This document shows positions 1 to 64,000 of a stretch of 64,000 bases of DNA, piece after piece. A program made the translations under genes and the position numbers. Below the pieces are notes generated by a model. That model saw nothing but the letters and a program-made list of their open reading frames with translations. It ran no database searches and had not been told where the DNA came from. Each line of letters starts with the position of its first letter. Position 1 is the first letter of the stretch. Origin of the DNA: an uncultured Hungatella sp. (lineage in GTDB: Bacteria; Bacillota; Clostridia; Lachnospirales; Lachnospiraceae); contig CAMUJH010000004.1 of NCBI GenBank assembly GCA_947089145.1, positions 50,601 to 114,600 of the forward strand. The letters are read 5' to 3'.

Positions 1-2
1 AG

Positions 3-815
3 AAGGAAGTGGAATCTTTATGGGAGCTGAGCATGGTGGGCAGCTCTTTTGACAGCGTCCTGGGAGAGACGGAGCGTTTCCAGGAGAGACTGGAGGGGAT
101 GGGACAGGATTTTTCAAGAGTCAGTGAGGCATCGGAGCATTTTGCAGTCGTAAGGGGCGAGATTGCCAAAAGCGTAGGGCAGGCCCAGGACGAGGTTGAG
201 ACTCTTAAGAAAAGCTCTCAGGCAGTGGAAGCCCACTTTAAGGAGATGGGAACTACTTTTTCGGAACTGCAGGCATCTGTGGATCAGATTAAGCAGAGAA
301 TGAATCGGATCGTGTCCATTGCAGATCAGACGAATATCCTTGCCATTAATGCTTCCATTGAGGCCGCCAGGGCGGGAGAGATGGGAAAGGGCTTTGCCGT
401 GGTTGCAGTGGAGGTGAAGAAGCTGGCGGATGAGATCAAGGATCTGGCGGCGGAAGTAGATACCGGCATTAAGGACGTGGAGGCAGGGACAGATAAGCTG
501 AACGGGCGTATTGGAGATTCCAGGGAAGCCTTGGGAGAGAGCCTGAATAAGGTACAGGAAACGTATGAGATGTTTGAGAAGATTACCGAGGCGGCAGAGG
601 GAGCCACTGAGGTGCAGAGCCAGATATCAGGAGTGATCGGGGAGTCCAGATCAGCCCTGGAAACGTTATGTGGATTTTTTGGAAAAATGAGGGGACAATA
701 TCAGGAGGTAGTGAAGCATATCAGCCGGGCCAGCAAGCTGGGGACTACAAAAAGCGCCATGTTTGAAGATATAGACAATCTGATGGGACAGATTGGGCCG
801 ATTATTAAAGAGTAG
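3..815 (+). CDS. Methyl-accepting chemotaxis-type signalling protein, 5' partial
   Basis: The C-terminal signalling half of an MCP-like protein. The reading frame is open to the left edge of the window, so the true start probably lies upstream; a GTG at 9 is the first possible start inside it. Counting from that GTG, residues 101-142 form the conserved hairpin tip ([20 protein letters not shown] followed by [16 protein letters not shown]), the part that contacts CheA/CheW in this family. The rest is long amphipathic helix, predicted coiled coil, with no membrane segment in the visible part. The sensory input domain cannot be judged. No chemotaxis or flagellar genes lie nearby in the window. 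Confidence 0.85.
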
Positions 816-839
816 ACGGCAGATCGTCATGGAGGAAGC

Positions 840-994
840 ATGTATAAGAACATTGAGAAGCAGAGTAAATTAAAATTGAAAGATCTGGTGGGTTTGTACT
901 TGAGGAGGGGGAGACGCTGATTATGCCTAAGGATATTCCCCATGCGGTCTATGGGGAGACGCGGTTCAAGATGGTTTTGACAGTCTCATTTTGA
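840..994 (+). pseudogene. Remnant of a small cupin-domain gene with internal deletion
   Basis: A ribosome site (GGAGGA, 831-836) precedes an ATG at 840 that encodes MYKNIEKQSKLKLKDLV, then the frame soon hits a stop. A second frame beginning near 893 reads VLEEGETLIMPKDIPHAVYG and ends ETRFKMVLTVSF before TGA at 992-994. This is the metal-site and C-terminal end of a typical one-domain cupin (PxxxPHA motif). The middle of the barrel is missing and the two parts are out of frame, so the gene is an internally deleted relic. The homology reading is by pattern only. Confidence 0.6.
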
Positions 995-1087
995 TGGAAA
1001 AATAAAAAAAAAATGACAAAAAAACAGGATTTTCAGAGATAAAAGAAATTTTTTTGCTGAAATCCGTAGTGAGCATACAAATGTTGC

Positions 1088-1116
1088 TGGACAAAAGCGC
1101 TTCCTTGTGGTATAAT
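1088..1116 (+). promoter_or_regulatory. Promoter of the DUF3798 transporter operon
   Basis: TGGACA (1088-1093), 17-bp spacer, TATAAT (1111-1116) with an extended TG one base upstream of the -10. It sits about 100 bp before the lipoprotein start and is a near-consensus housekeeping promoter. Confidence 0.7.
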
Positions 1117-1217
1117 CGAAACACTTTATCTGACTAAAACATCAGAGAGAGGGTTCCGGGTTTTTTTGCTGCCGTTGGCGGCGAAGACGGGATCGATAAA
1201 AAAAGGAGGAGAAAGTA

Positions 1218-2471
1218 ATGAAGAAAAGATTACTTAGCCTGACATTGGCAGCAGCTATGACGCTTTCGCTGGCAGGTTGCCGCGGAGGAGCGGCGGAGAC
1301 TACCGCAGCACCGGAGGCAACTACTACTGCAAAGGCAGCGGAGGCTACCACAGCAGCAGACAGCGCAGACGGTGCAGAGACGGAGGCTCAGGCGGAGACA
1401 GTGGCTCCTGCCGGGAATTTTAAGATTGGTATTATTACCGGTACGGCATCCCAGGGCGACGAGGAGATCACCCAGGCCGGAAAGATGAAAGAGAAGTACG
1501 GCGATATGATCGTTACTTCCACGTATCCGGATAACTTTACCACAGAGACTGAGACAGTTATTTCCAACACCGTGGCTATGGCTTCCGATCCGGATGTGAA
1601 GGCCATTATCTGGTGCCAGGCGATTCCGGGTACGGCAGCGGCCATTGACAAGGTTCGGGAAACCAGACCGGATATGATCTTTATCGTTGGTACTCCAGGC
1701 GAGGACCCAGGCGTTATTAATCCTAAGGCTGACATCGTTCTTCAGGTAGATGAGCCTGGATGCGGTATCGTGCTTCCGCCGCAGGCTGCAAAGCAGGGCG
1801 CGAAGACTATGATTCACTATTCTTTCCCGCGTCACATGAGCTATGCGCTCATCGTTGCACGTCATGAGAACTTTAAAAAGTACTGTGCAGAGAACGGCAT
1901 TGAACTGGTAGACGTTACTGCTCCGGACCCAACCGGTGACTCCGGCATCACTGGCGCACAGCAGTTCATCCTGGAAGACGTTCCCCGCCAGATTGAGAAG
2001 TATGGCAAGGATACCGTGTTCTTTACAACCAACTGCGGTATGCAGGAGCCCCTTATCCGTTCCGTATTTGAGAACGGCGCTATTTACAGCCTGCAGTGCT
2101 GTCCGTCTCCGTTCCACGCTTTCCCGGCTGCCCTGAATATTGACATGGCAGGCCATGAGGCAGACGTGGATTACATGATGGAGCAGCTTCAGGCTAAGGT
2201 TACGGAGTATGACATGGGCGGCCGCGTTTCCACATGGGGCGTTCCCTGCAACATGCTGTTTATCAGCGCAGGCGTTGAGTATGCCAAGAAGGTCCTGGAG
2301 GGACAGACCAGCGGAACATTGGATGAGCAGGTGCTGCGGGATACCATCCAAACGTGCGCAGAAGAATTTACTCCTGATGCAAAGATGACGATTGACTACT
2401 ATGTGGATGACAGCGGCAACGCAAAAGAGAATCATTTCCTGGTAATGTCTGATTTCGTTACATTTGAGTAA
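1218..2471 (+). CDS. DUF3798 substrate-binding lipoprotein of an ABC importer
   Basis: The signal peptide ends in a lipobox (LAGC, Cys21), followed by an Ala/Thr/Glu-rich linker to about residue 60 and then a periplasmic-binding-protein-like domain (starts FKIGIITGTASQGDEE). The sequence resembles the DUF3798 family, which is related to type I sugar/nucleoside binding proteins; the ligand is unknown to me. The start is fixed by AAAAGGAGGAG at 1201-1211. It is the first gene of a unit with a double ATPase and two permeases; a terminator hairpin behind it should raise its expression over the transporter genes. Family call from motifs and context. Confidence 0.8.
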   Translation: MKKRLLSLTLAAAMTLSLAGCRGGAAETTAAPEATTTAKAAEATTAADSADGAETEAQAETVAPAGNFKIGIITGTASQGDEEITQAGKMKEKYGDMIVTSTYPDNFTTETETVISNTVAMASDPDVKAIIWCQAIPGTAAAIDKVRETRPDMIFIVGTPGEDPGVINPKADIVLQVDEPGCGIVLPPQAAKQGAKTMIHYSFPRHMSYALIVARHENFKKYCAENGIELVDVTAPDPTGDSGITGAQQFILEDVPRQIEKYGKDTVFFTTNCGMQEPLIRSVFENGAIYSLQCCPSPFHAFPAALNIDMAGHEADVDYMMEQLQAKVTEYDMGGRVSTWGVPCNMLFISAGVEYAKKVLEGQTSGTLDEQVLRDTIQTCAEEFTPDAKMTIDYYVDDSGNAKENHFLVMSDFVTFE

Positions 2472-2564
2472 TCGGGAGAGCAAAACAATCTGGCAGTGCA
2501 TCCGGGAATACCAGGATGGGCCGGAAAAGGTTTGAAAGTTTTTCATTAATACGGATGAATCTGG

Positions 2565-2612
2565 AGTTCTGCCAACGGGGGTCTTTAGGACATCAGTTGG
2601 CAGAACTTTCTT
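2565..2612 (+). terminator. Rho-independent terminator/attenuator after the binding protein
   Basis: Perfect 12-bp stem AGTTCTGCCAAC (2565-2576) with GTTGGCAGAACT (2596-2607), then TTCTTT. It lies between the binding protein and its ATPase, so it may limit rather than end operon transcription. Confidence 0.7.
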
Positions 2613-2615
2613 TAC

Positions 2616-2740
2616 TTCATAGGAAATTGCGTCCTATGAGATAAAAACGCTCCGCGAGGATGAGCACTCCGCGCAAAGGAAAATGGCTGCTGCCGCAGCC
2701 GCGCTCTGGCGCGAGTGTGCGTCAAGACGCACACTTTTTT
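2616..2740 (+). repeat. 125-bp dispersed hairpin repeat, copy 1
   Basis: About 92 percent identical by eye, without internal gaps, to 39327-39450. It contains successive hairpins: CATAGGA/TCCTATG, GGCTGC/GCAGCC, GCGC/GCGC, and GTGTGCGT/ACGCACAC followed by a T run, so its 3' end is itself terminator-like. Like copy 2 it begins a few bases behind the T run of a rho-independent terminator. No open reading frame of note. Confidence 0.8.
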
Positions 2741-2916
2741 ACTTCCGAAAGTTTCATCGGCTTTTGGGGGGATTTCGAGTTTTACATACGATGTATGTAT
2801 CAACGAGATGCATGATGTGCATAAAAGCCGTCAGCCGGAAAGCTGTCGGCGGATATGGCGGCAGTGAAGGCTTAAGCGCTGCCGCATAAATATGAATATG
2901 GAAAGAGGTTGGTAAC

Positions 2917-4530
2917 TTGGAGAAAGCAAAAGAAACGTATGTCCTGAAAATGGACAACATCGCCAAGGAGTATTACGGCAACCGGGTGCTTAAGGGAGTA
3001 AACCTGCATATCCGTCCAGGAGAGATTCATGCCCTGATGGGGGAGAACGGCGCCGGGAAGTCTACGCTGATGAACATTCTTTTCGGAATGCCTGTGATTC
3101 ACACCACCGGAGGCTATGAGGGCACCATAGAGGTAAACGGGAAGCCCGTGAACATTGATACCCCCTTAAAGGCAATGGAACTGGGAATCGGAATGGTGCA
3201 TCAGGAATTTATGCTGATTCCAGGATTCAGCGTGACAGAAAACATCAAGGTGGGGCGTGAAAAGACCGTGGCGAATCTTGTAAGCCGCCTGTTTGGCCCT
3301 TCTATGGAGTCGCTGGATTTTAAGGCCATGAGAAAGGATGCGAAAAAGGCATTAAAGACCATCGGGCTGCAGATCGAGGAGTATGTCAAGGTGGCAGGGC
3401 TTCCGGTGGGCTATATGCAGTTTATCGAGATTGCCAGGGAACTTGACAAGACCGGGATTCAGATCCTGGTTTTTGACGAGCCAACGGCAGTTTTGACAGA
3501 GTCCGAGGCGGAACGGCTTCTGGAGGCCATGCGGGTCATCTCTTCTCAGGGAATTGCAATTATCTTCATTACCCACCGTCTGGACGAGGTTATGGCAGTT
3601 GCAGATTCCATGACGATCCTGCGGGACGGCGAATTTGTGGCCAGGAAAGAGATTAAGGATACGGATGTAGTAGAGATTGCGGAGCTGATGATCGGCCGCA
3701 AGATGGAAAAGCTGGTGGATCGCGATGAAGAGGACAATCGGACCATTGATGAGAGCCAGATTGCGGTAAGTATGAGAAACTATAAGGTGAATATGCCAGG
3801 CGAGCAGGTAAAGGGGATAGACCTGGATATCAGGAAGGGCGAGATCTTCGGAATCGGCGGCCTGGCAGGCCAGGGAAAGCTGGGAATTCCCAACGGAATC
3901 ATGGGGCTTTACAAGACAGAAGGCCAGGTGAAGATCAACGGCGCGGAATTGAACTTAAACAAACTTGGTGATGCCCTTGACCACAAGGTGGCCTTTGTGT
4001 CCGAGGACAGGAGAGGCGTAGGCCTTCTGTTGGATGAAAGCATTGAGCAGAACATTATTTTTTCCGCCATGCAGACCAACGGGAAATTTCTGAAAAAGGT
4101 TGCCTGGATGAGCCTGTACGACGCTGCGGCAGGCAAAAGCCATGCGGAGGAGATGGTCAAGACCCTGGATATCCGGTGCACGGGGATCAGGCAGCCGGCA
4201 GGGGCCCTTTCAGGCGGAAACCAGCAGAAAGTGTGCCTGGCAAGGGCGCTGACATTGGAGCCGGATATTTTGTTTGTGTCAGAGCCTACCAGAGGAATAG
4301 ACATCGGCGCCAAGAAGCTGGTGCTGGAGTATCTGGCCAAGCTGAACAAGGAGCAGGGCATGACCGTGATTATTGTGTCTTCAGAGCTTATGGAACTGCG
4401 GTCAGTGGCCGACCGGATCGGGATAGTGTCTGACGGAAAGCTGGCGTGTATCTTAAAGCCGGATGACTCTGATGCGGACTTTGGCCTTGCCATGTCCGGT
4501 GCGTGGAAGGGAGGAAGAAAAGATGCGTAA
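2917..4530 (+). CDS. ABC transporter ATP-binding protein, two nucleotide-binding domains
   Basis: A 537-residue double ATPase of the RbsA/MglA/YufO type that powers import through the two following permeases. Domain 1 has a good Walker A (GENGAGKST, 42-50) and Walker B (LVFDEPTAVLT), but its signature is VGYMQFIEIAREL instead of LSGGQ. Domain 2 has a degenerate Walker A (GLAGQGKLG), a good signature (LSGGNQQKVCLARAL), and a Walker B reading ILFVSEPTRGID with Ser where Asp is usual. The start is TTG at 2917, chosen because GAAAGAGG lies 8 bases upstream. Asymmetric domains are normal for this family; the Ser in Walker B is less common. Confidence 0.88.
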   Translation: MEKAKETYVLKMDNIAKEYYGNRVLKGVNLHIRPGEIHALMGENGAGKSTLMNILFGMPVIHTTGGYEGTIEVNGKPVNIDTPLKAMELGIGMVHQEFMLIPGFSVTENIKVGREKTVANLVSRLFGPSMESLDFKAMRKDAKKALKTIGLQIEEYVKVAGLPVGYMQFIEIARELDKTGIQILVFDEPTAVLTESEAERLLEAMRVISSQGIAIIFITHRLDEVMAVADSMTILRDGEFVARKEIKDTDVVEIAELMIGRKMEKLVDRDEEDNRTIDESQIAVSMRNYKVNMPGEQVKGIDLDIRKGEIFGIGGLAGQGKLGIPNGIMGLYKTEGQVKINGAELNLNKLGDALDHKVAFVSEDRRGVGLLLDESIEQNIIFSAMQTNGKFLKKVAWMSLYDAAAGKSHAEEMVKTLDIRCTGIRQPAGALSGGNQQKVCLARALTLEPDILFVSEPTRGIDIGAKKLVLEYLAKLNKEQGMTVIIVSSELMELRSVADRIGIVSDGKLACILKPDDSDADFGLAMSGAWKGGRKDA

Positions 4531-5614
4531 TCCATTGAAACCATTGGTGGAAAAGTTCGGGCTTCCCCGGGTTATTATTGTTTCATTCTTTCTGTTTCTC
4601 ATAGCGGCGGCGGGAATGTTCCACATGAACCTGATGCAGCTGTTAAGCGACTGTTTAAGGCGCTGGGGAATGTACGGAATTCTTGCTCTGGCCATGGTGC
4701 CTGCGGTGCAGTGCGGAATCGGGCTGAACTTTGGTATTTCCATGGGAATCGTAGGCGGGCTTTTAGGCGGTTTGATCGTGATCCAGTTTCGGGTGGCCGA
4801 GAATCCGGCTCTTGTGGCTATCCATCCTCTGTTTGCCATGTGGGTGGCAGTCCTGCTGGCCATTGTCATCGGCGTGATACTGGCTACGGGAATCGGATAT
4901 CTGTATGGCCTGCTGCTGAACCGGGTCAAAGGCTCGGAGATGACGGTTACCACCTATGTGGGATTTTCCATTATCGCTTTCATGAATATGATGTGGATGC
5001 TGCTTCCCTTTACAGATGGAGAGCTGATTTGGCCTAATGCGGGGAAGGGACTTAGAAATACCATCTCTCTGGCAGCCTCTTTCAGCAATGTTATGAATAA
5101 GACGCTGGCATTCAGCATAGCAGGCGTTACGGTTCCAACAGGGCTTTTGCTGTTTTTCTTCCTCATGTGTTTTCTGGTGTGGCTGTTTATGCGCTCCAAA
5201 ACAGGCATGGCCATGAGCGCGGCGGGGGCCAACCCTATGTTTGCCACGGCAGCGGGAATCAATGTGAATAAGATGCGCATTATCGGCACAGTGCTTTCTA
5301 CAGTGCTGGCGGCTGTGGGAATCCTTGTATATGCCCAGGGATTCGGATTTATCCAGCTTTATAACGGGCCTATGATGATGGGATTTACGTCTGTGGCAGC
5401 GGTTCTTATCGGAGGGGCAAGCCCAAGAAAGGCCAGAATCGCCCATGTGCTTATCGGAACGTTTCTGTTCCAGGGGATCATGGCGCTAGGCCTTCCTGTG
5501 GCCAACCAGTTTATACCAGAGTCCAACCTTTCGGAGGTTGCCCGTCTGATTATCTCCAACGGCATTATTATCTATGCTTTAAGCCAGGTGAAAGGAGGAA
5601 GCGGACGTGAATAA
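4523..5614 (+). CDS. ABC transporter permease (BPD_transp_2 type), first subunit
   Basis: A polytopic permease of 363 residues, about eight to nine membrane helices, of the ribose/nucleoside branched permease family. The frame is open upstream, but the start at ATG 4523 is supported by GGGAGGAAG at 4508-4516 and by an 8-base overlap with the ATPase stop, the usual sign of translational coupling. The segment AGANPMFATAAGINVNKMRI is the conserved cytoplasmic loop that contacts the ATPase in this family. It pairs with the next gene as a heterodimeric channel. Confidence 0.87.
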   Translation: MRNPLKPLVEKFGLPRVIIVSFFLFLIAAAGMFHMNLMQLLSDCLRRWGMYGILALAMVPAVQCGIGLNFGISMGIVGGLLGGLIVIQFRVAENPALVAIHPLFAMWVAVLLAIVIGVILATGIGYLYGLLLNRVKGSEMTVTTYVGFSIIAFMNMMWMLLPFTDGELIWPNAGKGLRNTISLAASFSNVMNKTLAFSIAGVTVPTGLLLFFFLMCFLVWLFMRSKTGMAMSAAGANPMFATAAGINVNKMRIIGTVLSTVLAAVGILVYAQGFGFIQLYNGPMMMGFTSVAAVLIGGASPRKARIAHVLIGTFLFQGIMALGLPVANQFIPESNLSEVARLIISNGIIIYALSQVKGGSGRE

Positions 5615-7094
5615 GAAATCAAAGTTTAATGTGAGGGATTTTCTGTTCCAGAATAAAGTGGTTTTCATGTTCCTGGTGCTGTGCGTCGGCGCTACCATTG
5701 CTTCCAAGCAGCCTCTTACGTTTGTGATTCCGGAACTGTTTACCCGTATTGCCAGGAACTCGTTTATTGTTTTGTCCCTGATCATTCCGGTTATCGCAGG
5801 CATGGGGCTGAACTTCGGCATTGTAATCGGAGCCATGGCAGCTCAGGTGGCCATTTTCCTGACCACCTACTGGGGCATGACCGGCTTTGGGGGATTTGCC
5901 GCCACGGTGGCCCTCTCAACGCCCATAGCCGTGTTCTTTGGATTCCTGGTGGGCAAGCTGTTTAACTATATGAAGGGCAATGAGATGATCGGCGGCCTGG
6001 TGCTGGGATATTTTGCAGAGGGGCTTTACCAGCTGCTGTTCCTGTTTATATTCGGCGGCGTGATCAAAATGAATAATCCGGATCTGATGATCTCCACAGG
6101 CGCTGGCGTGAAAAATACCATTGACCTTAAAGATACCGTAAAGTATGCGCTGGATACCGTGCCCATGCTGACAATTGTTGAAGTGGGCTTCTATGCGGTT
6201 ATTCTTGGGCTTGTGTGCTCGGCGGCATTTAAGATGGCAAAGAAGCAGGAGGTGGACTGGAAGTCTGTAGCGATCAAGGCCGCTGCGGCAGCAGTGATTT
6301 ACGGGCTGACCTTTATAAAGCCGGTGGAGCGGTTCTTATCTGCTGACCGTCTGCTTCTGCTTTCCGCAGTAGAGCTTGGATGCCTGGTGACGGTTTTATG
6401 GCAGGTGTTTCAGTTTGCAAAGTGGAAAGTGCAGAGCAGCAAGGCAGATGAGGATGCCAGCCCGGAGCCGTTTAACATGCATAAGGCCATTGCTTATGGG
6501 GCTTTGGCAGCAGTGGTCTATGGATTGACATATGTTCCTACATTATATAATGTGCTGATTGCCGTAAGGCTTCCGGTAATGACTTATCTGTGCATCGGCG
6601 GGCTGTGCTGCTTTAACAATATTCTTATGAAGACCCGCCTGGGCCAGAACATGAGAACTGTGGGACAGAGCCGCACCGTGGCCAATGCGGCAGGCATTAA
6701 TGTGGATAAGACCCGTATTATTGCCATGATCTTTTCTACGGTGCTGGCATGCTGGGGACAGCTGATTTTCCTGCAGAATGTGGGGACGCTGTCTACCTAC
6801 GGGGCCCACACTCAGGTAGGGCAGTTTGCTATTGCAGCCCTTCTGGTAGGAGGAGCTTCCGTGCAGAATGCTACCAATAAGCAGGCGCTGCTGGGAATTG
6901 TGCTGTTCCATACATTGTTTATCGTGTCGCCTCTGGCCGGCAAGGAATTGTTCGGCGACCCGGCTATCGGTGAGTATTTCCGCGTGTTTGTGTCTTATGG
7001 CGTTATTGCCATGTCGCTGGCTATGCATGCCTGGAAAAAGGCAGCCAAGCCTAAGGAGGAAACAGACGGAGAGAGAACTGCGGAGGCGGCTTAA
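5607..7094 (+). CDS. ABC transporter permease (BPD_transp_2 type), second subunit
   Basis: Second membrane subunit, 495 residues. It starts at GTG 5607, overlapping the previous stop by 8 bases, with AAAGGAGGAAG just upstream. It shares the family core (NAAGINVDKTRIIAMIFSTV near residues 360-380) but carries an extra middle stretch (about residues 205-310) with added hydrophobic helices and a charged loop (KADEDASPEP), so it is longer than its partner. A strong terminator closes the operon. The cargo is unknown; family relatives move sugars, nucleosides or similar small solutes. Confidence 0.87.
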   Translation: MNKKSKFNVRDFLFQNKVVFMFLVLCVGATIASKQPLTFVIPELFTRIARNSFIVLSLIIPVIAGMGLNFGIVIGAMAAQVAIFLTTYWGMTGFGGFAATVALSTPIAVFFGFLVGKLFNYMKGNEMIGGLVLGYFAEGLYQLLFLFIFGGVIKMNNPDLMISTGAGVKNTIDLKDTVKYALDTVPMLTIVEVGFYAVILGLVCSAAFKMAKKQEVDWKSVAIKAAAAAVIYGLTFIKPVERFLSADRLLLLSAVELGCLVTVLWQVFQFAKWKVQSSKADEDASPEPFNMHKAIAYGALAAVVYGLTYVPTLYNVLIAVRLPVMTYLCIGGLCCFNNILMKTRLGQNMRTVGQSRTVANAAGINVDKTRIIAMIFSTVLACWGQLIFLQNVGTLSTYGAHTQVGQFAIAALLVGGASVQNATNKQALLGIVLFHTLFIVSPLAGKELFGDPAIGEYFRVFVSYGVIAMSLAMHAWKKAAKPKEETDGERTAEAA

Positions 7095-7125
7095 AAGTTT
7101 TTATGTGATGGTTTAAGGAGAAAAG

Positions 7126-7165
7126 GGTCCCCCCTGGCTTGATTGAAGGCCAGGGGGGACCTTTT
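7126..7165 (+). terminator. Rho-independent terminator of the DUF3798 operon
   Basis: Perfect 13-bp GC-rich stem GGTCCCCCCTGGC (7126-7138) with GCCAGGGGGGACC (7149-7161), then TTTT; the flanking AAAA extends the pairing. Confidence 0.9.
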
Positions 7166-7181
7166 GGTTACTGTTTGCAGG

Positions 7182-7227
7182 CCGGTTGTTCACCACGCTG
7201 AACAACCGGGAGGATGCACATAATGGC
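7182..7227 (+). repeat. Short copy of the variable-stem repeat (hairpin plus conserved box)
   Basis: Perfect 11-bp hairpin CCGGTTGTTCA/TGAACAACCGG (7182-7192, 7199-7209) running directly into GGGAGGATGCACATAATGGC (7208-7227). The box matches, with one change, those at 42886-42904 and 59941-59959, where the hairpin sequence is entirely different. It lies between the transporter terminator and the Septu genes. Confidence 0.65.
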
Positions 7228-7262
7228 CGGAATCTTTTGCGAATGCTTTTTATGTATATGGC

Positions 7263-7291
7263 TTGACAGGACTCTCACGGTGGTGTAAAAA
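7263..7291 (+). promoter_or_regulatory. Possible promoter of the Septu pair
   Basis: TTGACA (7263-7268), 17-bp spacer, TAAAAA (7286-7291), about 60 bp before ptuA. The -35 is perfect but the -10 is weak. Confidence 0.4.
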
Positions 7292-7349
7292 TAGTACAAG
7301 GCAATGACAGGGTCGAAGCGGTATTTTAGATTGATATCGGAGGGATAAA

Positions 7350-8606
7350 ATGGAGCAGCTGTTTATAACGAATATAACCATTAAAAAAGTGCGGCATTTA
7401 CATGATATTACAATTCCGTTGTCGAATAAAGGAATCAGACATTTAATATTGACAGGAAAAAATGGAAGCGGTAAGACAAGCGTAACGGAAGCTTTGGCGA
7501 ACTATATCAGCCATGTATGTACGGATAAATATTTTGAAGATAGGCAGGAGTGGACGGACAGTGCTGAAAAGCAAAAAGATCTGGCGCTGCAAAAGAAAGA
7601 AAGTGAAGCTGAGTATTTAATGTTAAAGGCGTGTTATGATGAAAGAAGGGAGGATTTAGACAACAGCAGGTGCGGCTTAGATATAGAGTTTAACCATAGC
7701 ATCAGCAGTATCATAGAACTGTCAAAAAAATACCATTATATATTAGCTTATTATAAGTCAGACAGAATATTTCAGGCAGTGCAGCCAAGGTATGTTGAAA
7801 AGGTACAGTTTAAAGACCAATATGGATTGACGGAATTTCCCCGCAGCGAATTTGTAAAATATTTGTTAGACTTGAAGATGACAGAGGCATTGGCAAGAAA
7901 TAATAAGAAAACAGAGAAGGCAGACGAAATTCAAAAATGGTTTGAAAGCTTAGAACAGCTTTTAAGGCAAATATTTGCTGATGAAACGGTACAATTAGTA
8001 TTTGACGAGGATACCTTTGAATTTCATATTCTGCAGAGAGGAAAAGAGCCTTTTGACTTTAACACGCTGTCTGGCGGTTATCAGGCAGTGCTGGATATTG
8101 TACTGGATCTTATGATGCGGATGCAGAATCAGACCCGCCGGTCTTTTTCCTTTCATCTGCCGGGAATTGTGCTGATTGACGAGATAGAGACACATCTGCA
8201 TTTGGAACTGCAAAAGAATATTATGCCTATGCTGACATTCATCTTTCCTAACATTCAGTTCATAGTAACTTCCCATTCTCCTTTTATTTTAAACAGTTTG
8301 GAAAACGCCGTAATTTATGATTTGGAAAGCCGCCTTTTAGTCAGAGAGGGATTGGAGAATATACCATATGACGGGATTGTGGAAGGGTATTTTGGTGCTG
8401 ACAAGCTGTCTAAGATTCTGAAGAGGAAATTTGAGCGTTATAAAGAATTGACAGAAAAGGAGAGGCTGTCAGATGATGAGCTAAACGAAATCGCAGAACT
8501 GGAATTATATTTAGACGAGATTCCTGATTATCTTGGACTTGATATTGCAACGGAATACGAAAGATTGAAGCTTGAATTTATGAATCGGGAGGATACAGAT
8601 GGTTAA
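7350..8606 (+). CDS. ptuA: Septu defence ATPase PtuA (SMC/OLD-like AAA ATPase)
   Basis: A 418-residue single-domain ATPase: Walker A GKNGSGKT (36-43), ABC-like signature LSGGYQ (240-245), Walker B IVLIDEIETHLH (273-284) and H-loop TSHSPF (307-312), with a helical insert between about 60 and 200. This layout, with the next gene encoding an HNH nuclease, matches the two-gene Septu anti-phage system, in which PtuA assembles with PtuB and triggers nuclease activity. Ribosome site GGAGGG is at 7338-7343. Base composition is visibly more AT-rich than both flanks, suggesting acquisition by transfer. No reverse transcriptase lies nearby, so a retron arrangement is not supported. Confidence 0.8.
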   Translation: MEQLFITNITIKKVRHLHDITIPLSNKGIRHLILTGKNGSGKTSVTEALANYISHVCTDKYFEDRQEWTDSAEKQKDLALQKKESEAEYLMLKACYDERREDLDNSRCGLDIEFNHSISSIIELSKKYHYILAYYKSDRIFQAVQPRYVEKVQFKDQYGLTEFPRSEFVKYLLDLKMTEALARNNKKTEKADEIQKWFESLEQLLRQIFADETVQLVFDEDTFEFHILQRGKEPFDFNTLSGGYQAVLDIVLDLMMRMQNQTRRSFSFHLPGIVLIDEIETHLHLELQKNIMPMLTFIFPNIQFIVTSHSPFILNSLENAVIYDLESRLLVREGLENIPYDGIVEGYFGADKLSKILKRKFERYKELTEKERLSDDELNEIAELELYLDEIPDYLGLDIATEYERLKLEFMNREDTDG

Positions 8607-9267
8607 AATAAAGCGTTCTTTTCCGGCACCTGAATCATTGGCAGAGGAGGCAGGGAAAGCGGGCGGAAAATATGATAGGTAGGATGTGGTGGAGAGGCTG
8701 AAAAAGGATTTTCATAATAAGTGCTATATTTGTGAAATGAAAGAACTGCAGGACCCTAATGTAGAGCATTTGCTTCCTCATAAAAACGGAAAGTATCCAG
8801 AAAGAAAATTTGACTGGGAAAACCTTTTCTGGTCCTGCGGGCATTGCAACGGAATCAAGAATAACAGTAAATACGATAAGGGAATCATAGATTGCTGCAG
8901 AGAGGACCCGGAAAAATATCTGAATTTTCGGATTGAAAATAATAGGGTAGTTATTCATATGGAAGATTCAAGTGACGAAATGCAAAAAAGGACGGCATTA
9001 TTAATAGAAGAAACATTTTCTCTGAAAAACACGGGAATGAGAACATATACCAGTGATGAGCGATGGAAATTACTTCAAAGGGAAATGAATATCTTATATA
9101 AGCAGCTGGAAAAGATACATAATGTTCCTAACTCAAGGATTACAGTGAAAATGATTGGCAGCTTGTTAAGACGGGAATCGGCATTTGCAGCGTTTAAAAG
9201 ATGTTATGTACGTGATCATATTGCAGAGTATCCAGAGCTTGAACGGTATGTAAACCTGAATGATTAA
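8599..9267 (+). pseudogene. ptuB: Septu HNH nuclease PtuB interrupted by an in-frame amber codon
   Basis: ATG at 8599 overlaps the ptuA stop by 8 bases and opens MVKIKRSFPAPESLAEEAGK, the normal PtuB N-terminus. Codon 28 is TAG (8680-8682), after which the same frame runs on to TAA at 9265-9267. The downstream part holds the intact nuclease core: CYIC (Cys42, Cys45), EHLLPH (56-61), an Asn and a second zinc pair CGHC (80-83). A single base change from CAG or GAG would explain it. In-frame GTG codons at 8686 and 8689 could restart translation just after the stop, but no well-placed ribosome site precedes them. It may be dead, read through, or made in shortened form. Confidence 0.75.
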
Positions 9268-9386
9268 GGCTCAGAAATAAACCTGCTGGAAAAAGGCTGC
9301 GAAAAATCTCTGCCGGCTGCCCTGGATTTCTCATGGCGAAAGAATTTATATAAGAAATGATAAGAAAAATGTAAAAAAGTTAAGTA

Positions 9387-9415
9387 TTGATTTCTTTACG
9401 TGATTGAACCATAAT
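9387..9415 (+). promoter_or_regulatory. Promoter of the unknown membrane protein gene
   Basis: TTGATT (9387-9392), 17-bp spacer, CATAAT (9410-9415). Its expected transcription start falls after the ATG at 9404, which argues for translation from the ATG at 9476. Confidence 0.55.
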
Positions 9416-9475
9416 AGAGTGAAAACATGCAGACAAGGTATTACTGGGAGTTTTGCGGGGAGAGGATTTGGGATT

Positions 9476-10954
9476 ATGGACAAAACGGTGTCAAACAGAG
9501 GAATCAGACGGCTATACTGGGCTGTCAGTGCGTGCTTTCTTGTGCTGGCAGCCTGGTTATATTGTAAAGAGGGGCCCTATGTAAAGATTATGGATATAAG
9601 CGCAGTGCCAAAATCCGGACAGATTCAGGCGGAGGTTCTGGCAGACGGGAAGAATATAAAAGTGTCATGCAAAGACAGGGACGTTAAACTGTTTGTGAAT
9701 GAAAGCAGCGAAGGTGACAAAACCTGCCTGATGCTCTATGGGGAGTGCGAGGAAAGCAGGGAAGGCTCCGTGACCATAAAAGTGGTCAGTGACAGTGATG
9801 ACTGGAAGGAGACATGGAACTGCCGGATGCTTGCCGGAACCCTGACGGGGGAGGCTAAGGTGCATGCAGCGGAAAACAGAGCCAGGAAGGCTTATTTATG
9901 GTTTTCCGGCCTGATGTTTCTCTTTTTTGGGGTCAGATGGTTTTGGGGAGAAAAGAGTAAGATCCAGAAGGAGTTGGAGGCTTACAGCAGCAGGGTCATA
10001 GAAAAACTTGGGCAGGAGCCGGGAATGGATAAATTTTGCAGAGACGGAAGGCGGCTGTGTGCAGCTTATGAGAAGCAGAAAGTGATTATGGTTTTACTGG
10101 TTTCCTGGGCTTGGGCGTTTTGGCTTTTCTGGGTGCTGCATGGAGCAAACCATGGAAGGTTTGATCAGGTATCCGGCGGGTGCCTGCGGGCATTGATTTT
10201 TGGGGCGGCTGCGGCAGGATGCCTGAAATTTGCCGCATCCATCAGATGGGGCGGTTTGAGCAAAGAAATTCTCACCGGGGACTGCCGTCCCGTTACAGCG
10301 GCTGCGGCATATCTGCTTATGGGAACTTATGGGATCGAAAGAAATTGGAGCCGGTTTCTTCTGTACCACAACGGGGCTTCCGGACTGTACCGCAGCGGCC
10401 ACTGCAGGGAGGCTTTGGAGATTTCCGATATGGCGTGGAAGATGCTGAAAAGGAAGCCCAGGGACTATATCGTATATGTGCACAGTTCCCTGAAATATCA
10501 ATGCTTTCAGGTTTTGGAGGAATTAGAGGCTGCAGAGCAGGAAAAACAGCGGATGGAGGCTTTGGTGGCACAGAACCCAGGGTGGAAAAGGAAAAAGAGC
10601 ATTCAGAGATTCCTTGGAATACAGGATATCTGCCAGCGGATAGAAGCCGGAGAGATAGAGCAGGCAGAGAAAAGCGCCCGGGAGATTTTGGGGCAGTGGA
10701 AGGAAGGATATTACCGGCTTCCGGTTCTGGGGCTCATGGCGGAGCTGAAGGAGTTTCTGGGCAAGGAGGAGGAAGCAGCAGAACTGCGGGAGGAGATTCT
10801 TGCCTTCAGCCCTGAAAACAAGGAAGTCCGGCAGGTTATGGGAGAGGGAAGATTAAGATACCGGGAGAAAAAGGCAAAAGCCTGGGACCCTGGGCTTTTG
10901 GTGATTGATGCAGTATGTCTGTGCGGGATTGCAGGGACGTTGTTTCTCATGTAG
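9476..10954 (+). CDS. Membrane protein of unknown function with C-terminal helical repeats
   Basis: 492 residues if started at ATG 9476, preferred over an upstream ATG because of GGGGAGAGG at 9454-9462 and the promoter position. Visible layout: membrane helix about 12-29, a roughly 110-residue extracytoplasmic domain rich in beta pattern, helices about 139-156, 203-221 and 236-255, then a soluble region whose alternating helices and aromatic spacing look TPR-like (for example YHNGASGLYRSGHCREALEI), and a last helix at the C-terminus. I do not recognise the family. It stands alone between the Septu genes and a palindromic repeat. Confidence 0.7.
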   Translation: MDKTVSNRGIRRLYWAVSACFLVLAAWLYCKEGPYVKIMDISAVPKSGQIQAEVLADGKNIKVSCKDRDVKLFVNESSEGDKTCLMLYGECEESREGSVTIKVVSDSDDWKETWNCRMLAGTLTGEAKVHAAENRARKAYLWFSGLMFLFFGVRWFWGEKSKIQKELEAYSSRVIEKLGQEPGMDKFCRDGRRLCAAYEKQKVIMVLLVSWAWAFWLFWVLHGANHGRFDQVSGGCLRALIFGAAAAGCLKFAASIRWGGLSKEILTGDCRPVTAAAAYLLMGTYGIERNWSRFLLYHNGASGLYRSGHCREALEISDMAWKMLKRKPRDYIVYVHSSLKYQCFQVLEELEAAEQEKQRMEALVAQNPGWKRKKSIQRFLGIQDICQRIEAGEIEQAEKSAREILGQWKEGYYRLPVLGLMAELKEFLGKEEEAAELREEILAFSPENKEVRQVMGEGRLRYREKKAKAWDPGLLVIDAVCLCGIAGTLFLM

Positions 10955-10975
10955 GTTCTTGCTGCTGTTTACACT

Positions 10976-11163
10976 CAATGACACTTAGTTAAGCGAATTC
11001 TGCTTTTGCCTCATGGGCACCATCGCCTGTCAGGGTGAATCAATGCCGTGGAGAAGAGACTGGGGTTTCGGGCTCTTCGGAACGCTTGGCAATTCTGAAC
11101 CCTGACAGGCGATGGTGCCCATGGGGCCTGCGGCAACCTTAACTAACTGACATTGGTTCACGC
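10976..11163. repeat. Large palindromic element, relative of the variable-stem repeat
   Basis: A perfect 25-bp inverted repeat (11012-11036 with 11099-11123) is flanked by a second, imperfect pair: AATGACACTTAGTTAAG near 10977 against the reverse complement of CTTAACTAACTGACATT near 11138. The outer arm, including GCAGAATTCGCTTAACTAAG read on the minus strand, matches the arms of the copies at 42805 and 59865. The loop (11037-11098) is about 60 bp without an open frame. It fills most of this otherwise gene-free stretch. Confidence 0.75.
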
Positions 11164-11175
11164 TTGATTTTTTTC

Positions 11176-11205
11176 TTTACGGAATGAGTTAGATCGTGCT
11201 ATACT
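11176..11205 (+). promoter_or_regulatory. Promoter of the PurF-like gene
   Basis: Extended -10 TGCTATACT (11197-11205) with a weak -35 TTTACG (11176-11181), spacing 18. It lies just outside the palindromic element. Confidence 0.5.
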
Positions 11206-11269
11206 AATCTAGGTTCAGCCGACAAATAGAGAAAATATTTTTTAATAAACATAAAAAAGGAGAACGGAT

Positions 11270-12685
11270 ATGGGAGGTATCTTTGGAGTTATTTCCAAAA
11301 GAAACTGTGCGCTGGAGTTATTTTACGGAGTGGATTACCATTCACACCTGGGGACCAGAAGGGGCGGTATGGCTACCTATGGACCGGGAGGGTTTAACCG
11401 GGCCATTCATAACATTGAGAATTCCCCTTTCCGGACCAAATTCGAGAGAGATGTGCAGGAGATGGAAGGCAATATGGGTATTGCCAGCATCTCCGATTTT
11501 GAGCCGCAGCCGCTGCTGATCCAGTCTCATTTAGGCAGCTTTGCCATTGCCACCGTAGGGAAAATTAACAATTTCGATACGCTTCTTAAAGAGGTTTTTG
11601 CCAACGGAAACACCCATTTCCAGGAGATGACCAGCGGGATGGTAAACGCCACGGAGCTGGTGGCATCGCTGATCTGCAAAAAGGATACCATTGCAGAAGG
11701 CATCCGGTATGTGCAGGAGATTGTAGACGGTTCCATGACCCTGCTTCTGATGACAAAAGAGGCGGTGTATGCGGCCAGGGACCGCTTGGGGAGGACGCCG
11801 CTGATATTGGGGAAAAAGGAGGACGCTTACTGCGTTTCCTTTGAGAATTTTGCTTATGTAAATTTGGGCTATGTGGATTACCGGGAACTGGGGCCGGGAG
11901 AGATTGTGAAGATTATGCCTGACGGCGTGGAAAATATCTGTCCGCCAGGAGACAAGATGCGGATCTGCTCGTTTTTGTGGGTCTATTACGGGTATCCCAC
12001 CTCTTCCTATGAGGGGATCAATGTGGAGGAAATGCGTTACCGGTGCGGGAGCATGCTGGCCAAACGGGACGCAGCAGCGGAAAATGTACATCCTGATATG
12101 GTGGCAGGGGTTCCGGACTCAGGGATTGCCCATGCCATCGGATATGCCAATGAGTCCAAGATCCCGTTTGCAAGACCCTTCATTAAGTATACGCCTACAT
12201 GGCCCAGATCGTTTATGCCTACCAACCAGGAGCAGAGGAACCTGATTGCCAGGATGAAGCTGATTCCGGTGAGGGCGCTGATTGAGAATAAGAAGCTTCT
12301 TTTAATTGATGACTCCATTGTCCGTGGGACGCAGCTTCGGGAAACCACAGAGTTTCTGTATCAAAGCGGGGCGAAGGAGGTTCATGTGCGTCCGGCCTGC
12401 CCGCCGCTGCTGTTTGGGTGCAAGTACCTGAATTTCTCACGATCCAAATCAGAGCTGGATCTGATTACCAGGCAGGTGATTTTGGAGAAAGAGGGGGATA
12501 AGGCGGAGGAGACTCTCAATGAGTATGCTAAGCCAGGCAGCGACAGATATGAGTGCATGTGTTCCGAGATCTGCAGGAGGCAGAATTTTACCACTCTGAG
12601 ATACCACAGGCTGGACGATTTGGTGGAGTCTATTGGGCTTCCCAAATGCAGGGTCTGTACGTATTGCTTTGACGGAAAAGAATAG
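11270..12685 (+). CDS. Amidophosphoribosyltransferase-like protein lacking the N-terminal Cys nucleophile
   Basis: 471 residues with the PurF layout: an N-terminal Ntn-type glutaminase fold (GGIFGVI, then LGTRRGGMATYG and AARDRLGRTPL) and a C-terminal phosphoribosyltransferase domain (VAGVPDSGIAHAIGYA, PRPP loop LLLIDDSIVRGTQLRE at 343-357). True PurF exposes Cys as residue 1 (CGIFG); here the start is Met-Gly-Gly-Ile-Phe-Gly, so the glutamine-cleaving residue is absent. Cys233, a Cys near 387, and a Cys-rich tail (CMCSEIC, CRVCTYC) recall the iron-sulfur ligands of Bacillus-type PurF. It could use ammonia, act on another amine, or be regulatory. No other purine genes adjoin it. Confidence 0.82.
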   Translation: MGGIFGVISKRNCALELFYGVDYHSHLGTRRGGMATYGPGGFNRAIHNIENSPFRTKFERDVQEMEGNMGIASISDFEPQPLLIQSHLGSFAIATVGKINNFDTLLKEVFANGNTHFQEMTSGMVNATELVASLICKKDTIAEGIRYVQEIVDGSMTLLLMTKEAVYAARDRLGRTPLILGKKEDAYCVSFENFAYVNLGYVDYRELGPGEIVKIMPDGVENICPPGDKMRICSFLWVYYGYPTSSYEGINVEEMRYRCGSMLAKRDAAAENVHPDMVAGVPDSGIAHAIGYANESKIPFARPFIKYTPTWPRSFMPTNQEQRNLIARMKLIPVRALIENKKLLLIDDSIVRGTQLRETTEFLYQSGAKEVHVRPACPPLLFGCKYLNFSRSKSELDLITRQVILEKEGDKAEETLNEYAKPGSDRYECMCSEICRRQNFTTLRYHRLDDLVESIGLPKCRVCTYCFDGKE

Positions 12686-12697
12686 GAGGCAGAACAT

Positions 12698-14944
12698 TTG
12701 ACCGGAAAAGAGCGGGCAGCCATAGCAGCGCTGGCAGCGTTGGTAATGGCTGCTGCTGTGTATTCCTGGAACAGCCTTATAGCTGACGGAATCCTGACTT
12801 GGGAAATGGGGCAGAAGGCGTATGGGTCTATGGCAGGGGAGATTGGGGCGGTATTTGTCCTCTTTGTCCTGACTTTTCGTTTTTCCCCGTCTGCTATGGT
12901 GAGAATTGCGGTGACTGGAGGGATTGGGGCGGTTTTTCTGTGGGCCCATCAGGCGTTTGCAGCAGTGGCGGTTTCCGGACTTTATACAGCATATTTATGG
13001 GCAATGGGCAGATGGCTTTTGGGAAAGCTTTGCGGCAGAGGCAGGGCAGGGGCAGCCAGAGAATTTCTGGTTGGATGCGTGTTTGCGGTGTGCATGTTCT
13101 GCCTTTTGTCAGCTCTGGGAGCAGGGCGGATCTTATATCTGTGGGTCTTTGTGGCGGCTTCGGCGGCTGCAGCGGCAGCCGATATCATGGGCGGATGGGC
13201 TGAGGGCAGGCGGGAAAGAAGAGAGGATGGCGGGAAAAGCCTGGGCCAGGCATGTCTGTGGGCTGCAGTCCTGACTTTTTTCTGCATCCAGGCAGGGCGG
13301 ATGAACATTGCAGTTGACTTTGACAGCCTGTGGTATGGAGTCCGTTCGCCCTATATTCTGGACAATGGACGCGGGATTTACGAAAATATGGGGACCATCG
13401 GCATTGTTTACACCTACTCCAAAGGGTTTGAGGTGCTGACGCTGCCATTGTCGGTGCTTCCCTCCTACAGCTTTGCCATCGGGTTCAACCTATGGCTTTT
13501 GGCTGGGATTTTGTGGCTTTCCTGCCGGATCATAAGGACCTGCGCCGGCAGTCAGGCTGCGGATTTTGGCATATGCCTTCTGGCTTCCCTGCCGGGAATC
13601 ATGAATATGGGGATTACGGCCAAAAGTGATGTCGCAACCCTGTTTTTCCAGGTGCTCCTGCTTTATGAGATGATTTTGTACCTGAAAGGCGACAGGCATG
13701 CCCTGTGGTATGGCTTGGGGGCGTTTTTCTTCAGCTGGACCATGAAGCCTACGGCGCTGGTGTTTTCCACCGCGGTTATGGGCATGAGCGCAGTGTTTTT
13801 TGCGGTGACAAAAGGGACATCCGGCAAGCAAACCGGGAAGACAGAGAGAGAATTTTTTGCAGGCCCGGCAGCAGCGCTTGCGCTGTCCATTCTGGCGCTG
13901 GGAGGGATCTGGGCCCGGACGTTTCTGATTACCGGACTTCCGGTGACCTCGGTGTTTTCTTCCGTGCTTACCAGGATGGGATTTCAGATGAAATACCCGT
14001 TTTGCGTGCAGAAGATTCCCAACAGCAGCGCCGGGATCACAGGAGCGCAGTGGCTTAAGGATATGGCAAAGCGCATATGGGGCATACTGTTTAACCCTCA
14101 GGGACCGGATATGGATCATGTGATCCTGGCATGGGGGAGCCTGGCAGTGTGGTTTTTTGTGTGCGTCTGCGCGATATGGCCCTTTCTCAATAAGCGGGAG
14201 AGATCCAGGGAGGAAAAAAGGCTGGACTGGTATCTGCATACGATATTTTGGCCGTTTGCCATTTGCTGCGCCATAAGCCTGCTTATGCTGACCCAGGTGG
14301 ACGGCAATTATTTCATGCTGTTTTATGTGCTTTTGACGATCTATGGGCTTAGGCTTGTAAGCCGCTTTTCCAACAAAAAGGCCGCCAGGGCTGTTTTAAG
14401 GATCGGCGTCCCGGTGATCCTGTTTTCAGGGGTTATTATGACATTGACCAACTGGAGCTGGACTACAGGATTTACGCCTGTTTCCTGGCGGCATGCAGGA
14501 TATTATGATCATCAGAAAGAACAGCGGCGCAGGATGGAGGAGATGGGAAATAGAGAGATATGGGAAATTCTGGAAAAAGATTCCAGAAACCGTCTTATTG
14601 CCATAGGCGACCATCCCCAGGTGCTGGCGTTTCCATGCAATGCTCAGTCCTATCTGGATATTACCGGGACGTGGGGCAATGTGGAGCTGGTAAAGTACAT
14701 GGATAATTTTGTGGAGTTTATGCGGTATGGGAAGACGGACTATGTGTATGCCCAGGCCGGATACATCGGTGAGGATGAGAGGGCATGGAGCCTGACATGC
14801 GACCTGATTGAGTACGGCGTGCTGACTCCGGTGTGCTTTGAAGAGGGAAACATGCTGGCCCAAGTGGATACAGAGGGAGAGCGGACGGCGGAGTCTGTAA
14901 AGCATCTGGAGGAATTTTTGGAAAAGTATGTGAGGAAAGGGTGA
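12698..14944 (+). CDS. Large polytopic membrane protein, GT-C glycosyltransferase-like
   Basis: 748 residues, about 12 hydrophobic helices over the first 600 residues, then a soluble tail of about 140. An acidic motif, VDFDSLWYG, follows a membrane helix near residue 205 at the start of an extracytoplasmic loop, as in GT-C fold enzymes that use lipid-linked sugars; a similar first-loop acidic motif marks GT39/GT83 relatives. The start is TTG 12698, placed 7 bases after AGGAGG (12685-12690), which itself overlaps the PurF-like stop, so the two genes are probably cotranscribed. Enzymatic function is inferred from topology only. Confidence 0.7.
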   Translation: MTGKERAAIAALAALVMAAAVYSWNSLIADGILTWEMGQKAYGSMAGEIGAVFVLFVLTFRFSPSAMVRIAVTGGIGAVFLWAHQAFAAVAVSGLYTAYLWAMGRWLLGKLCGRGRAGAAREFLVGCVFAVCMFCLLSALGAGRILYLWVFVAASAAAAAADIMGGWAEGRRERREDGGKSLGQACLWAAVLTFFCIQAGRMNIAVDFDSLWYGVRSPYILDNGRGIYENMGTIGIVYTYSKGFEVLTLPLSVLPSYSFAIGFNLWLLAGILWLSCRIIRTCAGSQAADFGICLLASLPGIMNMGITAKSDVATLFFQVLLLYEMILYLKGDRHALWYGLGAFFFSWTMKPTALVFSTAVMGMSAVFFAVTKGTSGKQTGKTEREFFAGPAAALALSILALGGIWARTFLITGLPVTSVFSSVLTRMGFQMKYPFCVQKIPNSSAGITGAQWLKDMAKRIWGILFNPQGPDMDHVILAWGSLAVWFFVCVCAIWPFLNKRERSREEKRLDWYLHTIFWPFAICCAISLLMLTQVDGNYFMLFYVLLTIYGLRLVSRFSNKKAARAVLRIGVPVILFSGVIMTLTNWSWTTGFTPVSWRHAGYYDHQKEQRRRMEEMGNREIWEILEKDSRNRLIAIGDHPQVLAFPCNAQSYLDITGTWGNVELVKYMDNFVEFMRYGKTDYVYAQAGYIGEDERAWSLTCDLIEYGVLTPVCFEEGNMLAQVDTEGERTAESVKHLEEFLEKYVRKG

Positions 14945-15021
14945 GGCTTCGGCAGCCAAAAAGGCAGGATTTGCCTGACAGAAGGGGGTTAGCCGGGACT
15001 TGTGGCAGCAGAAAGACGGCA

Positions 15022-15070
15022 GCAAAAAAGCTGTTTTCGGGGCTTAAGGCCCCGGGAACAGCTTTTTTGC
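15022..15070. terminator. Bidirectional terminator between convergent genes
   Basis: Near-perfect palindrome: GCAAAAAAGCTGTT, CGGGGC, loop TTAA, GGCCCCG, AACAGCTTTTTTGC. It has a T run on both strands and serves the 748-residue gene (plus) and the DUF4173 gene (minus). The stop codon of the minus gene lies inside the loop. Confidence 0.88.
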
Positions 15071-16582
15071 CTGTGCATAGGAAAAATTGTAATTGCACAG
15101 ATTCAGATCTTCATAGTATGGGAAGGCCTTGGCATCGTAGTAATGCTCCAGGCTGCTCTGCAGTTCTTCCTGGGAAATGGTTTGGTCGCCGCGCTTATGT
15201 TCCACCAGGTGAGCCAGGGCAGGGGCGGCGTCGGCGCTTAGGCTGTACAGATAATAAAAATCGCTGCCGGAAAACGTGTCCCCCTCCAGATGATTTACAT
15301 AGTCCCAGCCAATAACCGAGTCAGGCCGGCTCCAGGAAAGGGCAAGGCAAAATACCAGGATAACAGCCAGGCTATAGCGGAACAGAGGAAACCTGCAATT
15401 CCAGATAAGCCATGTTACGCCTGCCATGAGGATGGCAAGCATGGCCAGAAACCACAGAACCAAAATCCGCAGATAGGACAGATGGTATTCTCTCACGTAC
15501 AGCATCATACGGCAGCAGGCGGATGCGATCATGATGTAGGTGCAGCCGCATATGACGGTGAGAAAAAGCTTTACCGCCTGATGGGAACGGACGTATTTCA
15601 GACAGCAAAGCACCATGGCCAGGTTCAGCACTGCCACCAGAAGCAATTGGAAAAATCCCTGCCTGGCATAGCTGGAGTAGGTATATCCCTGGGGAAGAGT
15701 GCCGCGGCCTAAAAACAGGTATATGATCTGAATCAGGCAGAAGATTACATAGACAGCTGCAATCATGGCCAGCCCAGGCAGAATGGCGGCGGGGCCTGCT
15801 TTCTTCCTGTCAGGATTTTCCTTGGATATGCCGCCAAGCAGACAGGAACAAATAAGGCAGTACAGGGAGACAGAGGCAAATACGATCCGGAAGCTGATGC
15901 CAAACAGGACAGAAGGCCGCAGAAAACCCTGAAAAATTCTGGCTGCAAGGTCTGAAAATATGGCGTCCGCCGCCCCGAGAAGAGCCACAAGCACTGCCAG
16001 CACCGGGAGAGCGGCAAGAAAACCGCCCAAAAGCAGCGGAAGCTGTTTTACCCACGGATTATCCTGCCTCTTCAGGCATGTTTTTCCATGGCGGAAGGGA
16101 AAAGGCAGAGCGCTGACGGCGCAGCACAAGTACAGACATATGGAGCTTAGATACTTGCCTATGCTCCAGGCGCTGTCATCGTAAACCTGGTGGAGGGCGA
16201 AAATACATCCCAGCAGGAGCAGGGCTGCGCCATTAAACCTTATCAAAAAGGCATCTGCGGTGCGGCACACGGAAAGCCCTGTAAGCAGTACAAAAGCCAG
16301 AAGGTACCAGGTATCCCTTTTTATGGGAAAGCCCAGCTTTCTGCAGGCGGCAACGCCTATAACACAGGAACAGGCAGCAAGCAGCGGATAGGTAATGCCG
16401 CAGGGGTTTTTGTACAGGCAGAAAGCAGATAATACGCCGAATATCAGGCTTAACCCGGCAAAAAACGGGAAAGAATCCTCTAAAGGCTTCACATGACGCG
16501 CTCTGTCTTCGGCTTTGGCCTGCTGCTGGACAGAAGCGCCGGGACCAAGGGGAGCCTTGGGGGAAGGTGTTGCAGTTTCCAT
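15044..16582 (-). CDS. DUF4173-family membrane protein
   Basis: 512 residues from ATG 16582, chosen over the upstream ATG at 16636 because AGAGAGGAAT precedes it. About 12 hydrophobic segments; the C-terminal soluble end holds the family-like pattern DYVNHLEGDTFSGSDFYYLY followed by SLSADAAPALAHL. DUF4173 proteins are uncharacterised integral membrane proteins. It is the last gene of a minus-strand unit behind a DUF2975 protein and a YozG-like regulator, a combination that recurs in Firmicutes. The final codons and stop form part of the terminator stem and loop. Confidence 0.78.
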   Translation of the reverse strand: METATPSPKAPLGPGASVQQQAKAEDRARHVKPLEDSFPFFAGLSLIFGVLSAFCLYKNPCGITYPLLAACSCVIGVAACRKLGFPIKRDTWYLLAFVLLTGLSVCRTADAFLIRFNGAALLLLGCIFALHQVYDDSAWSIGKYLSSICLYLCCAVSALPFPFRHGKTCLKRQDNPWVKQLPLLLGGFLAALPVLAVLVALLGAADAIFSDLAARIFQGFLRPSVLFGISFRIVFASVSLYCLICSCLLGGISKENPDRKKAGPAAILPGLAMIAAVYVIFCLIQIIYLFLGRGTLPQGYTYSSYARQGFFQLLLVAVLNLAMVLCCLKYVRSHQAVKLFLTVICGCTYIMIASACCRMMLYVREYHLSYLRILVLWFLAMLAILMAGVTWLIWNCRFPLFRYSLAVILVFCLALSWSRPDSVIGWDYVNHLEGDTFSGSDFYYLYSLSADAAPALAHLVEHKRGDQTISQEELQSSLEHYYDAKAFPYYEDLNLCNYNFSYAQAKKLFPGP

Positions 16583-16645
16583 GGTAATTCCTCTCTTTCT
16601 TAAATTTAGCGGACATTCTAAAGGTTTCTTTGACACATATGCTAT

Positions 16646-16861
16646 TTATGTGTCTGCCTCCTCAACAAAAGAGATCAGATCGCCCGGCTGGCAGCGGAGG
16701 GCCTGGCATAGGGCCTCCAGGGTAGAGAAACGGATGGCTTTCGCCTTATTGTTTTTCAGAATGGACAGATTGGCCATGGAAATGTCAACCTGCTTAGACA
16801 GCTGGGTCAGACCGATCTTCCGCTGAGCCATGACCACGTCCAGATTAATAACAATACCCAT
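16646..16861 (-). CDS. Small Cro/CI-type (YozG-like) transcriptional regulator
   Basis: 71 residues that are almost entirely a helix-turn-helix: MAQRKIGLTQLSKQVDISMA then NLSILKNNKAKAIRFSTLEALCQAL. Length and ending (CQPGDLISFVEEADT) fit the YozG/XRE group that accompanies DUF2975 membrane proteins. AGGAGGAATTTT precedes the ATG. It lies 11 bp behind DUF2975 and probably controls this small operon. Confidence 0.88.
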   Translation of the reverse strand: MGIVINLDVVMAQRKIGLTQLSKQVDISMANLSILKNNKAKAIRFSTLEALCQALRCQPGDLISFVEEADT

Positions 16862-16872
16862 AAAATTCCTCC

Positions 16873-17319
16873 TCAGATGGTCAGATCATTTTCTTTTTTA
16901 TACTGGACTGCCCTGGCAAAGACCTGGCTTAGGACAATGCTGAAAAGGCCGGCGATAAAAAATACGATAATGATAAAAACCGTGGCCGGAGTAGGCGAAA
17001 AGGGAAGTCTCAGGGCAGACAGCAGGGAAATCAGAAAGCTGTATCCGGCCATTTTCCTAAGGGAGACGGTGTTGGCGTCCACAAAGGCATCATCGGCCAG
17101 AACCGTTTTAAACATGTGCTGCAGCTGCCGGATGATCATAAGGCATAAGATGCCGGACAGAAGGTACAAAACGGTCAGGGGCAGATAATAGGTGCGGAAT
17201 GCCTTGATATAGCGGCCTATCCAGAAAAATGCGGCAGGAATGGCGGCGGTCATGGCAACCCCCAGGATAAACATGGCATCCAGGAGCCATTTGGTAAAAC
17301 GGGCGGGACGCTGGTCCAT
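16873..17319 (-). CDS. DUF2975 membrane protein
   Basis: 148 residues from ATG 17319, set by AAAGGAGG seven to eight bases upstream; an earlier in-frame Met at 17376 has no such site. Four predicted membrane helices. The segment DDAFVDANTVSLRKMAGYSF, in the loop before the third helix, is typical of DUF2975. Relatives sit next to YozG-like regulators, as here. Function unknown. Confidence 0.8.
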   Translation of the reverse strand: MDQRPARFTKWLLDAMFILGVAMTAAIPAAFFWIGRYIKAFRTYYLPLTVLYLLSGILCLMIIRQLQHMFKTVLADDAFVDANTVSLRKMAGYSFLISLLSALRLPFSPTPATVFIIIVFFIAGLFSIVLSQVFARAVQYKKENDLTI

Positions 17320-17467
17320 AAAAAGCCTCCTTTCATAAAAGCGCTGACACAGACTGGAAAGAATCAGCAATGTCAAAAGGAGTGTAGCACGTTATTTATC
17401 ATAAATCAATATATATTTATTGAATATCAATAAATATTAAGAAAATATAAAATAATTTAAAAGCTTA

Positions 17468-17496
17468 TTGTCTTGGGAAGAGGAATCTTCTATAAT
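17468..17496 (+). promoter_or_regulatory. Promoter of the marR-exporter operon
   Basis: TTGTCT (17468-17473), exactly 17 bp, TATAAT (17491-17496). The start of transcription should be near 17503. Confidence 0.75.
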
Positions 17497-17519
17497 AGAT
17501 AGCAGGTTAATGATCAGCA

Positions 17520-17534
17520 AGCTAATGATTAGCT
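17520..17534. promoter_or_regulatory. Probable MarR operator
   Basis: Perfect 7-1-7 palindrome AGCTAATGATTAGCT beginning about 17 bp after the predicted transcription start and about 30 bp before the marR start codon. This is a typical place for autorepression by a MarR protein. A related half site TTAATGATCAGC precedes it. Confidence 0.6.
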
Positions 17535-17565
17535 GGTAAAACAATGCCGAGGAAAGGGTGGAAAT

Positions 17566-18066
17566 GTGCAGGATAAAGTAAGGCAAAGGTATGGCACTAA
17601 GGAGAGCCGTCTGGTGGAAAAGTATATACAGACCAACCGCCTCCATAAGAAAGTGCTGGAGCAGAGACTGAATGCTACCGGGATCTACCGAAGCCAGCAC
17701 CAGCTTTTAATGAATGTGGCAGAAAATCCTCAAGTCTCCCAGAAAGGTCTGGCCAGGCTTTTGGGGGTGTCTACGGCAACCATTGCCGTATCCTTAAAAA
17801 AGCTGGAGCAGGGGGGATATATAGAGAGGCAGATGGATGCCAAAGACAACCGCATTAACCGAATCTGCATTACAGAGAAGGGGACGGAGGCTGTGGAGAA
17901 AAGCATTGCGATTTTTGAGAAACTGGAGCAGACGATGTTTTCGGGATTTTCCCAGGAGGATTTTCAGCAGATGGGGGATCTTTTGGACAGGATATATCAT
18001 AACCTTGAACTGTATGAGTCCCGGGAACACAAGGCCGCCAAAGGGCAGAAAGGAGAGAAGTTGTAA
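17566..18066 (+). CDS. MarR-family transcriptional regulator
   Basis: 166 residues, GTG start at 17566 preceded by GGAAAGGGTGG. The winged helix-turn-helix spans about residues 45-115: QHQLLMNVAENPQVSQKGLA, then LLGVSTATIAVSLKKLEQGG and the wing IERQMDAKDNRINRICITEK. It is the first gene of an operon with two ABC exporter subunits, the common design in which a MarR repressor responds to a toxic ligand and frees its own exporter. It is spaced directly against the next start codon. Confidence 0.9.
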   Translation: MQDKVRQRYGTKESRLVEKYIQTNRLHKKVLEQRLNATGIYRSQHQLLMNVAENPQVSQKGLARLLGVSTATIAVSLKKLEQGGYIERQMDAKDNRINRICITEKGTEAVEKSIAIFEKLEQTMFSGFSQEDFQQMGDLLDRIYHNLELYESREHKAAKGQKGEKL

Positions 18067-19806
18067 ATGAAACGGTACATGAAGTATATTAAGCCATACA
18101 GGGCGGCGTTTATCCTGGCGCCTCTTTGCATGCTGACAGAGGTGTTCGGGGAGATCATGCTGCCGAAACTGATGTCTATGATCATCAATAACGGCGTTCC
18201 CCAGCGGAATATGTCTTATATTCTGGGTATAGGGACGGTGATGGTGGTAATGGCCGTGTTTATGGCATTAGGCGGCATAGGGGGAGCGTACTTTTCCTCT
18301 AAGGCGTCTATTTGCTTTACCAGCGATCTGAGGCAGGAGCTGTTTGACAAGGTACAGGATTTTTCGTTTAAAAACATTGACCAGTTCAGCACAGGCTCCC
18401 TGGTGACCCGGCTGACCAATGACATCCAGCAGGTGCAGCAGGTGACCATGATGGGGCTGAGGATGATGTTTAGGGCGCCTGGGATGCTGATTGGCGCCCT
18501 GATTATGGCATTTATGATGAATGGCAGGCTGGCGGCAGTGATCCTGGTGGTGATTCCGTTTCTGACAGCGGCCATTGCCCTGATCTTAAAGACCGCATTT
18601 CCCAGGTTCACGGTGATGCAGAAAAAGCTGGATCGGTTAAATTCCGGCATACAGGAGTCGCTGACCAATGTGCGGGTGGTTAAATCTTTTGTCAGGGAAG
18701 ATTTTGAGGCGGATAAGTTCAGAGATATGAACCGGGACCTGAAAGAAAACAGCCTGCGGGCCATGAATATTGTGATTATGACCATGCCGGTAATGATGCT
18801 GGCCATGAATGTTACCACCCTGGCAGTGGTGTGGTACGGCGGCAACATGATCATCGCAGGACAGATGCTGGTAGGGGATTTGACGGCATTTACCACGTAC
18901 ATTGTGCAGATCCTCATGTCCCTGATGATGCTTTCCATGGTGCTTCTCCAGAGTTCCAGGGCCATGGCGTCAATTAAGCGGATTAATGAGGTAATGGATA
19001 CTGCCATTGACTTGTCAGATAAGGATGCTTCCAGGAAGGATCTTCTGGTAAAGGAAGGGAAGGTGGAGTTTCGCAACGTCGCTTTCAGCTACCATGAGGA
19101 GGCAGGAGAAAAGGTGCTGGCCGGCATCAGCTTTACAGCTATGCCCGGACAGACCGTAGGAATTATCGGAGCTACGGGAAGCGGAAAGACGACTTTGGTG
19201 CAGCTGATTCCCAGGCTTTACGATGTCAGTTCGGGCTGCGTTTTAGTAGACGGCGTGGATGTGCGGCAATATTCCCTGAAAAATCTGAGGGAAGGCGTGG
19301 GCATGGTCCTGCAGAAGAATGTGCTGTTTTCCGGAACCATTGAGGAGAACTTAAGGTGGGGCGATGAATACGCTTCTGAGGCGGAGATCCGTGAAGCCGC
19401 AGAGTGCGCCCAGGCCAATGGGTTTATCACTTCTTTTACAGACGGATACCAGATGGATCTGGGGCAGGGAGGCGTCAACGTGTCCGGAGGGCAGAAGCAG
19501 CGTCTGTGCATTGCCAGGGCATTGCTTAAAAAACCGAAGATTTTAATTCTGGATGACAGCACCAGTGCGGTGGATACGGCTACAGAGGCAAAGATACGCC
19601 ACTGCTTTGCAACGGATCTAAAGGACACGACCAAGATTATAATTGCCCAGAGAATTGGCTCCGTGGAGGAGGCGGATCTGATCATAGTGCTGGATGACGG
19701 AATGATTATCGGCATGGGCAGCCACAGGGATTTGATGGAAAACTGCCAGGCTTATCAGGAGATCTACTATTCACAGAGAGACAGGGAAAAGGAGGCAGGC
19801 GCGTGA
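18067..19806 (+). CDS. Heterodimeric ABC exporter, subunit with degenerate catalytic site
   Basis: 579 residues: six-helix exporter domain (1-310) fused to an ATPase domain (335-565). Walker A GATGSGKTT is near 366-374 and the signature VSGGQ near 472. Walker B is followed by Asp instead of the catalytic Glu (LILDDSTS). That change marks the non-hydrolysing site of heterodimeric exporters such as LmrC/BmrC/TM287. Its partner is the next gene, which overlaps its stop. Likely exports drugs or peptides under MarR control. Confidence 0.9.
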   Translation: MKRYMKYIKPYRAAFILAPLCMLTEVFGEIMLPKLMSMIINNGVPQRNMSYILGIGTVMVVMAVFMALGGIGGAYFSSKASICFTSDLRQELFDKVQDFSFKNIDQFSTGSLVTRLTNDIQQVQQVTMMGLRMMFRAPGMLIGALIMAFMMNGRLAAVILVVIPFLTAAIALILKTAFPRFTVMQKKLDRLNSGIQESLTNVRVVKSFVREDFEADKFRDMNRDLKENSLRAMNIVIMTMPVMMLAMNVTTLAVVWYGGNMIIAGQMLVGDLTAFTTYIVQILMSLMMLSMVLLQSSRAMASIKRINEVMDTAIDLSDKDASRKDLLVKEGKVEFRNVAFSYHEEAGEKVLAGISFTAMPGQTVGIIGATGSGKTTLVQLIPRLYDVSSGCVLVDGVDVRQYSLKNLREGVGMVLQKNVLFSGTIEENLRWGDEYASEAEIREAAECAQANGFITSFTDGYQMDLGQGGVNVSGGQKQRLCIARALLKKPKILILDDSTSAVDTATEAKIRHCFATDLKDTTKIIIAQRIGSVEEADLIIVLDDGMIIGMGSHRDLMENCQAYQEIYYSQRDREKEAGA

Positions 19807-21749
19807 TGAGGGATATGGAAAACGGCAAAAGGGAAGAAAGCCGGAATCCGGAGGAACCGGGAAAACGCCAGGACGGCCAGGCGGCCCTGGCAGAGAGGCT
19901 GAAACGGCGGTACGCAAGGGCAGTGCCCCAGAGAAGAGGGCCCATGGGGCCTGGAGGCCATGGACCTGGCAGACAGAGAGCCATGGCAAAGGGGGCTCCC
20001 AAGAACAGCAGGGCTACCATAAAAAGGCTGCTGTCGTATCTCAATGAGGATAAGGCGAAGATGGGTCTGGCGTTTTTCTGCGTTATTGTAAACACAGTGG
20101 CTTCTCTGGCCGGCTCCTATATGCTTAGGCCCATTATTAACCGGTACATTGCTCCCATGGATCAAACCAGGGGCGATGCCGCCGGGCTGGCAAAGGCGCT
20201 GTTTGCAATGGCTTTGGTGTATGCGGCAGGGGTGGCGGCCAATTATGCCCAGGCAAAGGTAATGCTTACGGTGGCCCAGAATTCCCTGCAGAAAATAAGG
20301 GACGATCTCTTTACCAAAATGCAGACCCTTCCGGTAAGGTTTTATGATACCAACAACAACGGGGATCTGATGAGCCGGTTTACCAATGACGTGGACACAG
20401 TGGGACAGATGCTGTCCAACACGCTGGTGCAGCTGTTTTCCGGCGCATTAAGCATCATCGGGACTCTTGGGCTGATGCTGTACACCAATGTTTATCTGAC
20501 AGCCATTACGATTATCATGGTTCCGGTTATGATGAAGGCGGGAGGCGCGGTGGCAAGGCGGAGCCAGAAATATTTTTCGGCCCAGCAGGCTTCCCTGGGA
20601 GCAGTTAACGGTTACGTGGAAGAAACCGTTACAGGGCAGAAGGTGGTAAAAGTGTTCTGCCATGAGGACACTGCAAAGGAGGAGTTTCGCATCCTGAATC
20701 AGGATCTGCGGGACAATCAGATTAAGGCCCAGTTTTTCGGCGGGATCATGGGGCCTGTTATGGGAAATTTAAGCCAGATTAACTATTCCCTGACTGCCTG
20801 CATCGGAGGAATCTTATGCATCTGGAAAAACTTTGATGTCGGCGGGCTGACAGTGTTTCTGAATTTTTCCAGGCATTTTTCCCGTCCGATTAATGAGATC
20901 TCCATGCAGGTGAGCAATGTATTTTCCGCTTTGGCAGGAGCGGAGAGGGTGTTTGCGGTGATGGATGAAGAGCCGGAGGCGCCGGATGACAGGGATGCCG
21001 CAGTGCTTGCCCCTATGGAGGGCCATGTGATCCTTGACCATGTTACCTTTGGATATACCCCTGACAAGGTGATCTTAAAAGACATCAGCCTGTATGCCAA
21101 GCCGGGGCAGAAGATTGCCTTTGTAGGTTCCACGGGGGCGGGAAAAACCACCATTACCAATTTGCTGAACCGGTTTTATGACATCCAATCCGGAAGCATT
21201 ACCATAGACGGGGTGGATATCCGGCATCTGAACCGTCATAACTTAAGGGAAAATATTGCCATGGTTCTTCAGGATACCCATCTGTTTACAGGCACGGTGC
21301 GGGAAAATATCCGGTACGGGCGCCTTGACGCAACCGATGAGGAAGTGGTTCAGGCGGCCAAGACGGCAAGCGCCCATTCCTTCATTATGCGGCTTCCCAA
21401 GGGATATGATACGATGCTGGAAGGCGACGGTGCCAATTTAAGCCAGGGGCAGAGACAGCTTCTGAATATTGCCAGGGCGGCAGTGTCAAAGGCGCCTGTC
21501 CTGGTTTTGGATGAGGCTACCAGCTCCGTGGATACCAGGACCGAGAAGCATATCGAGCACGGCATGGATCGGCTGATGGCCAACAGGACTACCTTTGTGA
21601 TTGCCCACAGGCTGTCAACTGTGCGCAACGCCAATGCCATAATGGTGCTGGAGCACGGGGAGATTATGGAGAGGGGAAGCCATGAGGAGCTTCTGGACAT
21701 GAAAGGGCGGTATTATGAACTGTATACGGGAGTAAAGGAACTGGACTAA
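19806..21749 (+). CDS. Heterodimeric ABC exporter, catalytically complete subunit
   Basis: About 647 residues. The ATG at 19806 overlaps the preceding TGA; a GTG at 19803 is the alternative, and AAGGAGG is at 19790-19796. An unusual N-terminal tail of about 70 residues rich in Arg, Gly and Pro (RRGPMGPGGHGPGRQR) precedes the six-helix membrane domain. The ATPase domain has Walker A GSTGAGKTT (about 441), signature LSQGQ (about 545) and the normal LDEATSS with catalytic Glu. Together with the upstream subunit it gives the one-good-site, one-bad-site architecture of LmrCD-type multidrug exporters. Confidence 0.9.
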   Translation: MRDMENGKREESRNPEEPGKRQDGQAALAERLKRRYARAVPQRRGPMGPGGHGPGRQRAMAKGAPKNSRATIKRLLSYLNEDKAKMGLAFFCVIVNTVASLAGSYMLRPIINRYIAPMDQTRGDAAGLAKALFAMALVYAAGVAANYAQAKVMLTVAQNSLQKIRDDLFTKMQTLPVRFYDTNNNGDLMSRFTNDVDTVGQMLSNTLVQLFSGALSIIGTLGLMLYTNVYLTAITIIMVPVMMKAGGAVARRSQKYFSAQQASLGAVNGYVEETVTGQKVVKVFCHEDTAKEEFRILNQDLRDNQIKAQFFGGIMGPVMGNLSQINYSLTACIGGILCIWKNFDVGGLTVFLNFSRHFSRPINEISMQVSNVFSALAGAERVFAVMDEEPEAPDDRDAAVLAPMEGHVILDHVTFGYTPDKVILKDISLYAKPGQKIAFVGSTGAGKTTITNLLNRFYDIQSGSITIDGVDIRHLNRHNLRENIAMVLQDTHLFTGTVRENIRYGRLDATDEEVVQAAKTASAHSFIMRLPKGYDTMLEGDGANLSQGQRQLLNIARAAVSKAPVLVLDEATSSVDTRTEKHIEHGMDRLMANRTTFVIAHRLSTVRNANAIMVLEHGEIMERGSHEELLDMKGRYYELYTGVKELD

Positions 21750-21800
21750 AACGATTAGGTCAGCAAAAAGACAGTATTCCATGGGAAGGCAGGAAAGGAA

Positions 21801-22658
21801 ATGTCAGTTTTAAATCAGTTAAAGGATGAACAGCTTTTTACCAATGCAGAGCAGGAGGTGGTCCGTTACATCCTTCAGAACCCAAAGGCGGTCATTCACG
21901 CAACGATCAATGAAATAGCAGAAGCGGCCTACTCGTCTCCGTCCACCATCGGGCGGGTGTGCAAGAAGCTGGGCCTGGCCGGATTTGCAGAGCTGAAGAT
22001 AAAGATTGCAACAGAGCTGGACCGGCTTCTTGAGAATCAGGAGGCGGTGGATGTGATGCTGCCGGTGAGGAGGGAGGATCAGGTAAAGGATTTCCCCAAA
22101 ATCCTGTTTAACCTTCACCATCAGGCTCTTTTAAGCGCATACCATTCCGTTGACATCCGCGTGGTGCAGCGGGTGGCGGATGTGCTGTACCGGGCGGACT
22201 ATGTGTACGTGCTGGGGTCCCAGCAGTCCTTTATTCTTGCGCAGGATTTTCTGTGCAAGACAGCCAAGCTGGGACTTCCCTTTTCCAATCCGTCTATGGT
22301 AGGATTCAACAATAACCTTTATTGCCAGAGAAAAGCAAAAAGACAGGCTGCGCTGATTATTTCCCAGTATGCGGACAGCCGGAAGGTAAGAAGGTGGATC
22401 GATGATCTGAAGCATATTAAAAGTGAAATCTGCCTTGTTACAGGAAACGCAAAAAGCCCCAATATAAAGAGGGCAAATCATGCCATCATTATCGACAACG
22501 AGGAAGAGATCGTGGGAAAAATCGGAAATTTCGCTTCCCGCACCGGGATGACCTATGTGCTGGATATTTTGTATATGGCTCTGTTTGCGAAAGACTATGA
22601 TAAAAATCTGGAAACCATCCGGAATTTTCTGAAAGACAGAGAAAGGCCGGACTGGTAA
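21801..22658 (+). CDS. RpiR/MurR-family sugar-phosphate regulator
   Basis: 285 residues: N-terminal helix-turn-helix (residues 1-75, EIAEAAYSSPSTIGRVCKKL) and a C-terminal SIS sugar-phosphate-binding domain (about 120-260, VYVLGSQQSFILAQDF). The last residues are followed by palindromes and a candidate promoter before the glycosidase gene, so it most likely controls the glycosidase and PTS permease downstream, sensing a phosphorylated sugar. GGAAAGGAA lies just before the ATG. Confidence 0.9.
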   Translation: MSVLNQLKDEQLFTNAEQEVVRYILQNPKAVIHATINEIAEAAYSSPSTIGRVCKKLGLAGFAELKIKIATELDRLLENQEAVDVMLPVRREDQVKDFPKILFNLHHQALLSAYHSVDIRVVQRVADVLYRADYVYVLGSQQSFILAQDFLCKTAKLGLPFSNPSMVGFNNNLYCQRKAKRQAALIISQYADSRKVRRWIDDLKHIKSEICLVTGNAKSPNIKRANHAIIIDNEEEIVGKIGNFASRTGMTYVLDILYMALFAKDYDKNLETIRNFLKDRERPDW

Positions 22659-22660
22659 AA

Positions 22661-22765
22661 TTCGGTAAGAAATACCGAAAATATTGAAAAAAACAGGACG
22701 ACTTTGGGTAATGGTTACCATTGTTTCTGCAGAATCTTGTCAAATTACCGAAAAAAATTTATGTT
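22661..22765 (+). promoter_or_regulatory. Operator and promoter region before the glycosidase gene
   Basis: Inverted repeat TTCGGTA-5-TACCGAA (22661-22679), a 13-bp palindrome AATGGTTACCATT (22710-22722) and a half site TTACCGAA (22745-22752). The half site falls inside a candidate promoter TTGTCA (22737-22742)-17-TATGTT (22760-22765). The repeated TTACCGAA unit is the best guess for the RpiR binding sequence. Confidence 0.55.
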
Positions 22766-22808
22766 TATATTACAAAAGATTTATAGAAATTTAAGGAGGC
22801 AGGTACAA

Positions 22809-24200
22809 ATGGAGAAAAAACCAATCAAAGTCGTTACTATCGGCGGCGGCAGCAGCTACACACCGGAGCTTATGGAAGGCTTTATTAAGCGGTATGAGGA
22901 GCTGCCTATTAAGGAAATCTGGCTTGTGGACATTGAGGACGGCAAGGAAAAGCTGGAGATCGTGGGAGCTATGGCTCAGAGAATGTGGGATGCGACGCCT
23001 TATGGGGTAAAGGTGCATCTGACTCTGGACCGCAGGGAGGCTCTTCCCGGCGCTGACTTTGTTACAACCCAGTTTCGTGTCGGCCTTTTAAACGCCAGAA
23101 TTAAGGACGAGCGTATCCCTCTTTCCCATGGCATGATGGGGCAGGAAACCAACGGAGCAGGCGGCATGTTCAAGGCGTTCCGTACTATCCCGGTGATTCT
23201 GGATATTGTAAAGGATATGAAGGAGCTGTGCCCGGATGCATGGCTGATTAACTTTACTAACCCGTCAGGAATGATCACGGAGACTGTAATCAAACACGGC
23301 GGCTGGAAGAAATGCATCGGCTTATGCAATGTGCCTCTGGGATTCCTTCGCAGAGAGCCTGGCCTTCTGGATATGCCGGAGGAGGAACTGTTCCATCAGT
23401 TTGCAGGCCTGAACCACTTCCACTGGCATAAGGTTACAGACAGCCAGGGCAATGACAGGACGCCTGAGATCATTGCCAAGATGAACTCCGGAGACGACGG
23501 CACGCCGGCTAACATTTTCAAGGCCATGTTCCTTAGCGATCAGTTAAATCAGATGAATCTGATTCCCTGCGGCTACCACAGATACTACTATCTGCAGGAA
23601 GAGATGTTAAAGCACAGCTTAGAGGAGTATGAGGGCATCGGAACCAGAGGCGAGCAGGTAAAGAAGACGGAAGCGGAACTGTTTGAACTGTACAAAGATC
23701 CCAACTTAAACTATAAGCCGGAACAGCTGACCAAGAGAGGCGGAACCTACTACAGCGATGCCGCCTGCGAGTGCATCAGCTCGATTTACAATGACAAGAG
23801 GCAGATCATGATTGTCAGCACAGAGAACAAGGGCGCCCTGGAGGATCTGCCTTATGACAGCATCGTGGAAGTGTCTTCCATGATCACTGGCAAAGGGGCT
23901 ATCCCCATTACCTGGGGCAAGTTTGAATCTGCGGAGCGGGGATGGGTTCAGGTAATGAAAGCTATGGAAGAGTGCGTGATTAAGGCTGCCATTACAGGTG
24001 ATTACGGTCTGGCCCTTCAGGCATTCCTGCTGAATCCGCTGGTAATCGGCGGCGGATGCGCCAAGAGCCTGCTGGATGAAATGCTGGTTGCCCACAAGAA
24101 GTACCTGCCTCAGTTTGCCGACAAGATTGCCCAGCTGGAAAAAGAGGGCGTTACGGTGAAAGACAAAGTAGTCTGCGATCTCATCGCTCAGGGACTGTAA
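22809..24200 (+). CDS. Glycoside hydrolase family 4 (6-phospho-beta-glucosidase type)
   Basis: 463 residues from ATG 22809, set by AAGGAGG at 22793-22799; the frame is open further upstream but without a ribosome site. It has the NAD-binding start VTIGGGSSYTPELMEGF, INFTNPSGM, the metal-binding Cys in GLCNVPLGF, and His residues in GLNHFHWHK, all standard for GH4 enzymes. These use NAD+ and a divalent metal to cleave phosphorylated disaccharides. The PTS permease next door would deliver such a substrate. The exact sugar (cellobiose-, chitobiose- or other 6-phosphate) cannot be read from sequence. Confidence 0.9.
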   Translation: MEKKPIKVVTIGGGSSYTPELMEGFIKRYEELPIKEIWLVDIEDGKEKLEIVGAMAQRMWDATPYGVKVHLTLDRREALPGADFVTTQFRVGLLNARIKDERIPLSHGMMGQETNGAGGMFKAFRTIPVILDIVKDMKELCPDAWLINFTNPSGMITETVIKHGGWKKCIGLCNVPLGFLRREPGLLDMPEEELFHQFAGLNHFHWHKVTDSQGNDRTPEIIAKMNSGDDGTPANIFKAMFLSDQLNQMNLIPCGYHRYYYLQEEMLKHSLEEYEGIGTRGEQVKKTEAELFELYKDPNLNYKPEQLTKRGGTYYSDAACECISSIYNDKRQIMIVSTENKGALEDLPYDSIVEVSSMITGKGAIPITWGKFESAERGWVQVMKAMEECVIKAAITGDYGLALQAFLLNPLVIGGGCAKSLLDEMLVAHKKYLPQFADKIAQLEKEGVTVKDKVVCDLIAQGL

Positions 24201-24227
24201 GCAGGAAGGCCAACAGGGGGTGGAATT

Positions 24228-25547
24228 ATGACAGAAAAAATTATGAACGGGCTTCTTGTGTTTGCAGCAAAACTTTCCAGCCAGAGACATCTCTCTGCCA
24301 TCCGGAACGGGTTTAGCTCCCTGCTTCCCGTAGTTGTTACCGGTGCGTTTTGTACCCTGATTTCCAACGTAGTGTGTAATGTGCGTCCTGGATACATATC
24401 TCTTGCCAATGTTCCCGGCATGGGCTGGCTTGCCAGCCTGAACCCGGTGTTTACGGCTGCCAACTACGGCACCATGAGCTTTATTACCATAGGGATCGTG
24501 ATTTTGATCGCCTTAGGACTTGGGGAGAGCTACGGGGTTAAGGATTATGCACTGGCTCCGGTGGCCCTGGGAGCTTACATTTCCCTGTGCCTGACCACTG
24601 CAGAGGTACAGTGCGCGGCGGCAGAGGGAGGGATTCACGAGGTAGCCAATGTATTGGCAGCCAGCTTTACCGATGCCAAGGGGCTGTTCGTGGGACTGAT
24701 CACGGCATTGTGTGCCACGGAGCTGTACTGCCGTCTGGTTCAGAGCGGAAAGCTGGAGATCAAGCTTCCGGAGGGAGTGCCTTCCAATGTGGCCAGGTCT
24801 TTTACAGTCCTGTTCCCATCCTGCATTACCATTTTGGCGGTTTCTTTAGTGGGATTTGTGTTTAACAAGCTTACGGGAATGACCATATTCGTGGCCATCA
24901 CCACATTTATCCAGGCTCCGCTTATGAACATCCTTACCGGCCTGCCGGGATATCTGTTCCTGATTTTCATGAGCACGGTGCTGTGGACATTCGGTATTCA
25001 CGGAACCCAGACGCTGAGCGCTATTTATTCTCCCATTCTGCTGGCAGCTTATGCGGAGAATGAGGCGGCGTATGCAGCAGGCACAACAGTGCCCAACATT
25101 ATCTGCTCTCCGTTTATGTCCTGTTTCTCCATTATCACAGGAGCCGGAATTACAGGCGGACTGCTGATTGCCATAATGCTGTTTTCCAAGAGGGACGATT
25201 ATCGGGCCATCGCCAAGATTGCCATTCCCTGTGCGATTTTCAATATTAATGAGCCGGTTACCTTCGGTCTGCCAATCGTGCTGAACCCGCTGCTTGCGAT
25301 TCCGTTTATGATTGCGCCGGCTGCATCTGCAACCTTTGCATACTTTATGACTTCTATCGGATTCTGCGGAAAAATGGTGGTGAACTCTCCATGGACAACG
25401 CCGCCGGTACTGATGGGCTTCCTTTCATCAGGAGGCTCCATCGGGGCGGCAATCACCCAGCTTCTGTGCATCCTTATTGCGGCAGTTATCTATACGCCGT
25501 TTGTACTGGCTGCTAACCATCAGAAGCCGGTGGAAGAAGAGGAATAG
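24228..25547 (+). CDS. PTS EIIC permease, lactose/cellobiose type
   Basis: 439 residues, about ten hydrophobic segments, with motifs of the Lac/Cel EIIC family: FGIHGTQTLSAIYSPIL, then FNINEPVTFGLPIVLNP containing the conserved NEP substrate-site motif, and SPWTTPPVLMGFLSSGG. It is 27 bp behind the glycosidase and ends at a strong terminator. No EIIA or EIIB gene accompanies it, so those must be encoded elsewhere. The product would take up and phosphorylate a beta-disaccharide for the GH4 enzyme. Confidence 0.9.
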   Translation: MTEKIMNGLLVFAAKLSSQRHLSAIRNGFSSLLPVVVTGAFCTLISNVVCNVRPGYISLANVPGMGWLASLNPVFTAANYGTMSFITIGIVILIALGLGESYGVKDYALAPVALGAYISLCLTTAEVQCAAAEGGIHEVANVLAASFTDAKGLFVGLITALCATELYCRLVQSGKLEIKLPEGVPSNVARSFTVLFPSCITILAVSLVGFVFNKLTGMTIFVAITTFIQAPLMNILTGLPGYLFLIFMSTVLWTFGIHGTQTLSAIYSPILLAAYAENEAAYAAGTTVPNIICSPFMSCFSIITGAGITGGLLIAIMLFSKRDDYRAIAKIAIPCAIFNINEPVTFGLPIVLNPLLAIPFMIAPAASATFAYFMTSIGFCGKMVVNSPWTTPPVLMGFLSSGGSIGAAITQLLCILIAAVIYTPFVLAANHQKPVEEEE

Positions 25548-25565
25548 GAATTGACTTTATAAAAG

Positions 25566-25613
25566 GGCTGTTGTGCCATAACGAACATGTTTATGGCACA
25601 ACAGCCTTTTTTT
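25566..25613 (+). terminator. Terminator of the glycosidase-PTS operon
   Basis: Perfect 16-bp stem GGCTGTTGTGCCATAA (25566-25581) with TTATGGCACAACAGCC (25591-25606), then seven T. A second perfect 14-bp hairpin, GGCAGCGGCGTAGG/CCTACGCCGCTGCC (25623-25636, 25647-25660), follows without a clear T run. Confidence 0.92.
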
Positions 25614-25667
25614 CAGGCGGCTGGCAGCGGCGTAGGAACGTATGTCCCTACGCCGCTGCCGGCCGTT

Positions 25668-27803
25668 TTACCTATAGGCCCGCCCCGTGAACACTGCCAC
25701 GGATCTGGGGCGCATAATAAAGTCATTGTCAATGCGGGTTTCCTGTCCCTCCGGATAGGTGTAGCGCCCCTGTCCGTCTCCGTAGGTGTTGACGCTTAAA
25801 TACCAGCCTCCCCGATGGTGGAGATCAGGCAGGGTAATGGTGACATCCTCCCAGTGGGCGTTGACGCATATATACACCAGATCGTCCTTGCCCTTTTTCC
25901 GGTCATATCCTGCGAAGCTGACGCAGATGGTTTTTGCGTTTGGGGGAAGCTCCAGTATTTTTGCGTTGGTGTCATGGCTTCTAAGGGATTCCATGCCGCA
26001 GATGGCGTCAGGAAGCTTCCGGCGGATAACCGTGTGCTCATGGCGGTAATGGATCATGAACCGGAAAAATTCAAACAATTCCCGGTTCCTTTGGAGAAGC
26101 CCCCAGTCCAGCCAGGAGATTTCATTGTCCTGGCAGTAACTGTTGTTGTTGCCGTACTGGGTATTGCCGAATTCGTCGCCGGCCAGAAACATGGGGGTTC
26201 CCCGGCTGCACATCAGCACCGCGCAGGCATTGCGGATCATGCGGAAGCGGAGCCTGTTGACGGCAGGATGATCCGTGGGGCCTTCCAGGCCGCAGTTCCA
26301 GCTGCGGTTGTCATTGGAGCCGTCCGTGTTGTCCCAGCCGTTGGCCTCATTGTGCTTGTGGTTGTAGGCATACAGGTCGTACATCGTAAAACCGTCGTGG
26401 CAGGTAATGAAGTTGATGCAGGAATTGTAGCCCGCATAGCTGCCCTTGTAGTCAGTAAAGAACCCTCCGTATAAGTCGCTGGAACCGGAAATGCTCCATG
26501 CCGCCTGCCAGGATTCCCAGAATTCCCCCTTTAAGAAAGAGCGGATGCTGTCCCGGTACCTGCCGTTCCACTCCGCCCACCGCTTGTTGGCGGGAAAGCT
26601 GCCTACCTGGTACATGCCTCCTGCGTCCCAGGCCTCTGCGATCAGCTTCACATTGCTCAGAAGCGGATCATAGGCCAGGCTTTTCAGAAGGGGAGGGTTG
26701 TTCATGGGGGACCCGTCTTCGTTTCTTCCCAGGATGCTGGCCAGGTCAAAGCGGAACCCGTCAATGCGGAAGTTAATGGTCCAGTACCGCAGGCATTCCA
26801 AGATCATCTGCTGGACAATGGGGTGGTTGCAGTTTAAGGTGTTGCCGCAGCCGCTGAAATTGTAATAATTGCCGTCAGGGGTCAGCATGTAGTACATTTT
26901 GTTGTCAATGCCCTTAAAGCAGAAGGAGGGCCCCAGCTCATTGCCCTCTGCAGTGTGGTTAAACACCACGTCAAGGATAACTTCAATGTCATTGTCGTGG
27001 AGAGACTTGATCAGGTCTTTCAGTTCCGTGCCTTCTTTGTTGTACTCTGCGGAGGCGGCATAGCTGGCGTTGGGGGCGAAAAAGCTGACCGTATTGTAGC
27101 CCCAGTAATCCAGAAGCTTTCTGCCGTCAATCTCCCTGGAGTTCATGTTTTCATCAAATTCAAAGACGGGCATCAGCTCCACGGCGTTAATCCCCAGCTC
27201 TTTTAAGTAGGGAATCTTTTCTTTCAGCCCGTCAAAGGTGCCGGGGTTAGCCACCCCTGAGGAAGGGTGGCGGGTAAATCCTCTCACATGCAGTTCGTAG
27301 ATCACCAGGTCGCACATTTCTTTGGAAGACTGGGGCATGTCGCCCCAGTCGAAAATGTCCCGGATCACTTTGGCATGATAGTTTTTCTTTTTCTTGTTTC
27401 CCCAGGAGTCCTGGCCGGTAACCGCCACGGCGTACGGGTCCAGCAGCACGTTTTTCTTGTCAAATATCATGCCTTCCTCCGGGGCGTAGGGGCCGTCGAT
27501 GCGGTAGGCGTACTCAAAGGTTTCAATATCCAGATCAAAAACAATCATGGAATACACGTCACCGATCTTGTAGGATTCAGGAAAAGGCAGTACGGCGAAG
27601 GGCTCTTCCTCGTCCCGGCCAAACAGCAAAAGTTCGCAGGATGTGCCGTTGTGGGTGTGAATGGTAAAGTTTACCCCGTTTGGAAGAGCCATGGCTCCGT
27701 TTACGTCAAATAGGCCGGGACGTACGGAGAAGCCGGCTATTTCTCCCATGGGGGTAAAGGAGATGGGGTGATCCAGAAGGTATTTCTGCGTGTATGGTAT
27801 CAA
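25668..27803 (-). CDS. glgX: Glycogen debranching enzyme GlgX/isoamylase type (GH13)
   Basis: 711 residues from TTG 27803. The frame is open upstream, but the AGGAGG that precedes this TTG by six bases would otherwise be coding, so it is the true ribosome site. An N-terminal CBM48-like domain (about 15-130) precedes the GH13 barrel: region I DVVFNH (278-283), nucleophile Asp353 in GFRFDLAS, acid/base Glu390 in LIAEAWD, and Asp470 in FITCHDG. It hydrolyses alpha-1,6 branches of glycogen or limit dextrins. No glycogen genes adjoin it. Confidence 0.92.
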   Translation of the reverse strand: MIPYTQKYLLDHPISFTPMGEIAGFSVRPGLFDVNGAMALPNGVNFTIHTHNGTSCELLLFGRDEEEPFAVLPFPESYKIGDVYSMIVFDLDIETFEYAYRIDGPYAPEEGMIFDKKNVLLDPYAVAVTGQDSWGNKKKKNYHAKVIRDIFDWGDMPQSSKEMCDLVIYELHVRGFTRHPSSGVANPGTFDGLKEKIPYLKELGINAVELMPVFEFDENMNSREIDGRKLLDYWGYNTVSFFAPNASYAASAEYNKEGTELKDLIKSLHDNDIEVILDVVFNHTAEGNELGPSFCFKGIDNKMYYMLTPDGNYYNFSGCGNTLNCNHPIVQQMILECLRYWTINFRIDGFRFDLASILGRNEDGSPMNNPPLLKSLAYDPLLSNVKLIAEAWDAGGMYQVGSFPANKRWAEWNGRYRDSIRSFLKGEFWESWQAAWSISGSSDLYGGFFTDYKGSYAGYNSCINFITCHDGFTMYDLYAYNHKHNEANGWDNTDGSNDNRSWNCGLEGPTDHPAVNRLRFRMIRNACAVLMCSRGTPMFLAGDEFGNTQYGNNNSYCQDNEISWLDWGLLQRNRELFEFFRFMIHYRHEHTVIRRKLPDAICGMESLRSHDTNAKILELPPNAKTICVSFAGYDRKKGKDDLVYICVNAHWEDVTITLPDLHHRGGWYLSVNTYGDGQGRYTYPEGQETRIDNDFIMRPRSVAVFTGRAYR

Positions 27804-27966
27804 GGTTGTCCTCCTGTTGTGTGGCAATGTGCCTGCCTGGCAAAAGATAACGGGGCGGTCTTAACACATTGGCGGTTAATGGCGTCTATGAGTTTATTAT
27901 AGGAGGTTTAGGGGAAGGAGTCAAATGGTATTTCACGGCCAGGCATTTTGTATCCAGGGCCAGATC

Positions 27967-27995
27967 TTGACCGTTAACGGTAAAAATGGTATCAT
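27967..27995 (+). promoter_or_regulatory. Promoter with overlapping palindrome before the HTH-Uma2 gene
   Basis: TTGACC (27967-27972), 17 bp, TATCAT (27990-27995). A perfect 12-bp palindrome ACCGTTAACGGT (27970-27981) overlaps the -35 and spacer, the position expected for repression by the HTH domain of the gene it drives. Confidence 0.65.
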
Positions 27996-28028
27996 AAAAA
28001 GACACGACAGAGACAGGAGGGAAGCCGT

Positions 28029-28796
28029 ATGATGAACCTGGAAAAGATGAAGCAGAGAAAAAAACAGCTGCATCTGACCAATCAGGAACTGGCGCAGCGG
28101 TCAGGGGTGCCTTTGGGAACCATTAACAAGATATTCAGCGGAGCCACCAAGTCGCCTAAATATACGACTCTGCTGGCTCTGGAAAGGGTGCTGGGAATGT
28201 ATTTTTACTATGACCAGGACGGGCCCTATGTGTCCATGGCCCGGGAGAAGGACGGCAGATGCGCGGCAGGGTACACGGCGGAGGACTACTATGGTTTGCA
28301 GGAACGGATGCAGGCGGAGCTGATTGACGGGCAGCTTTACTATATGACGGCTCCGGGGCGGCTCCATCAGGAACTTGTAGGGGAACTGCATTACCGGGTC
28401 AAGGATTATATCCGGAAAAACAGGGACGAAAGCCGGGTTTATACCGCCCCTTTTCCGGTGGAGCTGGATGGGGACGGCAGGACTGTGGTGCAGCCGGATC
28501 TGGTGGTTGTGTGCAGAAGGGAGCTTCTGGATGACCGGGGGATGAAAGGGGCGCCGGATTTTGTGGCGGAGGTGGTTTCCGGCAGCGACGGAAAGAGGGA
28601 CTATGCGCTGAAACTGCGCAAGTACTGGAATGGGGGAGTTAAGGAGTACTGGGTGGTTGATCCTTTTAAGAAAACGGTTGTTGCTTACCGGTTTCAGGGG
28701 GAAGAGATGGATATGAAGATTTACGGGTTTCAGGACAAGGTGCCTGTAGGGATTTTTGAAGATTTGGTTATTGGCTTTGGGGAATTTGGGGGGTAA
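28029..28796 (+). CDS. Fusion of an XRE helix-turn-helix and a Uma2-type nuclease-fold domain
   Basis: 255 residues. Residues 1-57 are a Cro/CI-type DNA-binding domain (LTNQELAQRSGVPLGTINKI). From about 80 onward the sequence follows Uma2/DUF820 proteins, a PD-(D/E)XK-related fold: QPDLVVVC, then GAPDFVAEVVS and GGVKEYWVVDP. Uma2 domains are abundant in cyanobacteria and some clostridia, and their role is unsettled. The promoter in front carries a palindrome, so autoregulation is likely. AGGAGGG precedes the start. The next gene, 11 bp downstream, encodes a second nuclease-fold protein. Confidence 0.83.
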   Translation: MMNLEKMKQRKKQLHLTNQELAQRSGVPLGTINKIFSGATKSPKYTTLLALERVLGMYFYYDQDGPYVSMAREKDGRCAAGYTAEDYYGLQERMQAELIDGQLYYMTAPGRLHQELVGELHYRVKDYIRKNRDESRVYTAPFPVELDGDGRTVVQPDLVVVCRRELLDDRGMKGAPDFVAEVVSGSDGKRDYALKLRKYWNGGVKEYWVVDPFKKTVVAYRFQGEEMDMKIYGFQDKVPVGIFEDLVIGFGEFGG

Positions 28797-28807
28797 GAAG
28801 TTTTTAG

Positions 28808-29395
28808 ATGCTGTATGATAAAGACATCAGGGAGCCGCTTTTTGAGTTTCTGGAGCAGCGGTACGGGAAAGTAAGGATACTGGAGGAGAAACAGATCGGG
28901 CGCTCCAGGGCGGATGCAGTCATGGTGACGGAAAATGGGCTGGCAGGCATTGAGATTAAAAGCGATGCAGATACCTATGCAAGGCTTAAGCGGCAGATAA
29001 AAGATTACGACCGTTTTTTTGATTACAATTTTGTGGCTGTCGGCTCTACCCACGGCGGGCATATTGAGGAACATGTGCCGGACTGGTGGGGGATCATCAC
29101 CATAGAGCAGTGGGAACATCAGGTGGATTTTTATGTCCTTAGAGAGGCGGGAAAAAACCCGCAGGTAGACTGGAAGGGAAAGCTGGGGCTTTTGTGGAGG
29201 CCGGAGCTGGCTCATATCCAGCAGGTGAACCGGATGCCTGGGTACAGGGACAAGGGAAAGCGGTTTGTTATAGAAAAAATATTGGAGAGGGTGCCAAAGG
29301 AGATTCTGGGAAGGCAGATCAGCGAAGAACTGTTTGAGCGGGATTATACGGAGATTGAGGATGCAATACGGGAGTACCGCCGAAGGCGGCGGTAA
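28808..29395 (+). CDS. sce7726-like protein with PD-(D/E)XK nuclease fold
   Basis: 195 residues. The N-terminal half reads IGRSRADAVMVTENGLAGIE then IKSDADTYARLKRQIKDYDR, with the Asp, Glu-x-Lys and downstream Gln-Tyr spacing of a PD-(D/E)XK nuclease core as in the sce7726 family. It then has FVAVGSTHGGHIEEHVPDWW, a conserved strand-turn of the same group. The C-terminal half is charged and helical. The role is not known. It lies in one operon with the HTH-Uma2 gene, so the two may act together. Confidence 0.65.
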   Translation: MLYDKDIREPLFEFLEQRYGKVRILEEKQIGRSRADAVMVTENGLAGIEIKSDADTYARLKRQIKDYDRFFDYNFVAVGSTHGGHIEEHVPDWWGIITIEQWEHQVDFYVLREAGKNPQVDWKGKLGLLWRPELAHIQQVNRMPGYRDKGKRFVIEKILERVPKEILGRQISEELFERDYTEIEDAIREYRRRRR

Positions 29396-29477
29396 CTCCC
29401 TGCGCCCGGCAGCAGGCGCAGGAGGGATTCCGAGAGTACACACTTCAGAAAAAAGAGGAAAGGAACCATATACGGCC

Positions 29478-30113
29478 ATGACAAAAAAAGAATTAACGCT
29501 GGAGATTATCCGGCGCCTGAAAAAAGAGTATCCCATTGCGGACTGCACTCTGGACTATGACCAGGCGTGGAAGCTTTTGGTAAGCGTGCGGCTGGCAGCC
29601 CAGTGTACAGATGCAAGAGTCAATGTGGTGGTGGAAGATTTATACAAAAAGTATCCCGACGTCAGCGCTCTTGCGGACGCCCCGGTGGAGGAGATTGAGA
29701 AGATCGTAAAGCCATGCGGCCTGGGGCACAGCAAGGCAAGGGATATTAGCGCATGCATGAAGATATTGAGGGACGAGTATGGCTGCAGGGTGCCTGACAA
29801 TTTTGACGCACTTTTAAAATTGCCGGGAGTGGGGAGAAAGAGCGCCAACCTGATTATGGGTGATGTGTTTAAAAAGCCGGCCATTGTAACGGATACTCAC
29901 TGCATCCGGCTGGTGAACCGCATGGGGCTGGTGGATAACATAAAAGATCCCAAGAAGGTGGAGATGGCTTTGTGGAAGCTGGTGCCGCCTGAGGAGGGAA
30001 ACGACTTCTGCCATCGCCTGGTGCACCACGGAAGGGATGTGTGCACGGCAAGAACCAGGCCTTTTTGCGACAAATGCTGCCTGAGGGACATTTGCGGAAA
30101 AAACGGGGTGTAA
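29478..30113 (+). CDS. nth: Endonuclease III (DNA glycosylase/AP lyase)
   Basis: 211 residues from ATG 29478; the frame is open upstream but matches the family only from here. The helix-hairpin-helix LPGVGRKSAN contains the catalytic Lys, the catalytic Asp follows in VTDTHCIRLVNRMGL, and the C-terminal four-Cys cluster (VCTARTRPFCDKCCLRDIC) binds a 4Fe-4S cluster. The first Cys gap is seven residues rather than the usual six. It removes oxidised pyrimidines in base excision repair. Confidence 0.95.
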   Translation: MTKKELTLEIIRRLKKEYPIADCTLDYDQAWKLLVSVRLAAQCTDARVNVVVEDLYKKYPDVSALADAPVEEIEKIVKPCGLGHSKARDISACMKILRDEYGCRVPDNFDALLKLPGVGRKSANLIMGDVFKKPAIVTDTHCIRLVNRMGLVDNIKDPKKVEMALWKLVPPEEGNDFCHRLVHHGRDVCTARTRPFCDKCCLRDICGKNGV

Positions 30114-30208
30114 GACAGTGGCAGGCATTTGGCAGGGCCTTTTTCCCCAAGGTACAAGTTGCGTATAAACGGCATAGGATAGATCAAAGAATTTTTTGGA
30201 GACATTCT

Positions 30209-30982
30209 ATGATTGGAGCAGAAAGCGTAATTCATGTTGCCAGAGAGGAGAGGGGCTATCTGGAGAAAGCCTCGGCCAAAGATCTGGACAGTAAGACGGC
30301 CAATGCGGGAAAGAACAATTTTACAAAATATGCCAGGGATTTATACCCGACTCTCCAGGGGCAGCCGTGGTGCGATATGTTTGTGGACTGGTGTTTTGTA
30401 AAGGCTTTAGGGGAGATTGGCACCCGGAAGCTTTTGGGCGGTTTCAGCGCCTACACTCCCACTTCGGCCGGGTATTTTAAGGATAAAGGCCAATGGAGAA
30501 CGTCGCCGCAGCCAGGAGATCAGATATTTTTTGAAAATGCGGTGCGGATTTACCATACGGGAATTGTGGAGCGGGTGACTATTGACCGGGTTTATACCAT
30601 TGAAGGCAATACCAGCGGCGAAGCCGGGGTGGTAGCCAACGGCGGCGGAGTGTGGGCCAAGTCTTACCATCTGTCTTATCAGGGAATTGCCGGGTATGGC
30701 CGGCCAGACTGGTCACTGGTGGAAAAGCCTAAATACAAGATAGGGTGGAACAAGGATGAAAACGGCTGGTGGTACGCGGACACGGATCACAGTTACAAAC
30801 GATCTGCCTGGGAGATTATTAACGGCCATAAATACCGGTTTAACCAGGACGGCTATGCCCTGACTAACTGGCACGAGATCGATGGGAAATGGTACTATTT
30901 TGAGCCAAGGCCCGGGCATCCCCTGGAGTGCGCCCTGTACACCACAGACAGCGACGGGGCGCAGGGCGTGGGGATATTTTAA
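30209..30982 (+). CDS. CHAP-domain peptidoglycan hydrolase with C-terminal wall-binding repeats
   Basis: 257 residues from ATG 30209 (GGAG seven bases upstream). The CHAP domain holds Cys55 in QPWCDMFVDWC, His116 in YHTGIVERV and Glu132 in YTIEGNTSG, the usual catalytic set of these amidase/endopeptidases. The C-terminus (about 178-232) has aromatic repeats GWNKDENGWWYA and NWHEIDGKWYYFEP, like choline/cell-wall-binding modules. No signal peptide is visible at this start, unlike most secreted hydrolases, so it could be a phage-type lysin or released on lysis. The neighbours include another murein amidase. Confidence 0.85.
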   Translation: MIGAESVIHVAREERGYLEKASAKDLDSKTANAGKNNFTKYARDLYPTLQGQPWCDMFVDWCFVKALGEIGTRKLLGGFSAYTPTSAGYFKDKGQWRTSPQPGDQIFFENAVRIYHTGIVERVTIDRVYTIEGNTSGEAGVVANGGGVWAKSYHLSYQGIAGYGRPDWSLVEKPKYKIGWNKDENGWWYADTDHSYKRSAWEIINGHKYRFNQDGYALTNWHEIDGKWYYFEPRPGHPLECALYTTDSDGAQGVGIF

Positions 30983-31000
30983 CAGGAGAGGCATAGGAAA

Positions 31001-31029
31001 CCCCTGAGAACTTTAGTCGTTCTCAGGGG
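31001..31029. terminator. Hairpin between convergent genes, stop codon in the loop
   Basis: Perfect 11-bp stem CCCCTGAGAAC/GTTCTCAGGGG (31001-31011, 31019-31029). The stop of the minus-strand small gene lies in the 7-base loop. There is no clear T run on either side, so termination is only probable. Confidence 0.5.
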
Positions 31030-31180
31030 AGCATAAGGCCTGCTGTGCGGCGATGGTGGCAAGAGTATCCCCAAGCTGGGAGAAAATGGAGCTGATAAGA
31101 CCGATTTCATCTGCAGATTTTTCTTCAGCGATACAGCAGGCAATGGCGGAGATCATCATGGTAAGCTGGCAGGGATTCAT
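31013..31180 (-). CDS. Small DUF6774-like protein
   Basis: 55 residues from ATG 31180, chosen because GGAG lies seven bases upstream; the longer frame to 31213 lacks a site. Sequence MNPCQLTMMISAIACCIAEE ... LGDTLATIAAQQALCSPEND resembles the small DUF6774 proteins of Lachnospiraceae, one amphipathic to hydrophobic helical pair with conserved Cys. Function unknown. It is downstream of, and probably cotranscribed with, the murein amidase. Confidence 0.65.
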   Translation of the reverse strand: MNPCQLTMMISAIACCIAEEKSADEIGLISSIFSQLGDTLATIAAQQALCSPEND

Positions 31181-31249
31181 AAGCTTCTCCAGGGCGCCTA
31201 AAACCGGCGGCAAAGAATCTTTCTATATATTATGCACTTCGGCAGGGGA

Positions 31250-32041
31250 TTATTTCATCTCTTTCAGCGCTTCTTTTACATCTTTTTTAAACTGTTTCCA
31301 GGCATCTTCATGATCCACGAAGTATTTGGGGCAGCCTTTTTCGCTTACGTCATAGTGACGGATAACGTCACTGGCGGACAGATCCAGTTCGCTGCAGAGC
31401 CATGCGGTCAGCTTTACCAGGGAGTCATAGGTTTCCTGATTGTACTGTCCGGTTTCGTCCGGGTGGCAGGTTTCAATGGCAATGGTGTCATTGTTGCGGG
31501 GGGCATTGGCATAGGCCATTTCGCTGACGGGAATGCACTGGAGAACTTCCCCGTCCAGGCCTACGATAAAATGGCTGGAGGAGGAAGAGCCGCCTTTCTG
31601 AGGGTCCTGGTCCGCCAGGCTGTCAAAGTATTTGCGGTTGGCTTCTGCGCTGGTGCCGGGATTGCCCACATAGTGGATGACAATGTTGCGGACCCGCTTT
31701 AAGGACACGTCAGGCCGGGAAAAGATATTTTTCCGGATAAAATTCTGATCAATCCACTCCGGGGCTTTAATGGATTTCAGATCTACGGTGTAAGGTTTTT
31801 CATAGCCCCACTTCAGGTATCCGCCGCCAAAGCCGGCCCCGCACCCTAAGACAAAAGCCAGGATGCCTGCGGCAAGGGCTGCGGGAAAGTTGCCCAAAAA
31901 ACCGCGCCTCCGGTTTCTCGCGCCTCGTCGGCGGTCCGGGGCAATGTAATAGCCTCCTCTGGGAGACTGGGGCTGTATCTGCCTGATGGTATCATAATCC
32001 CGGTCAAAGTCAATATCATCAGAGTAATCATCATTTCTCAT
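31250..32041 (-). CDS. Membrane-anchored N-acetylmuramoyl-L-alanine amidase (Amidase_2/PGRP fold)
   Basis: 263 residues: acidic then Arg-rich cytoplasmic N-terminus, one membrane helix (51-72), and an extracytoplasmic amidase domain from about 115. Zinc ligands are visible at His123 (IVIHYVG), His229 (VIRHYDV) and Cys237 (KGCP). It cleaves the bond between muramic acid and the stem peptide. The charged residues before the helix (RRRGARNRRRG) support an N-in, anchored topology. Confidence 0.9.
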   Translation of the reverse strand: MRNDDYSDDIDFDRDYDTIRQIQPQSPRGGYYIAPDRRRGARNRRRGFLGNFPAALAAGILAFVLGCGAGFGGGYLKWGYEKPYTVDLKSIKAPEWIDQNFIRKNIFSRPDVSLKRVRNIVIHYVGNPGTSAEANRKYFDSLADQDPQKGGSSSSSHFIVGLDGEVLQCIPVSEMAYANAPRNNDTIAIETCHPDETGQYNQETYDSLVKLTAWLCSELDLSASDVIRHYDVSEKGCPKYFVDHEDAWKQFKKDVKEALKEMK

Positions 32042-32194
32042 ACGTAATCCTCCCTTGTTTAAATATGTATTATACCACGTTGTTCAGATTCCGTCTATAT
32101 GCTGAATATATTGGTTTTGCTGGCATTAGGCAGGAAAAACTACGTGTAACAGGAAAAAACGGCAATATTATTACTAAAAATGAAGAAAGAGGAA

Positions 32195-32223
32195 TTGACA
32201 TTATACATAATTTGTGACAAAAT
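32195..32223 (+). promoter_or_regulatory. Possible promoter of the oligopeptide transporter operon
   Basis: TTGACA (32195-32200), 17 bp, CAAAAT (32218-32223), about 110 bp before the binding-protein start. The -35 is perfect and the -10 is weak. Confidence 0.45.
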
Positions 32224-32333
32224 ATACACTTAAGGGCTGATTTAAAAGAAGTCCAATAGATATTTTTATCTTTGGCGGCATTTGTATCGACAACTTGGCT
32301 GCTGAAAAAATAAACGTAAAAGGAGAGAGGCAA

Positions 32334-33881
32334 GTGAAAAAGGCTTTATGTACGATCTTGGCAGGCGCTATGGCGGTGAGCCTGCTGGCAGGCTGCGGCG
32401 GAGGCGGCGCAGATTCAGGAAAAGGTGAAGGCGGCGCTGCAGGAGGGAGCCAGGTAATTAATATCGGCATCAACACCGATGTAAGCTCATTAGACCCCCA
32501 TAACCACAATGATACGGCGTCCGCTTACGCTACCAGGCATATTTACAGCAATCTGGTGCGCCTGACTGACAACAATGAATTCGTTGGCGATTTGGCGGAA
32601 AAGTGGGAATTTGTAGATGACGTGACTGTTGAGTTTACCTTAAAAGAGGGCGTAAAATTCCATGACGGCTCCACCCTTACTGCGGAGGATGTAAAGTACT
32701 CCCTGGAGAGCCAGAAAGAATCCCCCAAGGTAGGGCACCTGGTTTCCATGGTTGATTCTGTTGAGGTAAAAGATGACACTCATTTTGTGATTCATATGAA
32801 TACGCCTTCTAATGCCCTGATTTCTTCCCTGAACCATTCCGGCTGCGCTATTTTCAGCAAGGCCCATGTGGAGAAGCTTTTGGCAGAGGGCAAGAAGATC
32901 GAGGATGAGCCTATGGGGACAGGCCCGTATAAATTTGAAAACTGGACTCCCGGCGCTTCCTTTACACTGGTAAAGAACCCGGATTATTTTGATTCCCAGC
33001 GCATGGCTCAGAACGATAAACTGGTCTTCAAGGTGATTTCTGAGGACTCTGCAAGAACCATTGCCCTGGAGAACGGGGAGCTGGATCTTCTGATTGACGT
33101 GCCGTTTACGGACGCAGGAAAGATCAGGGATAATGACAAGCTGGCTCTTGATGAGTATGTATCTACCCATGTGGATTACTTTACGGTTAATGAGACAAAG
33201 CCTCCCTTTGACAATGTAAAAGTAAGACAGGCTTTAAGCCATGCCATTAATAAAGAGGATGTGGTCATTGCCGCCATTAACGGCGAGGGCAAGGCTTTTG
33301 ACAACTATATCGGCGAAGCGGCTATCGGGTATTATGACGTGGTTACAAAGTATGACTATGACGTGGAGAAGGCAAAGGCTCTCTTGGAAGAGGCCGGTTA
33401 TGGCGACGGCTTTACGTTCAACTGCTACGTGTCCAATGCAAAGCGCGCCAATAGCGCCACGGTTATTCAGGCTAATCTGGCTGAACTCGGAATTACCATG
33501 AATATTGAGCAGATGGAAGCTTCTACCTTCTATGAGAAAACCGGAAACAGCGAGCATGATTCCTGTATAGCCGGCTGGGTAGCTAACGCAGAGCCGGATA
33601 ACACCTATCGCCCTCTGTTTACCTCGGGCAATGCAGGCGCAGGCGGGAACCGCTCCTTCTATATGAATCCGGAGGTGGACAAGCTGGTAGATGACGCAGC
33701 CGTAAACAGCGATAAGGCGGCGGTACAGAAAGACTATGAGACTGTTTTAAAGACGCTTTCTGAGGATGCGGTTTGGGTTCCGCTGTTTGCCCAGACAGGA
33801 CTTATTGCAAGAAATGCCGACTTACAGGGAGTGAACCCGTCCCCAATCCAGATGCACGATTTCTACAGCGTTCATTATTGA
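32334..33881 (+). CDS. Oligopeptide/dipeptide ABC transporter substrate-binding lipoprotein
   Basis: 515 residues from GTG 32334, set by AAAGGAGAGAGG upstream; a longer frame from 32295 would put the signal peptide behind charged residues. The lipobox is LLAGC, followed by a Gly-rich linker and a family 5 binding domain: SSLDPHNHNDTASAYATRHI, then EKWEFVDDVTVEFTLKEGVK and YSLESQKESPKVG. It captures peptides (or nickel/sugar-peptides in relatives) outside the cell for the permease pair that follows. A hairpin behind it should set it at higher level than the permeases. Confidence 0.92.
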   Translation: MKKALCTILAGAMAVSLLAGCGGGGADSGKGEGGAAGGSQVINIGINTDVSSLDPHNHNDTASAYATRHIYSNLVRLTDNNEFVGDLAEKWEFVDDVTVEFTLKEGVKFHDGSTLTAEDVKYSLESQKESPKVGHLVSMVDSVEVKDDTHFVIHMNTPSNALISSLNHSGCAIFSKAHVEKLLAEGKKIEDEPMGTGPYKFENWTPGASFTLVKNPDYFDSQRMAQNDKLVFKVISEDSARTIALENGELDLLIDVPFTDAGKIRDNDKLALDEYVSTHVDYFTVNETKPPFDNVKVRQALSHAINKEDVVIAAINGEGKAFDNYIGEAAIGYYDVVTKYDYDVEKAKALLEEAGYGDGFTFNCYVSNAKRANSATVIQANLAELGITMNIEQMEASTFYEKTGNSEHDSCIAGWVANAEPDNTYRPLFTSGNAGAGGNRSFYMNPEVDKLVDDAAVNSDKAAVQKDYETVLKTLSEDAVWVPLFAQTGLIARNADLQGVNPSPIQMHDFYSVHY

Positions 33882-33973
33882 TGAACCGGGGGCTTGTCTT
33901 TTGGCAGCAGGGCGGCTTATGGAGGCTGCTGCATCCGGGAGAAAGGCGGATGCCGGATTAAGAAAATTTTTGA

Positions 33974-34023
33974 CTCAGAACGGCCTGGCTTAAAAGGGGC
34001 AGGCTGTTCTGAGACGCCTTTTT
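33974..34023 (+). terminator. Terminator/attenuator behind the peptide-binding protein
   Basis: Stem CTCAGAACGGCCTG (33974-33987) with CAGGCTGTTCTGAG (34000-34013), one G-T pair, then ACGCC and five T. The downstream permease genes still belong to the same system, so partial read-through is likely. Confidence 0.7.
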
Positions 34024-34129
34024 GCGTCACCAGCCTATGGCTGGTGATATCGTTATATTTCAGACGTACGCTGGATGCGTACAGATGTCATTAAATCAAC
34101 GCACATAACTATACAAGGAGGAATTCACC

Positions 34130-35056
34130 ATGCATAAATACGTCATCAAACGTCTTATCATGTTAATTCCGGTAGTAATAGGTGTATCCTTCCTGGTTTT
34201 CTTTATTATGTCACTGGCTCCAGGAGATACGGCAAGGACAATTCTTGGCGAGGATGCCCCTATTGAGGCTATCGAAGCGCTGAATGAAGAGTTAGGCCTT
34301 AATGACCCGGTGCTGATCCGGTACGGGCGTTACATGATGGGCCTGGCTCACGGAGATCTGGGAACGTCCTACAAATCAGGCCGTTCCGTGTTTACGGAGG
34401 TTATGTCAAGATTTCCGGACACATTGAAACTGGCCTTTTGGGGCATGCTGTTTGCCGTGGTTTTATCCATCCCCATCGGCATCATATCCGCTACCAGACA
34501 GTATTCTCTCATAGACAGCGTCAGCATGGTTTTTGCCCTTTTGGGAGTGGCTACCCCCAACTTCTGGCTGGGGCTTATGCTGATCATCGGTTTTTCCCTT
34601 CATCTCAGATGGTTTCCGTCCGGCGGCTCCGAGGGGTGGAAGGCTTTGGTGCTTCCGGTTATTACCCTTGGAACCGGCTGCATGGCCAACATAACCAGGA
34701 CAACCCGCTCTTCCATGCTGGAGGTGATCCGCCAGGACTATATCCGCACGGCAAAGGCAAAGGGCGTTAACAGCAGAAACGTCATCTATAAACACGCTTT
34801 AAAAAATGCCCTGATTCCCGTGGTTACGGTTATCGGGCTGCAGTTCGGCTCCCTGCTTGGCGGCGCCGTGCTGACGGAGGCCGTGTTCTCCTGGCCGGGG
34901 GTGGGAACTTTTCTGGTTAACAGCATTAAGGCCAAAGACACTCCGGCAGTGCTGGGGTGCGTGATCATCTTTTCCATATGCTTCAGCATTGTGAACTTGT
35001 GCGTGGATATCCTTTATGCTTACATAGATCCGAGAATAAAGTCAAAATACAAATAA
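34130..35056 (+). CDS. Peptide ABC transporter permease, DppB/OppB type
   Basis: 308 residues, six membrane helices. It opens MHKYVIKRLIMLIPVVIGVS like DppB, and contains the conserved loop EVIRQDYIRTAKAKGVNSRN (the EAA-like ATPase contact) and the tail FSWPGVGTFLVNSIKAKDTPAVLG. AAGGAGG lies just before the ATG. It forms the channel with the next gene. Confidence 0.93.
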   Translation: MHKYVIKRLIMLIPVVIGVSFLVFFIMSLAPGDTARTILGEDAPIEAIEALNEELGLNDPVLIRYGRYMMGLAHGDLGTSYKSGRSVFTEVMSRFPDTLKLAFWGMLFAVVLSIPIGIISATRQYSLIDSVSMVFALLGVATPNFWLGLMLIIGFSLHLRWFPSGGSEGWKALVLPVITLGTGCMANITRTTRSSMLEVIRQDYIRTAKAKGVNSRNVIYKHALKNALIPVVTVIGLQFGSLLGGAVLTEAVFSWPGVGTFLVNSIKAKDTPAVLGCVIIFSICFSIVNLCVDILYAYIDPRIKSKYK

Positions 35057-35069
35057 GGAGGTGACAGCA

Positions 35070-35939
35070 ATGGAGAATAAGAAAGCAAAGAAACGTTCCA
35101 TGACCATGGAAGTATGCCAGCGGCTGGCAAAAAATAAAATGGCCATGTTAGGGCTGGCGATTCTGATCGTGCTGGTATTGTGTGCGGTCTTTGCCGATGT
35201 GATCGCAGATTATGAAACCAAGGTTGTCGCCCAGAATATTGCGAACCGTTTAAAGGGGCCAAGTGCGGAGCACTGGTTTGGGACTGACGAGTTCGGGCGC
35301 GATATTTTTGCCAGAATTATTCATGGCTCCAGGGTGTCTTTGGTGGTAGGGCTGATTTCCGTATCGGTTTCCCTGATTGCAGGAGGCTGCCTGGGGGCAT
35401 TTGCAGGGTTTTACGGCGGAAAGATTGACAATGTTATTATGCGTGTCATGGATATATTTCTGGCAGTGCCCAGCACGCTGCTGGCCATGACCATCGTAGC
35501 GGCGTTGGGAAGCAGCCTGATCAATGTTATGCTGGCCATCGGGATTTCAGGCATTCCAAACTACGCCAGGATCGTCCGGGCTGCGGTCATGAGCGTGAAA
35601 GATCAGGAATTTGTAGAGTCTTCCAGGGCCATCGGCGCCAGCAGCATGACCACGATTTTCCGGGAGATCATCCCCAACTGCATGGCTCCTATTATTGTGC
35701 AGGTGACATTATCCGTGGCAAGCGCCATTTTGTCTACGGCGTCTTTAAGCTTTATCGGCTTGGGCGTTCAGCCGCCTGATCCGGAGTGGGGCGCCATGCT
35801 TTCAGGAGGGCGCAACTTCCTAAGGGACGCAGTACATTTGACCTTGTTCCCGGGCCTTGCCATTGTTATTACCATCCTGGCGCTGAACTTGCTCGGCGAC
35901 GGGCTTCGGGATGCCCTTGACCCTAGATTAAAGCAGTAG
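35070..35939 (+). CDS. Peptide ABC transporter permease, DppC/OppC type
   Basis: 289 residues from ATG 35070; AAGGAGGTGA (35055-35064) is the ribosome site, which overlaps an alternative in-frame GTG at 35061. Typical DppC features: cytoplasmic basic N-terminus, GTDEFGRDIFARIIHGSRVS, the coupling loop DQEFVESSRAIGASSMTTIF, and the end LLGDGLRDALDPRLKQ. It pairs with the DppB-like permease 13 bp upstream. Confidence 0.93.
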   Translation: MENKKAKKRSMTMEVCQRLAKNKMAMLGLAILIVLVLCAVFADVIADYETKVVAQNIANRLKGPSAEHWFGTDEFGRDIFARIIHGSRVSLVVGLISVSVSLIAGGCLGAFAGFYGGKIDNVIMRVMDIFLAVPSTLLAMTIVAALGSSLINVMLAIGISGIPNYARIVRAAVMSVKDQEFVESSRAIGASSMTTIFREIIPNCMAPIIVQVTLSVASAILSTASLSFIGLGVQPPDPEWGAMLSGGRNFLRDAVHLTLFPGLAIVITILALNLLGDGLRDALDPRLKQ

Positions 35940-36058
35940 CTTTTCATGGGGCCGCCGGCAGGCGGGCCATGAAGCCGGAAATCTGGAGGATGAATTTGAC
36001 ATCCCTGTAGGAAGGCCGCCTTGCCAGGCGGCAGACATGATAGTAAGGAGGCAGGAAA

Positions 36059-37072
36059 GTGGCAGAAAATGACGTAAAATACACATTAGATATAAAAGAT
36101 TTGGAGGTTCAGTTTAAGACCGTAGACGGCGTGGTGAGGGCGGTTAACGGAATTGACCTGTCGATTCAGAAGGGACAGACCCTGGGGCTGGTGGGAGAAA
36201 CCGGCGCAGGCAAGACCACCACGGCTCTGTCCATTCTCCGCCTGGTTCCGGACCCGCCGGGCAAGATCACGGGAGGGACCATTACCCTGGAGGGCAAGGA
36301 TCTGTTTGCCTTCAGTGAGAAGGAGATGGAGACTATAAGGGGAAGCCAGGTATCCATGATTTTCCAGGACCCCATGACGTCCCTGAATCCGGTTATGACA
36401 GTGGGGGATCAGATTGCAGAGGTCATTCAGCTTCATGATAAGATTGATCAGAAAGGGGCTTTGGAGAAAGCAAAGGCCATGCTGGAGATGGTTGGGATTC
36501 CGGGAAACCGGAGCACAGAGTATCCCCACCAGTTTTCCGGCGGCATGAAACAGCGGGTGATTATTGCCATGGCCCTGGTGTGCAATCCCCATTTGCTGAT
36601 TGCTGACGAGCCTACGACGGCCCTGGACGTGACGATTCAGGCGCAGGTGCTGGATTTGATGCAGAAGCTGAGGGAAAAGTACGGGACCTCCATGCTGATG
36701 ATTACCCATGACCTTGGCATCGTGGCGGAGGTCTGCGATGACGTGAGCATTATGTATGCAGGCCGTATTGTGGAGCACGGCACATTGGAGGACATTTTTG
36801 AGTCTACCAGCCATCCCTATACGGAAGGGCTTTTTGGGTCTTTGCCTAATATAGAGAACAGGCAGGAGCAGTTAAAGCCAATTCCGGGATTAATGCCTGA
36901 TCCTACGGATCTGCCCTCTGGATGCACGTTCCACCCCAGGTGCAAGTACTGCAAAGATATCTGCAGGAGCCGGGTTCCGGCAGTGACAAAGCTTTCGGAT
37001 ACTCATCTGGTAGCCTGCCTGGCCTATGAGGAGGGAACGGGAGTGACATTAGGAGGTGACGGCAATGAGTGA
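36059..37072 (+). CDS. Peptide ABC transporter ATPase, DppD/OppD type
   Basis: 337 residues, GTG start nine bases behind AAGGAGG (36043-36049). Walker A reads GETGAGKTT rather than the common GESGSGKS; the signature is [15 protein letters not shown] and Walker [13 protein letters not shown]. The C-terminal oligopeptide-transporter extension has the Cys cluster ([18 protein letters not shown]) that binds an iron-sulfur cluster in relatives. It overlaps the next gene. The 119-bp gap before it contains two small GC-rich hairpins. Confidence 0.92.
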
Positions 37073-38021
37073 TGTCCTGTTGGATGTAAGGAATCTAAAA
37101 AAATATTTTAATACTCCCAATGGGGTGCTTCATGCGGTTGACGATGTAACCTTTACGCTGGAGAGAGGAAAGACCCTGGGAGTGGTGGGAGAGTCGGGAT
37201 GCGGAAAGTCCACTACGGGACGGGCTATTCTGCGGCTTCATGAGCCTACCAGCGGGGAAGTGTTTTTTGAGGGGAAGGATGTTACGAAAGTTTCCAATCA
37301 GGAAATGCGCCATCTCCGCTCTCAGATGCAGATTATTTTTCAGGACCCCTTTGCTTCTCTGAATCCCCGCAAGACGGTCAGCGAGATCATCGGGGAGCCT
37401 TTGCGGCTGTATAAGGTACATAAGAACAAAAAGGAGCAGCAGGATCATGTGCTGGAACTGATGGAGCTGGTGGGGCTTTCCGAAAGGCTGGTGAATACGT
37501 ATCCCCATGAGCTGGACGGCGGACGGCGGCAGAGGATTGGGATTGCCAGGGCCCTGGCCATGAGGCCAAAGTTTATCGTGTGCGATGAGCCGGTGTCAGC
37601 CCTGGATGTGTCGATTCAGGCTCAGATCTTAAATCTGCTTAAGCAGCTGCAGCACGATTTGGGGCTTACTTATATTTTTATTACCCATGATTTGTCTGTG
37701 GTCAATTACTTTTCTGATGAGATTATGGTGATGTATCTGGGAAAGGTGGTGGAGCACGCTTCTTCAGAGAAGCTGTTTGAGCATCCTACCCATCCTTATA
37801 CCAAGGCGCTTCTGTCGGCCATTCCGGTGCCGAAGCTGGGGGAGAAAAAGAAAAGGATTCTGCTTAAGGGGGAGATCACTTCTCCCATCGACCCGAAACC
37901 GGGATGCAGGTTTGCGCCAAGATGCGAGTATGCCAGACCGGAGTGCTTTGAGAGGACGCCGGAACTTAAGGAAAATGAGCCAGGGCATTTCGTGGCCTGC
38001 CATTTCAGCGGGGAGTTTTAG
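37065..38021 (+). CDS. Peptide ABC transporter ATPase, DppF/OppF type
   Basis: 318 residues from ATG 37065, placed by AGGAGGTGA just upstream; it overlaps the OppD-like stop by 8 bases. Walker [10 protein letters not shown], Walker [13 protein letters not shown]. The signature segment reads [15 protein letters not shown], with Asp-Gly-Gly-Arg in place of Ser-Gly-Gly-Gln, a variant found in some OppF proteins. The C-terminal cluster [15 protein letters not shown] is present. Completes a five-subunit importer. Confidence 0.92.
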
Positions 38022-38169
38022 AGAGGGCAGCTTTGGGCGGCCCCCTGTGACTCTGGCTTGACTGCTGATTGGACGAGGATATTGGATTAGAGAGAACAGG
38101 AATTGAATAGCCGGAAGTGGCGGCGCAGTGACGGCGTCAGCACCCGGCGGATTAAGATTAGGAGACGTT

Positions 38170-39213
38170 ATGGTGGAATATAAGATTGATAATGAGTTTG
38201 TGTTGAAGTGCCTTGAGGAGATTATTAATACGCCCAGCCCGGTAAGCTACTATGAGGAGATTAATCCGGTAATTGAAAAGTATGCGGAGATGTTTGGGCA
38301 GAAGGTGACTTATGACAGGAAGCATACGGCTTATATTGCCGTTGAGGGGGAGGACAACTCGAAGACCGTTATGGTAGGCGCCCATTTGGATACGCTTGGC
38401 ATGGTGGTGCGCAGGATTGATGACAACGGGTGCCTCCGCGTCCGCCAGCTGGGCGGCTTAAATTTCCCCAGCCTGGAGGGGGAGACGGTGCATGTAGTTA
38501 CCAGGGAAGGGAAGAAGTACAGCGGCATTATGGCCTGCCAGTCCCACTCGGTTCATGTGTTTGATGACGCCAAGACTTTGGAAAGAAATGAGAACACCAT
38601 GATTATCAGTCTGGACGAGGACGTTCATACTAAGGATGAAGTGAGGGCCCTGGGAATCCGCCATGGGGATATTATTTATCCGGAACCCCATTTCCAGCGC
38701 ACGGAAAAGGGATTTGTGAAATCCAGGTTTTTGGATGACAAGGCGGCTGTGGCAGCGGTTTTTGGAATGTTAAAGTATCTGTCGGATCATGGGCAAAAGC
38801 CCAAGTACAGGACGCTTCTGGCCTTTCCCCATTTTGAGGAGATCGGGCTTGGAGGGACTTATGTCCCGCCGGAAGTGGAGGAGTTTGTGGCTGTTGATAT
38901 CGGGCTCGTTGGACCGGATTATGATGGAAATGAGCATTCGGTCAGCATCTGCAGCAAGGATGCCTCAACGCCTTATGACAGGGCCCTGACCAACCGGCTT
39001 ATTGGGCAGGCCAAAAAGGCTGGGTGCAGGTATGAGATTGATATCTTCTACCGGTACGGCACAGATGCCAATGCGGCGCTGAAGGCCGGGAATAACCTGG
39101 CGGCCGGGGCATTTGGAATGGCGGTGTTTGGAAGCCACAGCATGGAGAGATGCCACATGGACGGGATCGAGAATACGGCGAAACTGATCACGGCGTATGT
39201 GCTGGATATTTAA
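38170..39213 (+). CDS. M42-family metallo-aminopeptidase
   Basis: 347 residues from ATG 38170 (TTAGGAGACG upstream). Metal ligands and catalytic residues of the M42 (PepA/TET, glucanase-like) family are visible: GAHLDTLGMVV, the bridging Asp in RFLDDKAAV, FEEIGLGG with the catalytic Glu pair, AVDIGLVG and the last His in HSMERCHMDG. It trims peptides from the N-terminus and lies directly behind the peptide importer, so it probably digests the imported peptides. Ends at a terminator. Confidence 0.93.
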   Translation: MVEYKIDNEFVLKCLEEIINTPSPVSYYEEINPVIEKYAEMFGQKVTYDRKHTAYIAVEGEDNSKTVMVGAHLDTLGMVVRRIDDNGCLRVRQLGGLNFPSLEGETVHVVTREGKKYSGIMACQSHSVHVFDDAKTLERNENTMIISLDEDVHTKDEVRALGIRHGDIIYPEPHFQRTEKGFVKSRFLDDKAAVAAVFGMLKYLSDHGQKPKYRTLLAFPHFEEIGLGGTYVPPEVEEFVAVDIGLVGPDYDGNEHSVSICSKDASTPYDRALTNRLIGQAKKAGCRYEIDIFYRYGTDANAALKAGNNLAAGAFGMAVFGSHSMERCHMDGIENTAKLITAYVLDI

Positions 39214-39290
39214 AGGGATCTGGATAAATGTTAAAAGGGCCGGGCGGAGACCGCAAGAGGCAATATGGTTTGAGTATCACAATCTGATAA

Positions 39291-39326
39291 AATGCACCCA
39301 AGGCTGACTTTGGGTGCATTTTTTAT
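39291..39326 (+). terminator. Terminator of the peptide transporter-peptidase unit
   Basis: Perfect 11-bp stem AATGCACCCAA (39291-39301) and TTGGGTGCATT (39310-39320) followed by a run of T. Repeat copy 2 begins immediately after it. Confidence 0.88.
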
Positions 39327-39450
39327 TTCATAGGAAATTGCGCCCTATGAAATAAAAACGCTCCGCAAGGATGCGCACTCTGCGCAAAGGAAAATGGCTG
39401 CTGCCGCAGCCGCGCTCCGGCGCAAGTGTGCGGCAAGACCCACACTTTTT
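39327..39450 (+). repeat. 125-bp dispersed hairpin repeat, copy 2
   Basis: Matches 2616-2740 with about ten substitutions and one fewer T at the end. The CATAGG/CCTATG and GGCTGC/GCAGCC hairpins are kept, while the last hairpin (GTGTG/CACAC) is weakened by mismatches. As at copy 1, it starts directly behind a rho-independent terminator. Confidence 0.8.
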
Positions 39451-39538
39451 ATAGAAAGTAGAATGCAAATTCAGAAAGCGGAAATTGTACTTTTTGCTTT
39501 TATTATTCCGAAAAACAGATAATATCATTCCTTTCGGA

Positions 39539-39567
39539 TTGATACTGTTCCTAAAATAGGGTATAAT
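39539..39567 (+). promoter_or_regulatory. Promoter of the Fic gene
   Basis: TTGATA (39539-39544), exactly 17 bp, TATAAT (39562-39567), ending 27 bp before the start codon. Confidence 0.78.
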
Positions 39568-39593
39568 GTTTTGAAAAGCGAGGGTTACAATTT

Positions 39594-40493
39594 ATGTATG
39601 TGACGGTAAAACAGGCTGCAGAGAAATGGGGGATTTCTGACAGGCGTGTGCGCCTATTATGCGCAGAAGGCAAAGTTTTTGGTGCCGTCCGAGAAGGACG
39701 CAGCTGGATGATCCCGGCAGACGCAAAAAAACCAGAGGATGGACGGTTTAAAGCAACTGAAAGTTTACTGACAGCTATAGACAGGAAGAAAAGGGAACTG
39801 GATGCCAGGCGTCCGCTGACTGAGGGGGAATTGGAACGGTTGACTGAGGAATTTGTTGTTGAGTATACCTATAATTCCAATGCTATTGAAGGAAATACCC
39901 TGACCTTGCGTGAGACGGATATGGTTTTGCGCGGTCTGACGATTGACAGGAAACCTTTAAAAGATCATATGGAGGCAGTGGGGCATAAAGAGGCATTTGA
40001 TTTTGTGAGGGACTTGGTAAAAGATCAGATGCCTTTATCGGAGAGTATCATCAAGCAGGTCCACTATCTTGTGCTGGCGGATAAACGAGAGGATCGGGGT
40101 GTTTACAGAAGGGTTCCTGTCAGGATCATGGGAGCAAGGCATGAACCAATCCAGCCGTATTTGATCCAGCCTAAGATGGAACAGTTACTGGAGGTTTATG
40201 GAAAAAGTACAGAGCATATCATTCCCCGGCTTGCACGGTTTCATATTGAATTCGAGGGAATTCATCCTTTTATTGACGGAAACGGAAGGACCGGGAGGCT
40301 GCTTGTGAATTTGGAATTGATGAAAGCCGGATATCCGCCAATTGACATTAAGTTTGCAGACAGGATTTCTTACTACGATGCGTTTGATGAATACTATGTA
40401 AAACATAATCTGGCTGCAATGGAAAAACTGTTTGCAGGTTATGTAAATGCAAGACTGGACAGTTACTTGAATATGCTTGAGGTTCTGCAATGA
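39594..40493 (+). CDS. Fic-domain protein (AMPylase-type) with N-terminal DNA-binding region
   Basis: 299 residues. Residues 1-45 resemble a MerR/excisionase helix-turn-helix (VTVKQAAEKWGISDRRVRLL). The Fic core has the full catalytic motif HPFIDGNGRTGR (His224), and an N-terminal inhibitory motif fits (S/T)xxxE(G/N) at Ser95-Gly100 (SNAIEG), so this is a class II, self-inhibited Fic enzyme. Such proteins transfer AMP or a related group to target proteins. The combination is widespread in Bacteroides and clostridia. The target is unknown; no separate antitoxin gene is evident. Confidence 0.92.
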   Translation: MYVTVKQAAEKWGISDRRVRLLCAEGKVFGAVREGRSWMIPADAKKPEDGRFKATESLLTAIDRKKRELDARRPLTEGELERLTEEFVVEYTYNSNAIEGNTLTLRETDMVLRGLTIDRKPLKDHMEAVGHKEAFDFVRDLVKDQMPLSESIIKQVHYLVLADKREDRGVYRRVPVRIMGARHEPIQPYLIQPKMEQLLEVYGKSTEHIIPRLARFHIEFEGIHPFIDGNGRTGRLLVNLELMKAGYPPIDIKFADRISYYDAFDEYYVKHNLAAMEKLFAGYVNARLDSYLNMLEVLQ

Positions 40494-40571
40494 TTGCATC
40501 ACAATCACAAGCATGTAATTTTCGGAGATTCAAGTCTACAGATAGAAGACCAGGTCTTTCCATCACATTTC

Positions 40572-40826
40572 ATGAAAGCCTTTAAAAAGCGCATGCAGAG
40601 CTTCTTACAGATTGGCGAGAAATTAACGCCAAAACAATGGAAAACCGGTATACAGCCTTCGCATTCTGAATATGCCAGCGGCAGATATGCGGAATATCAG
40701 CGAAAATATGGCGCGGCTGCTAAAGAAGCTCCATTGTTGAAAAAAGGGAGAAATCGTATGCAATACGGGACCATGGCCCGCTTTGCGGAAAAGTTATCTG
40801 CACTTGGAACTCAGATATTATTTTAA
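40572..40826 (+). CDS. Small hypothetical protein, doubtful
   Basis: The frame is open from 40494 directly after the Fic stop; the first ATG is at 40572, giving 84 residues (MKAFKKRMQSFLQIGEKLTP...). It is basic with a Lys/Arg-rich middle. I see no ribosome site before the ATG and no recognisable domain. It could be the tail of a decayed gene. The rest of the 537-bp stretch to 41030 holds only the promoter of the next gene. Confidence 0.3.
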   Translation: MKAFKKRMQSFLQIGEKLTPKQWKTGIQPSHSEYASGRYAEYQRKYGAAAKEAPLLKKGRNRMQYGTMARFAEKLSALGTQILF

Positions 40827-40882
40827 GGGGGAAGTGGGATCTTGGCAGACATGGCGGCTGGGAGCGCTACAGCCATATTTTA

Positions 40883-40911
40883 TTGATTTTAAGGGGAAAA
40901 GATAGTATAAT
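40883..40911 (+). promoter_or_regulatory. Promoter of the surface flavin reductase gene
   Basis: TTGATT (40883-40888), 17 bp, TATAAT (40906-40911). The long leader (about 110 bp) to the start codon shows no obvious riboswitch. Confidence 0.72.
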
Positions 40912-41030
40912 GTTGGCATAAAATGCAGGCTAGGCGTTTTGCAGACGCCATAACCTGGCGCTGTTTTGCGGGATGGCTGTGTAAAGCCAAGGCAGGCAGT
41001 GTCAAAATAAAAAGAAGAGGGGTAAGTATT

Positions 41031-42803
41031 ATGAGGAAAAGAGTATTGGCGCTTTGCGTCACGGCAGCGGTGGGCATGACTGCCTGTTCATCGGGAGGGG
41101 AGACTCAGCCTGCTGCGGAGACTGTCCAGGAGTCCCAAACCACGGCAGAACAGACTACGGCTGCGGAGACGGAGACGGAACCGGAATCTTCTGCTGAGGA
41201 GGCGGCTTCCGGAACCTTTGAAGGTGCGGGCAATGGATTCGGGGGAGAGCTGCAGGTAAAGGTTACAGTAACCGACGGCAAGATGGAGGACATTGAGGTT
41301 GTGTCCCACCATGAAAGCTCGGTGGTGTTCAATCGGGCGCTTCCTATTATTACGGAGCGCATTTTGGAGGCTCAGAGTCCGGAGGTGGACAGCGTGACCG
41401 GAGCCACCTTTACCTCCTATGCGGTGAAAGCGGCAGTGGCGGAGGCTATGAAGGAGCAGGGAACCGAATTCGGTGAGATTACCTTTGCAACCCAAGGGCC
41501 GGCGGTGGAGCAGGTTCAGGGGGAGGACGTACATACTCAGCTTGTGATTGTAGGAGGAGGCCCGGCAGGACTGGGCGCTGCCATTACAGCCAAGGAAAAC
41601 GGGCTTGAGGATGTGCTGGTTGTGGAGAAGCTGGATATTTTAAGCGGCAACGGCAAATTTGATTTGAACTTTTATGATGTGTTTAACTCCGAGGCACAGA
41701 AGGCCAATGGGGTTGAAGACTCTGTTGAGAAGTTTATTGAGGATATGAAGGACGCAGGCAACACGCCGGAGAGGCTGCAGGTGTGGGCTGAGGGCGAGTC
41801 TGTCATTGACGCATGGCTGAGAAGCTTCGGGGTGGAATTAAACCACAATTACGGCGGAAGGAATCACATGAAGGATAAGGACAACTACGCAGGCGAGGCG
41901 ATTCAGGACGGCATGGAGGCTCAGGCCAAGAAGCTTGGGGTGGAAATCCGCACTGGCACAAAGGGGACTGATCTGATTTTTGACGGCGACAAGGTTGTAG
42001 GCGTTACTGTGGAGTCTAAGGCGGAGAAGTACAATATTATGGCGGATGCGGTTATTATCGCCACTGGCGGATTTTCCTATAATAAAGATTTGCTGGCTAA
42101 GTATGCTCCTGGATATGAGGTGCTGAACACGTCTAATCAGATGGGTGCTACCGGTGATTTTGTTCCTGTCTTTGAGAAATACGGGTTTAAGCTGGAGCAC
42201 ATGGATACCATCCGGGTTATCCCCACCATTCTGATTCCTTCCAGAGATTTGACCAACAGCGGCGCAGGCAGCGTGTATGTGAACGGAAACGGGGAGAGGT
42301 TTGTCAATGAGCGCCTGGGCGGACTGGAGATGGGCACAGCCATCCTTGACCAGGATGTGACCTGGATGGTGGTGGATACCAAGAAGGTTGAGGACAACGC
42401 CAATGTGAGGAAGCAGGTGAAGGGCGGCAAGTTTATCGAGGCTGCTACCTGGGAGGAGCTGGCGGATATGATGGGCGTAAACAAAGAGAATTTTGTGAAG
42501 ACCATTGAGGCTTATAACAAGAATGCGGAAGACGGCGCAGAGGACGAGTTCGGCCATACGCCGGAGCGGGCGCTTCTGCCGGAAGGGCCATATTATGCCT
42601 CTAAGATCGAGTCCGCGGTCCATATGACCAAAGGCGGCGTGTCTGCTAATGAACATGCTCAGATCCTGAGGGAGGACGGCAGCGCAGTGGACGGACTGTA
42701 CGGAGCTGGGGAAGTGACCTGGCAGAGCGGCGGATATTCCCAGTCTGTAGTGTTCGGAAGGATCTCCGGTCAGGAGGCAGCGGCTTATATTCAGGGGAAT
42801 TAG
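41031..42803 (+). CDS. Lipoprotein flavin reductase: FMN-binding domain plus fumarate-reductase-type FAD domain
   Basis: 590 residues from ATG 41031; the upstream open frame lacks a signal peptide start. Lipobox Cys19 (MTACSS), acidic Thr/Glu linker, then an FMN-binding domain ending in DSVTGATFTSYAV, the site where ApbE attaches FMN to Thr. A FAD oxidoreductase domain starts LVIVGGGPAGLGAA and ends YGAGEVTWQSGGYSQSVVFG. This layout matches extracellular flavocytochrome-like reductases of Gram-positives (fumarate, urocanate, cinnamate and similar acceptors), without heme sites. The acceptor is unknown. Confidence 0.9.
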   Translation: MRKRVLALCVTAAVGMTACSSGGETQPAAETVQESQTTAEQTTAAETETEPESSAEEAASGTFEGAGNGFGGELQVKVTVTDGKMEDIEVVSHHESSVVFNRALPIITERILEAQSPEVDSVTGATFTSYAVKAAVAEAMKEQGTEFGEITFATQGPAVEQVQGEDVHTQLVIVGGGPAGLGAAITAKENGLEDVLVVEKLDILSGNGKFDLNFYDVFNSEAQKANGVEDSVEKFIEDMKDAGNTPERLQVWAEGESVIDAWLRSFGVELNHNYGGRNHMKDKDNYAGEAIQDGMEAQAKKLGVEIRTGTKGTDLIFDGDKVVGVTVESKAEKYNIMADAVIIATGGFSYNKDLLAKYAPGYEVLNTSNQMGATGDFVPVFEKYGFKLEHMDTIRVIPTILIPSRDLTNSGAGSVYVNGNGERFVNERLGGLEMGTAILDQDVTWMVVDTKKVEDNANVRKQVKGGKFIEAATWEELADMMGVNKENFVKTIEAYNKNAEDGAEDEFGHTPERALLPEGPYYASKIESAVHMTKGGVSANEHAQILREDGSAVDGLYGAGEVTWQSGGYSQSVVFGRISGQEAAAYIQGN

Positions 42804-42804
42804 G

Positions 42805-42961
42805 CCGGCATGGGGCAAAAGCAGAATTCACTTAACTAAATGGCATTGGTTTACTTCCCATGCCAGACACAGCGCTGTCCGGCATGGAGGATGCACGTAA
42901 TGGCAGCGAACCAGGCCGCCCCGCCCATCGCTGCAGGCGATTTTAAATGGCGGCCTGGGTT
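42805..42961 (+). repeat. Full copy of the variable-stem repeat
   Basis: Order: GGCATGGG (42807-42814), conserved arm GCAGAATTCACTTAACTAAA and GCATTGG, CCCATGCC (42857-42864), inner GACA/TGTC stem, GGCATGG (42881-42887), box GGAGGATGCACGTAATGGC (42886-42904), then a second hairpin AACCAGGCCGCC/GGCGGCCTGGGTT (42909-42961). The middle strand CCATGCC can pair with either the first or the third GGCATGG, so two folds exclude each other. It fills the gap between the reductase gene and the small membrane protein gene. Confidence 0.72.
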
Positions 42962-43027
42962 ACAGCCCGCTGGGCGTCAGGGAACTGTATGATAGAATAT
43001 ATGAAATCAGACGTGCCATGATTTCTG

Positions 43028-43056
43028 TTGATAAATAGAACATTTGGGTATATAAT
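43028..43056 (+). promoter_or_regulatory. Promoter of the 30-residue membrane protein gene
   Basis: TTGATA (43028-43033), exactly 17 bp, TATAAT (43051-43056). Confidence 0.78.
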
Positions 43057-43112
43057 GGATCAGCAGGGAACAGAAGCAGACATCTGCAAAAGAAACAAAG
43101 GGGGAATCAGCT

Positions 43113-43205
43113 ATGTATGAAACTGTGAAAATAGTGCTTGATATTGCGTTCGTTGCAGTTGCGGCATTCGCAATTTATTCGGCTATTAAGAAGAAAAAGA
43201 AATAA
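43113..43205 (+). CDS. 30-residue single-span membrane protein
   Basis: ATG 43113 to TAA 43205 encodes MYETVKIVLDIAFVAVAAFA then IYSAIKKKKK: a short N-terminus, one hydrophobic helix of about 18 residues and a basic tail, predicting N-out/C-in insertion by the positive-inside rule. AAAGGGGG (43097-43104) is the ribosome site. The gene has its own near-consensus promoter and an immediate terminator, so it is a complete monocistronic unit. It resembles small regulatory membrane proteins or hydrophobic toxins, but I recognise no family. Confidence 0.65.
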   Translation: MYETVKIVLDIAFVAVAAFAIYSAIKKKKK

Positions 43206-43218
43206 CCTGTATATTTAG

Positions 43219-43250
43219 AAAAAAGGCTCCTTTTCGTAAGGGGCCTTTTT
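43219..43250 (+). terminator. Terminator of the small membrane protein gene
   Basis: Stem AAAAAAGGCTCC (43219-43230) with GGGGCCTTTTT (43240-43250), one G-T pair, T run included. Confidence 0.85.
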
Positions 43251-43288
43251 ATATCATTGAGCAGCTTCTTATGCAATAATACGGTAAA

Positions 43289-43627
43289 TCAATGGGATTC
43301 CACGAAATTAAGCAGTATCTGAAATAAACTGCAGACAGTCTGCTGTTTTTCCGTTGAGAGAGAGATAATTTGATGGTAAATCTGCAAAGCTTCATTATTA
43401 TAATCGGCTTCTTTGATTTCTATTCCTTCGAATAATTTTTCCAGAGATATGTGAAAGGCATTTGAAATTTTGCTTATGCTTTCAAGCGTGGCATTTTTTT
43501 CCCCCCGTTCCAGCTGACCGATATATGTGGGGTGAAGATTGGAAAGCTCCGCTAATTGCTCCTGGCTTAAATTGCGGGATTTTCTTATTGCACGGATTCG
43601 CAGGCCCAATTCTACGGTAATAGGCAT
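43289..43627 (-). CDS. XRE-family transcriptional regulator
   Basis: 112 residues. The Cro/CI helix-turn-helix occupies residues 8-66 (IRAIRKSRNLSQEQLAELSN then LHPTYIGQLERGEKN), of the SinR/immunity-repressor type, followed by a helical C-terminus that probably dimerises. AGGAGG lies before the ATG on the minus strand. Two near-identical direct repeats and a divergent promoter lie just upstream, likely its binding region, so it may control itself and the glycosyltransferase pair. Confidence 0.9.
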   Translation of the reverse strand: MPITVELGLRIRAIRKSRNLSQEQLAELSNLHPTYIGQLERGEKNATLESISKISNAFHISLEKLFEGIEIKEADYNNEALQIYHQIISLSTEKQQTVCSLFQILLNFVESH

Positions 43628-43650
43628 ATAACCCCTCCTTTTATCTGAAG

Positions 43651-43731
43651 AGTACTCCTGAAATAAATACTAAAAGTACTATTTGAAATAAACAACAGAC
43701 TATTGACTTTAAATACCAACAGATATATACT
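43651..43731 (+). promoter_or_regulatory. Tandem operator-like repeats and plus-strand promoter
   Basis: Direct repeats AGTACTCCTGAAATAAA (43651-43667) and AGTACTATTTGAAATAAA (43675-43692) stand 24 bp apart, next to a promoter TTGACT (43703-43708)-17-TATACT (43726-43731) reading towards the glycosyltransferase. They lie 24-65 bp upstream of the XRE start codon. Confidence 0.55.
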
Positions 43732-43821
43732 ATAAATATTATTTTTATAAAATAAGATTAAAAGTATACATAGAGTGGGAAAACTGTTGGTTACGCGGAT
43801 ATGTGAAGACAACATATATAA

Positions 43822-43998
43822 GGAGCCGCTGCAGGAAAAGTCCAGGGACGTTACTGGACTGAGGACGGGGAAATAAGATCTGTTTTAAAAGGTACAGAAG
43901 ATGCCAATAAAGTGGGAGATACCGGATTAAACATTGACGGACAGAATGTTTACCATCTTATATTAAGAACAAGGGAGAAAAGCCCCATGCTGTCGTGA
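43822..43998 (+). pseudogene. Open stretch without start, probable gene remnant
   Basis: 58 codons between TAA (43819) and TGA (43996-43998) read GAAAGKVQGRYWTEDGEIRS, then VLKGTEDANKVGDTGLNIDG and QNVYHLILRTREKSPMLS. The composition looks like real protein, but there is no start codon or ribosome site, so it is most likely the tail of a lost gene. Together with the operator region it accounts for the 400-bp gap between the XRE gene and the glycosyltransferase. Confidence 0.35.
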
Positions 43999-44024
43999 CA
44001 AACTGCGTGGGAGAAGGATATACC

Positions 44025-45335
44025 ATGACAAACTATGACTATCTGTATAAAAAGGAATACTATGGGGAAAGTCTGTACAAAAATTATGAGGTAAAAAAGG
44101 AATTAGGATATCAGGTAATAAAAGATGGAGTGATTTTGCCGTATAAAAGGACGGATAAGGGGCCGGGCGGCGGAGTTTTAGACAGCAGCGGGAAGTTTAT
44201 AGGCAGCACTTCTCTGCACAATTGCTGCGGCTGCGGTTATGATTTTCCCAAAATAGAAAAAAGGATGAAATCAACCGTAATTTATTTGGGAATGTTTCAT
44301 CCTATATGGGGCCACTGTCTGACAGATAATATCCGGCGGCTGTGGTTTCTGAAATCATCTTTCTGCATAGAAAAATACAGCGGATGCAAACAGGTGTTTG
44401 TTCCTATGGAAAATTTTGAATTTGGAGACAGCAACCAGAGATTGCTGGAGATTCTTGGATTTCATGCTGATGATTTTTTGCCTGTTACCAAGATTACCCA
44501 GTATGACGCCATTATTCTGCCGGATGAATGCTTTTTTACGCCTGATGGGGATTCGCGATATTTTACTTCTGAATATCGGGCAATGATAGACCAGGTGAGA
44601 GCATACGCCAGGGAGCATGTGAGGCTGACGCCATATAAGAAGATTTATTTTTCCTACAAAAATTATACCCATTTCAAGCAGTTCGGCGAAGAAAGGCTGG
44701 AACAGTATTTCCGCTCAAAGGGATACCAGGTGATATATCCTGAGAGACTGCCGTTTGAGGAGCAGCTGAATGTTCTGATAAACTGCGATAATTTTGCGTC
44801 CACAATCGGCTCCTGCTCCCATAATATTCTTTTTTTGAGAGATCATGCAAAAGTGATTCTCATTCCCAGGGCAAATTATCTGACGGGATACCAGCTGACG
44901 CTGGATCAGGTTCACGATTTGGAGATTACTTATATTGATTCCACCTTGTCACTGTTTGCAGCCAGGTTTCCATGGGAAGGCCCTTTCTATTATTTTGTCA
45001 GCGGCAGGCTTATGGATTACTTTAAGGATGGTGCAAGAAAGAACGGCAGATATTGGACGGAGAGCTTTAAGGGATTTAAAAGGTATGCCATACATGGCCT
45101 TAATTACGGAAGAGGAGCCAATGCAAAAGCGTATGAGTATTACAGTGAAACGGCTGCGGCATGTCTTGATGCGGTCAGCCAGGCCAGCAGATGGACCAGG
45201 GTAAAAAGGGTGATGATGAAAGCGATTATCTTTGCAGGGCATAAGCTTGAGAGTTTTAAACTTCCGGGGCGTACCGAATCAGGTAAAAAGCAGGCTGCCA
45301 GAAGCGGGACGGGCGGGAGCAGGGGAAGCAGATGA
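44025..45335 (+). CDS. GT61-family (DUF563) glycosyltransferase-like protein
   Basis: 436 residues from ATG 44025, with GGGAGAAGG seven bases upstream. Motifs of the GT61/DUF563 family: HPIWGHCLTDNIRRLWFL in the first half (like GxxxHxLxDxLxRLWxL), KIYFSYKNYTHF, and ASTIGSCSHNILFL in the last third (family: xGPHGAxLTNxxFL; here Ser-Cys-Ser-His replaces the usual HGA). These enzymes transfer pentoses or hexoses to glycans. The basic C-terminal tail overlaps the start of a membrane protein gene, so the two probably build a surface glycan. Confidence 0.75.
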   Translation: MTNYDYLYKKEYYGESLYKNYEVKKELGYQVIKDGVILPYKRTDKGPGGGVLDSSGKFIGSTSLHNCCGCGYDFPKIEKRMKSTVIYLGMFHPIWGHCLTDNIRRLWFLKSSFCIEKYSGCKQVFVPMENFEFGDSNQRLLEILGFHADDFLPVTKITQYDAIILPDECFFTPDGDSRYFTSEYRAMIDQVRAYAREHVRLTPYKKIYFSYKNYTHFKQFGEERLEQYFRSKGYQVIYPERLPFEEQLNVLINCDNFASTIGSCSHNILFLRDHAKVILIPRANYLTGYQLTLDQVHDLEITYIDSTLSLFAARFPWEGPFYYFVSGRLMDYFKDGARKNGRYWTESFKGFKRYAIHGLNYGRGANAKAYEYYSETAAACLDAVSQASRWTRVKRVMMKAIIFAGHKLESFKLPGRTESGKKQAARSGTGGSRGSR

Positions 45336-46552
45336 GAGGAAAGAAGTATGGGATTATAGCGTATATAGGGCTGTTCTTTCTGATTGTACTGATTCATATG
45401 CCGTGGAATATTATCAGTGATGATGCGGTGAATCTGGAGCTGGGTCTGTCGTGCTCGGATTATTTTGTCAGGCAGTGGAATGAAAACGGGAGATATTTTA
45501 CGGATACCCTGGCCTATGTTTTTTTAAAGGGGCCCTTTCTTTTTTGGAAATTATTTGATTCCTTTCTCTACGTGCTGCTGGCAAAAATGACAGCCTATTT
45601 GCTTGGGGAAGATGTGATTTGGGATGTGGCGTGCTGCGGGATGATGCTTTTGTTTCCTTTTGAGTATATGATCAGCGCAGGTTATATTGCAACCTCAGCA
45701 AACTATATGTATCCGGTGTTTTGCATTGTGCTTATTGCTTTCTGCTTAAAGAAAATTTATGTGGAAGAAAAGGCAAAAACGTGGGAGGCGGCCTGCATTG
45801 TCCTGGCAACCATGTACAGCACGAATCATGAGCAGACAGGGATTGCCTTAACAGGGATACTGGCCTGCGCTGCAGTGTTTTGGGCGCGGCGAAAAAAGGC
45901 GGAGGGGACAGCAAAGGCGGAATTTGCCAGGGTTCTGTATGGCGAGCTGGCGCTGGCTGTTTTATGCTTTGGGGTCAGCTTTTTTTCTCCGGGACATCTG
46001 GGGCGCATGCATTCGGTTATCGAGATGGAGGCATGGCTTCCCCAGTACGCAGAGTGGAGTATAGCTGACAAGATTTACAGGGGATATACCAGTACGGTGG
46101 CCGTGCTGCTATTCCAGAGACAGGATTTGGTAACGGTTTTTGTGACCTTGCTTGCAGCGCTGGCTTTGAAAAAGAGATTCTGGGCCGGCATGATTCCGCT
46201 GTCTGCGGAGCTTGCGGTGAAGATAATCGGATATGATCATTTTGTCGTATTTTTCCCCTATTCCCGGGGAATGCCGGATATTGATCTGCTGGAAAACGGA
46301 GCGGCCCCGCAGGCGGCGCTGGCGTTATCCGTGGTGATAATCGGCTTTACGGTGTTCAGCTTGTATCATGTGGTGGGAAGCAGGAAGCGGCTCGGAATAT
46401 TGTACGTTTTGCTTTTTATGGGAGCCTGCACAAGAGAACTGATGGGATTTTCTGCAACCATATATGCTTCGTCTTTCAGGACATTCACTTGTGTTCTTTT
46501 TGCAGTGCTTGCAGGCTGCCTGCTGCTGATGCAGGAGTGGGCAAAAGGGTAG
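45332..46552 (+). CDS. DUF6056-like polytopic membrane protein, GT-C-like
   Basis: 406 residues. ATG 45332 overlaps the previous TGA (ATGA), so the genes are coupled. About ten membrane helices. After the first helix comes IISDDAVNLELG, an acidic pair in the first outer loop, then RQWNENGRYFTDTLAYVFLK, the pattern seen in DUF6056 proteins and reminiscent of GT-C enzymes that act on lipid-linked sugars. It pairs with the GT61-like protein and probably handles the same glycan. Function inferred. Confidence 0.7.
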   Translation: MRGKKYGIIAYIGLFFLIVLIHMPWNIISDDAVNLELGLSCSDYFVRQWNENGRYFTDTLAYVFLKGPFLFWKLFDSFLYVLLAKMTAYLLGEDVIWDVACCGMMLLFPFEYMISAGYIATSANYMYPVFCIVLIAFCLKKIYVEEKAKTWEAACIVLATMYSTNHEQTGIALTGILACAAVFWARRKKAEGTAKAEFARVLYGELALAVLCFGVSFFSPGHLGRMHSVIEMEAWLPQYAEWSIADKIYRGYTSTVAVLLFQRQDLVTVFVTLLAALALKKRFWAGMIPLSAELAVKIIGYDHFVVFFPYSRGMPDIDLLENGAAPQAALALSVVIIGFTVFSLYHVVGSRKRLGILYVLLFMGACTRELMGFSATIYASSFRTFTCVLFAVLAGCLLLMQEWAKG

Positions 46553-46569
46553 ATTTTGCGGATGTGGTA

Positions 46570-46578
46570 TGCTATAAT
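46570..46578 (+). promoter_or_regulatory. Extended -10 promoter of the 63-residue gene
   Basis: TGCTATAAT (46570-46578), an extended -10 without a good -35; 43 bp before the start codon. Confidence 0.5.
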
Positions 46579-46621
46579 TTAAGCAGTGTACAGGGACATT
46601 GTGTATGAGGGAGGTGATTAA

Positions 46622-46813
46622 ATGCCTAGTAATGCAGAGATAGCAAAAGATACTCTCGAACAGTTTAAAAAAATCCAGCGCTATATGGCATCTGCCAGGA
46701 AAGAAGATGCCAAGGAGACGTATGCCATCTTAAAAGAGGAGTATCTTTCTCTAAAAGCGCTGCTTAATGTTATCGGTGTCAATTTGATAGATATTGACAC
46801 GATAAAGGAATGA
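46622..46813 (+). CDS. Small helical protein of unknown function
   Basis: 63 residues, MPSNAEIAKDTLEQFKKIQR ... LLNVIGVNLIDIDTIKE, predicted as two amphipathic helices. The ribosome site GGGAGGTGAT (46610-46619) is excellent, an extended -10 promoter precedes it and a terminator with a GAAA loop follows, so it is very likely a real single-gene unit. I do not recognise a family. Confidence 0.65.
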   Translation: MPSNAEIAKDTLEQFKKIQRYMASARKEDAKETYAILKEEYLSLKALLNVIGVNLIDIDTIKE

Positions 46814-46898
46814 CGTGAGACATTCATTAAGCAGGCCCAGCCGTAGCTGAATTTATCAAAAGCATTGCAACTTAAAAACCAAATAGCATTGAAAAAGG

Positions 46899-46929
46899 GC
46901 ATCAGTCGAAAGACTGGTGCTTTTCTTTT
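46899..46929 (+). terminator. Terminator of the 63-residue gene
   Basis: Stem GCATCAGTC (46899-46907), loop GAAA, GACTGGTGC (46912-46920), then TTTTCTTTT. From here to 47089 I see no further feature. Confidence 0.82.
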
Positions 46930-47089
46930 GGGGAAATTTGGTGTATTATGGGAGATATTGGTAAAAAATGGTAAATTTGGGGGTTTTATCCTAAAATAGG
47001 GTGGGATGAGGCTGGGAAGCATCAGGCAAGGCCGCGAGGCGGACAGGAACTGGACATAAGCAAAGAAGGATTGGAAGGCAGGCGAGATC

Positions 47090-48421
47090 ATGGTACGGGA
47101 GTATTTGAAGCAGGATGTGTACGAGGCCCTGCAGGAACGGCTGAAACTGGTTTTTGAAGAGTTTGAGAATATTTATGTTTCATTTTCCGGCGGAAAAGAC
47201 AGCGGGCTTTTGCTGAACCTGCTGCTTGACTACAGAAGGCAGCATTATCCGGACAGGATTATTGGGGTGTTCCATCAGGATTTTGAGGCTCAGTATACGG
47301 TGACCACAGAGTATGTGGAAAGGACATTTGAACGGATCAAGGGAGAAGCGGAATGCTACTGGGTGTGCCTTCCAATGGCCACCAGGACAGCCCTCAGCAG
47401 CTATGAGATGTACTGGTATCCCTGGGATGACAAGAAAAAGGATCTGTGGGTGCGCCCCATGCCGGACAAGGAGTTTGTCATTAATCTTGACAATAATCCC
47501 ATTACCACGTACCGGTATCGGATGCATCAGGAGGATCTGGCCAAACAGTTCGGCCGGTGGTACCGGGCATCCCACGATGACAAAAAGACCATATGCCTTC
47601 TGGGAATGAGGGCTGCGGAATCCCTGCAGCGCTACAGCGGATTTCTCAACAAAAAATCCGGATATCAGGGAATGTGCTGGATCGGAAAAATGTTTAAGGA
47701 CGTTTGGTGCGGCTCGCCTCTGTATGACTGGTCTTCCGGCGACGTGTGGCACGCCAACTATCTGTTTGGGTATGATTACAACCGGCTGTATGACCTTTAC
47801 TATATGGCCGGGCTTAAGGTTTCCCAGATGCGTGTGGCCTCGCCTTTTAACGATTATTCCAAAGACGCTTTAAACCTGTACCGGGTCATTGACCCGGAAA
47901 TATGGGTGAAACTGGTGGGAAGGGTTCAGGGAGCCAATTTTACAAGCATATACGGGAAGACCAAGGCCATGGGGTACCGGAATATTTCCCTGCCTCAGGG
48001 GCACACCTGGAAAAGCTATACCATGTTTCTTCTGGACACTCTGCCCGCAAGGCTTCGGAATAATTACATAAAGAAATTCAATACCTCCATTGACTTCTGG
48101 CATAAGACAGGAGGCGGGCTGGATGAAGAAACCATAAAGGAGCTGGAGGAACAGGGATATCAGATCCGCAGAAACGGCGTTTCCAATTATACCTTGAGCA
48201 AAAAGTCCAGGGTGGTTTTCGTGGGAAAGATTCCGGACAACACCGATAATATAAAGTCCAGCAAGGATATTCCCAGCTGGAAACGGATGTGCTACTGCAT
48301 ATTGAAAAATGATCATACCTGCCGGTTTATGGGATTCGGGATTACCAGGCAGCAGCAGCGGTATGTGGATGAAATACGGAAGAAATATAAAAGCCTGGAG
48401 GAGGTAGAGTATGGAGTATAA
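47090..48421 (+). CDS. IbrA-like PAPS-reductase-family protein (DUF3440)
   Basis: 443 residues. The PP-loop SFSGGKDSG (31-39) marks an ATP-pyrophosphatase of the PAPS reductase group; then HQDFEAQYT, LGMRAAESLQRYSGF and YDWSSGDVW follow the IbrA/DUF3440 pattern, with a C-terminal extension from about 270 (YGKTKAMGYRNISLPQGHTW). IbrA and IbrB are known from Escherichia coli as activators of prophage-borne genes; their chemistry is unresolved. The ParB-like partner overlaps its 3' end by 11 bases. The pair could modify nucleic acid or a nucleotide. Confidence 0.85.
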   Translation: MVREYLKQDVYEALQERLKLVFEEFENIYVSFSGGKDSGLLLNLLLDYRRQHYPDRIIGVFHQDFEAQYTVTTEYVERTFERIKGEAECYWVCLPMATRTALSSYEMYWYPWDDKKKDLWVRPMPDKEFVINLDNNPITTYRYRMHQEDLAKQFGRWYRASHDDKKTICLLGMRAAESLQRYSGFLNKKSGYQGMCWIGKMFKDVWCGSPLYDWSSGDVWHANYLFGYDYNRLYDLYYMAGLKVSQMRVASPFNDYSKDALNLYRVIDPEIWVKLVGRVQGANFTSIYGKTKAMGYRNISLPQGHTWKSYTMFLLDTLPARLRNNYIKKFNTSIDFWHKTGGGLDEETIKELEEQGYQIRRNGVSNYTLSKKSRVVFVGKIPDNTDNIKSSKDIPSWKRMCYCILKNDHTCRFMGFGITRQQQRYVDEIRKKYKSLEEVEYGV

Positions 48422-48938
48422 AAGCCCGGCTTACGGCGTGATTCCGGTTCCGGTGGAGAAAATCAGGCCGAATACCTATAATCCTAACAAGGTGGCTCCG
48501 CCGGAGATGAAGCTTCTATATGAAAGCATTAAGACGGACGGCTATACCATGCCGGTGGTATGCTATTATAATAAGGAAGAGGACTGCTATGTTATTGTAG
48601 ACGGATTTCACCGATATCGGATTATAAAGGAATATCCGGATATCTATGAGCGGGAGAAGGGGATGCTCCCGGTGTCAGTGATTGACAAGCCCATTGACCA
48701 GCGGATGGCAAGCACTGTCCGGCACAACCGGGCAAGGGGAAACCACAGCGTGGATCTTATGAGCAATATTATTAAGGAGCTTCATGATCTGGGCCGCAGC
48801 GACGCATGGATTTCCAGGCATCTGGGCATGGACAGGGATGAGATCCTGCGGCTGAAGCAGATTACGGGGCTGGCTGCGCTGTTTAAGGATGTGAAATTTG
48901 GCAGTGCATGGCAGCCCATGGACGAGGAAGAAGGATGA
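48411..48938 (+). CDS. IbrB-like ParB/sulfiredoxin-fold protein
   Basis: 175 residues, start inside the end of the IbrA-like gene with GGAGGAGG upstream. The N-terminal domain is ParB/Srx-like: [20 protein letters not shown], then [17 protein letters not shown] (the conserved GxHR nucleotide-binding motif) and [21 protein letters not shown] helix-turn-helix-like segment follows ([20 protein letters not shown]). Matches IbrB, and the two genes together are the known IbrAB arrangement. Recent work on ParB folds suggests CTP or ATP binding; none is proven here. Confidence 0.83.
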
Positions 48939-48999
48939 AGGGCAGGCCCGTGCGCCGCAAAAAGCGTACAGGGGCGCAAAAAAACAGAAAAATATTTAC

Positions 49000-49028
49000 T
49001 TGTCAGATAGGGAAAATAATGATAAGAT
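49000..49028 (+). promoter_or_regulatory. Possible promoter of the YebC gene
   Basis: TTGTCA (49000-49005), 17 bp, TAAGAT (49023-49028). Its position downstream of other in-frame starts supports translation from ATG 49093. Confidence 0.45.
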
Positions 49029-49092
49029 AATTGGGATCTGCGCAAAAGGCGCCATAAAGGACGAAGTGAAGAATAAAAAGGAGAGTATCACT

Positions 49093-49821
49093 ATGTCAGG
49101 ACATTCAAAGTTTGCTAATATCAAGCATAAAAAAGAGAGGAACGATGCGGCCAAGGGCAAGATTTTTACGGTTATCGGCCGTGAGATTGCAGTGGCAGTA
49201 AAGGAGGGCGGACCGGACCCGGCCAACAACAGCAAGCTTCGGGACGTCATCGCCAAAGCCAAGGCCAACAACATGCCTAATGACACCATTGACCGGGGAA
49301 TCAAGAAGGCTGCGGGAGACGCCAACTCCGTAAATTACGAGGTGCTTACGTATGAGGGGTACGGGCCAAGCGGCGTGGCGATTATTGTGGATACTCTTAC
49401 GGACAATAAGAACCGGACCGCCGCCAATGTGAGAAGCGCCTTTACCAAAGGCGGCGGCAACGTGGGGACGCCGGGAAGCGTGTCCTATATGTTTGATAAG
49501 AAGGGACAGATCCTTATTGACAAGGAAGAGTGGGAGAAAGACGGAGATGAGTTGATGATGCTTGCTCTTGACGCGGGGGCGGAGGACTTCGCCGAGGCGG
49601 AGGACTGCTTTGAGGTTTACACAGACCCGGACGATTTCAGCGCGGTGAGGGAAGCTCTGGAGAAGCAGGGGATTCCCATGATGGAGGCAGAGGTTACCAT
49701 GATTCCTCAGACCTGGGTTCAGCTGCCGGATGAGGATGCGGTGAAGAAGATGAATAAGATTCTGGATCTGCTGGATGAGGATGACGACGTGCAGGCCGTT
49801 TACCACAACTGGGACGAATAG
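49093..49821 (+). CDS. YebC/PmpR (TACO1) family protein
   Basis: 242 residues from ATG 49093 (AAGGAGAG upstream), the invariant family start [20 protein letters not shown]. It continues with [20 protein letters not shown] and ends typically in [13 protein letters not shown]. Acidic three-domain protein first described as a DNA-binding regulator; more recent work on homologues places it at the ribosome, helping with difficult peptide stretches. The N-terminus reads [10 protein letters not shown] where many homologues have SKWxxIKHKK. Single gene with its own promoter and a downstream hairpin. Confidence 0.95.
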
Positions 49822-49828
49822 ACAAGAT

Positions 49829-49872
49829 ATGGGTGCCGTCCAGGATTTCTTAAAAAATCCTGCGGCACCCAT
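49829..49872 (+). terminator. Hairpin behind yebC
   Basis: ATGGGTGCCG (49829-49838) pairs with CGGCACCCAT (49863-49872), with inner AGGATTT/AAATCCT pairing. No T run directly behind, so termination is uncertain. TTGTAA (49872-49877)-16-TATGAT (49894-49899) behind it may be the promoter of the next gene. Confidence 0.5.
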
Positions 49873-49932
49873 TGTAAAATTTCCGGAATATGATATGATA
49901 GTCCTGATGCCATATATGGTGAAAGGACGCAG

Positions 49933-50538
49933 ATGGCCAGAAAAGTTTACCTTGTGGACACTGAGAACGTGGGAACTGCATGGAAAGAATTACTGCCCCA
50001 GAAAGGCGCAAAGGATATGATCATTCTTTTCTATACAGAGAATTCCCCGGGCATCTCCTATGTGGATCTGAACGTGATACGGGCATACCCTTCCTCCTTT
50101 GATATGGTTTTGTGTTACCCGGGTAAAAACGGGCTGGATTTTCAGATGGTTTCCTATTTGGGATATCTGATCAAGACGGCCCCCAAGACCGAGTACGTGA
50201 TTATATCAAATGATACGGGATATGACGCCGCAGTCAAGTTTTGGCGTGACAGGGAGATTGAAGTGTGCCGCAAGAGCAAATCGGAGCTGACAGCTCCAAA
50301 GAACAGGCAGGAAAATGATGATGATATCAAAATCATGCTGAAGCAGTTACTGACAGAAGGCAGCTATACAGAAGAAGATTTGGAGAAGGTCTATGAGGTA
50401 CTGCGCAATTACAGCGTAAAGCAGCTGCAGGAGCTGTATTTTGCGCTTCAGAAGGAGTTCGGGGCACCATCAGGGATGGATATCTACCGGCAGCTGAAGC
50501 CGAAGATCAAGAGCATTTACCAAAAGATACCAAAATAA
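49933..50538 (+). CDS. PIN-like domain protein, possible RNase
   Basis: 201 residues. The N-terminal 115 residues follow a PIN/NYN-like fold: VYLVDTENVGTAW with an early Asp, GLDFQMVSYLGYLI, and ISNDTGYDAAVKFWRD, giving the acidic residues expected around a metal site. The C-terminal part (from about 128) is helical, DDIKIMLKQLLTEGSYTEED. Single gene, GAAAGGACG before the ATG and a terminator behind. The target is unknown and no antitoxin is adjacent, so a toxin role is not supported. Confidence 0.7.
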   Translation: MARKVYLVDTENVGTAWKELLPQKGAKDMIILFYTENSPGISYVDLNVIRAYPSSFDMVLCYPGKNGLDFQMVSYLGYLIKTAPKTEYVIISNDTGYDAAVKFWRDREIEVCRKSKSELTAPKNRQENDDDIKIMLKQLLTEGSYTEEDLEKVYEVLRNYSVKQLQELYFALQKEFGAPSGMDIYRQLKPKIKSIYQKIPK

Positions 50539-50639
50539 GAGCAAAGTGACATATATGGCATCTTTTTCCTGCAAAAAGTCAGTTTTCCGATTCCCAATCA
50601 GCGGCTTTGAGGCATGTCTTAAGCAAGGGCAGAAAGAAA

Positions 50640-50688
50640 GCAGCAGGGACAATGTTTGATGAAAGAAACATTGTCCGGCTGCCTTTTT
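50640..50688 (+). terminator. Terminator of the PIN-like gene
   Basis: Stem GCAGC plus GGACAATGTTT (50640-50657) with AAACATTGTCC plus GCTGC (50666-50682), then five T. It abuts the stop of the convergent ABC ATPase gene. Confidence 0.85.
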
Positions 50689-51460
50689 AATTTCCGCATT
50701 CAATGCTTATGGCGTTGAACTTTTCCAGCAGGTCTTCAATTCGGATTTCGGCCTTCTGACTGCCAGTTATGTCAACAACGGATTTCCCCTGATGCATCAT
50801 GAGAAGCCTGTCTCCGTATTCTACGGCATACCTTAAATTGTGGGTTACCATGATGGTAGTCAGCTTTTTCTCCTTTACGATTTTTCCGGTCAGTTCCATG
50901 ATGGTTTCCGCCGTCTTAGGGTCCAGGGCGGCAGTGTGTTCGTCCAGGATGAGAAATTCGATGGGGGTCATGGACGCCATGAGAAGGGCCATGGCCTGGC
51001 GCTGTCCGCCGGAAAGGACGCCTGCTTTTACCTGAAGCTTGTCTTCCAGCCCCAAGCCAAGAGTTTTCAGCTGTTCCCGGTAAAAATCCAGGCGCTGTCT
51101 GCGGATTCCGGGGCGCAGATTGAAGCTTTGGCCCTTATTATCCGCCAGGGCCATATTTTCCAGGATGGTCATGTGAGGGCAGGTGCCCATGGCGGGATTC
51201 TGGTATACCCGGCCAATGGAGCGGAGGCGTTTAAATTCCGGCAGAGGGGTAATATTTTTGTTTCCCATGTATATGGTTCCGGAATCCACGGGGATGCTGC
51301 CGCAGATAATGTTCAGCATGGAGGTTTTGCCGGAGCCGTTGCTGCCTACTACGGAGACAAACTGGCCTTTTTCTACAGACAGGTTAAAGTCCTGGAACAG
51401 GCACATTTCGTTTACAGTCCCTGCATTGTAATATTTGCTGATATGGTTTAATTTAAGCAT
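50687..51460 (-). CDS. ABC transporter ATPase of a predicted tryptophan importer
   Basis: 257 residues: Walker A GSNGSGKTS, signature LSGGQRQAMALLMASM, Walker B FLILDEHTAALD. The His-Thr after DE (DEHTAALD) is typical of the TrpZ/ABC.X4 group rather than amino-acid polar transporters. Its start overlaps the permease gene by 8 bases. Third gene of a unit controlled by a T-box leader. Confidence 0.88.
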   Translation of the reverse strand: MLKLNHISKYYNAGTVNEMCLFQDFNLSVEKGQFVSVVGSNGSGKTSMLNIICGSIPVDSGTIYMGNKNITPLPEFKRLRSIGRVYQNPAMGTCPHMTILENMALADNKGQSFNLRPGIRRQRLDFYREQLKTLGLGLEDKLQVKAGVLSGGQRQAMALLMASMTPIEFLILDEHTAALDPKTAETIMELTGKIVKEKKLTTIMVTHNLRYAVEYGDRLLMMHQGKSVVDITGSQKAEIRIEDLLEKFNAISIECGN

Positions 51461-52376
51461 GGGCTTTTACCTTCTTTCTCCTCTGGGCGCTTATAACCAG
51501 GATGATCAGGAACAGCATTGAGGTGATCAGCTTTAAATCATTGGCTTCCAGGCCAAGAGAAATGGCTAAGGAGATGCAGGCTTTATAGATTATGGAGCCT
51601 GCGATCACGGCTGTCGTAGGCCGCATGCCTATAGTCCTGCCAAACAGCCGGAAAAGATACGGCCGGTGGTCAGGGCAGAATACCTGAATTCCGATAATGA
51701 CGCTGGCCAGCCCCATGACAATGGTTCCGGTGCCTATGGAAATCTCGAAAAACCCTTTATGCTGGCAGTATACGGAGCCTGCCAGGGAGGCGAAGCCGTT
51801 GGCAATGGCCAGACCTGCGATTTTCACGGTGCCTTTGTCCTTTGCCAGGGAGGTGACAAGGGTTTCATTGTCTCCCGCTGCCCGAAGGAGAAAGCCGGAT
51901 CTGGTGTTCAGGTACAGATCCAGAAGCACCTTGCACACAAGAACAATGAAAAAGAGAATCAAGACAACGGCAAAAGCCGTAAGTCCCTGGGGCACAACGC
52001 TGCCGAGAAAGGGGTTTTCAAAAATAGTTTCCTGGGTGAAAATAGGCACGTTGGCCCTGCCTCCGGCAAATCTTAAGTTCAGGGAGTACAGGCCGGTCAT
52101 GACGATGATGCCGGATAAAAGATCCCGGACTTTTAATTTTACATGAATGAGCCCTGTGACGCACCCGGCTGCGGCGCCTGCCAGAAATGACAGAAACAGG
52201 GCTGCAACAGGGCTTATGCCGGCCAGGATGGCGGAGGCGGTCAATGCCGCCCCCATGGGAAAGGTGCTGTCCACAGACAGGTCGGGAAAGTCCAGGATTT
52301 TGTAGGTAATGTAGACTCCTAAGGCCATTATGGCATAGATGAGCCCTTCTTCAATGATTCCCAAAAACAGTGTCAT
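51453..52376 (-). CDS. ABC transporter permease of a predicted tryptophan importer
   Basis: 307 residues, about eight to nine membrane helices, branched-chain-permease-like. It opens MTLFLGIIEEGLIYAIMALG then VYITYKILDFPDLSVDSTFP, the characteristic N-terminus of the TrpY/ABC.X4 permease family, and ends ISAQRRKKVKAHA. It is translated between the binding protein and the ATPase. Confidence 0.88.
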   Translation of the reverse strand: MTLFLGIIEEGLIYAIMALGVYITYKILDFPDLSVDSTFPMGAALTASAILAGISPVAALFLSFLAGAAAGCVTGLIHVKLKVRDLLSGIIVMTGLYSLNLRFAGGRANVPIFTQETIFENPFLGSVVPQGLTAFAVVLILFFIVLVCKVLLDLYLNTRSGFLLRAAGDNETLVTSLAKDKGTVKIAGLAIANGFASLAGSVYCQHKGFFEISIGTGTIVMGLASVIIGIQVFCPDHRPYLFRLFGRTIGMRPTTAVIAGSIIYKACISLAISLGLEANDLKLITSMLFLIILVISAQRRKKVKAHA

Positions 52377-52432
52377 AAGAACCTCCGGTTAGTGTGGGAT
52401 GATTGGCTGTAAAAGTATGGAATTTTTTGGGG

Positions 52433-53536
52433 TTACTGGCTGATTTCCGTAAATAATTCTTTGGCGGACGAGGCCAGATCCTGAGGAATGGTGATCCCTA
52501 AGTTTTCTGCAGCTTTGGCGTTGCCGTAGAAAGCGGCTTCCTCAATGACTTCAAAGTTCATCTCACTGGCCTTTTTCTCTCCTTTTAACACGGCTGCAGC
52601 CATTTTCCCGGTCTGCCTGCCAAGGGCCACATAGTCCAGTCCCATGGCGGCCAGGCAGCCGATTTTCACCTGCTCGATCTCGCTTCCGAATACGGGAATG
52701 TTCTTTTTGGCGGCTTTATCCAGAATCACGGGAAGGGAGGCCACTACGGTGTTGTCCGTCAAATTGGTAATGCAGTCCGCTTTTTCCAGAAGGGAGTCAG
52801 CGGCCAGGGGGACGTCGGCCGTGGTGGAGATGCCTATGTCTGCAATCTCAAACCCGTAGTCCGGTGCGGCAGCTTTGTACTCTTCAATGGCGGATAAAGA
52901 GTTTACCTCGCTGGTGGTAAACAGGATGCCAATGGTTTTTGCGTCGGGAAGTATGGCGCGGATCATCTGCAGCTGCTGGGTCACAGGCAGCTTGTCGCTG
53001 GTTCCGGAGATCTCTCCCACTGGAGTGCCGTCGGCATTGGCAAGCTGGGCTGCCACAGGGTCTGTTACGGCGGTGAAGATAACCGGGATATTCTGCTTTC
53101 TTCCTACTCCGTAAGCGCTCTGTGCCATAGGCGTGGCGATGGCGCAGATGAGATCCACTTTCTGGGAGGCAAAATTGGTGACGATTTGGCTGGCAATGCC
53201 GCCATCCGCCTGGGAATTTTCAAACAGCACCGTTAAATTTTCCCCTTCCACGATACCTTCTTCTGCAAGGCCCTCCAGGAATCCCTGCCGGCAGTTGTCA
53301 AGGGAACCGTGAGCGGCAAACTGCCCGATGCCTATGGTATAGGTTTTACCGCTGTCCGGCAAAGCGCCATCCGCTAAAGAGGGATTCCTGGCGTCCGCAG
53401 AGGATGGGGCCTGAGTACCGTCTGAGGCCGGGCTGGACGCAGGCGAATCTGCAGAAGGGGAGCAGGCGGAAACAAAGGCGGCTATGGAAGCGGCAGCAGC
53501 AGCGGTAAGTATAAGGTGTCTGATTGATTTTTTCAT
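52433..53536 (-). CDS. Substrate-binding lipoprotein of a predicted tryptophan importer
   Basis: 367 residues from ATG 53536, placed by GGAGGG upstream; the frame runs further but through the T-box leader. Lipobox VSAC (Cys25), Ser/Ala-rich linker, then YTIGIGQFAAHGSLDNCRQG and FLEGLAEEGIVEGENLTVLF, the opening of ABC.X4.S/TrpX binding proteins (ABC_sub_bind family). IFTAVTDPVAAQLANADG and GEISGTSDKLPV are also family marks. The Trp-type specifier in the upstream leader points to tryptophan as ligand. Confidence 0.9.
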   Translation of the reverse strand: MKKSIRHLILTAAAAASIAAFVSACSPSADSPASSPASDGTQAPSSADARNPSLADGALPDSGKTYTIGIGQFAAHGSLDNCRQGFLEGLAEEGIVEGENLTVLFENSQADGGIASQIVTNFASQKVDLICAIATPMAQSAYGVGRKQNIPVIFTAVTDPVAAQLANADGTPVGEISGTSDKLPVTQQLQMIRAILPDAKTIGILFTTSEVNSLSAIEEYKAAAPDYGFEIADIGISTTADVPLAADSLLEKADCITNLTDNTVVASLPVILDKAAKKNIPVFGSEIEQVKIGCLAAMGLDYVALGRQTGKMAAAVLKGEKKASEMNFEVIEEAAFYGNAKAAENLGITIPQDLASSAKELFTEISQ

Positions 53537-53674
53537 AATTTTTCCCTCCATATGAGATATGATATTAGCCGCAGATGGCATAAAGGCCGGGTGCGGCGGA
53601 CAATCCGCAAAAAACAGGAGATGCAGTGCAATTCCGGCAGGAAAGCGGGGGCGGCGACTGCGGGGATAAAAAAT

Positions 53675-53940
53675 AAAAAAGTCCCAAATATGCATATATA
53701 TGCATACTTGAGACGAATAAAATCCGCGGTGCCACTCAAATTGACCTTAAGCTAAGTCCTCTTTTCATATACTAACATATATGCCGCACTGGTAACGGAT
53801 GCGGAGGCCGTCAATCCCTACTCGGCGTCTGAGCCTTTGGGAACTGCCCTCAAAAGTCCATTCAGCAATTCCACCCATATCGCATTCACAACGGCAGCGA
53901 CTCTCTGAAATGTTCAGGAAAAGCTTACTCCTCTTTTTCA
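53675..53940 (-). promoter_or_regulatory. T-box riboswitch leader, probable tryptophan specifier
   Basis: Minus-strand leader with Stem I start AGAGAGTCGCTG (near 53906), specifier-loop candidate CTGAATGGACTTTTGAGGGC containing TGG (53860-53858), the T-box sequence GAGTGGCACCGCGG (53737-53724) and a terminator GTCTCAAGTATGCATA/TGCATATTTGGGAC (53714-53681) followed by a U run. Uncharged tRNA would stabilise the antiterminator and turn on the three ABC genes. The TGG reading fits the TrpXYZ transporter type; the specifier assignment is by inspection. Confidence 0.88.
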
Positions 53941-53971
53941 ACGGTTTGTTTTATTGGTATGTCATGTCGGT

Positions 53972-54000
53972 ATAATAATACAGAAGTGTGAATTTGTCAA
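53972..54000 (-). promoter_or_regulatory. Promoter of the T-box leader
   Basis: On the minus strand TTGACA (54000-53995), exactly 17 bp, TATTAT (53977-53972). Transcription should start near 53965, about 60 bases before Stem I. Confidence 0.8.
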
Positions 54001-54029
54001 CCGGAAATTTTTAGGAACAGGACCGGCTC

Positions 54030-54058
54030 TTGTAATTGACAGGGGGAAATGATATAAT
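54030..54058 (+). promoter_or_regulatory. Promoter of the isochorismatase-family gene
   Basis: TTGTAA (54030-54035), 17 bp, extended -10 TGATATAAT (TATAAT at 54053-54058). Divergent from the T-box promoter. Confidence 0.7.
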
Positions 54059-54169
54059 TCTGGAGGATATTTTTTGCCCGGCGGCAGGCCGGGGAAGCGG
54101 ATATAGAAGTAAAAGCGGGAGCCATAAACATCAGCTGCAGGAAAGATGTGAAACGAGGAGGATGGTCAA

Positions 54170-54700
54170 ATGAAAAAATTGCTGGTAGTAGTAGACATGC
54201 AGAACGACTTCATAAACGGAAGCCTGGGAACCGGGGAGGCCGCCAAGATCGTCTCGAAGGTAAGAGACAAGGTGGAGGAATACATAAGCCAGGGGCAGGA
54301 GGTAGTTTTTACTCTGGATACTCATTTGGAAAATTATCTGGATACCCAGGAGGGGAGAAAGCTGCCGGTGAAGCACTGCATCAAGGGTAGCGACGGGTGG
54401 AAGCTGTGCGGGGAACTGGAACCTTTTAAGGGGAAGCGGTTTGAGAAGGGGGCTTTCGGCTCCGTGGAATGCGGAGAGTATGCGGCGCAGGGAGGCTATG
54501 ACAGCGTGGAACTGGTGGGACTCTGCACAGATATCTGCGTTATTTCCAATGCCATGGTGATCAAGGCCATGGCGCCGGAGACGGCTGTGATGGTTGACCA
54601 GGGCTGCTGCGCCGGGGTGACGCCCCAGAGCCATAAGAATGCCCTGGAAGCAATGAAAATGTGCCAGATTGAGATTCTGGGTGACAGTGCGGATGCATAG
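54170..54700 (+). CDS. Isochorismatase-family cysteine hydrolase (nicotinamidase-like)
   Basis: 176 residues from ATG 54170 (GAGGAGG upstream). Catalytic triad in order: Asp9 (VVVDMQNDF), Lys93 (FEKGAFGS) and Cys123 (GLCTDICVISNA). Asp50 and His52 (TLDTH) match the metal ligands of nicotinamidases. Likely hydrolyses nicotinamide or a related amide; the substrate is not certain. 24 bp before a lipoprotein gene, probably cotranscribed. Confidence 0.9.
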   Translation: MKKLLVVVDMQNDFINGSLGTGEAAKIVSKVRDKVEEYISQGQEVVFTLDTHLENYLDTQEGRKLPVKHCIKGSDGWKLCGELEPFKGKRFEKGAFGSVECGEYAAQGGYDSVELVGLCTDICVISNAMVIKAMAPETAVMVDQGCCAGVTPQSHKNALEAMKMCQIEILGDSADA

Positions 54701-54724
54701 TGCCTGCCATTTTAAAGGAGAAAT

Positions 54725-55555
54725 ATGATGCGGAAGAAATGGTTATGGATTGTGGCTGCGGCGGTAATCGGGGGAGCGTGCGCCTGCAGCGGGGGAGGCC
54801 CGGGAAAAGAAAGCAGCGCCGCTGCCAAGGAGGAGATTACGGCGCAGAAGGAATCAGAAAAGACGACAGAGGATGCAACCTGCGAGACGCAGACTGCGGA
54901 GGGGAAGGCAGAAGAGCCTGAATCGGGGAACGGGGAAACGGATAACCCCTTAAAGGCTTCCGTCATCTCAGAAGATCAGGAAGAGGAGGGCGGTGAATAC
55001 GGCCGGTTCAGGACCGGGACGTGGGACGGGCTGACATTTTCCAACCCATGGCTTGGTCTGGAAATCACATTCCCGGAAGGGTCAGCCGTATTTTCTGAGG
55101 AAGACATGAGGAAACTGGTGGGTGACAGCGGCGAGATTCTGGTAAACAGCGGAAACTATGAGGATATTCAGGAAAAAGCTTCAGAGGCCCTTAATATTTA
55201 TGATTTTATGGTGACCATGCCAGATGGAAGGAGCAGCGTTCAGCTTGTATATCTGAATACGGAAAAGGTGGCTTCGGGGCGGGAGATTTCAGCAGAAGAC
55301 TGTCTGGCGCAGATGGCGGAGGATCTGTCTGCCATCGGAGACATGGGGTATGAGCTGGGAGAGATCGAAAAGGAAGAGCTGGCTGAAAAAGAGTTTGCCC
55401 GGTTATCCGCAAGCCTTATGGGCGGAGCCCTGTATCAGGAGTATTATGCGGTGCGGGCAGGGGATTACGTGGCAGTGCTGACGGCCAGCTATGAGGAGGA
55501 AGGAAGGGCCGCGGTTCAGTCGCTGATAGAGGGAATCCGACAGATGGACAGATGA
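54725..55555 (+). CDS. Lipoprotein of unknown function
   Basis: 276 residues, start ATG 54725 (AAAGGAG upstream; ATG 54728 also possible). The signal peptide ends at a lipobox-like ACAC (Cys about 21), then a long low-complexity Glu/Lys/Thr linker to about residue 95. A compact C-terminal domain follows (FSNPWLGLEITFPEGSAVFS ... YYAVRAGDYVAVLTASYEEE), with alternating strands and helices as in small lipoproteins of this bacterial family that bind or sense at the surface. No function can be assigned. Confidence 0.78.
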   Translation: MMRKKWLWIVAAAVIGGACACSGGGPGKESSAAAKEEITAQKESEKTTEDATCETQTAEGKAEEPESGNGETDNPLKASVISEDQEEEGGEYGRFRTGTWDGLTFSNPWLGLEITFPEGSAVFSEEDMRKLVGDSGEILVNSGNYEDIQEKASEALNIYDFMVTMPDGRSSVQLVYLNTEKVASGREISAEDCLAQMAEDLSAIGDMGYELGEIEKEELAEKEFARLSASLMGGALYQEYYAVRAGDYVAVLTASYEEEGRAAVQSLIEGIRQMDR

Positions 55556-55622
55556 CGCATGGCTGAGGGAAACCAATTTTCAAACGCGCTTTAGACAAAA
55601 CCGCAGGAGGAGAGAGGAAGAT

Positions 55623-56141
55623 ATGGGACAGGACAGTAATAACGGGTTTGAGATTCTGCAGGCAGCGCCATGCCATGTGGAACGGATCATGGAATTGTAT
55701 GCCAAGGCCAGGCAATTTATGGCGGAACACGGGAATCCCACTCAGTGGCCGCCGACGTATCCGCCCAGGGATCTGGTGGAGAGGGATATACAGGACGGCC
55801 ACATGTTTGTGTGCATGGCAAAAGGAAGGATCGCCGCGGTTTTCTATTACAGGGCTGGGGAGGACCCAACATACCGGGTCATAGAGAAAGGAAATTGGCT
55901 GAACAGCCAGGAATACGGAGTGGTGCACCGCATTACCTCTGACGGATCTGCCCGGGGGGCGGCTTCTTTTTGCCTTCAATGGGCCTGGAGGCAGTGCGGG
56001 AATCTGAGGATTGACACTCACGAAGACAATGTGGTAATGCAGAACCTTTTGAAGAAAAACGGGTTCCAGTATTGCGGCATTATTTACGTAAATGAGAGGG
56101 AACAGCGGCTGGCTTATCAGAAAGGGCGGGAAGGCAGGTAA
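55623..56141 (+). CDS. GNAT-family N-acetyltransferase
   Basis: 172 residues with the GNAT topology: ILQAAPCHVERIMELYAKAR, DLVERDIQDGHMFVCMAKGR and IAAVFYY in the first half, then the acetyl-CoA region VHRITSDGSARGAASFCLQW (the RGxA-like loop is Ala-Arg-Gly-Ala). The end is RIDTHEDNVVMQNLLKKNGF with QYCGIIYV, the conserved final strands. Substrate unknown. GAGGAGAGAGGAAG precedes the ATG. Confidence 0.9.
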   Translation: MGQDSNNGFEILQAAPCHVERIMELYAKARQFMAEHGNPTQWPPTYPPRDLVERDIQDGHMFVCMAKGRIAAVFYYRAGEDPTYRVIEKGNWLNSQEYGVVHRITSDGSARGAASFCLQWAWRQCGNLRIDTHEDNVVMQNLLKKNGFQYCGIIYVNEREQRLAYQKGREGR

Positions 56142-56167
56142 GCGCCGCATAGAGGGGAAATGAATGG

Positions 56168-56206
56168 AAGCCTGGTTATTGAGAATTTTTATCAATAACC
56201 AGGCTT
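56168..56206 (+). terminator. Hairpin behind the acetyltransferase gene
   Basis: Perfect 15-bp stem AAGCCTGGTTATTGA (56168-56182) with TCAATAACCAGGCTT (56192-56206), then GACATTTT. The right arm runs into the feo promoter. Confidence 0.75.
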
Positions 56207-56259
56207 GACATTTTCCCCCTGTTAGCGTATGATAACTAAGAAAATGATAGTCAATATCA
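56205..56259 (+). promoter_or_regulatory. feo operon promoter with Fur box
   Basis: TTGACA (56205-56210), exactly 17 bp, TATGAT (56228-56233), followed by TGATAGTCAATATCA (56245-56259), which fits the 7-1-7 Fur consensus TGATAATNATTATCA with two mismatches and covers the likely transcription start. Iron-replete Fur would block the operon here. Confidence 0.75.
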
Positions 56260-56294
56260 AATCAAAGACTATTTAGAGAAAGGAAGCGGTATTC

Positions 56295-56510
56295 ATGCCA
56301 TTAGCTATGGCTATAGAGGGCGAAACCAGGACTATCACAGATTTTAAAGGGCAGGAGGAACTAAAGCGCCATCTGCAGGACCTTGGCTTTATTAAAGGGG
56401 AGCGGGTCCGCGTGGTAGGAGAGAATGCCAGCGGCATGATCCTCATGGTTAAAGGCGTCAAGGTAGCTTTAAACAGAGGGCTTGCCCACAAGATCATAGT
56501 GGCAGACTGA
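56295..56510 (+). CDS. feoA: FeoA-type ferrous iron transport protein (first copy)
   Basis: 71 residues, an SH3-like FeoA protein: EELKRHLQDLGFIKGERVRV then VGENASGMILMVKGVKVALN and RGLAHKIIV. FeoA proteins bind FeoB's cytosolic part and tune ferrous iron uptake. First gene behind the Fur-box promoter, 23 bp before a second feoA. Confidence 0.92.
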   Translation: MPLAMAIEGETRTITDFKGQEELKRHLQDLGFIKGERVRVVGENASGMILMVKGVKVALNRGLAHKIIVAD

Positions 56511-56533
56511 CAGTTTCCTTAAAGGGAGGATAA

Positions 56534-56758
56534 GTGATGACATTAAGAGATTTGAAGCCGGGACAGCAGGGAAAGGTGGCTGCCATCAAAACCACGGGAG
56601 CCATGAAGCGGAGGATCATGGACATGGGGGTGACTCCGGGAGTGGAGATCAAGGTGATCAAAGTGGCTCCCCTAGGTGACCCCATAGAGGTCAATGTGAG
56701 AGGGTATGAGTTAAGCCTGAGAAAAGACGAAGCGGTCCAGGTTCAGGTGGAGATGTAG
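56534..56758 (+). CDS. feoA: FeoA-type ferrous iron transport protein (second copy)
   Basis: 74 residues with the canonical FeoA sequence: LRDLKPGQQGKVAAIKTTGA, then MKRRIMDMGVTPGVEIKVIK, APLGDPIEVNVRGYELSLRK and DEAVQV. More typical than the first copy; GGGAGGAT precedes the ATG. Tandem feoA genes before feoB are common in clostridia. Confidence 0.94.
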   Translation: MMTLRDLKPGQQGKVAAIKTTGAMKRRIMDMGVTPGVEIKVIKVAPLGDPIEVNVRGYELSLRKDEAVQVQVEM

Positions 56759-56860
56759 GAAGCGCTGCAGAAATCTGATGGGATGCAGAGACATTAATCC
56801 GGCGGCTTTGTGTTTTTACGCATTAAGTTAGCTATAACTAACCAGGAGGGAATGGAAAAG

Positions 56861-58909
56861 ATGAGTGTTATAATTGCTTTAGCAGGCAATCCAAACTGCG
56901 GAAAGACGACGCTGTTTAACGAGATCACAGGTTCCAGGCAGCATGTAGGCAACTGGCCGGGGGTCACGGTGGAGAAAAAGGAAGGCGTTTATAAAAAGGA
57001 TAAGGAAGTTTTGATCATGGATCTTCCGGGAACGTATTCCTTGTCGCCTTATTCCGCGGAGGAGATCGTTGCCAGGGATTACATTGTCAAGGAAAAGCCG
57101 GATGCGGTCATCAACATTGTGGATGGAACCAGCATCGAGAGGAACCTTTATCTGACGGTGCAGATCATGGAGACGAGGATTCCCATGGTGGTTGCCATGA
57201 ACATGATGGATGAGGTGGAAAGCCGGGGAGATGCCATTGACTGCAACAGACTGTCCCAGATTCTTGGTGTTCCCGTTGTTCCCATCGTGGCCAGGACGGG
57301 AAAGGGAATGAAGGAACTGATGGAGGCGGCTGTCAGCGTGGCCAAAAGCGGGAAGAAGCCGGAGAAACCGGATATTTTTGGCCGTGAGTTAGCAGATGCT
57401 ATCCAAGCCGTCGCCGACGTGCTGGGAGAAGGGGAGTCCGATGAAAATAATTGGAAAGCTATAAAGCTGGCGGAAAATGACGAGATCATCGGGGAGACAG
57501 TTCCTTCTGACAAAAAGGGGGCGGTGAAGACCCTGGTAGACGCGGCCAATAAGGTGTCAGGCGGGGATGCGGAGGCCAGGATTGCAGATGAGCGTTATCA
57601 GTACATAGGAAAACTGGTAAAGGAGTGCGTGAAAAAAAGCGGCAGGGGACATGTGGAGACAAAGTCCGACAAGCTGGATAAGATCCTTACCAACCGAATC
57701 CTGGCGCTGCCGATTTTTGCGGGGATCATGTACCTTCTGTTTGCCTGTACCTTCAGCGAAAATTTCCTGTTTGTTCCGGAACTTCCAAGCCCGGGGGTGT
57801 GGCTGGCGGGCATCGTGGAAGAGGCGTGGGGATTTGCGGCGGAGAGCCTTATAGGCGCCGTGGAGGCTGCGGGAGCTTCTGAGTGGGCCGTGGGCCTGGT
57901 AAGCAGCTGTCTGGACGGCATTGGCGCCGTGTTTGGATTCCTGCCCCTGGTTCTTGTTCTGTTCCTTTTGATGTCATTTTTGGAAGACAGCGGCTACATG
58001 GCCAGGGTGGCCTTTGTCATGGACAGGATTTTCAGGCATTTCGGCTTAAGCGGCCGTTCCTTTATTCCCATGCTTATGGGATTCGGATGCTCAGTTCCGG
58101 CCCTGATGGCTTCCAGGACTCTGGAAAGCGACAAGGACAGGAAGATAACCATGATGATTACGCCCTTTATGTCCTGCGGCGCAAAACTGCCTATTTACGC
58201 CATGTTTGCGGCCACGCTGTTTGCGGACAGCAACCAGACCATGATCGTATTTTCCATCTATATGCTGGGAATCGTGGTGGCCGTTTTAAGCGCTTTGATT
58301 TTGAACAAATTTGCATTTAAAAGCGAGACTTCCAATTTTATTATGGAGCTGCCCCAATACCGGATTCCCACTTTAAAGAGCGTGGCGATCCATGCCTGGG
58401 AAAAGGTGAAGGGCTTCGCGGTAAAGGCCGGCACGGTGATATTCGCCTCCACGGTTCTCATCTGGTTCTTGTCCAACTTTAATTTCAGCGGCATGTGCCA
58501 CATGGAGGACAGCCTGCTGGCCGCTATTGGAAATGGGATTAAATGGATCTTCGCGCCTCTTGGATTTGCGGATTGGAGAGCGTCTGTAGGCGTGGTAACC
58601 GGGTGGATTGCAAAGGAGAACATTGTTGCTACCTTCGGGCAGCTGTTTGGAAATGTCAGCGAGGAGACGGTGGAAGCTGTTATGGCGGGGGAGGAAGCTC
58701 TCCCGGCTATCAAAGAGGTATTTTCCAAGGCGTCAGCATATGCTTATATGGCGTTTAACCTGCTGTGCATGCCCTGCTTTGCGGCGGTTGGAGCCATGAA
58801 GCGGGAATACGGGTCCTGGAAATGGACGCTTAGGGCAGTGGGATTCCAGATGGTGACAGCTTACGTGGTGGCGCTGCTTGTAAATATTGTGGGGAGCATG
58901 GTGTTCTGA
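56861..58909 (+). CDS. feoB: Ferrous iron transporter FeoB
   Basis: 682 residues from ATG 56861, ten bases behind AGGAGGG; an ATG at 56852 is too close to that site. The cytosolic G domain has G1 GNPNCGKT (9-16), G3 DLPGTYSLSPYS and G4 NMMD; the membrane part has the two Gate motifs (RSFIPMLMGFGCSVPALMAS and TPFMSCGAKLPIYAMF, with the conserved Cys residues). It moves Fe2+ inward under GTP control. It is a shorter FeoB without a C-terminal Cys-rich tail. Confidence 0.95.
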   Translation: MSVIIALAGNPNCGKTTLFNEITGSRQHVGNWPGVTVEKKEGVYKKDKEVLIMDLPGTYSLSPYSAEEIVARDYIVKEKPDAVINIVDGTSIERNLYLTVQIMETRIPMVVAMNMMDEVESRGDAIDCNRLSQILGVPVVPIVARTGKGMKELMEAAVSVAKSGKKPEKPDIFGRELADAIQAVADVLGEGESDENNWKAIKLAENDEIIGETVPSDKKGAVKTLVDAANKVSGGDAEARIADERYQYIGKLVKECVKKSGRGHVETKSDKLDKILTNRILALPIFAGIMYLLFACTFSENFLFVPELPSPGVWLAGIVEEAWGFAAESLIGAVEAAGASEWAVGLVSSCLDGIGAVFGFLPLVLVLFLLMSFLEDSGYMARVAFVMDRIFRHFGLSGRSFIPMLMGFGCSVPALMASRTLESDKDRKITMMITPFMSCGAKLPIYAMFAATLFADSNQTMIVFSIYMLGIVVAVLSALILNKFAFKSETSNFIMELPQYRIPTLKSVAIHAWEKVKGFAVKAGTVIFASTVLIWFLSNFNFSGMCHMEDSLLAAIGNGIKWIFAPLGFADWRASVGVVTGWIAKENIVATFGQLFGNVSEETVEAVMAGEEALPAIKEVFSKASAYAYMAFNLLCMPCFAAVGAMKREYGSWKWTLRAVGFQMVTAYVVALLVNIVGSMVF

Positions 58910-59009
58910 CATTTCGGCAAGGCGGCTTGCCGGCCTGAAGGCGGAAGCCGCCGGTAAAATCAGGGGTTCCAAATGCGTGTGCAAAGCGGTTTTGAGAGGA
59001 GGAGATCAT

Positions 59010-59276
59010 TTGTCGCTGCAGGATAAGAAAAGCTATATTTTACGGGAACTGAAAAAAGGGGGGTGCAGGATTACCAGCCAGAGACAGATTTTGATTGACG
59101 TGATACTTAAAGATCAGTGCTGTTCCTGCAAGGAGATCTATTACCAGGCAATTAAGGAGGACCCCACCATCGGCATGGCTACGGTTTACCGGATGGTGAA
59201 GACGCTGGAGGAAGCAGGGCTGATCCAGCGGAAAAATATGTACCGCATTGATTTCGGGGAAGAAAAAGTTTGCTAA
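59010..59276 (+). CDS. Short Fur-family protein, DNA-binding domain only
   Basis: 88 residues from TTG 59010, placed by GAGGAGGAGA. The Fur winged helix is complete: KKGGCRITSQRQILIDVILK, then CSCKEIYYQAIKEDPTIGMA and TVYRMVKTLEEAGLI. It stops after YRIDFGEEKVC, where Fur proteins normally continue with a metal-binding dimerisation domain of about 60 residues. The 106 bp before the next gene hold no continuation in any frame that I recognise. It lies directly behind feoB, so it probably concerns iron control, perhaps as a shortened regulator or a truncated gene. Confidence 0.8.
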   Translation: MSLQDKKSYILRELKKGGCRITSQRQILIDVILKDQCCSCKEIYYQAIKEDPTIGMATVYRMVKTLEEAGLIQRKNMYRIDFGEEKVC

Positions 59277-59382
59277 TGTGCAAATACAGAATAAAATAAA
59301 ACATTTTTTTGCAGAAATATTTTTGGCGATCCGGGGCATGCTATGGTTGTAAATCAAATTCATGTTCAGGAGGAAAACTATC

Positions 59383-59697
59383 ATGACAAAACTGGATTGC
59401 AATGTAAAAAACTGTCTTCATAATTCGGATAACCGCTGCTGCAAGCAAGCCATCATTGTAGACGGCAGCAAGGCCAAGGACTGCTGCGATACCTGCTGCG
59501 GAAGCTTTGACGAAAACAAGGACGGGGCTTTCCATAACCTGTTTAAGACGCCTGAGAGCCGCCTGGAGGTTGACTGCGAGGCAGTAAACTGCGTGTACAA
59601 CAGGGACCGTCACTGTGAGGCGGATCATATCGGTATTGCCGGAGACGGAGCGTCAGATGCCAGCCATACGGAGTGCGCTACGTTCCAGATGAGGTAA
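59383..59697 (+). CDS. DUF1540 protein with two Cys-rich motifs
   Basis: 104 residues from ATG 59383 (AGGAGG upstream). Two DUF1540 units: LDCNVKNCLHNSDNRCCKQA near residues 3-25 and VDCEAVNCVYNRDRHCEADH near 66-85, each with the C-x4-C-x7-C-like spacing, plus CCDTCCGSF between them. DUF1540 proteins are small, probably metal-binding, and common in Clostridia, often spore-related; function unproven. Ends before a terminator. Confidence 0.9.
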   Translation: MTKLDCNVKNCLHNSDNRCCKQAIIVDGSKAKDCCDTCCGSFDENKDGAFHNLFKTPESRLEVDCEAVNCVYNRDRHCEADHIGIAGDGASDASHTECATFQMR

Positions 59698-59803
59698 TTG
59701 ATCCTAAGGATGACGGTATTGGCGATGACGGGCCAGAAGACGGCCAAAGAATGTGAATAATCTGTCAGGATAAAATATTAAGAAAGACAGGCTCAGGCTG
59801 CTG

Positions 59804-59850
59804 CGGGGCTTTCCAGGAAATTTGTCTGGAAGCCCCGAAGCGGTCTTTTT
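59804..59850 (+). terminator. Terminator behind the DUF1540 gene
   Basis: Stem CGGGGCTTTCCAG (59804-59816) with CTGGAAGCCCCG (59826-59837), one bulged T, then AAGCGGTC and five T. Confidence 0.72.
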
Positions 59851-59864
59851 ACTGTGCCGCTGCC

Positions 59865-59985
59865 CATGGGACAAAAACAGAATTCGCCAACTAAGTGACA
59901 TTGGTTCACTCCCCATGCCAGAGACAGTGCTGTCTGGCATGGAGGATGCACGTAATGGCGAACCGGGCCGCATTTTTCGCTGCAG
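59865..59985 (+). repeat. Second full copy of the variable-stem repeat
   Basis: CATGGG (59865), arm ACAGAATTCGCCAACTAAGT with GACATTGGTTCAC, CCCATGCCAGAGACAG, CTGTCTGGCATGG (hairpin to 59942), box GGAGGATGCACGTAATGGC (59941-59959), then GCGAACCGGGCCGC and CGCTGCAG, which also match the copy at 42805. It lies directly behind a terminator and fills the gap before the PAS gene. Confidence 0.72.
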
Positions 59986-60040
59986 AGTTGACGGGCAGAA
60001 AGATTTATGGCAAAATGGAGAGAAAGGAGGATGATGAGAG

Positions 60041-60418
60041 ATGAAACTGGAGACATATTTTCGGAGTGTTATTGATCAGGACATAAGTCCGGTAGTGCTC
60101 TGCAATCTGGAGCATGAGATCATTTATATGAATCCGGCGGCAGTGAAGCGGTATGAGAAACAGGGCGGCGAAGCGCTTATGGGGAAAAGCCTGTTTTTCT
60201 GTCATAATCAGGAGGCACAGGAGAAGATAAAGAAGGTGGTTTCATGGTTTCAGGACAGCAGGGAGCACAACCGCATTTATACATTCCGTAATGACAAGGA
60301 GAACAAAGATGTGTACATGGTAGCGCTCCGTGATGAGGGCGGGACGGTGATCGGATACTATGAGAAGCATGAATACCGGGACAAAGAGTGCATGGCACGG
60401 TATGATTTCGGGGAATAG
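60041..60418 (+). CDS. Single PAS-domain protein
   Basis: 125 residues, essentially one PAS fold: SPVVLCNLEHEIIYMNPAAV (the usual PAS opening), KRYEKQGGEALMGKSLFFCH and the beta sheet end VYMVALRDEGGTVIGYYEKH. No output domain. AAGGAGG lies upstream. It may sense a ligand or redox state and act through a partner; 79 bp before a flavoprotein gene. Confidence 0.82.
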   Translation: MKLETYFRSVIDQDISPVVLCNLEHEIIYMNPAAVKRYEKQGGEALMGKSLFFCHNQEAQEKIKKVVSWFQDSREHNRIYTFRNDKENKDVYMVALRDEGGTVIGYYEKHEYRDKECMARYDFGE

Positions 60419-60497
60419 AAATCCGGCAAAGCGTCATCCGCAAAACGGGCGTCGGAGAGATTTTGGCAATACATAAAAGAATAAGGAGGAATCTGAC

Positions 60498-61115
60498 ATG
60501 AAAGTATTAATGATCAACGGAAGCCCTCACGGACAGGGCAATACCAGCATTGCGCTGAAGGAGATGGAAAAGATCTTTTTGGCGGAGGGGATAGAGACGG
60601 AAACGGTTCATGTAGGCAACAAAGACATTCGGGGATGCATTGCCTGCTATTCCTGCATGGAGAAGGGAAAATGCGTATTTGATGATCTGGTAAATGAGAC
60701 TGCCCCTAAGTTTCAGGCATGCGACGGGCTGGTTGTGGGAAGCCCGGTGTACTATGCGTCAGCCAATGCCACGCTTTCGGCATTTCTGGACAGGCTGTTC
60801 TACAGTACCAGGTTTGATAAGACCATGAAAGTGGGCGCCAGTGTGGTGGCAGCCAGACGGGGAGGGCTGTCTGCTACCTTTGACCAGCTGAATAAGTATT
60901 TTACCATCTGCGGCATGCCGGTGGCTTCCGGGCAGTACTGGAACAGTATCCATGGGAGAAGCCAGGGGGAGGCCCTGGAGGACGGGGAAGGGCTGCAGTC
61001 TATGCGGACCCTGGCAAGGAATATGGTGTTTCTTATGAAGAGCATTGCATTGGGAAAGGAGAAATTGGGGCTGCCCTTGAAGGAAGAGGCTGTAAGGACG
61101 AATTTTGTCAGGTAA
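60498..61115 (+). CDS. Flavodoxin-fold reductase with iron-sulfur flavoprotein Cys motif
   Basis: 205 residues of the NADPH-dependent FMN reductase/Isf group: phosphate-binding GSPHGQGNTS (8-17), then the compact cluster Cys47-x2-Cys50-x2-Cys53-x5-Cys59 that binds 4Fe-4S in archaeal iron-sulfur flavoproteins, and VVGSPVYYASANATLSAFLD for the flavin. RPs of this type shuttle electrons, for example to quinones or nitro compounds. TAAGGAGG lies before the ATG. Confidence 0.88.
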   Translation: MKVLMINGSPHGQGNTSIALKEMEKIFLAEGIETETVHVGNKDIRGCIACYSCMEKGKCVFDDLVNETAPKFQACDGLVVGSPVYYASANATLSAFLDRLFYSTRFDKTMKVGASVVAARRGGLSATFDQLNKYFTICGMPVASGQYWNSIHGRSQGEALEDGEGLQSMRTLARNMVFLMKSIALGKEKLGLPLKEEAVRTNFVR

Positions 61116-61142
61116 GCCATTGAGGTTTTGTCAATAAATGGG

Positions 61143-61200
61143 AAATATCCCTGTTGAAGAATCAAGCATGAAGTAAACTTGATGACAACAGGGATATTTT
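61143..61200. terminator. Terminator between convergent genes
   Basis: Stem AAATATCCCTGTTG (61143-61156) with CAACAGGGATATTT (61186-61199), inner ATCAAG/CTTGAT pairing, and T runs on the plus strand. It ends just before the clostripain-family stop. Confidence 0.75.
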
Positions 61201-61208
61201 TCGATTAC

Positions 61209-63869
61209 TTATTCCCCGGCGTCATCCACCCAGTAAATCCTCTTACAGCCATCATATCCCTGTTCAGATTCCCCCCACAGCTGGACTGCGCTGCCCACTG
61301 CGCTCAACCGGGTATTGGTCAGATCATCAACCGAGATGAAGCCTGCCTCGGCGCCGGACGAGTCAAAGACCCGATAGCCGTCTGCCTCCTCTGTCCAGGT
61401 GATCTCAGGCCTTAAGCCATTATATATATTTACCTGATTGTCAGGATAGATTTCTTTGGCATCAATATACCATGACATTTCGCCGTCAGCCGAATCCAGC
61501 AGCTGTTTCTCAATAAAATTTCCCTCTGCATCATAGAGGGCGGCATAGGCGTCGCCTTCCTGCTCATGGATGGCAATGGAATAGATGTCATCTGCTTCCC
61601 ACTCTTCTCCTGGTTCGAAGAACAAGATTTTCCCATAGCCTTCTTCCGTAAACCATATGGCATCCTCATACCCGAATATAACGGGATACCCTTTTTGGTT
61701 TAATACGGCCCATGGGATATCGGCGCCTTTTCCATATTCCATTGCAATCAGAATTTCCCGGCGTTCCGCATTGACAGCCATTAACCCTCCGCAGTCCCCG
61801 GAATATAGCAGCCTCATGGAATCGGAAAGCACGTCCCCGTCTCCGCCTTTTAAGTTTTCGTTCACAAGCCCGCTGGCCGGGTATTCATACAGGAGCACGT
61901 ATTCATTTCCGAAACGATCCCTGACCGTAACCTGGCAGGCCATATTCAAAGAGGTCGCCGCCGCCTCTTTGGCGCAGAGCCGTATATGCTCCTGAACCGG
62001 GACTCTTTTAGGTGTATTCAGCAGTTCTGTTTCGTCTATGTTTTCTTCACCTGCCTGCGGTATGGGGTCTTCCTGGGCTATATACTGCCACTCCAAAAGA
62101 TCCATATCATTTTTTCCGCCGTGAAGGTTTTCCTCTTTGTCAGCTAAGATGCTTTCAATGTCTATCTGTTTTTCCCAGATACTGCCTTCCTGAAAGCTGT
62201 TTTCGGGCCTGCTGTTACGCTCAAGAAAACTGACAAAGGCCCGTTGGATTAACGGCGAATCGCTGTCATCTGACAGCAGCGCACCGTATAGTTGGTAGGC
62301 GGTCCTGGTTTCCTGATCCTCCAGGTGGTTAACGCTCCAAAACGGCGTGGGGCCGGGGATGGGGGAAGATATGTAAAACAGATCCTGGTTTAAGTTGATC
62401 TCCACGGAACCCCCGTCATCGGCATGAGCCTGACAGCCGCTTACTAAAGGCGCATAAGTACCGTCTGCGGTCTGTGACAGGATAGAGTAGGATATAGAAG
62501 AAATGTCCTGGAGGCGGTCAGAAGGCAGAGAAATTGCCAGCCAGTTGCCGTTTGCAGCATATCCGTCAACTAATCCATTGTCAAGTTTTGTTTCATTCTC
62601 CCAGATTTCGGTAAACTGCTTCATATATTCATTGTAATTGGCAGAGTCTGACAGCATGTCGAAGAGTGTTTGGCCGCCCTGCTTAAAATTTTCTTTGCTG
62701 TCATAGGGGTAGTAGACAGAAACCCCGCAGGCATTCTCCGTGTTGCCGCCGCGAAACAGCACCAGATGGCTTATCTGCTCTATGAGGGTGTTGGATTCGG
62801 CAGGAAATAATTCTGTCAGCTGCCGTGCCATATCCTCCAGATCTACAAGATCCAGGCTGGCAGGGCGGTTTAAAACGGCGCCAAGGCCGAAACGCTTCGT
62901 ACTGTCCCTGCATCTGGCAAGGGGATAGTATTGGCCAAGTTCCAATGAGCTTTTCATTTTTCCAAATAGGCCGTCCATGGCCATAACCGTATCTTTTACC
63001 TGGTCAAGCCTCATGCAGGACAGGGTCAGGGCAGGGGTTTTCCGGTATTTGTAGGCTGCCATGTCATAGGGCGGCTCTATATAAGTATAGGAAGATATTA
63101 ACCGGTCAGCAATGGGTTCGGTTCCGGGATTGAGGTTATATTCCTCCAGAAAGGAATAATCCCAGCCAGATGACGGCATGGTTTCCTGGGAAGCTACCAG
63201 ATAATATGCGTGGTCATCAAGCATCTGCGCCACTTCGATGTCCGCCATAAGGCAGGCGTCAAAACCCACCCATTCCAGGGGATTGGAGTCTGTAAAAGGA
63301 GACTGCTGAAAAGCCGCTTCCATTTCCGACAACGTAAGCCCGTCATTTTCGTGGGTTTCGTCCTGGCCGAACCCGAACACGGGGCCGTTTCCGTGATCCC
63401 AGAAGATCAATGCAAACTGCTGCGCGGGAAAATACTTGTAGCTGAAGTTTAAGAATTCAGAAAGAACCTCTGAACTTCCCATGTTTTGAGGTTCCGCGGT
63501 CTTGGCGACGGCTGTCCGTCCCTGATTTGTCAGCTGAAAAACCGTATCCTGAGTGCCGGATATTCCGTTTTTCCAGTGGATGCATCCCCCGGTATACAAG
63601 ATTACGTTGGTCTTTTCAAAGTCCAGCCCGCTTTTTTCCATCTCTTCAATATCTTTGGAGGCGGTTCCGGAACTGGATTCCAAGTCGGAACCAATCATAT
63701 AGATCATGACGGTAGCCTGTTTTTCTTCTCTGGGAAGCTCAATTCCAGGCTCTGTCTTAAGCAGATGGATATCCGCTTTTTTGTAAGCCTCGTTGGCGGA
63801 ACAGGAGCATAAAAGAAGGGTGAAGAAAGTGAATGCAGCGATTTTCCATATGTGCATGGTTTGTTTCAT
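61209..63869 (-). CDS. Clostripain-family (C11) cysteine peptidase lipoprotein
   Basis: 886 residues. GGAGG lies ten bases before ATG 63869. Signal peptide with lipobox-like LLCSC (Cys23), then a C11/caspase-like domain: IYMIGSDLESSSGTA, catalytic His159 in FWDHGNG and Cys206 in GFDACLMAD, followed by SSGWDYSFL. The long C-terminal half (from about 430) is beta-rich and Trp/Asp-rich, without a motif I know. Relatives cleave after Arg or Lys and activate surface or toxin proteins. Surface-anchored; the substrate is unknown. From 63870 to the window end I see only its probable promoter region. Confidence 0.9.
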   Translation of the reverse strand: MKQTMHIWKIAAFTFFTLLLCSCSANEAYKKADIHLLKTEPGIELPREEKQATVMIYMIGSDLESSSGTASKDIEEMEKSGLDFEKTNVILYTGGCIHWKNGISGTQDTVFQLTNQGRTAVAKTAEPQNMGSSEVLSEFLNFSYKYFPAQQFALIFWDHGNGPVFGFGQDETHENDGLTLSEMEAAFQQSPFTDSNPLEWVGFDACLMADIEVAQMLDDHAYYLVASQETMPSSGWDYSFLEEYNLNPGTEPIADRLISSYTYIEPPYDMAAYKYRKTPALTLSCMRLDQVKDTVMAMDGLFGKMKSSLELGQYYPLARCRDSTKRFGLGAVLNRPASLDLVDLEDMARQLTELFPAESNTLIEQISHLVLFRGGNTENACGVSVYYPYDSKENFKQGGQTLFDMLSDSANYNEYMKQFTEIWENETKLDNGLVDGYAANGNWLAISLPSDRLQDISSISYSILSQTADGTYAPLVSGCQAHADDGGSVEINLNQDLFYISSPIPGPTPFWSVNHLEDQETRTAYQLYGALLSDDSDSPLIQRAFVSFLERNSRPENSFQEGSIWEKQIDIESILADKEENLHGGKNDMDLLEWQYIAQEDPIPQAGEENIDETELLNTPKRVPVQEHIRLCAKEAAATSLNMACQVTVRDRFGNEYVLLYEYPASGLVNENLKGGDGDVLSDSMRLLYSGDCGGLMAVNAERREILIAMEYGKGADIPWAVLNQKGYPVIFGYEDAIWFTEEGYGKILFFEPGEEWEADDIYSIAIHEQEGDAYAALYDAEGNFIEKQLLDSADGEMSWYIDAKEIYPDNQVNIYNGLRPEITWTEEADGYRVFDSSGAEAGFISVDDLTNTRLSAVGSAVQLWGESEQGYDGCKRIYWVDDAGE

Positions 63870-64000
63870 TTCGTATTTTCCTCCATATTGTCAAGTTTCT
63901 CATGTTTCATGGCGCAATTGCCTCCTGGATCTTTATAGATTTATATACTAGTATAATCCACTTTAAATAGAGTTATGTTTTATTATGCCTGCCTACTCTG

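Follow-up and report, generated by a model that had tools for sequence, protein, structure and literature searches.

The window analyzed here, that is, the whole stretch of 64,000 nucleotides, belongs to the Hungatella genome G000 and carries a Septu locus in which an ATPase gene, ptuA, is followed by an overlapping nuclease gene, ptuB, with an interrupted reading frame. The features of the locus and its surroundings are given below.

5607..7094, + strand, upstream neighbor, which we take to be an ABC-transporter permease; syntenic in the sister species G010
7350..8606, + strand, ptuA, intact Septu ABC/AAA ATPase, 418 aa (PADLOC PDLC00268; Pfam AAA_15/AAA_21)
8599..9267, + strand, ptuB frame, interrupted, 222 codons plus stop (frame reading, PADLOC profile)
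8599..8679, + strand, conserved ptuB N-terminal segment 5' of the stop, 27 codons (PDLC00321, alignment)
8677..8683, + strand, weak Shine-Dalgarno-like AGGTAGG before the GTG codons (duplex -7.3 kcal/mol)
8680..8682, + strand, in-frame TAG, codon 28 of ptuB (sequence, translation)
8686..9267, + strand, downstream open frame from GTG, 193 aa, with the whole HNH region (ORF list, PADLOC)
8719..8859, + strand, CYIC...VEHLLPHKNG...HCNGIK zinc/HNH region, undamaged (translation)
9404..10954, + strand, downstream neighbor, 516-aa ORF; syntenic in G010

PtuA matches the PADLOC profile PDLC00268 over positions 2-408 of 411 (E 4e-122), and its translation contains GKNGSGKTS, LSGGY and DEIETH, the first of which is presumably the P-loop, with the roles of the other two assumed likewise. 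The ptuB ATG at 8599 sits inside the end of ptuA (stop codon at 8604-8606), resulting in an overlap of eight bases. The 27 residues before the TAG match positions 1-26 of PDLC00321 (E 2.2e-6) and the part starting from GTG 8686 matches positions 31-223 (E 8.3e-69), so that an HNH gene directly 3' of ptuA is recognizable by homology on either side of the TAG, which is the sole internal stop in the frame 8599-9267. Gene order, gene overlap and both protein families are thus those of Septu, and the window differs from the known systems in that the TAG prevents continuous translation of its ptuB. Judged by these features, the window locus is a broken member of Septu. An earlier note on this DNA had identified the locus as Septu and had described an intact ptuA-ptuB overlap, a complete HNH core downstream and a ptuB frame open except for codon 28, all of which our analysis bears out. 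Since the window is part of G000, the copy of the TAG in that genome is the same sequence and provides no independent confirmation.

PtuA and PtuB also serve as the effectors of Retron I-A/Ec78 (Eco7), and these are distant homologues of the window proteins. The NCBIfam models for the retron forms of PtuA and PtuB (NF041760 and NF041761) score far below their cut-offs in the window, at 119 of 500 and 31 of 150 bits, respectively. By inspection, the neighboring genes are the permease and the 516-aa ORF, with no reverse transcriptase. The combination that marks Retron I-A, namely retron-subfamily PtuA and PtuB next to a reverse transcriptase, is therefore absent from the window locus.

We aligned PtuB with 24 intact close relatives, all drawn from the ptuB-bait set of the census described below. 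All 24 relatives begin at the upstream ATG and M1, V2, R6, F8, P9, A10, P11, S13 and L14 are invariant among them, as are C42, C45, H57, H61, C80, H82, C83 and N84; the column that carries the stop (codon 28) varies. The distant intact PtuBs L069, L071, L073 and L079 also begin upstream, with MIK or MIR and the conserved R6, and are without the FPAPxSL motif. On the basis of these alignments, the start of ptuB is the upstream ATG at 8599. The earlier note had named homologues that begin at the GTG and show no upstream conservation as a finding that would overturn its reading, and the 24 relatives, with their upstream ATG and conserved N-terminus, show the opposite.

The next in-frame start codons after the TAG are GTG 8686, which encodes the invariant V30, and GTG 8689. 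Ribosomes stopping at the TAG might re-initiate here, yielding a PtuB of 192-193 aa with the whole HNH region and a Septu system that is partly active or down-tuned. The GTG-GTG pair lies only 3-6 nt past the TAG with AGGTAGG in front of it, and the three nucleotides between the TAG and GTG 8686 make termination-reinitiation mechanically possible. The ptuB frame 3' of the TAG is undamaged, and the absence of FPAPxSL from distant intact PtuBs indicates that this motif is dispensable in some of them. Pairing with the anti-Shine-Dalgarno sequence is, however, weak, at -7.3 kcal/mol before GTG 8686 compared with -10.3 kcal/mol at the ptuB ATG; among 1500 window positions picked at random, a value of -7.3 kcal/mol lies between the 10% and 25% quantiles. 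Further, the part removed by a restart carries the nine N-terminal residues invariant in close relatives, so a restart product, if made, would be without a segment conserved in its own branch. One locus of Parablautia intestinalis (L017) retains an open ptuB from residue 25 with most of ptuA gone, which would be a precedent for a shortened PtuB, but without a working ptuA it resembles a deletion relic. Taken together, we regard restart as unlikely. Structure prediction was carried out for the PtuB of L018, an intact relative, with the 24-row alignment: the AlphaFold model has a mean pLDDT of 70.7 but falls below 50 over residues 40-88, which make up most of the HNH core, and a Foldseek search of this model against the PDB returned no match at E <= 0.001.

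Insertion of an amino acid at the TAG by read-through or recoding, resulting in low-level full-length PtuB, had likewise been suggested. The rest of the frame is intact and the variable stop column implies that an inserted residue would be tolerated. Against this, no CUA anticodon was found among the 32 typed tRNAs of G000 (at least 35 matches, 3 of them at contig ends and untyped; 150 of 176 first-look candidates scored in a genome that is 87% complete). TAG is also an ordinary stop in the window, where it terminates 10 of the 48 long ORFs called mechanically, most of them non-overlapping, and no relative aligned or translated carries a stop at codon 28. The marks of a recoded gene, a suppressor or Pyl tRNA and avoidance of TAG, were thus not seen in the incomplete G000. 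The evidence from tRNAs and TAG usage against a suppressor is good but not final; the suggestion has gained no positive support, and we consider it highly improbable.

The age of the lesion can be approached through G010, a species of the same genus that carries ptuAB at the same site, between the same permease and 516-aa ORF. Codon 28 of its ptuB is a sense codon. The G010 copy has damage of its own, with a deletion and a frameshift in ptuA and about 113 middle codons missing from ptuB. In the congeners G005 and G015 the 516-aa ORF follows closely behind the permease, and no ptuA or ptuB matches were found between these two genes. The common ancestor of G000 and G010 probably carried both genes, which were later broken independently in the two lineages. 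Between the window and G010, dS ranged from 0.235 to 0.599. Residues 84-418 of ptuA gave a dS of 0.294, a dN of 0.041 and an omega of 0.138, residues 1-41 an omega of 0.053, and the N- and C-terminal remnants of ptuB omegas of 0.11 and 0.157, respectively; four neighboring genes showed omegas of 0.035-0.165. Because ptuA and ptuB appear to have been constrained for most of the time since the split of G000 and G010, both lesions should be young, and the two copies probably failed recently and separately. A lesion that is absent from the orthologue, in a frame otherwise under constraint, is the signature of a recent pseudogene, in good agreement with the recent knock-out proposed in the earlier note.

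To place the window locus among its relatives, Septu loci were collected with two baits. The ptuB bait was positive in 14 of 99 genomes (own included) and gave 43 loci among genome contigs. The PtuA bait was positive in 8 of 26 genomes of the genus and in 5 of 28 and 3 of 11 genomes of two other genera (own counted where searched), as well as in at least 18 of 397 genomes of the family, at least 11 of 392 of the order and at least 4 of 391 of the class. At these last three levels the genomes were drawn evenly from a larger group, and scoring covered 4 of the first-look candidates in each listed genome, which numbered about 15-95, so that further or weaker loci may have escaped; two family loci (L161 and L162) came from the searches of the order and the class. 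Damage was called from protein-to-DNA alignments reporting frameshifts, stops and long gaps, with unclear cases decided by eye, and "intact" denotes an open frame of normal extent and nothing beyond.

This yielded 66 distinct Lachnospiraceae loci, many of them from metagenome bins, five of which could not be judged: L018 and L043, where the contig begins inside ptuA (ptuB of L043 also contains a stop), L047 and L084, where the contig ends inside ptuB, and L054, which has 339 identical bases in common with L029 and is a possible assembly chimera. Also excluded were the Selenomonad loci L048 and L055-L057, the weak HNH matches L012-L014, the loci of other families (L009, L010 and L163-L168, with L165 and L166 being the same places as L009 and L010), the duplicates L050 and L089, and repeat views of counted contigs. 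The metagenome bin CASJPF holds two Septu copies, L029 and L050, one intact and one with the HNH region of ptuB deleted; over 10 kb the latter shares 99.9% identity with L049, which comes from a different bin. We also observed that the breakpoints of L053, L007 and L054 nearly coincide at ptuB residue ~154, just before LLQ(R/K)EMN.

Damage was found at 23 of the 61 assessable Lachnospiraceae loci. Both genes were intact at 38, only ptuB was broken at 13 (the window, L016, L044, L045, L046, L049, L051, L053, L075, L080, L088, L090 and L130), both were damaged at 10 (L017, L052, L058, L064, L066, L081, L082, L083, L087 and L132), and not a single locus had only ptuA broken. Several of the doubly damaged loci resemble one deletion across both genes, and either gene may have been the first to fail at these 10 loci. 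The 13 lesions confined to ptuB comprise one nonsense change (the window), five single frameshifts (L016, L044, L045, L051 and L080) and seven deletions (L046, L049, L053, L075, L088, L090 and L130). Assuming independent loci and a chance of lesion proportional to length, with ptuB making up 222 of 640 codons, a ratio of 13:0 has a p of about 1e-6. Under the same assumptions, p is about 2e-4 for the 8:0 left without the five single frameshifts, which are possible sequencing errors, and about 6e-4 for the 7:0 of the ptuB-bait set alone. Three calls are soft: L032 was scored intact although its ptuB stops 6 codons early, the L075 deletion begins at the very end of ptuA (omitting it gives 12:0), and calling ptuB of L017 intact would change the ratio to 13:1. 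A quickly built tree of PtuA from 43 loci, 32 of them intact and 11 taken from the 13 broken ones, requires at least 10 state changes, with 20 of its 40 inner branches weakly supported, and on this basis most ptuB losses look independent.

The census also bears on whether the stop is real. With its 127 contigs, completeness of 87% and contamination of 3.45%, G000 resembles a metagenome bin, and one changed base accounts for the whole difference, so an assembly artefact or a mixed strain population, with a sense codon at 8680-8682 in the living genome, has to be considered. Against this, assemblies contain fewer substitution errors than indels. Further, random errors should strike ptuA more often than ptuB since it is 1.9 times longer, yet 12 further loci carry other lesions in ptuB only and ptuA is never the sole broken gene. 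We thus think an artefact improbable, if somewhat less so than restart.

The most probable reading, to which we assign a probability of roughly 0.7, is that the window holds a chromosomal Septu locus whose nuclease gene was recently inactivated by the nonsense change at codon 28, as one of repeated losses of the nuclease. The HNH subunit would be lost while PtuA stays intact, and the product would be no PtuB at all or, through restart, at most trace amounts of a form truncated at its N-terminus. In other Septu systems, H-N-H mutants of PtuB, studied in E. coli, and Walker mutants of PtuA are each reported to abolish immunity (PMC13096335), and by analogy with these PtuB mutants the window locus should be defense-dead, its ptuAB pair giving no PtuB-dependent defense. 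A point that counts against inactivation is made by Belinky et al. 2021, who argue that many in-frame stops in bacterial genes mark neither pseudogenes nor fatal lesions (PMC7918605).

Why only the nuclease gene breaks by itself may have to do with its cost. The nuclease would be the costly part of the pair, and lines losing it would be favored or at least tolerated. In retron-Eco7, PtuA and PtuB are reported to be toxic together, with neither being toxic singly (PMC11555353). The cost of an active pair can explain loss as such but not the absence of breakage confined to ptuA, because losing either subunit should relieve it. Loss of PtuA alone may be rare for one of several reasons: PtuA may restrain PtuB, ptuB may be more easily damaged, PtuA without PtuB may cost nothing, or PtuA alone may have a use. 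The first of these is weakened by the same retron-Eco7 data, where PtuB expressed singly is not toxic. Regarding the second, short direct repeats were seen by eye at the junctions of L046, L053 and one of those of L058, where slippage is thus enough to account for the deletions; these repeats favor fragility of ptuB for the L046, L053 and L058 deletions and not for the nonsense change or the frameshifts. The deletions of L046, L049 and L053 remove the HNH region in frame. Selection for an in-frame, HNH-less PtuB was considered as a general rule and rejected, as only three of the 13 ptuB-only lesions are clearly in-frame deletions.

At the doubly damaged L058 (~760-1030) a short open frame joins the ptuA start, a piece of ptuA near residue 340 and pieces of ptuB through three in-frame deletions. 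At L052 (3978-5294) residues 1-354 of ptuA continue in frame into the HNH region of ptuB. The resulting 438-aa ATPase-HNH frame stops short of the normal ptuB C-terminus; it is probably a deletion relic, and it could be a working fusion.

PtuA without its nuclease might also be kept on purpose, as an antidote, an immunity gene or a partner of another effector, which would be compatible with recent inactivation of ptuB. Its gene is intact wherever only ptuB is broken, at 13 loci, and PtuA at 11 of them shows 0-5 departures at 77 otherwise invariant sites. Such departures are slightly more common than at 32 intact loci (mean 1.7 compared with 0.8 of about 77, p 0.059), a pattern expected of mild decay. 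Ten loci including G010 are damaged in both genes, and the window lesion is too young to tell. The departures are explained by mild relaxation no less well than by retention, and we claim no kept function; purposeful retention appears about as improbable as an assembly artefact. The inactive but useful defense variant envisaged in the earlier note stays conjectural. A bolder proposal is that PtuA is the antidote of PtuB in this branch of Septu. PtuA could then not be lost while PtuB is active, decay would begin with the nuclease, loci with PtuA only would be solitary antitoxins blunting incoming PtuAB, and the window would be a fresh example. We put this forward as speculation that is probably wrong, albeit the least improbable of the alternatives considered. 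Some similar intact PtuAs are ~40 residues shorter at residues ~55-110 (380 compared with 418 aa).

Among the groups examined, a high rate of ptuB breakage is shown solely for Lachnospiraceae. Judged by open frame, all six loci belonging to other families within the order (L163-L168) and all three Selenomonad loci (L055-L057) were intact. Related Septu systems occur in 14 of 5426 E. coli genomes, with PtuA 31% identical, each of which is listed with both an ATPase and an HNH endonuclease; the entries carry no pseudogene flags and form two identity groups, so this comparison says little. No PtuB match was found in the phage collection, and the 19 relatives on viral contigs are at most 47% identical, over part of the protein.

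Selective inactivation of defense genes is reported for CRISPR-Cas in the Bacillus cereus group, where defense function is likewise lost in related lineages (PMC7242445). In contrast to that case, the loss in the window hits the nuclease of a two-gene system and the ATPase partner persists. A description of nuclease-first loss in Septu was not found in the literature searched, which is weak evidence of absence given that most subscription journals lay outside its scope. Taken alone, the window is one broken defense gene with an ordinary single lesion, and the wider pattern in Lachnospiraceae matters more: Septu repeatedly loses its nuclease with the ATPase frame open, and the reverse is absent from 61 loci. 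Software that calls Septu whenever both genes are present could go wrong at such loci. A testable claim about which subunit bears the cost, and whether PtuA restrains PtuB, also follows from the order of loss. Elsewhere in the window, positions 17393-17448 hold an AT-rich tandem repeat with a 21-base period and about two copies.
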